Source of the DNA: an uncultured Pelagibacteraceae bacterium
Lineage (GTDB): Bacteria > Pseudomonadota > Alphaproteobacteria > Pelagibacterales > Pelagibacteraceae
Direction of reading: 5' to 3'
Length of the DNA: 32,943 bases
Assembly (NCBI GenBank): GCA_902553845.1
Contig: CACDMG010000004.1
Span: 1 to 32,943, forward strand
The translations under genes were made by a program, and so were the position numbers. A model generated the notes under the pieces. That model ran no database searches. It was not told where the DNA came from and worked only from the letters and a program-made list of their open reading frames with translations. Shown piece by piece: positions 1 through 32,943 of the stretch; position 1 is the first letter of the stretch; each line of letters starts with the position of its first letter.

Positions 1-95
1 CTCACAACAACACTTGAGTCTGTTGCCCCTAATTTTTTTGCTAGATCTAAACAATAAGATGCTTTTTGTGATAAATATTCCTGATTTTTTATCAT
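1..95 (-). CDS. pmbA: TldE/PmbA family protein, N-terminal fragment (runs off left edge)
   Basis: Reverse complement from ATG at 93-95 reads MIKNQEYLSQKASYCLDLAKKLGATDSSVVV..., typical of the PmbA/TldE N-terminus; directly follows tldD with a TAATG stop/start overlap. Confidence 0.7.
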   Translation of the reverse strand, partial: MIKNQEYLSQKASYCLDLAKKLGATDSSVVV

Positions 96-1513
96 TAAAG
101 TTTTGTACCACCTACAGTCATCTTATTAATTAATATTGAAGGTTGAGCTACTCCAACAGGAACACCTTGACCAGCTTTACCACAAGTTCCAATACCTGGA
201 TCTAACATCATATCATTTCCAACCATTGATACTTCTTTTAATATAGATGGACCATCACCTATGAGAGTTGCACCTTTAATAGGTGATCCAATTTTACCAT
301 TAATAATTTCGTATGCTTCAGTACAATTAAATACAAATTTGCCTGAAGTAATATCAACTTGTCCACCACCAAAACTGACCGCAAAAATACCTTTATCAAC
401 TGACTTAATCATTTCCTCTTGAGTATGGTTGCCATTTAGCATCATAGTATTTCTCATTCTTGGAAGTACTATATGTCTATAATTTTCTCTTCTTCCACTT
501 CCAGTAGACCTGGTTTTCATTAATCGAGCGTTTAATCTATCCTGCATGAAATTTTTCAATATTCCATTTTCAATTAAAACTGTTTTCTCTGTAGGAGTTC
601 CTTCGTCATCTATTGTGAGGCTTCCTCTTCTATTATCTATAGTTCCATCATCAACAATAGTAACACCCTCACTTGCCACCTTCTGGCCCATTAGGTCATG
701 AAATGCAGATGTTTTTTTTCTATTAAAATCTCCTTCTAACCCGTGCCCAACTGCTTCATGAATTAAAATAGCAGGCCAACCGGGTCCTAGAACAACTTTC
801 ATTTCACCTGCTGGAGCAGGTTTGCTCTCTAAATTTATTGAAGCTATTCTTAAAGCTTCGTCACAAACATTTTTCCAATTGTCTTCCTTTAAGTATGCAT
901 CATATGATTTTCTTCCCCCAACACCGTAAACACCTGTCTCTTTTCTTCCATTTTTTTCAAGCATTACTGTTACATTAAATCTAACTAAAGGACGAATATC
1001 AGTAAGTGTTTCACCACCAGATCTAATTATTTCTATAGACTTTTGTTCTCCAAGAAAATTTGCTGTTACTTGCTTTACATTATTATCTTTTGTTCGAAGA
1101 TAATTGTTTACATTATTTAAAATCTCAATTTTTTCATTTAGTATTTTTTGATTTATTGGATTAATATTTTCATAATATTTTTTATTAGATTTTGGTATTT
1201 CATGATTATAAACACCCTTGGCAGATTTTAGTGTAGATTTTAAATTTTCGGAAGATTGTTTTAGTGAATTTTTGGATATCTCATTTGAATGGGAATAAGC
1301 AACAATTTCATCTGAGATAGCTCTAAATCCAAAACCTAAGTCCGAGCTATAATTAGAGTTTTTAATTTTATTATCATCTAACAAGATTGACTCAGATTTG
1401 GAATTTTCTAAATATAGCTCTCCATCATCACATTTCTGTAATGTGTCTGAAATTATACTTTCAACATCACTTCTGGATAAATCTGATTTTTCAAAGAAAT
1501 TACTCATGGTCAA
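95..1513 (-). CDS. tldD: Metalloprotease TldD
   Basis: 472 aa; HEAVGHGLEGD zinc-binding motif and GGGQVDITSGKFVFNCTEAY C-terminal signature of TldD. Confidence 0.95.
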   Translation of the reverse strand: MTMSNFFEKSDLSRSDVESIISDTLQKCDDGELYLENSKSESILLDDNKIKNSNYSSDLGFGFRAISDEIVAYSHSNEISKNSLKQSSENLKSTLKSAKGVYNHEIPKSNKKYYENINPINQKILNEKIEILNNVNNYLRTKDNNVKQVTANFLGEQKSIEIIRSGGETLTDIRPLVRFNVTVMLEKNGRKETGVYGVGGRKSYDAYLKEDNWKNVCDEALRIASINLESKPAPAGEMKVVLGPGWPAILIHEAVGHGLEGDFNRKKTSAFHDLMGQKVASEGVTIVDDGTIDNRRGSLTIDDEGTPTEKTVLIENGILKNFMQDRLNARLMKTRSTGSGRRENYRHIVLPRMRNTMMLNGNHTQEEMIKSVDKGIFAVSFGGGQVDITSGKFVFNCTEAYEIINGKIGSPIKGATLIGDGPSILKEVSMVGNDMMLDPGIGTCGKAGQGVPVGVAQPSILINKMTVGGTKL

Positions 1514-1598
1514 CTATACATAGTTTGTTTAATCGAATTTTCAACATGTGTATTTTACGCATATACATAACATCATTTTTTTGTAAATTATTACTTAA

Positions 1599-1946
1599 AT
1601 GAAAGTTTATTTTAATAATTCCTGTAAAATATGTAAGGCCGAAATTGACTTATATAAAAAAGAAAAAATTCAAGATATTGATTGGATTGATATTACAGAT
1701 AATACTTTAGCCACAAAAGAAACTTCTAAAAATGATAAAGAACTCTTTCGAAGGCTTCATGTAAAAGATGGTGAAAAAGTTTTAGAAGGTGCAGAAGCTT
1801 TTTTATTAGTTTGGAAAAAAATACCTAAATATAAATTTCTATATAAATTTTTTAAATTACCAATAATCTTTAATATTTTTTCATTTACTTATGAAATAGT
1901 CGCTTTTTTTCTTTATCTAAAAAATAAAAAGCAATTAAAAAATTAA
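1599..1946 (+). CDS. DUF393 / thiol-disulfide oxidoreductase DCC family protein
   Basis: 115 aa; N-terminal YFNNSCKICKAEI (DxxCxxC-like) and overall DCC family pattern. Confidence 0.75.
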   Translation: MKVYFNNSCKICKAEIDLYKKEKIQDIDWIDITDNTLATKETSKNDKELFRRLHVKDGEKVLEGAEAFLLVWKKIPKYKFLYKFFKLPIIFNIFSFTYEIVAFFLYLKNKKQLKN

Positions 1947-2236
1947 CTTGTAAAAAATATCAAGAATTTACTCAATAATGACATTGAGGCTATAAACATA
2001 ATAAGCACAATGGAATACATCAACAAGATAACTTTATTTTTTTTTCTCCTTAGTCTTACAAAATCTTTATCATCTAAATCTGAAATATCTCGTTCTCCAA
2101 CAACAGGATAATCATAAGTAAATCGCCAAGTACTGTCTCCAAGTCTAGTATCTAAATTATTATAATACGTTATCCAAGCAATTACATATCTTAACAATAA
2201 ATATAAAATAATTAAAAAAATTGTTCCAAAAAACAT
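1943..2236 (-). CDS. Small hypothetical membrane protein
   Basis: 97 aa, two predicted hydrophobic segments; tandem with upstream minus-strand genes. Confidence 0.6.
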   Translation of the reverse strand: MFFGTIFLIILYLLLRYVIAWITYYNNLDTRLGDSTWRFTYDYPVVGERDISDLDDKDFVRLRRKKNKVILLMYSIVLIMFIASMSLLSKFLIFFTS

Positions 2237-2265
2237 TTAAGATAATACCTAATTGAGAATAATTT

Positions 2266-3453
2266 TTAATTAATATTTTTGTCTCTTTTTCTTGCGATAA
2301 GCTGTGTTAAAGAGTCAACCATTGTGTCGGAGGCCTTAAATATATCTACATTTCTAAATTCGTGAGAAATATTTTTTTCTGGATTTGTTTTATCTTCAAT
2401 TATAATTCCTTCATCTGGTGAATTATTCTTTATATAAATAAGCAGTAACCATTCCTCATCTTCAGACTCATCCCATTTTATAAATACTTCCCCTGTTTCA
2501 AACCTTCGGTCAATACATCTAAAAATAGACATATCTCTAGTAATATGTCTTTTATTAAGTTGAAAAACTAAACTGCTTGCGCTTCTGTAAAAACTCTCTA
2601 ATGCAAATTCTACTTTTTGTCTTGCTAGGGTGTATTCTTTTTCTTTTAATAATAATGTTTCTCGATCCTCATCACCTTGTAACTTAACTCCAAGTGCCTC
2701 TACTCTCTCTTTTATTTTTTGATCTCTAATTATTCTGTATTTTTCTTTGAGTTTATCGATTCTTTCTTGTAATCCAGTGTAGTTTTCTCTTTTTTCCTGT
2801 AGTGAAATTTTTTCTAACTTTTCTAATTCTTTAACTTCTCTTATTCTAAATTTTTCTATTTGTTTGTCTAATTTTAATTGTTTTAAAAATTGTTTCTGTT
2901 TTTCAGCTTGTTCAATTCTTAAAAGAGCTTGTTCTTTTCTCAGAAATAATTTTATATCTTTTGTTCTCTGTTTTTCTAATCTAGCTTCTTCCCTAAGTGC
3001 TTGTTCTTTAAGTTTTACTCTTAAATTCTCTTCCTTCTTTTTTTGTTTTTCAAAAGCCAATTTTGTTTTTCTCTCATTTTCAATTTTTTCAATTTGCTGT
3101 CTTCTTTTTTCATCATGTTTTAAAATTTTGTAATTTGATATTGTTTCTGAAATTTTATCAAAAAAACTTTTTATATATTTTTCTAAACTAAATTTTATTT
3201 GAATATTTAATTCTGGCTTTAGGGATAACTGCCATTTTACTAATTTTAAAGCTAAACTATCTTTTTTAGCTTTACTGGTATCAATTTTATTTTTGATTAT
3301 TTTACTTTTTTTTAATTTTATTTTCTTAATTTTTTTTTTTGATTTTACTCGTGATTTTTTTTTGATTTTTTTAACCCTTTTGAACTTTTTAATTATTGGT
3401 TTTTTTTTCTTAATTTTATTTTTTCTTTTAATTTTTTTTTGTTTTTTTTTCAT
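2266..3453 (-). CDS. Hypothetical protein with Lys-rich N-terminus, Glu/Lys coiled-coil middle and a C-terminal globular domain
   Basis: 395 aa; MKKKQKKIKRKNKIKKKKPIIKKFKRVKKIKKK... tail, charged heptad-like middle, then a mixed C-terminal domain (ITRDMSIFRCIDRRFETGEVFIKWDESEDEEWLLLIYI). Confidence 0.8.
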   Translation of the reverse strand: MKKKQKKIKRKNKIKKKKPIIKKFKRVKKIKKKSRVKSKKKIKKIKLKKSKIIKNKIDTSKAKKDSLALKLVKWQLSLKPELNIQIKFSLEKYIKSFFDKISETISNYKILKHDEKRRQQIEKIENERKTKLAFEKQKKKEENLRVKLKEQALREEARLEKQRTKDIKLFLRKEQALLRIEQAEKQKQFLKQLKLDKQIEKFRIREVKELEKLEKISLQEKRENYTGLQERIDKLKEKYRIIRDQKIKERVEALGVKLQGDEDRETLLLKEKEYTLARQKVEFALESFYRSASSLVFQLNKRHITRDMSIFRCIDRRFETGEVFIKWDESEDEEWLLLIYIKNNSPDEGIIIEDKTNPEKNISHEFRNVDIFKASDTMVDSLTQLIARKRDKNIN

Positions 3454-3482
3454 TGTTGAGGAAAATACGTTCTATCAATAAT

Positions 3483-4670
3483 TTATTGATAAATATAGTC
3501 TCTAGTCACAGGTGTTGATCTATAATTTTTGGTAAGTTGAAACTGATAAACAACTTGATCACCCCACTTAAAGGCCATTTCACAACCAGCGAGATAAAAT
3601 TCCCACATTCTAAAAAACTTTTCATCAAACATATTCACAATTTTATCTTTATTTTTTAAACAATTCTCTTTCCAATGTCTTAATGTGTGAGAATAATGAA
3701 GTCTTAAAACCTCTATGTCAGTAACAATTAAACCAGCATTTTCTATTGGTGTAGTCACCTCACTCAAACTAGGTGTGTATCCACCAGGAAAAATATATTT
3801 TGTAATCCATGGATGTGGGTCTCTAGGAGGATTAACAGATCCGATTGTGTGTATTAGTGAAATACCATCATCTTTCAACAAATTTTCAACCTGTTTGAAA
3901 AATTTTTTATAAAATTTTCTACCAACATGTTCAAACATCCCAACACTTACTATTCTATCAAATTTTTCTTTTAACTCTCTATAATCCATTAACTTGAACT
4001 TTACCTGATTCTGTAAATTCATTTCTTTAGCTTTTTGATTGCAATAATTAAGTTGGTTTTCTGATAAAGTGATCCCAGTTACTTCACAGCCCGCACTTTT
4101 TGCAATATCAATTGCCAATGAACCCCAGCCACATCCAATATCTAAAACTTTTTGATTTGGTTTGATGTTTAATTTTTTTATAATATGTTGGATCTTATTA
4201 TTTTGAGCAGTCTCAAGACTATCATTTTCATTTTTAAAATAAGCACACGAATATTGTCTCTTTGGATCTAAGAATAAATCATATAAGTCATCTTTAATAT
4301 CATAATGATGGGATACATTCATTTTAGATTTTTTTATAAAATTAAAATTAGTTAAATATCTATAAGAACCACGTAATCTATTAATTAAATAACTAAAAAA
4401 ATTTAATTCACCTCTACCAATATTCATCAACGCTAAATCTAAAAAATCAGTTAAAGATCCATTTTCAATTACAATTTCCCCATCTGTATAAGCTTCACCA
4501 AAATAAAGATCAGGATGAAATAATAGTTTATAATGTAAATTTTTATTTAAAATTTTTAATTTTATAGGTTTTTCCTTAGGCTCACCAATTATGTACTCTT
4601 TTGAATTTGCATCCACTAAAATGAAACCATCTTTTTTAAAAATTTTATTTAAAAATCTTGCTAGTTGCAT
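3483..4670 (-). CDS. cfa: Cyclopropane-fatty-acyl-phospholipid synthase family methyltransferase
   Basis: 395 aa; VSHHYDIKDDLYDLFLDPKRQYSCAYF and VLDIGCGWGSLAIDIAK SAM-binding motif. Confidence 0.93.
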   Translation of the reverse strand: MQLARFLNKIFKKDGFILVDANSKEYIIGEPKEKPIKLKILNKNLHYKLLFHPDLYFGEAYTDGEIVIENGSLTDFLDLALMNIGRGELNFFSYLINRLRGSYRYLTNFNFIKKSKMNVSHHYDIKDDLYDLFLDPKRQYSCAYFKNENDSLETAQNNKIQHIIKKLNIKPNQKVLDIGCGWGSLAIDIAKSAGCEVTGITLSENQLNYCNQKAKEMNLQNQVKFKLMDYRELKEKFDRIVSVGMFEHVGRKFYKKFFKQVENLLKDDGISLIHTIGSVNPPRDPHPWITKYIFPGGYTPSLSEVTTPIENAGLIVTDIEVLRLHYSHTLRHWKENCLKNKDKIVNMFDEKFFRMWEFYLAGCEMAFKWGDQVVYQFQLTKNYRSTPVTRDYIYQ

Positions 4671-4671
4671 A

Positions 4672-5556
4672 TTAAGCTGCCAATTTCGATTTAATTTGAA
4701 AATCGAGTTTCTTTAAACTTTCCATTAAATTATTCTCACTTTCACTGTCTAATAGATCCAAAGGTGGTAATACATTCTCATAAATTTTATCTTCTTTAGA
4801 TTTAAAAGTATGAAGGGCTGAAATTAAATTATATTTTTCAAAAGCATTTCTCACATCAATTAATTTTTGATTATACATTTGCTTTTTTCCTGAAAAAAAA
4901 TCATCATAAACTCTTCGAGCAAGTTGAGCAGTGACGTTGCATGTCGCAGTTATGATACCTGAAGATCCAAGCTCTAGTCCTTTTAATAATTTTGATTCTG
5001 AACCTGGCATTAAAGAAAAATTTTCTAATTTTAACTTTTCAAATAAATTATATGAACTATCTTTAACTCCCACTATTTGTTTTGGAAATCTTTTTACAAG
5101 TTTTTCTACACATTCTAGACTAAATTTATAGCCACACAGTTTTTCAAAGTTGTACAGAATTATTTGACATTCAGGAATTGCATCAACGACTTTAGAATAA
5201 AAGTTTAGTACATCTTTATCTTCATATTTGTAATAAGCTGGAGGCATAATTAAAAAATTTTTAAAACTCAATGATGTTGCTATTTTCATAAAATTGATAG
5301 TTTCATTCAATGAATTTAAACCCGTTCCAATCAAATATTTATCTTTATACTTACTTTCAGATAATTTATTTAATAACTTTATTTTTTCAGAAATAGGTAT
5401 TAGTTGAGCTTGCCCTGTACTTCCAAAAATTGCTGTTCCATGACAGCCTTGATCGATTAATTTTTCTGCATGGTTTATGGTTTTTTCAATATTTAAGCTC
5501 AAATCAGAATTTAAAACTGACATTGAAGCTGCAAAAATTCCACTTATTTTTGTCAT
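4672..5556 (-). CDS. Dihydrodipicolinate synthase / N-acetylneuraminate lyase family aldolase
   Basis: 294 aa; GCHGTAIFGSTGQ motif, ILYNFE Tyr region and IVGVKDSS Schiff-base Lys. Confidence 0.85.
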   Translation of the reverse strand: MTKISGIFAASMSVLNSDLSLNIEKTINHAEKLIDQGCHGTAIFGSTGQAQLIPISEKIKLLNKLSESKYKDKYLIGTGLNSLNETINFMKIATSLSFKNFLIMPPAYYKYEDKDVLNFYSKVVDAIPECQIILYNFEKLCGYKFSLECVEKLVKRFPKQIVGVKDSSYNLFEKLKLENFSLMPGSESKLLKGLELGSSGIITATCNVTAQLARRVYDDFFSGKKQMYNQKLIDVRNAFEKYNLISALHTFKSKEDKIYENVLPPLDLLDSESENNLMESLKKLDFQIKSKLAA

Positions 5557-5605
5557 AATAAAAATTTATATAAAAAATATACTCAGTAATGTTTATAAAT
5601 ACCAT

Positions 5606-6568
5606 ATGAAAATTTTAGCAATTCAAAATAGAATGGGTATCGGTGATACAGTTATTTTTTTACCTTTTATTAAGGCTTTATATAAAAAATTTAATTCGCC
5701 TATAAGTTTACTTGTCAAAGAGAGTTCAAAAGCAGATCAATATTTATTTCAAACAAATTATATAGATAGAATTCTAATTTTAGAAAGAGACAGTAATAAT
5801 CACAGTCGACATAGTGGCTTTTTAGGAAATTTCAATTTAATCAAAGATTTAAGAAAATATAATTTTGATAAAATCTTTATTTTTAATTCTTCTTTAAGAT
5901 TTAATCTAATTGCAAGATTATCAAAAATTCCAGAAATTTATCAGTACCCTTTGTTTGATAAAAGAAAACAGCACATTACTGATACTCCTAAAAAATTCAT
6001 GAAAGATAAATTGGATTTAAATGTAAATGAAGATCCTAATATTCAAATCAGTGATGAGTCAGTATTGGAAGCTATGAAAAAATTTCAAATTAATAAAGAT
6101 GAATTAAATATTCTTTTAGGTATAGGTGGCTCTGGGTCTACAAAAAGAATACCTTCTAGAATATTCTTAGATGTTATGGATAAAATCTTAAAGATTAAAA
6201 AATGTAAATTTTTTCTTGCAACAGGTAAAAATAATGAAGAACAAATAATATTAAATGAAATTTTAAACTCCAAATTCAAAAATTTATGTATACCATTAGA
6301 TAATTTTTCAATTAAAGAGACTTTACCTATTATAAAAAATTGTAATATATCTATATGCAATGACTCAAGTTTCAGTCATTTATCATCAGCATTGAATATT
6401 AAAACAATTACTTTAATGGCCGATACTCCTTTAATATATGGAAATTACAGCTCTAACATGTTTCCAATAATTCCTGATGGTGAGGAAACAGTAAGACATA
6501 ATACTTTAGGTAAAGAAAAAATAGATCCACAAAAAATTTTCGATAAAATGCTTGAAATCAATAATTAA
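5606..6568 (+). CDS. Glycosyltransferase family 9 (heptosyltransferase-like)
   Basis: Start MKILAIQNRMGIGDTVIFLPFIKALYKKF typical of GT9; C-terminal CNISICNDSSFSHLSSALNIKTITL motif. The ORF extends to 5477, but the internal Met at 5606 gives the family-typical start and avoids overlap with the divergent gene. Confidence 0.85.
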   Translation: MKILAIQNRMGIGDTVIFLPFIKALYKKFNSPISLLVKESSKADQYLFQTNYIDRILILERDSNNHSRHSGFLGNFNLIKDLRKYNFDKIFIFNSSLRFNLIARLSKIPEIYQYPLFDKRKQHITDTPKKFMKDKLDLNVNEDPNIQISDESVLEAMKKFQINKDELNILLGIGGSGSTKRIPSRIFLDVMDKILKIKKCKFFLATGKNNEEQIILNEILNSKFKNLCIPLDNFSIKETLPIIKNCNISICNDSSFSHLSSALNIKTITLMADTPLIYGNYSSNMFPIIPDGEETVRHNTLGKEKIDPQKIFDKMLEINN

Positions 6569-7068
6569 GAAATATCATTTAAAACAATATCCTTAGCTTC
6601 ATTTACGATCGAAGAAAGTCTAGAAGTTTCGGGAGAAATATCAGGATGAATCTTTTTTTGGATTTTTATATATGCTTTATTAACTTCATCTTTAGTAACT
6701 TTTTTATTCATATCTAAATTTAAAATTTTATATGCTTCCGAAACAGTTATAGAAGATTGATTATTTAAATTTGATTGATTAAAAGAAAATCTTCCTGATC
6801 TCCTTAAAGTTTGAATTAGTCTAAATAGTGAAATTAGTTGAAAAATAGATAAGCCTTTTAATTTTAACAGAGCAAGACTTGCAAGAGTGAGAGGCAAAGT
6901 TAATAAAAATCTGCCACCGATCGCAAACAAAACTGCTAAAAATATAAGACCAATTATTATCAAAATTCTGAGGGATTTTGATATTTTTTTAGAAGATATG
7001 TTGCTAATGAATTTCAATAGAAAATAAAAAATAGTCAATATTACTACTGTATAAATTATTATATTCAT
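6565..7068 (-). CDS. J-domain (DnaJ-like) membrane protein, Tim14/Pam18-like layout
   Basis: N-terminal hydrophobic segments and C-terminal J-domain with HPD (KKIHPDIS). Start moved to the internal Met (MNIIIYTVV) because the longer ORF overlaps the divergent gene. Confidence 0.75.
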   Translation of the reverse strand: MNIIIYTVVILTIFYFLLKFISNISSKKISKSLRILIIIGLIFLAVLFAIGGRFLLTLPLTLASLALLKLKGLSIFQLISLFRLIQTLRRSGRFSFNQSNLNNQSSITVSEAYKILNLDMNKKVTKDEVNKAYIKIQKKIHPDISPETSRLSSIVNEAKDIVLNDIS

Positions 7069-7082
7069 ATATTTGTACCTAA

Positions 7083-9158
7083 ATGAAAGTACCACAACTT
7101 AAAAAAAAACCAGAGTTAAAATCTTGTCACAATATTACATGGGAAGATGATTATAGTTGGGTACATCAAGGTAACATTCTTGAAGTTTTAAGAGATAGCT
7201 CAAAATTACTTCCAGAAGTAAGAGAATATCTTGAGCAAGAAAATGAGTATACAGAGTATAATTTAAAAGATACCAAAGAATTTCAAAAAAAAATATTTAA
7301 TGAAATCAAAGGTAGAATAAAATTAGATGATGAGTCTTTAAAGTTTAAAGATTACCAATATGAATATTGGTCAAAAACTACAACTAAAGGAAATTATTCC
7401 ATAAAACTCAGAAAAAAAATTGGCTCCAACGAAATTGAGGAAATTTGGAATGGAGATAAAGAAAAAGAAAAATTACAGACTGAATATTTTGGTGTCGGTG
7501 ATTTAGAAGTAAGTTACAACGACAAATATTTAGCTTATTCGTTAGATTTAAAAGGCTCTGAATATTTTACAATATATCTAAGAGAAATCTCATCTGGAAA
7601 ATTAATTTCAGAAAAAATTAAGGATACTAGTGGAAGTATTACATTTAGTTTAGATGACAATTACATTTTTTATTCAAAACTTGATGAATTTCATAGACCT
7701 AGAAAAATTTTCAGACATAAAATAGGATCATCTCCCGATAAAGATGAGCTAATTTTTGAGGAAAAAAGTGATGCCTTTACAGTAGGAATAAGTCTAAGCT
7801 CAGACGAAAAATACTTTTTTATCACCACATCAGATCATAATACGTCAGAACAATATTTCTTTAGGATAAATGAAAAAAGTCCAGCGCCAAAATTAATTAA
7901 AAAAAGGAAAAGAGGCATACTTTATTCGGTAAATTCATGGGATAATCATTTTTATTGCCATACAAACGAGGATGCAGAAGATTTCAAAATTGAAAAATGT
8001 GATGATTTAATTAATCAAAATTGGGAAATTTATATTCCTCCCAAAAATGAGGTTCTTATAGGAGGATTAATATTCTTAAATGATTGGATCATCAGAGGGG
8101 AAAAATCTAATGCTTTAGGGAAATTGTTTGTAAAAAATAAAAAAACAGGTTTTGAAGAAGAATTAAAATTTACTGAAGAAAAAGTTATTGTGCCTGGTAT
8201 TTCATTAATACAAAGGGATAAAAATACTGACATGGTTTATTTATCATATTCATCACAAAAAACACCTAGCAAAACTTATTTGTTCAATTTAAAAACAAAA
8301 GAAAAAAAACTAGTTAAAGAACAAGAGATACCATCAGGTCATAATCCTGATGACTATATAGTGGAAAGATTAGAGTGCCCATCTCATGATGGAAGATTAG
8401 TTCCAATAACAATTACTAGACATAAAAAAACTAAAATTGATGGATCAGCTAATCTACTTTTATATGGTTATGGATCCTATGGAAGTTCAATGACACCAGA
8501 TTTTTCATCAACTAAATTTAGTTTAATTGATAGAAATATTATTTGGGTAACTGCCCATATTAGAGGTGGGATGGAAAGAGGCATGAAATGGTGGAAAGAG
8601 GGAAAACTTCTCAATAAAAAAAATACTTTTGAAGATTATATCTACTCTGCAAAATATTTAATTGAAAAAAAGTATACCTCTAAAGGAAAAATAATCGGCA
8701 TGGGAGGATCTGCAGGTGGTTTGTTAATGGGAGCTGTTGTAAACCAAGCACCACAATTATTTTTGGGAATTATAATGGCAGTCCCATTCGTAGATTCTCT
8801 AACTACAAATCTTGATCATTCTTTACCTTTAACAGTTGGTGAATTTGATGAATTTGGAAATGCAAAAGATAATAAGGATCATTTTGATTATATATTTTCA
8901 TATGCTCCTTATAACAATATTAAAAAAATGGACTATCCTAATATATTAATCACAACTAGTTTGAGTGATAATAGAGTCTTGTTTGATGAACCATTAAAAT
9001 ATACCGCTAAGCTAAGAGATTTAAAAACGGATAATAATTTACTTCTTTTGAAAACTGAAATGAATGCTGGTCATGGGGGTAAGTCTGGGCGAGATGGTGC
9101 TATTGAAGAAATTGCTCTTGATTATGCATTTATTTTAAAAATCACAAAAAAAATTTAA
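7083..9158 (+). CDS. ptrB: Oligopeptidase B (S9A prolyl oligopeptidase family)
   Basis: 691 aa; N-terminal WEDDYSWVHQ, catalytic GMGGSAGGLLMG, C-terminal NAGHGGKSGR. Confidence 0.93.
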   Translation: MKVPQLKKKPELKSCHNITWEDDYSWVHQGNILEVLRDSSKLLPEVREYLEQENEYTEYNLKDTKEFQKKIFNEIKGRIKLDDESLKFKDYQYEYWSKTTTKGNYSIKLRKKIGSNEIEEIWNGDKEKEKLQTEYFGVGDLEVSYNDKYLAYSLDLKGSEYFTIYLREISSGKLISEKIKDTSGSITFSLDDNYIFYSKLDEFHRPRKIFRHKIGSSPDKDELIFEEKSDAFTVGISLSSDEKYFFITTSDHNTSEQYFFRINEKSPAPKLIKKRKRGILYSVNSWDNHFYCHTNEDAEDFKIEKCDDLINQNWEIYIPPKNEVLIGGLIFLNDWIIRGEKSNALGKLFVKNKKTGFEEELKFTEEKVIVPGISLIQRDKNTDMVYLSYSSQKTPSKTYLFNLKTKEKKLVKEQEIPSGHNPDDYIVERLECPSHDGRLVPITITRHKKTKIDGSANLLLYGYGSYGSSMTPDFSSTKFSLIDRNIIWVTAHIRGGMERGMKWWKEGKLLNKKNTFEDYIYSAKYLIEKKYTSKGKIIGMGGSAGGLLMGAVVNQAPQLFLGIIMAVPFVDSLTTNLDHSLPLTVGEFDEFGNAKDNKDHFDYIFSYAPYNNIKKMDYPNILITTSLSDNRVLFDEPLKYTAKLRDLKTDNNLLLLKTEMNAGHGGKSGRDGAIEEIALDYAFILKITKKI

Positions 9159-9167
9159 TTTTTTATT

Positions 9168-9174
9168 CTTGAAA
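9168..9174 (+). promoter_or_regulatory. Candidate heat-shock sigma factor (RpoH) -35 element
   Basis: Exact CTTGAAA; 14-nt spacer then CCTACTTA at 9189, compatible with an alphaproteobacterial RpoH -10; upstream of hsp20. Confidence 0.5.
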
Positions 9175-9259
9175 AAAAAATAATAATTCCTACTTATAAA
9201 TAGTAGGTCGCCTATTGGGGCTTACAAAAATAAACTTGCTTAAAAAAAGGAGGATATAT

Positions 9260-9709
9260 ATGACAAGTAAGGATCTATCTATATTCAATTCATTAAGACC
9301 TTTTTCTATTGGCTTTGACGATATGTTTGACCAATTTGAAAATATGTTAGGTAATGGGGGTTTGACTATGCAGTCAAATTATCCACCATATAACATAAGA
9401 AAAACAGGCAAAGATAACTACGCTATTGAAGTTGCTCTTGCGGGTTTTAATAAAGATGATGTTGAAGTTGAGTTTGAGGATAATTTATTAACTGTTAGAA
9501 CAAAACTAATTAATAAATCTGAGAACAAAAATAATGAAGATGGTGAAGTAATTCATAGAGGTATTTCGCAAAGACAATTTGCTAGATCATTTACAATCGC
9601 TGATGATGTAAAAGTAAATGGTGCTGAGTTAAAAGATGGTCTTTTAACAATAGCTTGTGAAAGAATTTTACCTGATCATAAGAAAAAAAGACTTATTGAT
9701 ATTAAATAA
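9260..9709 (+). CDS. ibpA: Small heat shock protein Hsp20 (IbpA-like)
   Basis: Alpha-crystallin domain (YNIRKTGKDNYAIEVALAGFNKDDVEVEFEDNLLTV...); AGGAGG Shine-Dalgarno upstream of ATG 9260. Confidence 0.92.
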   Translation: MTSKDLSIFNSLRPFSIGFDDMFDQFENMLGNGGLTMQSNYPPYNIRKTGKDNYAIEVALAGFNKDDVEVEFEDNLLTVRTKLINKSENKNNEDGEVIHRGISQRQFARSFTIADDVKVNGAELKDGLLTIACERILPDHKKKRLIDIK

Positions 9710-9721
9710 GTATTTACCTTG

Positions 9722-9745
9722 CTTGTGGGGATTTTTCCCCACAAG
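9722..9745 (+). terminator. Hairpin terminator after hsp20
   Basis: CTTGTGGGG-ATTTTT-CCCCACAAG, 9-bp perfect stem, followed by TTTAAATT. Confidence 0.75.
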
Positions 9746-9762
9746 TTTAAATTATTAAATTT

Positions 9763-10065
9763 TTATACACATCCACTTGAGGCAAAACTAATTACAATAT
9801 TATCCTTATTCACTTCAAACTTTCTATCACAAGTAATTCCGTATTTTTTAGTTTTGTAAACTAAAACTTTATTTCCGGTCTCATTAATAAAATCTTCAGT
9901 TGGTTTTCCTAATTTTATTTTTAATTCTTCAATATTTTTTCCAACTAATTTTCCATATTCTCTGTTTTCTTTTTCAGCAATTGCATCAGATTTTTCTTTT
10001 ATTGTTTGGCAGCTTGTAGCTAAGAAGGAAATAAAAAAAATAATTATTAATTTTTTAATATTCAT
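9763..10065 (-). CDS. Small lipoprotein, possibly SmpA/OmlA-like
   Basis: 100 aa; signal peptide with lipobox FLATSC; GKNIEELKIKLGKPTED segment. Confidence 0.7.
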   Translation of the reverse strand: MNIKKLIIIFFISFLATSCQTIKEKSDAIAEKENREYGKLVGKNIEELKIKLGKPTEDFINETGNKVLVYKTKKYGITCDRKFEVNKDNIVISFASSGCV

Positions 10066-10170
10066 TAATTAATAATATCACAAAGTTTGTCATATTAATT
10101 AACCTCAAGGTTGTAAATATTATCAAATTAACAACAAATCCAAGAAATTGAACACACTCCAAAAAGATTT

Positions 10171-10186
10171 TTTGATTCGAATCAAA
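10171..10186. promoter_or_regulatory. 16-bp perfect palindrome, candidate operator upstream of purine permease
   Basis: TTTGATTCGAATCAAA, centre about 33 nt upstream of the permease ATG (10212). Confidence 0.4.
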
Positions 10187-10211
10187 TACTGTACTGAAAA
10201 ATGGAGGTCTA

Positions 10212-11498
10212 ATGTTAGATAACTACTTTAACTATAAAAAACATAAGACTGATTTTAAAACAGAAGTTTTAGCTGGAGTTTCGACTTTCTTGACTATGGC
10301 TTACATAATGTTTTTAAATCCAGTCATATTAGCTGATGGTGGCTTTGACTTTGGTGGTGTATTTACTGCTACTGCATGTGCGACGGCACTTGCATGTTTT
10401 ATATGCGCTTTTTATGCAAAGACATGGCCTGTTGGACTTGCGCCTGGTATGGGAATAAATGCATTTATTGCATACGGTGTCTGTCTTGGAATGGAATATA
10501 CTCCAGCAGAAGCTTTGGGAGCTGTATTAGTAGCCGGTGTAGTGTTCTTAATTATTTCACTAACACCGATAAGAGCTTGGTTAATTAACTCAATTCCTAA
10601 AAGCTTAAAACTTGGTATTGGAGCGGGAATAGGAATGTTCCTTGCTATAATTGGATTTGAAATTATGGGATTAACAGCGGATAATCCTGTAACTTTAGTT
10701 CAATTAGGGGATTTATCAAATCCTCTCCTTTTACTTGGTGCTGGTGCTTTTGTCTCTATGATCGTGATGGAGAAAAAAGGAATTAAAGGGAACATAATCA
10801 TAGGTATTCTTGTATTTAGTGCAATAGCTTGGTTAACTGGTGTCGGAAAATTTAATGGTGTTGTATCGCCACCGCCGCCAATGACTTATTTGTTTGAGTT
10901 TGATCTTGGCGCTGCGCTATCTGCATCAATGGTAACTGTTGTTTTTACTTTATTCTTTATAGACTTTTTTGATACGGCCGGAACACTTACTAGTGTCGCT
11001 AACGTAGCAGGAAAAATTGGTAGAGATGGTAAAATTGAAGACATTGATAAAGCAATGCTTTCTGACAGTGTTTCTACTGTTGCAGGCGCTATGATGGGTA
11101 CGTCTACTGTAACGACATATGTAGAGTCAGCAGCTGGAGTAAAAGCTGGTGGTAAAACTGGAATGACTTCATTAGTAATTGGAATACTTTTCTTGCTATG
11201 TTTATTTTTCAGTCCATTAGCTACAAGTTTGCCTAAAGAAATTGATGGTGCTGCTTTAATTTATATCGCAACACTGTTCGTTAGAAATATTACAGATATT
11301 GAATGGGATGATATTGCTGAGTCAGGACCTGCTGTTCTTGCTATGTTAGCTATGCCATTTACATATTCTATTTCTCACGGAATAGCTTTAGCGTTCATAG
11401 CTTACGCAGCTATCAAAATTCTTACTGGTAGATTTGATGTAAGTCCAGCTATTTGGGTAATTGCTGCACTAAGTGTAGTAAGTTTCGCAGTAGCTTAA
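10212..11498 (+). CDS. NCS2-type purine (guanine/hypoxanthine/xanthine) permease, AzgA subfamily
   Basis: 428 aa; TDFKTEVLAGVSTFLTMAYIMFLNPVIL and LAPGMGINAFIAYGV motifs of the AzgA/PbuG group. Confidence 0.9.
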   Translation: MLDNYFNYKKHKTDFKTEVLAGVSTFLTMAYIMFLNPVILADGGFDFGGVFTATACATALACFICAFYAKTWPVGLAPGMGINAFIAYGVCLGMEYTPAEALGAVLVAGVVFLIISLTPIRAWLINSIPKSLKLGIGAGIGMFLAIIGFEIMGLTADNPVTLVQLGDLSNPLLLLGAGAFVSMIVMEKKGIKGNIIIGILVFSAIAWLTGVGKFNGVVSPPPPMTYLFEFDLGAALSASMVTVVFTLFFIDFFDTAGTLTSVANVAGKIGRDGKIEDIDKAMLSDSVSTVAGAMMGTSTVTTYVESAAGVKAGGKTGMTSLVIGILFLLCLFFSPLATSLPKEIDGAALIYIATLFVRNITDIEWDDIAESGPAVLAMLAMPFTYSISHGIALAFIAYAAIKILTGRFDVSPAIWVIAALSVVSFAVA

Positions 11499-11512
11499 TA
11501 AGATAAATTTAT

Positions 11513-11544
11513 AAAAGGCGATCTTTAATTTAAGATCGCCTTTT
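11513..11544. terminator. Bidirectional hairpin terminator between permease and phosphoribosyltransferase
   Basis: AAAAGGCGATCTT-TAATTT-AAGATCGCCTTTT, perfect stem with A/T tracts on both sides, between convergent genes. Confidence 0.9.
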
Positions 11545-12069
11545 TTATTTTTGATGCTTTTTTTTTATCTCATCAATTCTTATTTCTTCGTAGATTTCAA
11601 AAGGCTGAACAATCCAAGGGTCATCCTTTAATCTAGTTGCACAAAAATCAGGTTCGAATGTAGATTTCTTTTTTTTCCAGAGAGTTGCTGTTTTAATATC
11701 TTCTATTTTTCCTTTTATTGGTTCATATTGTCTTAACCAATCGATACTCTTGTTAAATGTTATTCCAGTATCTGATAAGTCATCACAGAGTAATATTCTT
11801 CCTCCCATGTTAGGTGCTATGGAACTCATCTCTCTGGAAAAAACTATATCACCTTGCTCATCCTCAACACCTTTGCCGCTATAAGACTCAACTGCTAGAT
11901 ATGCACATTTCAATTTAAATATTCTACTTAAAACATCTATCATTGGAGCAGCTCCTCTCATAATTCCAACTAATATGTTAGGTTTATAGCCACTCTCATC
12001 AATCATGATAGCTAATTTTTCTACTGTGTTATTATAATCTTTCCAGTTAACAATTAATTTTTCTGACAT
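11545..12069 (-). CDS. Purine phosphoribosyltransferase (xanthine-guanine PRT-like)
   Basis: 174 aa; PRPP-binding motif ILLCDDLSDTG, NILVGIMRGAAPM; in a purine operon. Confidence 0.85.
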   Translation of the reverse strand: MSEKLIVNWKDYNNTVEKLAIMIDESGYKPNILVGIMRGAAPMIDVLSRIFKLKCAYLAVESYSGKGVEDEQGDIVFSREMSSIAPNMGGRILLCDDLSDTGITFNKSIDWLRQYEPIKGKIEDIKTATLWKKKKSTFEPDFCATRLKDDPWIVQPFEIYEEIRIDEIKKKHQK

Positions 12070-12077
12070 GATTTTGA

Positions 12078-12989
12078 TTATGTTTTGAATGCAAAAATAA
12101 TACCAGCAAGTATAATTAAAGCAATTATTGAAATATATAAAAAACTTATTTTGTGGATATTTCTACCTCTTAAATTAAAATAATGTCTTGCTAAACAAGA
12201 AATAATTCCAATTAATACGAGTATTGCCCAATTGTATTTATGATAGACAAGAAAACTAAAGTGTCCTGATAGCATTATAAATAAAACTAAAAAAGTTGAA
12301 TAATTATTATGGATAGATCTTTGTTTGGCTGCCAAAGATAAACTCATATCAAATTGTTTTGACTTTTTACTGCTGTTAATAATATTCATCTGATTTGGTA
12401 TTATAATTGTAAAAACATTTGCAAACATATTTGATCCAATTATTAAACCAACACTTAAAAAAGCAAATTTTGGACCAAATATTTTAGTCAATCCAAAAGA
12501 TAAGCCTGTCAATAAAATTAACATTATGGAAATAAATAAAAAATTATTCTTTATTAAATTTGATTTGCATAAATAATCATATATTAACCAAGATAAAATC
12601 ATAGACAGTGCTGAATAAAAAATTGCGGTAGTAGGTGAAATAATTAAAACTCTTTTATCTACCATTAATACACCTGCGTTATAATAATAAATAACAAACA
12701 AAAGCAAAATTCCTGTAATAAATGTCAGATAACTTTGCCATTTAAATATTATAAGCTGATTAAGATACATGCTTTCAGGAGAGCTTTTAAGTCTAGTTAA
12801 TTTATAAAAAAAGCCCGAATGCATAAGATAACCTTCACCATCTATATCTTTATTTGCAATTTTTTTATTTAATCTGTTATCTAAATAATTAAATAAAAAA
12901 CTATTTCCAACCCATAGAATTGCAAATAATACATGGCCCCATCTTAGAATGACTTCTGACCATTTAAGTGTGTAAGTCAAAATATCCAT
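12078..12989 (-). CDS. puuD: PuuD-type membrane urate oxidase, membrane domain only
   Basis: 303 aa; N-terminal ILRWGHVLFAILWVGNSFLFNYLD, GEGYLMHSGFFY, FKWQSYLTFITG, SIHNNYSTFLVLFIMLSGH as in the DUF989/PuuD membrane region; no CxxCH motif. Confidence 0.8.
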   Translation of the reverse strand: MDILTYTLKWSEVILRWGHVLFAILWVGNSFLFNYLDNRLNKKIANKDIDGEGYLMHSGFFYKLTRLKSSPESMYLNQLIIFKWQSYLTFITGILLLFVIYYYNAGVLMVDKRVLIISPTTAIFYSALSMILSWLIYDYLCKSNLIKNNFLFISIMLILLTGLSFGLTKIFGPKFAFLSVGLIIGSNMFANVFTIIIPNQMNIINSSKKSKQFDMSLSLAAKQRSIHNNYSTFLVLFIMLSGHFSFLVYHKYNWAILVLIGIISCLARHYFNLRGRNIHKISFLYISIIALIILAGIIFAFKT

Positions 12990-13460
12990 TTAATATTTAA
13001 TTTTATCTTCTTTATTTTTCCAAATTTTAAATGCCTCTAAAGCTTGATCTCGATGTATTTGATACATTTTAATTTTTCTATCTTTAATTTCTTTATTTAT
13101 TTCAGAATAAATAAATGAGTCATCAAAGTCTATGTTCTTAGCATCCAACCTGGTGTTTGCATAAAAAATTTTATCTATATGAGCCCAATATATTGCTGAC
13201 AAACACATGGGGCATGGTTCACAAGTAGAATATAAATCACATCCTTTTAAAAAGAAATTATTTTGATTTTTGCATGCATTTCTAATTGCAACAATTTCTG
13301 CATGTGCAGTTGGATCATTATTTGAGGTTACTTGATTAAATCCTTCTGCAATAATTTTGTTATCCTTTACAATTACACAACCAAAAGGACCCCCTTTTGT
13401 TTTTGCACTTTGAATTGATAATTCAATTGCTCTTAACATAAATTTTGATTTATCAGTCAC
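12990..13460 (-). CDS. guaD: Guanine deaminase (cytidine/deoxycytidylate deaminase superfamily)
   Basis: 156 aa; HAEIVAIRNAC and CEPCPMCLSAIYWA zinc motifs; lies between puuD and xdhB. Confidence 0.8.
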   Translation of the reverse strand: MTDKSKFMLRAIELSIQSAKTKGGPFGCVIVKDNKIIAEGFNQVTSNNDPTAHAEIVAIRNACKNQNNFFLKGCDLYSTCEPCPMCLSAIYWAHIDKIFYANTRLDAKNIDFDDSFIYSEINKEIKDRKIKMYQIHRDQALEAFKIWKNKEDKIKY

Positions 13461-13464
13461 TGTA

Positions 13465-15768
13465 TTAAATTTTTCTCTTTATTTTATTTATACTTATTAG
13501 TATTTTTTCTGGAGTTGCTGGTGCATCTAATTCTGGTGTCTTTTTATAGTTAGATAAAGAAGCAATTGCATCTTTAATTGCAAAAAAGACACTCATTGCA
13601 AGCATCAAAGGTGGTTCTCCAGTGGTTTTTTGTTTATTCACCACATTTTCAACGTTAGATCCTTTCTTAAAAATCTCTACATTGAATTTTTTTGGCGTAT
13701 CACTGATTGCTGGAATTTTATATGTAGAAGGTGAGAAAGTTTTGAGTTTTCCATATTTGTCCCAAACTACCTCTTCCATTGTAAGCCATCCTTGCCCTTG
13801 AACAAAACCACCCTCTATTTGACCAAGCTCAAGCGCAGGATTAATTGCGTTCCCAGCATCTTGAACTACATCAACTCTATCAATTACATTCTCTCCAGTG
13901 AGAGTATCGATTGTAACCTCTGTAACTGCTGCACCATAACAAAAATAGTAAAATGGCCTTCCATGAAATTTTTTTTTGTCAAAATTTATTTTTGGAGTTG
14001 AATAAAATCCCGATGAAGATAATGAAACTCTATTAAGATAAGCTTCTTCTATTATCTTTTTAAATTTAAATGACCTATTTCCAAAATAGATATACTGATT
14101 TTTATAGATAGGTTCAGTATTTGAAAAAATTTTGTACTTATCTCTTATAAAATCATTTAAATTTTTTTTGATTTTACCTGCTGCATTTAAGGTAGCAGCA
14201 CCATTTAAATCAGTAGTAGAAGATGCGGCACTAGCAGATGTATTGGGAACTTTAGAAGTATTTGTTGAGGAAATCTTTACTTTTTCAAAAGGTAAACCAA
14301 AAGTATTTGCTACAAGCTGAGCAATTTTAGTATGAGTGCCCTGACCCATTTCAATTCCTCCATGATTTAAATAAACACTTCCATCAGTATATATATGTAC
14401 CAATGCTCCAGCTTGATTTAAATGAATTGTTGTAAAAGAAATACCAAATTTCACAGGTGCTAACGCTATTCCTTTTTTAAAAAACTTATTCTTTAAATTA
14501 AAATTTCTAATTTCTTGATATCTTTTTTTATAATCTGATTTATCTAACAAATTTTTAAAAATATCATGTATAACATTATCATTAATTTTCATTCCATAAT
14601 GAGTAGTGTTTCTTTCATTAAGACCATAAAAATTATTTTTTCTTACTTCACACGGATTTTTTTTTAAAAATCTTGAAATATTATCAACAACATTTTCTAT
14701 CGCCATCATACCTTGATTACCACCAAAACCTCTAAATGCTGTTGAAGAAGAGGTATTAGTTTTACAAAGATAATTTTTGACTTCTAAATCTGAAAGATAA
14801 TAAGTATTATCCAAATGTAACAATGCTCTCTCATTAATAGCATATGATAAATCAGGTGACATTCCGCATCTAGAAGCCAGTTTCAACTTTAAGCCCTCTA
14901 TTTTTCCATCATCATTAAATCCAACTTCATATTCAGAATAGAAATCGTGTCTTTTACCAGTTATAATAATATCATCATCTCTATCTAATCTTAATTTTAT
15001 TGGTTGACCTGTCTTGTGAGACAGCAGTGCACAAACTGCAGCTGTCATAAAATTAGTCTCTTTACCTCCAAAACCACCTCCAATTCTTCTAACCATGACA
15101 GTAATTGAATTACTTTTTTGATTTAGCATCTTAGCTATAATTTGCTGAGTTTCAGATGGATGTTGTGTAGAACTGTAAACTGTAAGATTATTATCCTCTT
15201 GTGGAATAACTAAACAAACCTGGCCTTCCAAATAAAAATGTTCTTGGCTTCCAGTGTTGAATTTACCTTTTAATTTATTTTTTGATTTAATTATTTTATT
15301 TTGAGGATTTCCTTTTCTGATTATCCTAGGTTCAAATAAAAGATTATTTTTTTTTAATGCATCTTCAATGGTAACGATAGGTTTAAGTTCTTGGTAGGAG
15401 ATTTTAGCCTTTAAAACAGCTTTTCTTGCTAATTCAGTTGAGATAGCTGCAACAGCAAATAAAGGTTGGCCAAAATATTCAACTTTTGTTTTTGGGAATA
15501 TTGGATCTCCATCAAATACTGGACCTACATCATTTCGACCAGGAATATCTTTATAAGAAACAACAGATATTACACCTTCACTTTCTTTGACGTCTTTCAA
15601 ATCAATCCTTTTAATTATTGCATGAGCTTTTTTACTCCATCCAATAGCTCCGTGTAAGGTATTTAAGGGCTCACTAATATCATCCGTATATTGAGCTAAA
15701 CCAGTTACGTGCTTATTTGCACTATCATGTGGAATACTTTGCCCCTTCAATAACTCTTCATTTTTCAT
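13465..15768 (-). CDS. xdhB: Xanthine dehydrogenase, molybdopterin-binding subunit
   Basis: 767 aa; GGGFGGKE, AFRGFGGNQGM, GGIEMGQGTHTKI, KTTGEPPLMLA (catalytic Glu). Confidence 0.95.
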   Translation of the reverse strand: MKNEELLKGQSIPHDSANKHVTGLAQYTDDISEPLNTLHGAIGWSKKAHAIIKRIDLKDVKESEGVISVVSYKDIPGRNDVGPVFDGDPIFPKTKVEYFGQPLFAVAAISTELARKAVLKAKISYQELKPIVTIEDALKKNNLLFEPRIIRKGNPQNKIIKSKNKLKGKFNTGSQEHFYLEGQVCLVIPQEDNNLTVYSSTQHPSETQQIIAKMLNQKSNSITVMVRRIGGGFGGKETNFMTAAVCALLSHKTGQPIKLRLDRDDDIIITGKRHDFYSEYEVGFNDDGKIEGLKLKLASRCGMSPDLSYAINERALLHLDNTYYLSDLEVKNYLCKTNTSSSTAFRGFGGNQGMMAIENVVDNISRFLKKNPCEVRKNNFYGLNERNTTHYGMKINDNVIHDIFKNLLDKSDYKKRYQEIRNFNLKNKFFKKGIALAPVKFGISFTTIHLNQAGALVHIYTDGSVYLNHGGIEMGQGTHTKIAQLVANTFGLPFEKVKISSTNTSKVPNTSASAASSTTDLNGAATLNAAGKIKKNLNDFIRDKYKIFSNTEPIYKNQYIYFGNRSFKFKKIIEEAYLNRVSLSSSGFYSTPKINFDKKKFHGRPFYYFCYGAAVTEVTIDTLTGENVIDRVDVVQDAGNAINPALELGQIEGGFVQGQGWLTMEEVVWDKYGKLKTFSPSTYKIPAISDTPKKFNVEIFKKGSNVENVVNKQKTTGEPPLMLAMSVFFAIKDAIASLSNYKKTPELDAPATPEKILISINKIKRKI

Positions 15769-17201
15769 GAGTGTATTCTAATATTTTTTTTATTTTTAAT
15801 TTCGTAAAAAGCTTTTAACAGTAAATTTTTTGCAACAGTTAATCTATAATTTCTACTGGCTCGCATATCATCTAAAGGTGCAAAATCTTTGTCCATAAAA
15901 TTTACAGCTCTATTGAATGTATTTTCTGAAAATTCCGAATTTATTAAATTTTTTTCTATAATTGCTGCTCTTTTTGGAATTTCAGACATTCCGCCGTAAG
16001 CAATGGATGCTTTTGTTATTTTATTCTTTTTTATCAGAAAATTAAATGAGCCACATACAGATGAAATATCATCGTCGAATCTTTTTGAAATTTTATAAGC
16101 TTTAAATACATTTTCTTTATCTAGAGGAATCTTTATTGAATAGATAAACTCACCTTTTTTTATTTTTGTTTTTCTGTAAGATATAAAAAAATGATTTAAA
16201 GAATAAACTTTCTTTTTATCTATCCCTTGAATTACAATTTTTGCATCTAATGATAATAATAAAGGAAGTGTATCTCCTATAGGAGAAGCAGTTGCAATAT
16301 TCCCAGCAATAGTTCCAATGTTTCTAATTTGAATTGATCCATATCTTTTAAGTACATCGTAAAAATCTATAAAGTATTTTTTGATCAGATTTTGAAATTC
16401 AAAAAGTGAGGTTGTGGCTCCAATTTCTATTAAATTTTTGTTTTTTTTTACAAAATTCAATTTTTTAATAGAATTCAATGAAATAATCGTTTTAATATCT
16501 TTTCTAAATTTAGTTACCTCAAGAGAAAGATCTGTTCCTCCACTCAAGATTTTTGCATTGGGGTATTTTTTCAATATTTTTTTTAAGTTTGGTATAGTTT
16601 TTGGTGCAAAAAATTTTCGACCTTGATAATTAATTTCAATATCAACGTCTTTTATTTTTTTTAATAATCGGATAGTTTTATTTTGGTTTTTTTCAAAGTG
16701 ATCTTTATCTTTTTTATTATTTAAACTTTTTGCAGCATCAATTATTGGTCTATATCCTGTGCATCTACATAAATTTCCAGACAAAGCCTCTTCAATTATT
16801 TCATTATTGATTATTTTATAATTTTTTTGCATTGAGAATAAAGACATCGTAAAGCCTGGTGTGCAAAATCCACATTGAGATCCATGAAATTTGACCATTG
16901 CTTTCTGAACTATATGAGGTTTATTTTCATGAACTAAGTTTTCAATTAGAATTAATTGTTTACCATTGAGGGTAGGTAAAAAACTTATACAAGCATTGAT
17001 TGATTTATAAATAATCTTATTTTTATTTAATTCACCCAATACTATTGTACACGCTCCACAACCTCCCTCAGCGCAACCTTCTTTTGTTCCAGTCAATTTC
17101 AATTCATTACGAATATAATTTAAAATTGTTTTGTTTGGGTCAGGATTTTTGATTTTGTAAATTTTATTATTAACTAAAAATTGTATAGTATCGGAAACCA
17201 T
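15765..17201 (-). CDS. xdhA: Xanthine dehydrogenase, small subunit ([2Fe-2S] and FAD domains)
   Basis: 478 aa; CAEGGCGACTIVLGE, CGFCTPGF, CRCTGYRPI; FAD domain IRNIGTIAGNIATASPIGD. Confidence 0.95.
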   Translation of the reverse strand: MVSDTIQFLVNNKIYKIKNPDPNKTILNYIRNELKLTGTKEGCAEGGCGACTIVLGELNKNKIIYKSINACISFLPTLNGKQLILIENLVHENKPHIVQKAMVKFHGSQCGFCTPGFTMSLFSMQKNYKIINNEIIEEALSGNLCRCTGYRPIIDAAKSLNNKKDKDHFEKNQNKTIRLLKKIKDVDIEINYQGRKFFAPKTIPNLKKILKKYPNAKILSGGTDLSLEVTKFRKDIKTIISLNSIKKLNFVKKNKNLIEIGATTSLFEFQNLIKKYFIDFYDVLKRYGSIQIRNIGTIAGNIATASPIGDTLPLLLSLDAKIVIQGIDKKKVYSLNHFFISYRKTKIKKGEFIYSIKIPLDKENVFKAYKISKRFDDDISSVCGSFNFLIKKNKITKASIAYGGMSEIPKRAAIIEKNLINSEFSENTFNRAVNFMDKDFAPLDDMRASRNYRLTVAKNLLLKAFYEIKNKKNIRIHS

Positions 17202-17551
17202 TAGCTTCCTCTATAAGTTGAATAACTCCATGGCGAGACTAACAATGGAACGTGATAATGTTCTTTATTGTTTGATATACCAAATCTAACAACCACATCA
17301 TCTAAAAATTTTAAATCATCTTTATTTGTAATATCTTTAAAATAATCTCCAACAAAAAATACCAGTTCATATTTTCCATTTTTAAATTCATCTTTTTCGA
17401 TCAAAGGTTGATCTGAACGCCCATCATTATTCAAAATAATGCTTTTGAGTTTTATTTTATTTTCTCCAGAAATAAAATAAAGTTCAACTTTAATTCCTTT
17501 TCCTGGTTTTCCAGAATAAATATCAAGAACATGAGTTGTAAGTTTGGTCAT
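17201..17551 (-). CDS. hiuH: 5-hydroxyisourate hydrolase (transthyretin-like)
   Basis: 116 aa; LTTHVLDIYSGKPG, DGRSDQPL, YHVPLLVSPWSYSTYRGS C-terminal YRGS. Confidence 0.95.
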   Translation of the reverse strand: MTKLTTHVLDIYSGKPGKGIKVELYFISGENKIKLKSIILNNDGRSDQPLIEKDEFKNGKYELVFFVGDYFKDITNKDDLKFLDDVVVRFGISNNKEHYHVPLLVSPWSYSTYRGS

Positions 17552-17616
17552 ATAATAAGTTATATACTATACAAAAAATACATAATAAATATATTAAATC
17601 TTATAATTGATTCAAA

Positions 17617-18111
17617 ATGCAATTAATCAAAGATATTAACTTACTTACAAAAAAAGAATTTCTGTCTATTTTTGGAAATATTTTTGAAAAATCTGATTGG
17701 ATAGCAATCAGTACATTTGAATTAAAACCTTTCAAAGATATAAAAGATTTTAAAGACAAAATGATGAACATTTATGAAAAGAGTTCTAAAGAAAAAATAA
17801 TTATTATTTTTAATTTACATCCAAAGTTGGCAGTTGAAAAAAAATTAACTTCTTTTTCATCTAAAGAACAGTTTGAAGCTAAATTAAATACATGTACAAA
17901 AGAAGAAATGATTGAATTTCGAAATCTAAACGAACATTATCATGAAAAATTTGGTTTTCCTTTTATAATGGCTGTAAAAGGAAAAAGTAAAAACGAAATA
18001 CTTGATAGTTTTAGACAAAGAGTTAAAAATAACTTTGAAGTTGAATTTAATGAGGCAAAACTTCAAGTTAAAAAAATAGCTTCATTAAGACTGAATGAAA
18101 TTCTTAATTAA
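17617..18111 (+). CDS. uraD: OHCU decarboxylase
   Basis: 164 aa; NLHPKLA, FRNLNEHYHEKFGFPFIMAVKG, SFRQRVKNNFEVEFNEA signatures. Confidence 0.92.
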   Translation: MQLIKDINLLTKKEFLSIFGNIFEKSDWIAISTFELKPFKDIKDFKDKMMNIYEKSSKEKIIIIFNLHPKLAVEKKLTSFSSKEQFEAKLNTCTKEEMIEFRNLNEHYHEKFGFPFIMAVKGKSKNEILDSFRQRVKNNFEVEFNEAKLQVKKIASLRLNEILN

Positions 18112-18126
18112 ACAAGCTTTTTAAAT

Positions 18127-19017
18127 ATGAAAATTTTTGATTGTTTTATGTATTTTGATGAGGACATTGTTTTGGATCTAAGATTAAATTTTTTAAATAA
18201 GTATGTAGATTATTTTGTAATCGTTGAAAGCTCATTTACACATAAAGGCGACAAAAGAAAACTTAAGTTTGATTTAAAAAAATTTAATAATTTTAGAAAT
18301 AAAATAATTTATGTCACTTTTGATGAAGAGCCAAAAAATGTTGAAGAGGTTTTTGATACAGATGATGAAGGGGAAAAATCTAGAAAATATATATTAAATG
18401 CTGCTTATCGTGAGAATGGTCAAAGGAATCACATTTTGAAAGGACTGAATAAAGCTCAAGATGAAGATATGATTTTAATTTCTGATGTTGATGAACTTCC
18501 AAATTTAGAGAATATTGATTTCAATAAAATAAAAAAAGATATAATTTTATTTAGACAAAACATGTTTTATTATAAATTTAATCTTAAACTTCCAAATTTA
18601 ATTTGGACTGGTACTAAAGCATGTAAAAAAAAATACTTAAAAACACCCCAATGGTTAAGAAATATTAAAGATAAAAAATATCCTTTTTATCGGCTAGATA
18701 CTTTTTTTTCTAAGACTAAATATACAAGTATCAAATTTATAGATAATGGTGGGTGGCATTTTTCAAATATTAAGACTGCTTCAGAAATTGAATACAAACT
18801 TAAATCTTATCTACATCACAGAGAATTTGATGAAAATCCTATAAATGAAGATCAAATAAATAAAATTATTAAAAATAAACAAGCAATTTACGACTTAAAT
18901 GTTGATAAAAAAGTGAACAAAATTGGAAATGGAAATAAACTTGAAAAATTTCCTTTAGAAAAACTTCCAAAATATCTACAAGATAATATTGCTAATTATA
19001 AAAAGTGGATTGATTAA
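18127..19017 (+). CDS. Glycosyltransferase family 17 protein
   Basis: 296 aa; MKIFDCFMYFDEDIVLDLRLNFLNKYVDYFVIVESSFTHKG typical of GT17; SDVDELPN. Confidence 0.85.
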   Translation: MKIFDCFMYFDEDIVLDLRLNFLNKYVDYFVIVESSFTHKGDKRKLKFDLKKFNNFRNKIIYVTFDEEPKNVEEVFDTDDEGEKSRKYILNAAYRENGQRNHILKGLNKAQDEDMILISDVDELPNLENIDFNKIKKDIILFRQNMFYYKFNLKLPNLIWTGTKACKKKYLKTPQWLRNIKDKKYPFYRLDTFFSKTKYTSIKFIDNGGWHFSNIKTASEIEYKLKSYLHHREFDENPINEDQINKIIKNKQAIYDLNVDKKVNKIGNGNKLEKFPLEKLPKYLQDNIANYKKWID

Positions 19018-19018
19018 A

Positions 19019-19318
19019 ATGAAAAAAGGGTATTGGATTAGTCTTTATTTAAAAGTAGATAATCAAAAAAATCTAAAAAAGTACGCCGAAACAGTTACGC
19101 CAATTATTAAAAGCTTTGGCGGGATACCCCTAGTGAGAGGTGGCAAATATCAATCATTTGACGGTGATAATTTTGTAAGGACTGTTGTCTGGGAATTTCC
19201 TAGTTATGAAAAAGCTATCGAATGCCATCAATCAAAAGATTATCAAGATGGATGGAAAATTGCTAAAGATACAACTGTTAGACACATGCAGATAGTTGAA
19301 GGATTTAGTACTGAATAG
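19019..19318 (+). CDS. DUF1330 family protein
   Basis: MKKGYWISLYLKVDNQKNLKKYAETVTPIIKSFGGIPLVRGGKYQSFDG...VVWEFPSYEKAIECHQSKDYQ; internal Met at 19019 chosen, just after the GT17 stop. Confidence 0.85.
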   Translation: MKKGYWISLYLKVDNQKNLKKYAETVTPIIKSFGGIPLVRGGKYQSFDGDNFVRTVVWEFPSYEKAIECHQSKDYQDGWKIAKDTTVRHMQIVEGFSTE

Positions 19319-19940
19319 GTTCTGGATCGATACTTCTCCATAGATACCATGTAGCTACCGAACAATAAGGTGAGAATCTTTTTTTTAGTAGATTAACAAA
19401 TTTTATCGGAGGTAAATATTTTTTTTTATAATTTTTAGAAATAGCTCTTAATAGTCCAATATCCTGGATTGGCCAAATATTTGATCTATTATAAGTAAAC
19501 AACAATATCATTTCTGCAGACCATCTTCCAATTTGTCTTAAATTAGAAAGATAACTGATAGCCTCTTCATCATTCATTTTTTTTATTAATTTAGGATTGA
19601 ATGATTTATTAATTATTTGTTTTGCCAAACTTTTTATTCCCAACACCTTTTGACGACTTAATCCACAACTTTTTAACTGTTTAAAGGATAATTTAGAAAC
19701 AGATTTTGCATTAATTTTATTTTTACACATCTTTTTAAACCTAAAAAAAACAGAATTAGCTGCAGCAACACTAATTTGTTGGCCAATTATACTTTTGCAT
19801 AAAGAGAAAAAAATATCTTTTCTTGATTTCAAAATAATTTCTGAAGGACTTTGATAATTTTTAATCAATTTAGACATTACTTTATCTTTTTTTGAAAGAC
19901 TTTTTTTTGCTTTATTCCAATATTTTGGAACTTTAGTCAT
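19305..19940 (-). CDS. DNA-3-methyladenine glycosylase II (AlkA-like, HhH-GPD)
   Basis: 211 aa; SIIGQQISVAAANSVFFRF, LRQIGRWSAEMILLF HhH, WPIQDIGLLRA Asp. Confidence 0.88.
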   Translation of the reverse strand: MTKVPKYWNKAKKSLSKKDKVMSKLIKNYQSPSEIILKSRKDIFFSLCKSIIGQQISVAAANSVFFRFKKMCKNKINAKSVSKLSFKQLKSCGLSRQKVLGIKSLAKQIINKSFNPKLIKKMNDEEAISYLSNLRQIGRWSAEMILLFTYNRSNIWPIQDIGLLRAISKNYKKKYLPPIKFVNLLKKRFSPYCSVATWYLWRSIDPEPIQY

Positions 19941-20817
19941 TTAGAGTTTTAGATGTAATTGTTTTTTTTTTGTAGATTTCTCTTCTAAAAATAATAAGTG
20001 TTGAAATAATTACTAAAGAAGCACCAAGCAATGTTTTAAATGTTGGTATTTCTCCCCAAATAAAATATCCAAAAATTATTGCAAATACTAATGCTAGATA
20101 TTTTAATGGTGTAACAAGAGAGACCTCTGAATACTTATAAGATTGACTAAGCCATAAATTTGCAACTCCACCAAAGATACCAATCAATGATAATAAAATA
20201 ATATGATTTAAGCTCGGCATGACCCACCCCTGGGGAATAGATAAAAAACTCAACAAAGTTATAGATAAAGAAAAATAAAAAGAAATTAACCAGACAGGTT
20301 CTGTAGTAGATAGTTGTCTAATTGTAATTGCAACATAAGAAAGACCCAGACAAAAAATTATTGGAAAAATATAATAAATATTTAATTGGCTTATCCCAGG
20401 TTCTGTTATTATTAAAATACCTAAAAATCCTATCAAAACAGCTAACCATCTAAAAATTCCAACTTTCTCACTTAATAAAAATATTGAAAAAATTGTTGTG
20501 AAAATTGGAGCTGCAAAAGTTATGCTAACAACAGTTGCTAAAGGCAATTCTCTTAAAGCAATAAAAATTGCGATTAAAGCAATTAACCCTGATGTACATC
20601 TTAATAAATGTAAACCAGGTCTTTTAGTTTGATAAAAATTATGAAGTCTTTCTTTTGGAATTATAAAAAAGTAGAAAATAATACCAAAAAAACCTCTAAA
20701 GAATAATACTTGACCAATCGGGTAATCAACTGACCATTTAACTATAACATCCATTAAAGAAAATGCGCAAATGGACATAAACATGTACAAAAAACCTAAT
20801 TGATTTTTACTTAGCAT
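19933..20817 (-). CDS. DMT superfamily (EamA) transporter
   Basis: 294 aa; about 10 hydrophobic segments, FFRGFFGIIFYF and PLATVVSITFAAPIFTTIFSIFLLSEKVG. Confidence 0.88.
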   Translation of the reverse strand: MLSKNQLGFLYMFMSICAFSLMDVIVKWSVDYPIGQVLFFRGFFGIIFYFFIIPKERLHNFYQTKRPGLHLLRCTSGLIALIAIFIALRELPLATVVSITFAAPIFTTIFSIFLLSEKVGIFRWLAVLIGFLGILIITEPGISQLNIYYIFPIIFCLGLSYVAITIRQLSTTEPVWLISFYFSLSITLLSFLSIPQGWVMPSLNHIILLSLIGIFGGVANLWLSQSYKYSEVSLVTPLKYLALVFAIIFGYFIWGEIPTFKTLLGASLVIISTLIIFRREIYKKKTITSKTLND

Positions 20818-20852
20818 ATGAATAATTTGTAAATTAATTTAAATCATAATCA

Positions 20853-21296
20853 ATGGAAATAGCAGTTTTAGCACTTGGATGTTTTTGGGGACCAGAAATT
20901 AAATTTAGCAAAATTAATGGTGTTATAAAAACAGAAGTTGGATATTGTGGAGGAAATAGTCCAACAACAACCTATAAAGAAGTTTGCACTGGTAGCACTA
21001 ATCATGCTGAGGTTGTTAAGCTTGATTTTGATGAAAAAATTATAACATATGAAAAAATCTTAAAAACTTTTTTTCAAATTCATGATCCTACCACCTTAAA
21101 CTCTCAAGGACCAGATTTTGGGACTCAATATAGAAGTGAAATATTTTATCTAAATGATGATCAAAAAAAAATAGCCCAAAAAGTATTGCAAGATATTAAT
21201 CAAAGATTATCAGGTAAAGTTGTTACGAGAATTTCTTTATTAAAAAATTATTGTCCTGCAGAAGAATATCATCAAAAATATTTGGAAAAAAGATAA
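20853..21296 (+). CDS. msrA: Peptide-methionine (S)-S-oxide reductase
   Basis: 147 aa; LGCFWGPE catalytic motif, EVGYCGG, HDPTTLNSQGPDFGTQYRSEIFY. Confidence 0.95.
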   Translation: MEIAVLALGCFWGPEIKFSKINGVIKTEVGYCGGNSPTTTYKEVCTGSTNHAEVVKLDFDEKIITYEKILKTFFQIHDPTTLNSQGPDFGTQYRSEIFYLNDDQKKIAQKVLQDINQRLSGKVVTRISLLKNYCPAEEYHQKYLEKR

Positions 21297-21302
21297 GTAA
21301 AA

Positions 21303-22118
21303 ATGTCTTTAGTAGAAACAAATTGGTTAGAACAAAATATTAATAAAGTAAAAATTATTGACTGCTCTTGGCATATGCCTCAAACAAAAAGAAATGGTTT
21401 TTCTGAATATAAAATTAATCACATACCAGAAGCTATTTTTTTCGATTTAGATTTTAATTCAAAAAAAGATACTGAGTTACCTCACATGCTAGTAGAAACG
21501 GATGACTGGAAAGAAATAGTTTCTAAAATGGGAATAAAAAATAATGATAAGATTGTTATTTATGATAACTCAGACGTTGCAAGTGCATGTCGTTGTTGGT
21601 TTAATTTTATTTATTTTGGACATAATCCTAAATTAGTCCATGTTTTAAATGGAGGACTTAAAAAATGGATTATCGAAAATAGGCAGGTTACAGCTGAAAT
21701 ACCAAACATTAAAATCACTAATTACAATTGCATTGAAAAAAAAGAGTTGGTAAAAAATAAAAATTTTGTTGACCAAAACATTAAGGAACAAAAATTTAAA
21801 ATAATTGATGCTAGGAGTAAAGAAAGATTTGAAGGAAAAGTTCCAGAACCCAGAAAAGGATTAAGAAGTGGCAATATTGAAAATTCTTTTTGTATACCGT
21901 TTAATGAATGTTTAAATGAAAATAAAACGTTTAAGAACAAAGATGAGCTAGAAAATGTTTTTAAAACTTGTTTAGAAAATTTAGATGAAAAAAATATTGT
22001 TTTTTCATGTGGTTCAGGGGTTACTGCGTGTGTTTTGGCACTAGCATATTCTTTAATAAATGATAAATATCACCCTTGCATTTATGATGGATCTTGGGCT
22101 GAATACGGGTTAACTTAA
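21303..22118 (+). CDS. sseA: Rhodanese-type sulfurtransferase (3-mercaptopyruvate sulfurtransferase-like)
   Basis: 271 aa; tandem rhodanese domains; CGSGVTACVLALA active-site loop. Confidence 0.88.
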   Translation: MSLVETNWLEQNINKVKIIDCSWHMPQTKRNGFSEYKINHIPEAIFFDLDFNSKKDTELPHMLVETDDWKEIVSKMGIKNNDKIVIYDNSDVASACRCWFNFIYFGHNPKLVHVLNGGLKKWIIENRQVTAEIPNIKITNYNCIEKKELVKNKNFVDQNIKEQKFKIIDARSKERFEGKVPEPRKGLRSGNIENSFCIPFNECLNENKTFKNKDELENVFKTCLENLDEKNIVFSCGSGVTACVLALAYSLINDKYHPCIYDGSWAEYGLT

Positions 22119-22125
22119 AAAATAT

Positions 22126-22995
22126 ATGAAGAGATCTACAAAAATAATTTCAGTACTATTGGTGTTTTTTTTAATAATTGCGTTTGTAATTATTGGAAGA
22201 ACAATGATTGGAAATCATTTTAAAAAAAAATTTAGTAAAAGACCTCCTCCAGGAATAATAGTCACTGAAGTAATTAATAAAGAATTTGCAGAAAAAATTG
22301 AGACTTTTGGTACTGCAATCTCAAAAAAATCTGAAACTTTTAAAATAAAAAAAGATGATCTTTTTGAGGAAATAAAATTAAAAAACTTTGTAAAAAAAGG
22401 CGAAATTTTAATAAAATTAAAAAGTGGAAATATCGTGGCCCCTTTTAGTGGTGTTCTGGGTTATACAGGTCTTACTGAGGATATTCTCGTTTCAAATAAT
22501 ATTTTCATTATAACTTTAGATGATAATTCAACAATATATTCAGATATTAAAATCCCTGAAAATTATTCGGGTTCTATAGAAAAGGGCTTGCCAGTAGAAA
22601 TTAGAATTTCAAGTTATAATGATAAAATTTTTAAGGGTGAAGTTGACTATGTTTCAAGTAGAATTAATGCTGATACAAGAAGCCTACTTTCTAGAATAAA
22701 AGTAGAGAACTCAAATCTGGAACTTATTTCTGGCTCGTTATTAGAAGTCAGTGTTAAATTCAATCAAAGAAACTCTTTGAGCGTTCCTGATACAAGTGTG
22801 ATGATTGAAGGTGACAAATCCTATGTTTATAAAATTAATGATGAAAACATAGCTAATAAAACCGAGGTTACAACAGGAATTAGGAATGATAAGAGTATTG
22901 AAATAATCTCAGGTCTAACACAAGGAGATATTATTGTGGCTGAAGGATTAAAAAAAGTAAGACCTCGAGGAAAAATAAAACCAATAAATAAATAA
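22126..22995 (+). CDS. RND efflux periplasmic adaptor (membrane fusion protein), apparently lacking the alpha-hairpin
   Basis: 289 aa; lipoyl halves KNFVKKGEILIKLKSG / NIVAPFSGVLGYTG directly adjacent; C-terminal IISGLTQGDIIVAEGLKKVRPRGKIKP. Confidence 0.88.
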   Translation: MKRSTKIISVLLVFFLIIAFVIIGRTMIGNHFKKKFSKRPPPGIIVTEVINKEFAEKIETFGTAISKKSETFKIKKDDLFEEIKLKNFVKKGEILIKLKSGNIVAPFSGVLGYTGLTEDILVSNNIFIITLDDNSTIYSDIKIPENYSGSIEKGLPVEIRISSYNDKIFKGEVDYVSSRINADTRSLLSRIKVENSNLELISGSLLEVSVKFNQRNSLSVPDTSVMIEGDKSYVYKINDENIANKTEVTTGIRNDKSIEIISGLTQGDIIVAEGLKKVRPRGKIKPINK

Positions 22996-25900
22996 ATGCT
23001 TATTACTGAATTAAGTATTAAAAGACCTGCTGTCTCTTGGGTAATGTCACTTATCTTGATTGTTTTTGGTTTATTTGTGTTTTGGAAATTACCAGTAAGA
23101 GAATTACCAAACGGTATTCAACCACCTGTAGTTCAAGTTCAAGTAAATTACTCATCTGCTTCAGCCTCAATTGTTGATCAAGAGGTAACACAAGTTGTTG
23201 AGGATGTTATAGGTGGGGCAGAAGGTATAAAAAATATTGACTCTAAATCTGAAAACGGAAGAAGCACTATTAATATTGAATTCGATACAAATATTGATTT
23301 GGATAATGCTGCCAATGATATTAGAGAAAGAGTAGCAAGAGTAGTAGATAATTTGCCTTCTGAGTCTGATCCTCCTCAAATATTAAAAAGAGCTGCTGGT
23401 TTTACAACTACTATGTGGTTGTCTTTATCTTCATCTACATGGAGTGATCTTGAATTAGGAGATTATGCAGAAAGATACTTGGTTGATCAGTTCTCAAGTA
23501 TAAAAAATGTAGGAAGAATATTGGTTGGTGGTTTAAGGGAATTAAGTATTAGAGTATGGGTTAATCCAATTAAACTAGCTGCATATGACTTAACTATTAA
23601 AGAAGTTGAATTGGCGATACGAGGTGAAAATATTAGTCTCCCAGCAGGCACTCTTGAAGCAGATAATATTGATTTGACTTTAAACTTAGACAAATCTTAT
23701 AATGATATCAATTCAATTAAACAACTCCCAGTAAAGAAAACAGGAAATAAAGTTATTTTATTGTCAGATGTTGCTAATATTGAATATGGTCCAGTTTCTG
23801 AAAAAACTCTCTTTAAAGCTCAAACAAAAGATCAAATAAACTTAAAAACAGTTGGAATTGGAATTTATGCAAGAAGTGGAGCTTCAACTGTTGAATTATC
23901 AAAAGATATTAAAAAAAGAATAGTAGAAATTAAAAAATCTTTACCTGATGAATTAGATTTAAGAGTTTCTTTTAATAGAGCAAACTATGTCGAAGCTGCT
24001 ATTGAGGAAGTATATAAAACTCTTCTTATAGCTTTTGTTTTAGTTGTTTTAATAATTTATTTATTTCTTGGAAACCTTAAAGCTGTTATTGTGCCGGCAA
24101 TTGCTCTTCCAGTAAGTTTGATAGCATCATTTTTAGGCCTTTATATTTTTGGATTATCCATAAATATTTTTGTTCTTCTAAGTTTTATCTTAGCAATTGG
24201 AATAATTACAGATGACTCGGTCATTATGACTGATGCAATTTATAGAAGAATAGAAAATGGTGAGTCACCTTTAGTTGCTGCCTACAAGGGTTCTAAACAA
24301 ATTTCGTTTGCAATAATAGCAACTACATTAATTTTAGTAGCAGTTTTTCTCCCACTAATATTTGTTGAAGGAATTTCTGGAACTTTATTTAGAGAAACTG
24401 CAATCGCTTTATCATTTTCAATAGTTGTATCTTCTTTTGTTGCACTGACTTTATCACCGATGCTTGCGAGTAAATTTTTAGTAAAAAGATCATCTAAAAA
24501 ATTTTTTATTCAAAAGTTTGAAAAGTTTTTTTTAAGTTTTTCTAATTTTTATAAAGAAACATTAAGTACAACCGTATATAAAACTAAAACTGTCACTTTT
24601 TTCATTATTTTTATAGTTATAGCTTCAGTTTTATTATTTAATTTTTCTAAAAAAGAATTACTTCCTATGGAAGATCGTGGTGCATACTTAATTATTGGAT
24701 TTACAGATGAAGGAACTTCTTTTGAATATACACAGGAACAAGCTCAAAAAGTAGAAGCCAGACTTCTTCCACTTCTTCAAGCTGAGAACAGTCCTTATTC
24801 AAGATTTATAATGAGAGTACCAGGGTTTGGGGATTCAGCTAATTCTTATAACAGTTTCATAATAATTGCTCTACTAGATGATTGGAAGAATAGAAAAAAG
24901 GGACAAGAAGCTGTTTTAAGAGAAGCTATTGGAAAAATTGTAACTTTACCACAAGCTGTTGCATTCCCAATATCTCCTCAATCAATTAGAGTTTCGAGTT
25001 ACAATAAACCAGTTCAAATGGTTGTTTATGGAACTAATTATGAGGAACTTGAAAATTTACAAAATAGAATAATAAGAAAAATTAGATCAAATAAAAATCT
25101 TTCAAGAATAGAGTCTGATTATAATCGAAATAAACCTGAGGTTAAATTAATCATTAACAAAAATAAAGCTAAAGATCTTGGCATTTCATCAAAATCAATA
25201 GGGGAAACACTTGAAACACTTTATGGTGGTAAAAAAATAACAACTTTTAATAAGCTTGGTAAAGAATATCCAATAATTGTTCAACAATATTTGTCTGACA
25301 GAAGAAATAAAGATGGAATTTCAAAAATATTTGTAAGGTCTGAGACGAATGGAAAACTAATATCATTATCAAATCTTGTAAATTTTAAGGAGGAAGGTTC
25401 TGCAAAACAGCTTTCAAGATATAATAGGCAACCAGCTATAACAATTTCAGCGAATATCAATGAAGGTTACACTTTAGCTCAAGCTATAAGTTTCCTCGAG
25501 AAAGTCATGGCTGAGTTAGCTCCAGAAAATCAAATCACTTGGAAAGGAAAATCAGAAGAAATCAAAGAAACAAGTAATGAATTATTTATTATATTTGCTT
25601 TAGCATTATTAACTGCTTATTTAGTTATGGCAGCAACATTCAATTCATTTATACATCCATTCATTATTGTTTTAACTGTGCCTTTAGCTATTTTTGGTGG
25701 GCTTATTTTCATATTATTTCTTAATAGTTCAGTAAATATTTTTTCTCAAATAGCTTTGATAATACTGATAGGTATTTCAACAAAAAATAGTATTTTAATC
25801 GTAGATTATGCAAACCAAATAAGGACTACTGGAAAAAACATTGAAATAGCAATTAAAGAAGCTTGTGCTGTAAGGTTTAGACCCATTATAATGACATCAC

Positions 25901-26124
25901 TAAGTACAATGATTGCGATGTTACCTTTAGTAATAGGAAATATTGGTCCTGGAGCTGGCGAGGGTTCAAGATTAGCGGTTGGTTCAACCATTTTAGGGGG
26001 AATGATTATATCTACTTTTTTTACTCTATATGTTACGCCATCAATGTATTTTGCATTAGCAAAGAATACAAAAAGAATAGATATTGTAGATTTGGAGTTA
26101 AAAAAAGAATTATCTAAAAAATAA
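22996..26124 (+). CDS. RND (HAE1/AcrB-like) efflux pump inner-membrane transporter
   Basis: 1042 aa; ILAIGIITDDSVIMTDAI (proton-relay Asp pair), GISTKNSILIVDYA (Lys), typical RND topology. Confidence 0.95.
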   Translation: MLITELSIKRPAVSWVMSLILIVFGLFVFWKLPVRELPNGIQPPVVQVQVNYSSASASIVDQEVTQVVEDVIGGAEGIKNIDSKSENGRSTINIEFDTNIDLDNAANDIRERVARVVDNLPSESDPPQILKRAAGFTTTMWLSLSSSTWSDLELGDYAERYLVDQFSSIKNVGRILVGGLRELSIRVWVNPIKLAAYDLTIKEVELAIRGENISLPAGTLEADNIDLTLNLDKSYNDINSIKQLPVKKTGNKVILLSDVANIEYGPVSEKTLFKAQTKDQINLKTVGIGIYARSGASTVELSKDIKKRIVEIKKSLPDELDLRVSFNRANYVEAAIEEVYKTLLIAFVLVVLIIYLFLGNLKAVIVPAIALPVSLIASFLGLYIFGLSINIFVLLSFILAIGIITDDSVIMTDAIYRRIENGESPLVAAYKGSKQISFAIIATTLILVAVFLPLIFVEGISGTLFRETAIALSFSIVVSSFVALTLSPMLASKFLVKRSSKKFFIQKFEKFFLSFSNFYKETLSTTVYKTKTVTFFIIFIVIASVLLFNFSKKELLPMEDRGAYLIIGFTDEGTSFEYTQEQAQKVEARLLPLLQAENSPYSRFIMRVPGFGDSANSYNSFIIIALLDDWKNRKKGQEAVLREAIGKIVTLPQAVAFPISPQSIRVSSYNKPVQMVVYGTNYEELENLQNRIIRKIRSNKNLSRIESDYNRNKPEVKLIINKNKAKDLGISSKSIGETLETLYGGKKITTFNKLGKEYPIIVQQYLSDRRNKDGISKIFVRSETNGKLISLSNLVNFKEEGSAKQLSRYNRQPAITISANINEGYTLAQAISFLEKVMAELAPENQITWKGKSEEIKETSNELFIIFALALLTAYLVMAATFNSFIHPFIIVLTVPLAIFGGLIFILFLNSSVNIFSQIALIILIGISTKNSILIVDYANQIRTTGKNIEIAIKEACAVRFRPIIMTSLSTMIAMLPLVIGNIGPGAGEGSRLAVGSTILGGMIISTFFTLYVTPSMYFALAKNTKRIDIVDLELKKELSKK

Positions 26125-26713
26125 TATATTTATTTTTGTTAAGAGAATTTCTGCACTTTAAAAGTTGCTTCTTATAAATTTTTGATTGTTTTTCAACTTT
26201 TTTAGCCAATGCAATTACTTTTTTATTTTTTTTATAATGCTTAAAATTTCCCCATCCCTCGTGATAAGCAAGGTATTGTTTAAAAGCATCTTTCTTTGAA
26301 ATTTTTAAAATAGATTCTGTTTTGTTAGTATACCATCCTATAAAATCGACACTATCCTTAAATCTTGCTCTAGTTGCTAATTTATTTCCTGTCTCCTTTT
26401 TATACTGTTCCCATGTTCCTTTAACTGCTTGCGAATAACCAAATGAACTTGATGGTCTCTTAAAAGGAATTACTTTAAAAATTTTTTGTCTTGCTGGCTT
26501 TGCTAACCAATCAAAATCGGATTCCATTTTAATTATCGCCAATTGTATATTAATAGGAGTACCCCATTTTTGCTCTACTTTTTTTGTATGTTTGTACCAC
26601 AAATATCTATCATTAAAAATTGAACAGCTATTTGATGTATTTGAAGGAATTGAAGAACAAGCTGTTAATAAAAAAAAAATTATAATTAATGATTTATTTT
26701 TTAAAAACTCCAT
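26114..26713 (-). CDS. SLT-type lytic transglycosylase-like lipoprotein
   Basis: 199 aa; lipobox LLTACSS; LAIIKMESDFDW and SSSFGYSQAVKGTW motifs. Confidence 0.8.
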   Translation of the reverse strand: MEFLKNKSLIIIFFLLTACSSIPSNTSNSCSIFNDRYLWYKHTKKVEQKWGTPINIQLAIIKMESDFDWLAKPARQKIFKVIPFKRPSSSFGYSQAVKGTWEQYKKETGNKLATRARFKDSVDFIGWYTNKTESILKISKKDAFKQYLAYHEGWGNFKHYKKNKKVIALAKKVEKQSKIYKKQLLKCRNSLNKNKYIIF

Positions 26714-27089
26714 GATTATTTATAAGATTGTAAATAAAAATTACAACTAACACTCCAAATAAATTTCCAAATAAATCGAGCCATTCAAAACTTCTATTAG
26801 GTATAATTAGATGAAAAATCTCTAGAATTGTAGATAAAAAAATTAAATAAATTACCAAATATTTTATTTTTTTTGATTTTGCGTAAGTAAAAAAACCAAT
26901 AATGGAAATCAATATAAATACAAAAAAATGATTCGAAGATAATATAAAATCAGGCGTTATTTGAGGTTGTATTTCTTTGTCACCATAAAAAACTAACCCA
27001 GGCAAACTGCCTGGAAAAATATATAAAACTATCAAAAAAAAGTTAGTTAAGTAAAAAATTATTTTATTATTATGAAAAAAATTTATCAT
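26694..27089 (-). CDS. VanZ-like family membrane protein
   Basis: 131 aa; four hydrophobic segments; FEWLDLFGNLFGVLVVIFIY typical of VanZ-like proteins. Confidence 0.65.
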   Translation of the reverse strand: MINFFHNNKIIFYLTNFFLIVLYIFPGSLPGLVFYGDKEIQPQITPDFILSSNHFFVFILISIIGFFTYAKSKKIKYLVIYLIFLSTILEIFHLIIPNRSFEWLDLFGNLFGVLVVIFIYNLINNHGVFKK

Positions 27090-27134
27090 TTAAATATCTA
27101 GTTTTATTTATAAATATATTTTAAGAATAACAAT

Positions 27135-27848
27135 ATGAGTTTTTTAATATTAGTTAGACATGGACAAAGTATTTGGAATCTTGAAAAAAGATTTACTGGT
27201 TGGGTAGATGTTGATCTTACAGAAAAAGGGAAATTAGAAGCAGAAAAAGCTGGCTTTTTAATAAAAGAAAAAAATATAAATATAGATTTCTATTACTCAT
27301 CTTTTCAATTAAGAGCAAATAGAACCTTAGAGATAATAAAAGATGTTTTAAATGACAAAAAAATTTTTAAGAGAGCTTGGCAACTCAATGAAAGACATTA
27401 TGGTTCTCTAACTGGTTTAAATAAAAATGAAATGGTTGATAAATTAGGTGCAAATAAGATACATGAGTTTAGAAGATCTTGGAATGTAAAGCCTGAAGCC
27501 CTTAATAAAGAAAGTCCTTATCATCCGGTAAATATCGCAACATACAAAGAAATACCAAAAAGTGTCATACCTGACAGCGAATCTTTGAAAGATACATACG
27601 AACGAGTCCTTAAATATTTTAAAAATGAAATTGAGGAAAAATTAAGAAATAAAAATGTTTTAATTTCAGCTCATGGAAATTCTTTAAGAGCATTGTGCAA
27701 AAATTTATTCAATTTAAATAATAATCAAATCTCAGATTTAGAAATACCTACAGGTAACCCTTTAATTATTGAACTAAATCAAGAATTAGTAATAACCAAT
27801 TGTGAATATCTTGATAAAGAAAGAGCTAAAAGTCTTTTAGTTTTTTAA
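27135..27848 (+). CDS. gpmA: 2,3-bisphosphoglycerate-dependent phosphoglycerate mutase
   Basis: 237 aa; LVRHGQSIWNLEKRFTGWVDVDLTEKG, RHYGSLTGLNK, SAHGNSLRALCK. Confidence 0.95.
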   Translation: MSFLILVRHGQSIWNLEKRFTGWVDVDLTEKGKLEAEKAGFLIKEKNINIDFYYSSFQLRANRTLEIIKDVLNDKKIFKRAWQLNERHYGSLTGLNKNEMVDKLGANKIHEFRRSWNVKPEALNKESPYHPVNIATYKEIPKSVIPDSESLKDTYERVLKYFKNEIEEKLRNKNVLISAHGNSLRALCKNLFNLNNNQISDLEIPTGNPLIIELNQELVITNCEYLDKERAKSLLVF

Positions 27849-28515
27849 ATGTTTCTAAATTAGTTAAATGATAAAATTTATTGTAACTTTGAAAACCATT
27901 TAATTTATTTTTTTCAAGTAATCTATTCCATATTTTTGTAATAGAAAAATTACTTATTTCAAATTTTTTAAATAAATTTTTACTTAAAATTTGACAACCA
28001 ATATAAATGAAATCATTTAAATCATCTTTATTTATTGAATTATTAATTAAATTAAAATCGCCTTTAAGATTTTTATCAAAACTGTTTTCTTTTTTTGTTA
28101 ATAAAAGAATATTATTAAGATTTTTAGAAAAATAAAGATCCTGCATTTTATTAATTTCAACAATATAACCTTTGCTCCACAATGTGTCAGGGTTGAAAAT
28201 TATAAAATCATTTTCATTTGATTGCTCAATCATATTCAAAATCCCACCACCAGTATCTAAAATTTTTTGTCCATCTTCAATTATTTGAATTTCAATTGGA
28301 AATTTTTTAATATTTATAAATTTAATAATTTGATTTTCTAAGTGATAAGTATTCAATAAAATTTTTCTTATACCTAATTCTATAACCATCTTTATACATC
28401 TTTCCAGCATAGTTATATTTTTTAATTCGAGTAATGGCTTGGGTGTTTTTAAAGTTAGAGGGTTTAACCTTGTGCCCAAACCGGCACATAAAATCAATGC
28501 TGTTTTAATTTTCAT
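27826..28515 (-). CDS. murU: Sugar nucleotidyltransferase (MurU-like)
   Basis: 229 aa; LILCAGLGTRLNPLTLKTPKPLLELKN motif; adjacent to AmgK-like kinase. Confidence 0.8.
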   Translation of the reverse strand: MKIKTALILCAGLGTRLNPLTLKTPKPLLELKNITMLERCIKMVIELGIRKILLNTYHLENQIIKFINIKKFPIEIQIIEDGQKILDTGGGILNMIEQSNENDFIIFNPDTLWSKGYIVEINKMQDLYFSKNLNNILLLTKKENSFDKNLKGDFNLINNSINKDDLNDFIYIGCQILSKNLFKKFEISNFSITKIWNRLLEKNKLNGFQSYNKFYHLTNLETFKKLKDF

Positions 28516-29452
28516 TTAATTTATTTTTAAATTTTTCATTTAGTAAATTTTTTAAATCTTGAGATACTTTATTTTCATTTAACCTCATACTGATTAATTT
28601 CCATGCATAAGGTATTAATCTCAAATATTTTTTTTTACCATCTCTAATTGCAAGACGAGTAAATATTCCAATAATTTTTAAATTCCTTAAGATTGATAAT
28701 ATCTCAAAATCATTTTTAAATTTATAAATATCTATTTTTTTTTGTCTGTTTAAATAAAAATTAAATATTTTTTTTTTAAATGATTTTGAAGTTTTTAATC
28801 TTACATCATCTATTAAAGATGCTAAATCATAAGCTTTATTTCCTATTAAAGCATCTTGACTATCAATTACAGCTGTTTGATTATTAACTATCATTAGATT
28901 TGAGACATGAAAGTCCCTATGTACAAAAATATCATTTTTTAATTTTAAATTATTAGTTAATCTTTTAATAATTTTTATATACTCTTTAGAAAATTTATTC
29001 ATATTAAAACCATGAAAATTTTTTTTCACATACCAATTACAAAATAAATTTGCTTCTTTAATTAAAATTCTATTATTGTATTTTGGAATTGAATAAATTT
29101 TATTTTTAAAAGTATTAATTTTTCTATTTTTAATAGACTGAATTTTAACTAACAGCTCAATAATTTTTTTATAATGATTAAATTTATTTGTATTTTTTTT
29201 ATTAAGTTCATTAAAGATTGTTTTGTTACCAAAGTCTTCTATTTCAATATAATTCTCATTATAATTCTCTTCATACAATTTTGGCGCTAAAATTTTATTT
29301 TTAATTAAAATTTTGTTAATTGCATCATAAACAATTAGATTTTTGAATTTTTCTTTATTAGCAAAAACTATTATTGATGAATAATGATTTTTTCTTCTTC
29401 TGAAAAATTTTCTAAATGATGCGTCACCTTTTATTTTTTTCAAATTTTTCAT
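28505..29452 (-). CDS. amgK: Aminoglycoside phosphotransferase-fold sugar kinase (AmgK-like)
   Basis: 315 aa; VHRDFHVSNLMIVNNQTAVIDSQDALIGNKAYDLASLIDD; paired with MurU-like gene and TsaE. Confidence 0.78.
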   Translation of the reverse strand: MKNLKKIKGDASFRKFFRRRKNHYSSIIVFANKEKFKNLIVYDAINKILIKNKILAPKLYEENYNENYIEIEDFGNKTIFNELNKKNTNKFNHYKKIIELLVKIQSIKNRKINTFKNKIYSIPKYNNRILIKEANLFCNWYVKKNFHGFNMNKFSKEYIKIIKRLTNNLKLKNDIFVHRDFHVSNLMIVNNQTAVIDSQDALIGNKAYDLASLIDDVRLKTSKSFKKKIFNFYLNRQKKIDIYKFKNDFEILSILRNLKIIGIFTRLAIRDGKKKYLRLIPYAWKLISMRLNENKVSQDLKNLLNEKFKNKLNEN

Positions 29453-29458
29453 TAAAAA

Positions 29459-29914
29459 TTACAAGTTAACACCTTTAACAAGTACATATCTTGTTTTATG
29501 ATCTTTGCCATATTCAAAAATCAATTCTATCAAATTTTTAGGTCTTACTTTTATTATTTCTGGCCACTCAATCAGTGTGATTGCATTGGTAACTTCATCA
29601 AATAAATCTAAATTTTTTATCTCATCAAATGATTTTAGTCTAAATAAATCATAGTGATTTAATTTAAATTTATTAATTGGATATTCATTTAATAAATTAA
29701 ATGTTGGACTAGTAACTTCAGTAATTTTAATTTTATTTAATTTTTGAAATCCATTAATCAAATATCTAGCAAAAGTAGTTTTTCCTACCCCCATTTCACC
29801 AAATAAAAAAACTATGTTACCGGGCTTTATTTTTTTTATTAGTTTATTCGCTAATTCTTCTGTTTTTTTTTCCGAAGATAAATGTATTTTATCACCTCTA
29901 ATAGCGGTAGGCAT
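29459..29914 (-). CDS. tsaE: tRNA t6A biosynthesis ATPase TsaE
   Basis: 151 aa; [15 protein letters not shown] Walker [21 protein letters not shown]. Confidence 0.93.
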
Positions 29915-31184
29915 TAGGTTTAAAAGGACCCTCTACTCCAACACTTATATAGTCCGCTTGCTCTTTAGATAATTTAGTTAATTTTGCACCAACTTTTTTT
30001 AGATGAAGTGTTGCAACTTTTTCATCTAAATGTTTTGGTAAAACATAAACTTTATTTTCATAATTTTTATGGTTATTCCAAAGTTCTATTTGGGCAATCA
30101 CTTGATTTGTAAATGATGCGCTCATTACAAAACTTGGATGACCTGTAGCACATCCTAAATTTACCAATCTACCCTCAGCTAACAAAATAATTCTTTTTTT
30201 GCTAGGCAATTCAATTTCATGAACTTGGGGTTTAACCTCAGTCCATTTGTAATTTTTTAAAGCTTCAACCTGTATCTCATTATCAAAATGTCCAATATTA
30301 CAAAGAATAGCTCTATCTTTCATATCCCTCATGTGATCTGCTGTTACAATATCTTTATTACCTGTTGCTGTTACAACAATGTCAGCCTTACTTATAGCTT
30401 CATCCATCAAAACTACTTCATATCCCTCCATTGCTGCCTGTAATGCACATATAGGGTCTGCTTCAGTAACCAAAACTCTTGCTCCACTTTGTCTTAAAGA
30501 TGCAGCACTACCCTTTCCTACATCACCAAATCCAGCAACAATTGCAATTTTTCCAGACATCATAACATCTGTGGCTCTTCTTATACCATCAACCAAACTC
30601 TCTCTACATCCATATAAATTATCAAATTTCGATTTCGTTACAGAGTCGTTTACATTAATTGCAGGAACTAAAAGTGAATTTTCTTTTTCCATTTTATTTA
30701 ATGCTTTAATTCCTGTGGTAGTCTCTTCAGACAAACCTTTAACGTCTTTAAGTAAATCCTTATATTCATTATGCATTATTGCTGTCAGGTCACCACCATC
30801 ATCTAATAGCATATTCGGTTTCCAATCTTTTTTACCAATTATAGTTTGCTTTATACACCATAAATATTCTTCCTCGGTCTCACCTTTCCACGCGTAAACA
30901 GGAATACTAGCCTTAGCAATAGCAGCAGCAGCATGATCTTGTGTTGAAAAAATATTACACGATGACCATCTTACTTCTGCACCTAAATTTACTAATGTTT
31001 CAATTAATACAGCAGTCTGGATTGTCATGTGTAAACAGCCAATGATCTTTGCTCCTTTTAATGGTGACTTTCCTACATACTCTTCTCTCAATGTCATTAA
31101 ACCAGGCATTTCACTTTCAGCTATAGAAATTTCTTTTCTTCCAAATTCGGCAAGTGATATATCTTTAACTTTAAAGTCTTTCAT
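29898..31184 (-). CDS. ahcY: Adenosylhomocysteinase
   Basis: 428 aa; [30 protein letters not shown]-terminal [10 protein letters not shown]. Confidence 0.97.
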
Positions 31185-31233
31185 AATGGGTCTTCTAACA
31201 ATAAAGAATTAATTAATCAATAGAACTCTTTAT

Positions 31234-32775
31234 TCAACATCCAGGAAATGTAACTTCCAACTTAGCACCTTTCTGATCAACTCTATTTGATGCTTTTATA
31301 GTACCACTGTGAAGTTCAACTAAATTTTTAACAATATTTAAACCTAGTCCTGAGTGCTGGCCGAATTTATCTGGTCTATTACTATAAAATCTTTTAAAAA
31401 TCTTATTCATATCTTTTTCCTTAAATCCTTGACCTTCATCAAGTATACTAATTTTTATTTTATCCTCCTCAATTTTAGAGACTTGGACAACTACTTTTTT
31501 ATTATTTGGGCTGAAAGATATGGCATTCTCAAGAAGATTTGCAATTATCTGTTCAATACGATTTTCTATACCATTAATAAAGTACTCTTTTTTTTTATCG
31601 TCAACATAAGATATTTCAATACCCCTTTTTAATTGGTAAATATTATTAAAATCATCTACAACAGATTTAATAATTGGCTCAACATTAATTTTTTTAATCT
31701 TTTCTTTACTTAAAGCCACCTCATCTTTAAGTATTTGCGAATAATCTGTTATTAATCTCTCAATTCTTTGAACATCGTGGCTTAATATATTGATCAACTT
31801 AATTCTTTCATTTATATCATTAGTGTCTTGCAAAATTTCGGAGGCACTTTTCAAAGAGGCTAATGGATTTCTTATTTCATGAACGAGATCAGTTGAAAAA
31901 TTTTCTGCATGTGAAATTCTTTTTTGTAACTCTAATGTCATATCATCTAATGAATTAGACAATAATCCTAATTCATCATTTCTTAATTTTAATCCTTCAA
32001 TATTTGTTGTTTTAGTATTTTTATCTTTTATTGTTTTGGTATAACTGACAAGATTTTTAATTGGCTTTAGAAAGTATCTGTTTAATACAAATGAAAAAAT
32101 CAAAATTACTATTCCTACAGCAATAGCAGTTCTAATAATGAAACTTTTTCTTTCATCTATTGCAGCTTTTATATCATTTGCATTTTCACTGATTGCTAGA
32201 AAACCAATATTTTCACCATCGCGCATTACATTTTTTATAGTTGTTAATTTAAATTTGTTAAACTCATCTTGAGTAAATGTGAAAGGGATTCCAAAATTTT
32301 TTGAAGCGGCATAATTAAATAAAATATCGTTCAATGAAACAGTATTATCTTTACCAATATCGATATTTTTTTTTTCAGTAATTTCCTTAGTTTTTTTTTC
32401 ATTTAAAATTTCTAATTCAACCATATCTAATCTTTTTGAAAAAGATCTTGGATCAAGATCTAAAGTATCTGTATCTCCAATTAAATTTAATTTATTATCA
32501 AAAAAAAGAACTCGATCTAAATTCTGAAAGAGAAATCTAGTAGAAAATAAAAATCTTCTTATATCTTCCTCTACAAATTTTACATCTAATCTGATTAAAT
32601 TATCAATAGTGTTATTAATTACTTCAATATGATTTGAAGATTTTTTTTTTATCAAATTTGGCTGTACATTTTTTAAATACAAGAAAGTAAATAATCCAAT
32701 AATTGTAAAGAAAACAAAATTAATGAATAAAAATTTTTTTAATATTGATAAATTTTTTATTAAATAATTTAACAT
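31234..32775 (-). CDS. chvG: Sensor histidine kinase, ChvG-like
   Basis: 513 aa; HAMP region, LVHEIRNPLASLKSASEIL H-box, NLLENAISFSP N-box, GLGLNIVKNLVELHSG G-box; follows ChvI-like regulator. Confidence 0.85.
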   Translation of the reverse strand: MLNYLIKNLSILKKFLFINFVFFTIIGLFTFLYLKNVQPNLIKKKSSNHIEVINNTIDNLIRLDVKFVEEDIRRFLFSTRFLFQNLDRVLFFDNKLNLIGDTDTLDLDPRSFSKRLDMVELEILNEKKTKEITEKKNIDIGKDNTVSLNDILFNYAASKNFGIPFTFTQDEFNKFKLTTIKNVMRDGENIGFLAISENANDIKAAIDERKSFIIRTAIAVGIVILIFSFVLNRYFLKPIKNLVSYTKTIKDKNTKTTNIEGLKLRNDELGLLSNSLDDMTLELQKRISHAENFSTDLVHEIRNPLASLKSASEILQDTNDINERIKLINILSHDVQRIERLITDYSQILKDEVALSKEKIKKINVEPIIKSVVDDFNNIYQLKRGIEISYVDDKKKEYFINGIENRIEQIIANLLENAISFSPNNKKVVVQVSKIEEDKIKISILDEGQGFKEKDMNKIFKRFYSNRPDKFGQHSGLGLNIVKNLVELHSGTIKASNRVDQKGAKLEVTFPGC

Positions 32776-32943
32776 TAACTAACATTCCATCTATAACCAC
32801 TTCCGTATCTGGTTTCTATAGCTGAAAAATCTGGGTCAACTTTCTTAAATTTTTTTCTAATTCTTTTTACGTGACTATCTATAGTTCTGTCCTCAATATC
32901 AGTATCCTCTCTGTATGCAATATCCATTAATTGAGCTCTTTCT
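32775..32943 (-). CDS. chvI: DNA-binding response regulator, ChvI-like, C-terminal fragment (runs off right edge)
   Basis: Reverse complement translates to [54 protein letters not shown], an OmpR/PhoB winged-helix end; TAATG overlap with the kinase start. Confidence 0.85.

Follow-up and report, generated by a model that had tools for sequence, protein, structure and literature searches.

An RND efflux adaptor lacking the alpha-helical hairpin in the SAR11 family Pelagibacteraceae, and changes at the tip of its candidate TolC partner

In RND efflux pumps the alpha-helical hairpin of the periplasmic adaptor is held to recruit and open TolC. Mutational and structural results indicate that the leucine of the hairpin RLS motif contacts the V/TGV motif of the OMF in both TolC repeats (PMC4069162, PMC4446572), and in MexAB-OprM further tip contacts are made at glycines next to the motif (PMC6447562). 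A hairpinless adaptor as such is already known. The example is BesA of Borrelia burgdorferi, and Greene et al. in 2013 noted hairpinless adaptors from sequence in Treponema, Spirochaeta and, rarely, Legionella (PMC3807786). BesA has so far been the only solved exception.

The SAR11 bacteria, the commonest in the ocean, rank with the most abundant bacterial groups of the planet. The DNA analyzed here, referred to as the window, is the whole stretch of 32,943 nucleotides from contig CACDMG010000004.1 of an uncultured Pelagibacteraceae bacterium (GCA_902553845.1). Positions 22126–22995 of its forward strand encode a protein of 289 aa which, judged by its sequence, is an RND efflux periplasmic adaptor (membrane fusion protein) of the HlyD/MFP superfamily. 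In profile searches it scores 133.6 bits against TIGR01730 (RND_mfp; cut-off 94.9) and 58.5 bits against Pfam HlyD_D23 (cut-off 30), with HlyD_3 likewise above its cut-off, and both Pfam domains are present in 28 of 28 family members. Helix prediction by AlphaFold and the sequence itself place an N-terminal membrane anchor at residues 5–36 (22138–22233, forward strand), a region which, unlike that of AcrA, MexA, and BesA, has no lipobox Cys. The linker HFxKKFxKxPPPG, located after the anchor (22216–22254, same strand), is strongly conserved, most of its positions being invariant columns in the family alignment; it is nearly invariant in the Pelagibacter adaptors, while the rest of the protein falls to 42% identity. 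One group of Pelagibacter adaptors also carries a basic C-terminal extension of 17–50 residues.

An earlier note, made from the nucleotide letters and their translations, had described this protein as an adaptor whose lipoyl domain runs straight from its first half into its second, with the beta-barrel and membrane-proximal domains remaining, and had cited BesA as the precedent. Each part of that description is borne out. The first lipoyl half, residues 88–99 (FVKKGEILIKLK; nt 22387–22422), is separated from the second, residues 102–112 (NIVAPFSGVLG; nt 22429–22461), by SG alone. The junction KLKSGNIVAPF (residues 97–107; 22414–22446, forward strand) lies at the site where the alpha-hairpin is expected to be inserted, and the spacing there, counted from the glycine of KKG (G92) to the alanine of APF (A105) with both excluded, is 12. 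In the AlphaFold model, which was built on 28 family members and has a mean pLDDT of 86, strands 94–98 and 101–104 are connected by a tight two-residue turn, and the N-terminal anchor is the sole helix beyond a few residues. An RLS-tipped alpha-helical hairpin splitting the lipoyl domain is therefore absent, both by the 12-residue spacing and by the model, and the model also rules out a hairpin inserted elsewhere in the adaptor. The membrane-proximal, beta-barrel, and lipoyl domains are all present, the model aligning over 255–345 columns with BesA, MexA, and AcrA. When the model was compared with the PDB by Foldseek, BesA (4kku, 4kkt, 4kks) ranked first (E value 3e-15; TM 0.65–0.70), with MexA and AcrA behind. 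As modeled, the adaptor is of the BesA type, with a short loop in place of the hairpin and the other domains kept.

The HAE-type RND permease (1042 aa; PF00873, 845.9 bits; NF033617, 909 bits) is encoded at 22996–26124 of the forward strand, directly after the adaptor, and the two genes adjoin in 59 of 59 full-length loci checked. Alignment to AcrB assigns the Asp pair in the TM4 motif ITDDSV (24205–24222, forward strand) to the proton-relay residues D407 and D408, and the Lys of the TM10 motif STKNS (25777–25791, forward strand) to K940. The DD and K residues had been recognized in the earlier note, and the equivalents of R971 and T978 are retained as well. The RND docking domain was also examined for a compensating extension, which was ruled out, no lengthening being found. 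Upstream, on the same strand, are genes for a peptide methionine sulfoxide reductase, MsrA, the first of the cluster (20853–21296; PF01625, 199 bits), and for a sulfurtransferase with two rhodanese domains (21303–22118; PF00581 in two stretches), which directly precedes the adaptor. The order msrA, sulfurtransferase, adaptor, RND is constant in 59 of 59 Pelagibacter loci and recognizable in another genus, and no additional gene of unknown function was found in the conserved cluster. These neighbors hint that the substrate of the pump might be connected with oxidative or sulfur stress. A different arrangement occurs in the sister family f2 (G046, G037, G045), where two tandem RND permeases are located near TolC, along with a 352-aa adaptor. 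The tandem permeases have no equivalents of AcrB D408 and K940, showing IDG/VDG and VNNN motifs, and their proton relay must therefore differ.

As the earlier note had stated, the window contains no TolC, and none was found in the whole 634-kb assembly, which is 53% complete. This absence is attributable to the incomplete assembly, because every one of 18 relatives with a completeness of at least 90% carries TolC elsewhere in its genome. The unlinked TolC for which the earlier note had proposed a search does exist in the relatives, as one copy in 42 of the 43 Pelagibacteraceae genomes tested and in 11 of 11 genera; together with the near-complete relatives, these genomes rule out a loss of TolC from the lineage. 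The gene is an orphan, located next to recA and alaS at a conserved position outside the adaptor operon. Thus both the RND permease and TolC have been retained in the family.

The first residues of the V/TGV motifs in E. coli TolC are V146 and V364. Both positions, and others, were compared between the TolC sequences of 40 Pelagibacteraceae and those of 29 related alphaproteobacteria, 12 members of the sister family, whose adaptors retain the hairpin, and E. coli. At position 146 the 40 Pelagibacteraceae carry R, K, N, S or T without exception, and at position 364 all 40 carry S, T or R, whereas both positions are hydrophobic in 42/42 of the others. All 40 have Q or S at position 374, with D374 replaced by Q in 39. 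The closed-gate residues D153 and R367, plus Y362, are kept in 40/40. A change of T152 to A or S, true of the first 10 TolC sequences, was rejected as a universal feature, this residue being T in 17 of the 40. An unbiased scan of TolC columns identified five switches between hydrophobic and polar residues (146, 151, 355, 364, and 375), and all five are in the periplasmic tip, which accounts for 36 of the 151 eligible columns (p = 6e-4, with tip limits that we set from the region around the published contacts and columns that are not independent). A looser threshold gave 6/6 in the tip (p = 3e-5), and comparison with the alphaproteobacteria alone gave 6/7 (p = 0.001). The pattern belongs to one clade and represents one event, so that the p values measure clustering along the protein and not replication. 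Comparison of the two hairpin-bearing groups gave no significant enrichment in the tip (p = 0.07 and 0.39), the same scan found zero switches in TolC from alphaproteobacteria with small genomes, and in the RND docking domain it found none in 120 columns. A simple test for a higher rate of loss among conserved tip columns than among other columns reached only p = 0.053, and the switch scan is the stronger result. The change in TolC is, in these alignments, specific to the tip. Compensating lengthening of TolC was ruled out, the helix segments being unchanged (45, 70, and 41 residues); the only gain is of 1–2 residues in the H7–H8 loop, and the predicted fold is that of an ordinary TolC. The loss of the hydrophobic seats for the hairpin would fit a TolC that no longer binds one, although the tip change could instead follow from relaxed contact with any partner.

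We propose that the alpha-hairpin of an ordinary proteobacterial RND adaptor was lost whole, as 61 residues in frame, in the ancestor of the Pelagibacteraceae, and that the anchored adaptor ring, through its membrane-proximal, beta-barrel, and lipoyl domains, would still clasp the proton-driven RND trimer. The orphan TolC would then dock its helical tip straight onto the lipoyl ring and the RND funnel, a direct seating of TolC like that suggested for BesABC by Greene et al. (PMC3807786). This would give a tripartite pump of reduced length that lacks the coiled-coil sleeve and in which TolC would have adapted where the hairpin tip once gripped, V146 and V364 giving way to polar or charged residues and the D374 ring residue disappearing. 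We regard this account as a whole, i.e., the deletion, the minimal tripartite pump, the direct docking of TolC, and the adaptation of its tip, as probable. With slightly less assurance, but still inclining to it, we suggest that the SAR11 pump is independent, family-wide, and tripartite, and that its TolC is recruited and opened hairpin-free, having co-evolved at the exact motif of hairpin contact. Because TolC lies outside the operon, its partnership with the pump, and its docking and opening there, are only what we infer. The closed-gate residues of TolC are kept, unlike those of BesC, and no substitute for the gate-opening role of the hairpin is visible; both points speak against this reading.

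Whether another adaptor might use this TolC was addressed by a census with the HlyD_3 probe, which could overlook very divergent adaptors, in six near-complete Pelagibacter and 36 near-complete family genomes. Of the 40 near-complete genomes with any HlyD_3 match, 37 have the hairpinless adaptor as the sole one over the cut-off. One further match each, below the cut-off and in a larger frame, was found in G152, G363, and G372, and an extra HlyD-like locus encoding a protein of ~237 aa, which has a hairpin-like stretch, and one of ~444 aa was found in G370, G387, and G466. This locus adjoins a large repeat-like gene, in one genome includes a 726-aa frame matching HlyD_3, and possibly exports a giant surface protein. 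Two genomes, G525 and G563, gave no HlyD_3 match at all, and in the former (94% complete) TolC is present with no adaptor detected. Biotin_lipoyl_2 was uninformative as an adaptor probe, matching many other proteins of the lipoyl/biotin type.

The earlier note had offered two outcomes for a hairpinless adaptor, a different docking to TolC and delivery to the periplasm. The evidence favors different docking, because the tip has changed along with the adaptor and TolC is near-universal, most genomes showing no second adaptor. In the other case, the RND permease and adaptor would form a two-component pump that takes lipophilic substrates out of the membrane or the periplasm and releases them in the outer periplasm, leaving TolC untouched, with another role or opening by itself. 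The unlinked position of TolC at its conserved site, the disappearance of the hairpin contact sites from its tip, and the lack in most genomes of a hairpin adaptor able to open it are all in keeping with such a pump. Nevertheless, we think it unlikely: these streamlined genomes keep TolC almost without exception, yet most show no other MFP that could use it; the gate residues and helix lengths of TolC are strictly preserved; and BesABC works with a hairpinless adaptor, since disruption of its operon cuts MICs by up to 64-fold (PMC3807786, PMC2279261).

Less probable still is a separate protein which would bridge the adaptor ring and TolC by supplying the missing coiled coil. The BesA authors were unable to exclude such a factor (PMC3807786), and the smaller product of the extra HlyD-like locus, with its hairpin-like stretch, might be taken for one. 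However, these extra adaptors are missing from the other near-complete genomes tested, the conserved cluster holds no other candidate of unknown function, and the chemistry of the TolC tip is unsuited to a standard hairpin tip, all of which makes a bridge rather improbable.

Orthologues of the adaptor are present in 229 of 247 Pelagibacteraceae genomes, representing 12 of 13 genera, and in 104 of the 106 that are near-complete; the matches listed within the family cover essentially all 289 positions and contain no internal stops. The lipoyl-half spacing is 12 residues in 52 of 53 extracted family members and 13 in the remaining one, compared to 73 in 55/57 and 87 in 2/57 of the nearest hairpin-bearing relatives, and no hairpin-bearing orthologue was among those extracted within the Pelagibacteraceae. 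The hairpinless state is thus fixed across the clade, as the earlier note had thought possible, and the comparison of orthologues that it suggested revealed neither a hairpin nor an assembly deletion. A pump in decay, with the adaptor inactivated by the deletion and the operon on its way out, might be suspected from the missing domain and from the 2 of 106 near-complete genomes without a match, but the absence of stops among the orthologues listed, the invariant residues that persist in the alignment across members down to 42% identity, the intact RND relay, and the conservation of the cluster in 59/59 loci make it very improbable. An artefact of assembly or gene calling in a single genome, which the 53% completeness might suggest, is ruled out for practical purposes by this distribution, the uniform spacing, and an adaptor of identical length in independent assemblies that number in the hundreds, single-contig genomes among them.

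Among the matches listed from 289 alphaproteobacterial genomes, the first half of the adaptor was matched in Pelagibacteraceae only, and the other alphaproteobacteria listed match mainly residues 96–286, in frames mostly of 350–420 aa. No full-length hairpinless match outside the Pelagibacteraceae was among those listed from a 398-genome Pseudomonadota sample; these distant searches cover the matches listed, and rare distant cases could escape them. In a tree based on the shared domains, with the hairpin removed and BesA not included, the Pelagibacteraceae adaptors form one clade (support 1.0) nested inside hairpin-bearing proteobacterial adaptors. Since the spacing is 12–13 as opposed to 73 and the clade is nested among adaptors with a hairpin, one in-frame deletion of 61 residues in the Pelagibacteraceae ancestor would be the simplest history. 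When PDB sequences were searched by phmmer and with the SAR11 family profile (E value up to 10), BesA was not matched, whereas MexJ, TriA, and MexA were. Because the profile misses BesA and yet finds these hairpin-bearing proteins, the hairpin losses in SAR11 and in BesA look independent.

The sequence-closest solved relatives of the SAR11 adaptor are MexJ, TriA, MexA, and AcrA, with which it has in common the three domains and the operon pairing with a HAE-type RND permease. These proteins have the hairpin, and the nearest relatives have the 73-residue spacing where SAR11 has 12. The closest fold is that of BesA from the BesABC system (PDB: 4KKS, 4KKT, 4KKU; PMC3807786, PMC2279261), which is likewise hairpinless and, like the SAR11 adaptor, apparently the sole RND adaptor in a small genome. 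The two differ in that BesA is a lipoprotein, whereas the SAR11 protein carries a membrane-anchor helix, and in that the BesA loop has nine residues compared to the two-residue turn in SAR11. In addition, the besCAB operon includes its OMF, while the SAR11 TolC is unlinked, and BesC has lost the TolC gate network, of which the SAR11 protein keeps D153, Y362, and R367. We found no published report of a SAR11 hairpinless adaptor in the literature searched. What appears new is the fixation of such an adaptor across a dominant marine family, by an apparently independent and clean deletion, with a matching change in TolC; the exception to the hairpin rule is, in SAR11, the rule for the whole family. 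This amounts to a natural deletion experiment on the tip-to-tip model, in which the contact motif of TolC has changed and the RND funnel has not, and it provides residues to test. The minimal pump is predicted to be shorter by approximately one hairpin length and, if the proposed account is true, would give nature a second way of assembling such a pump besides BesABC, with the closed-gate network retained.
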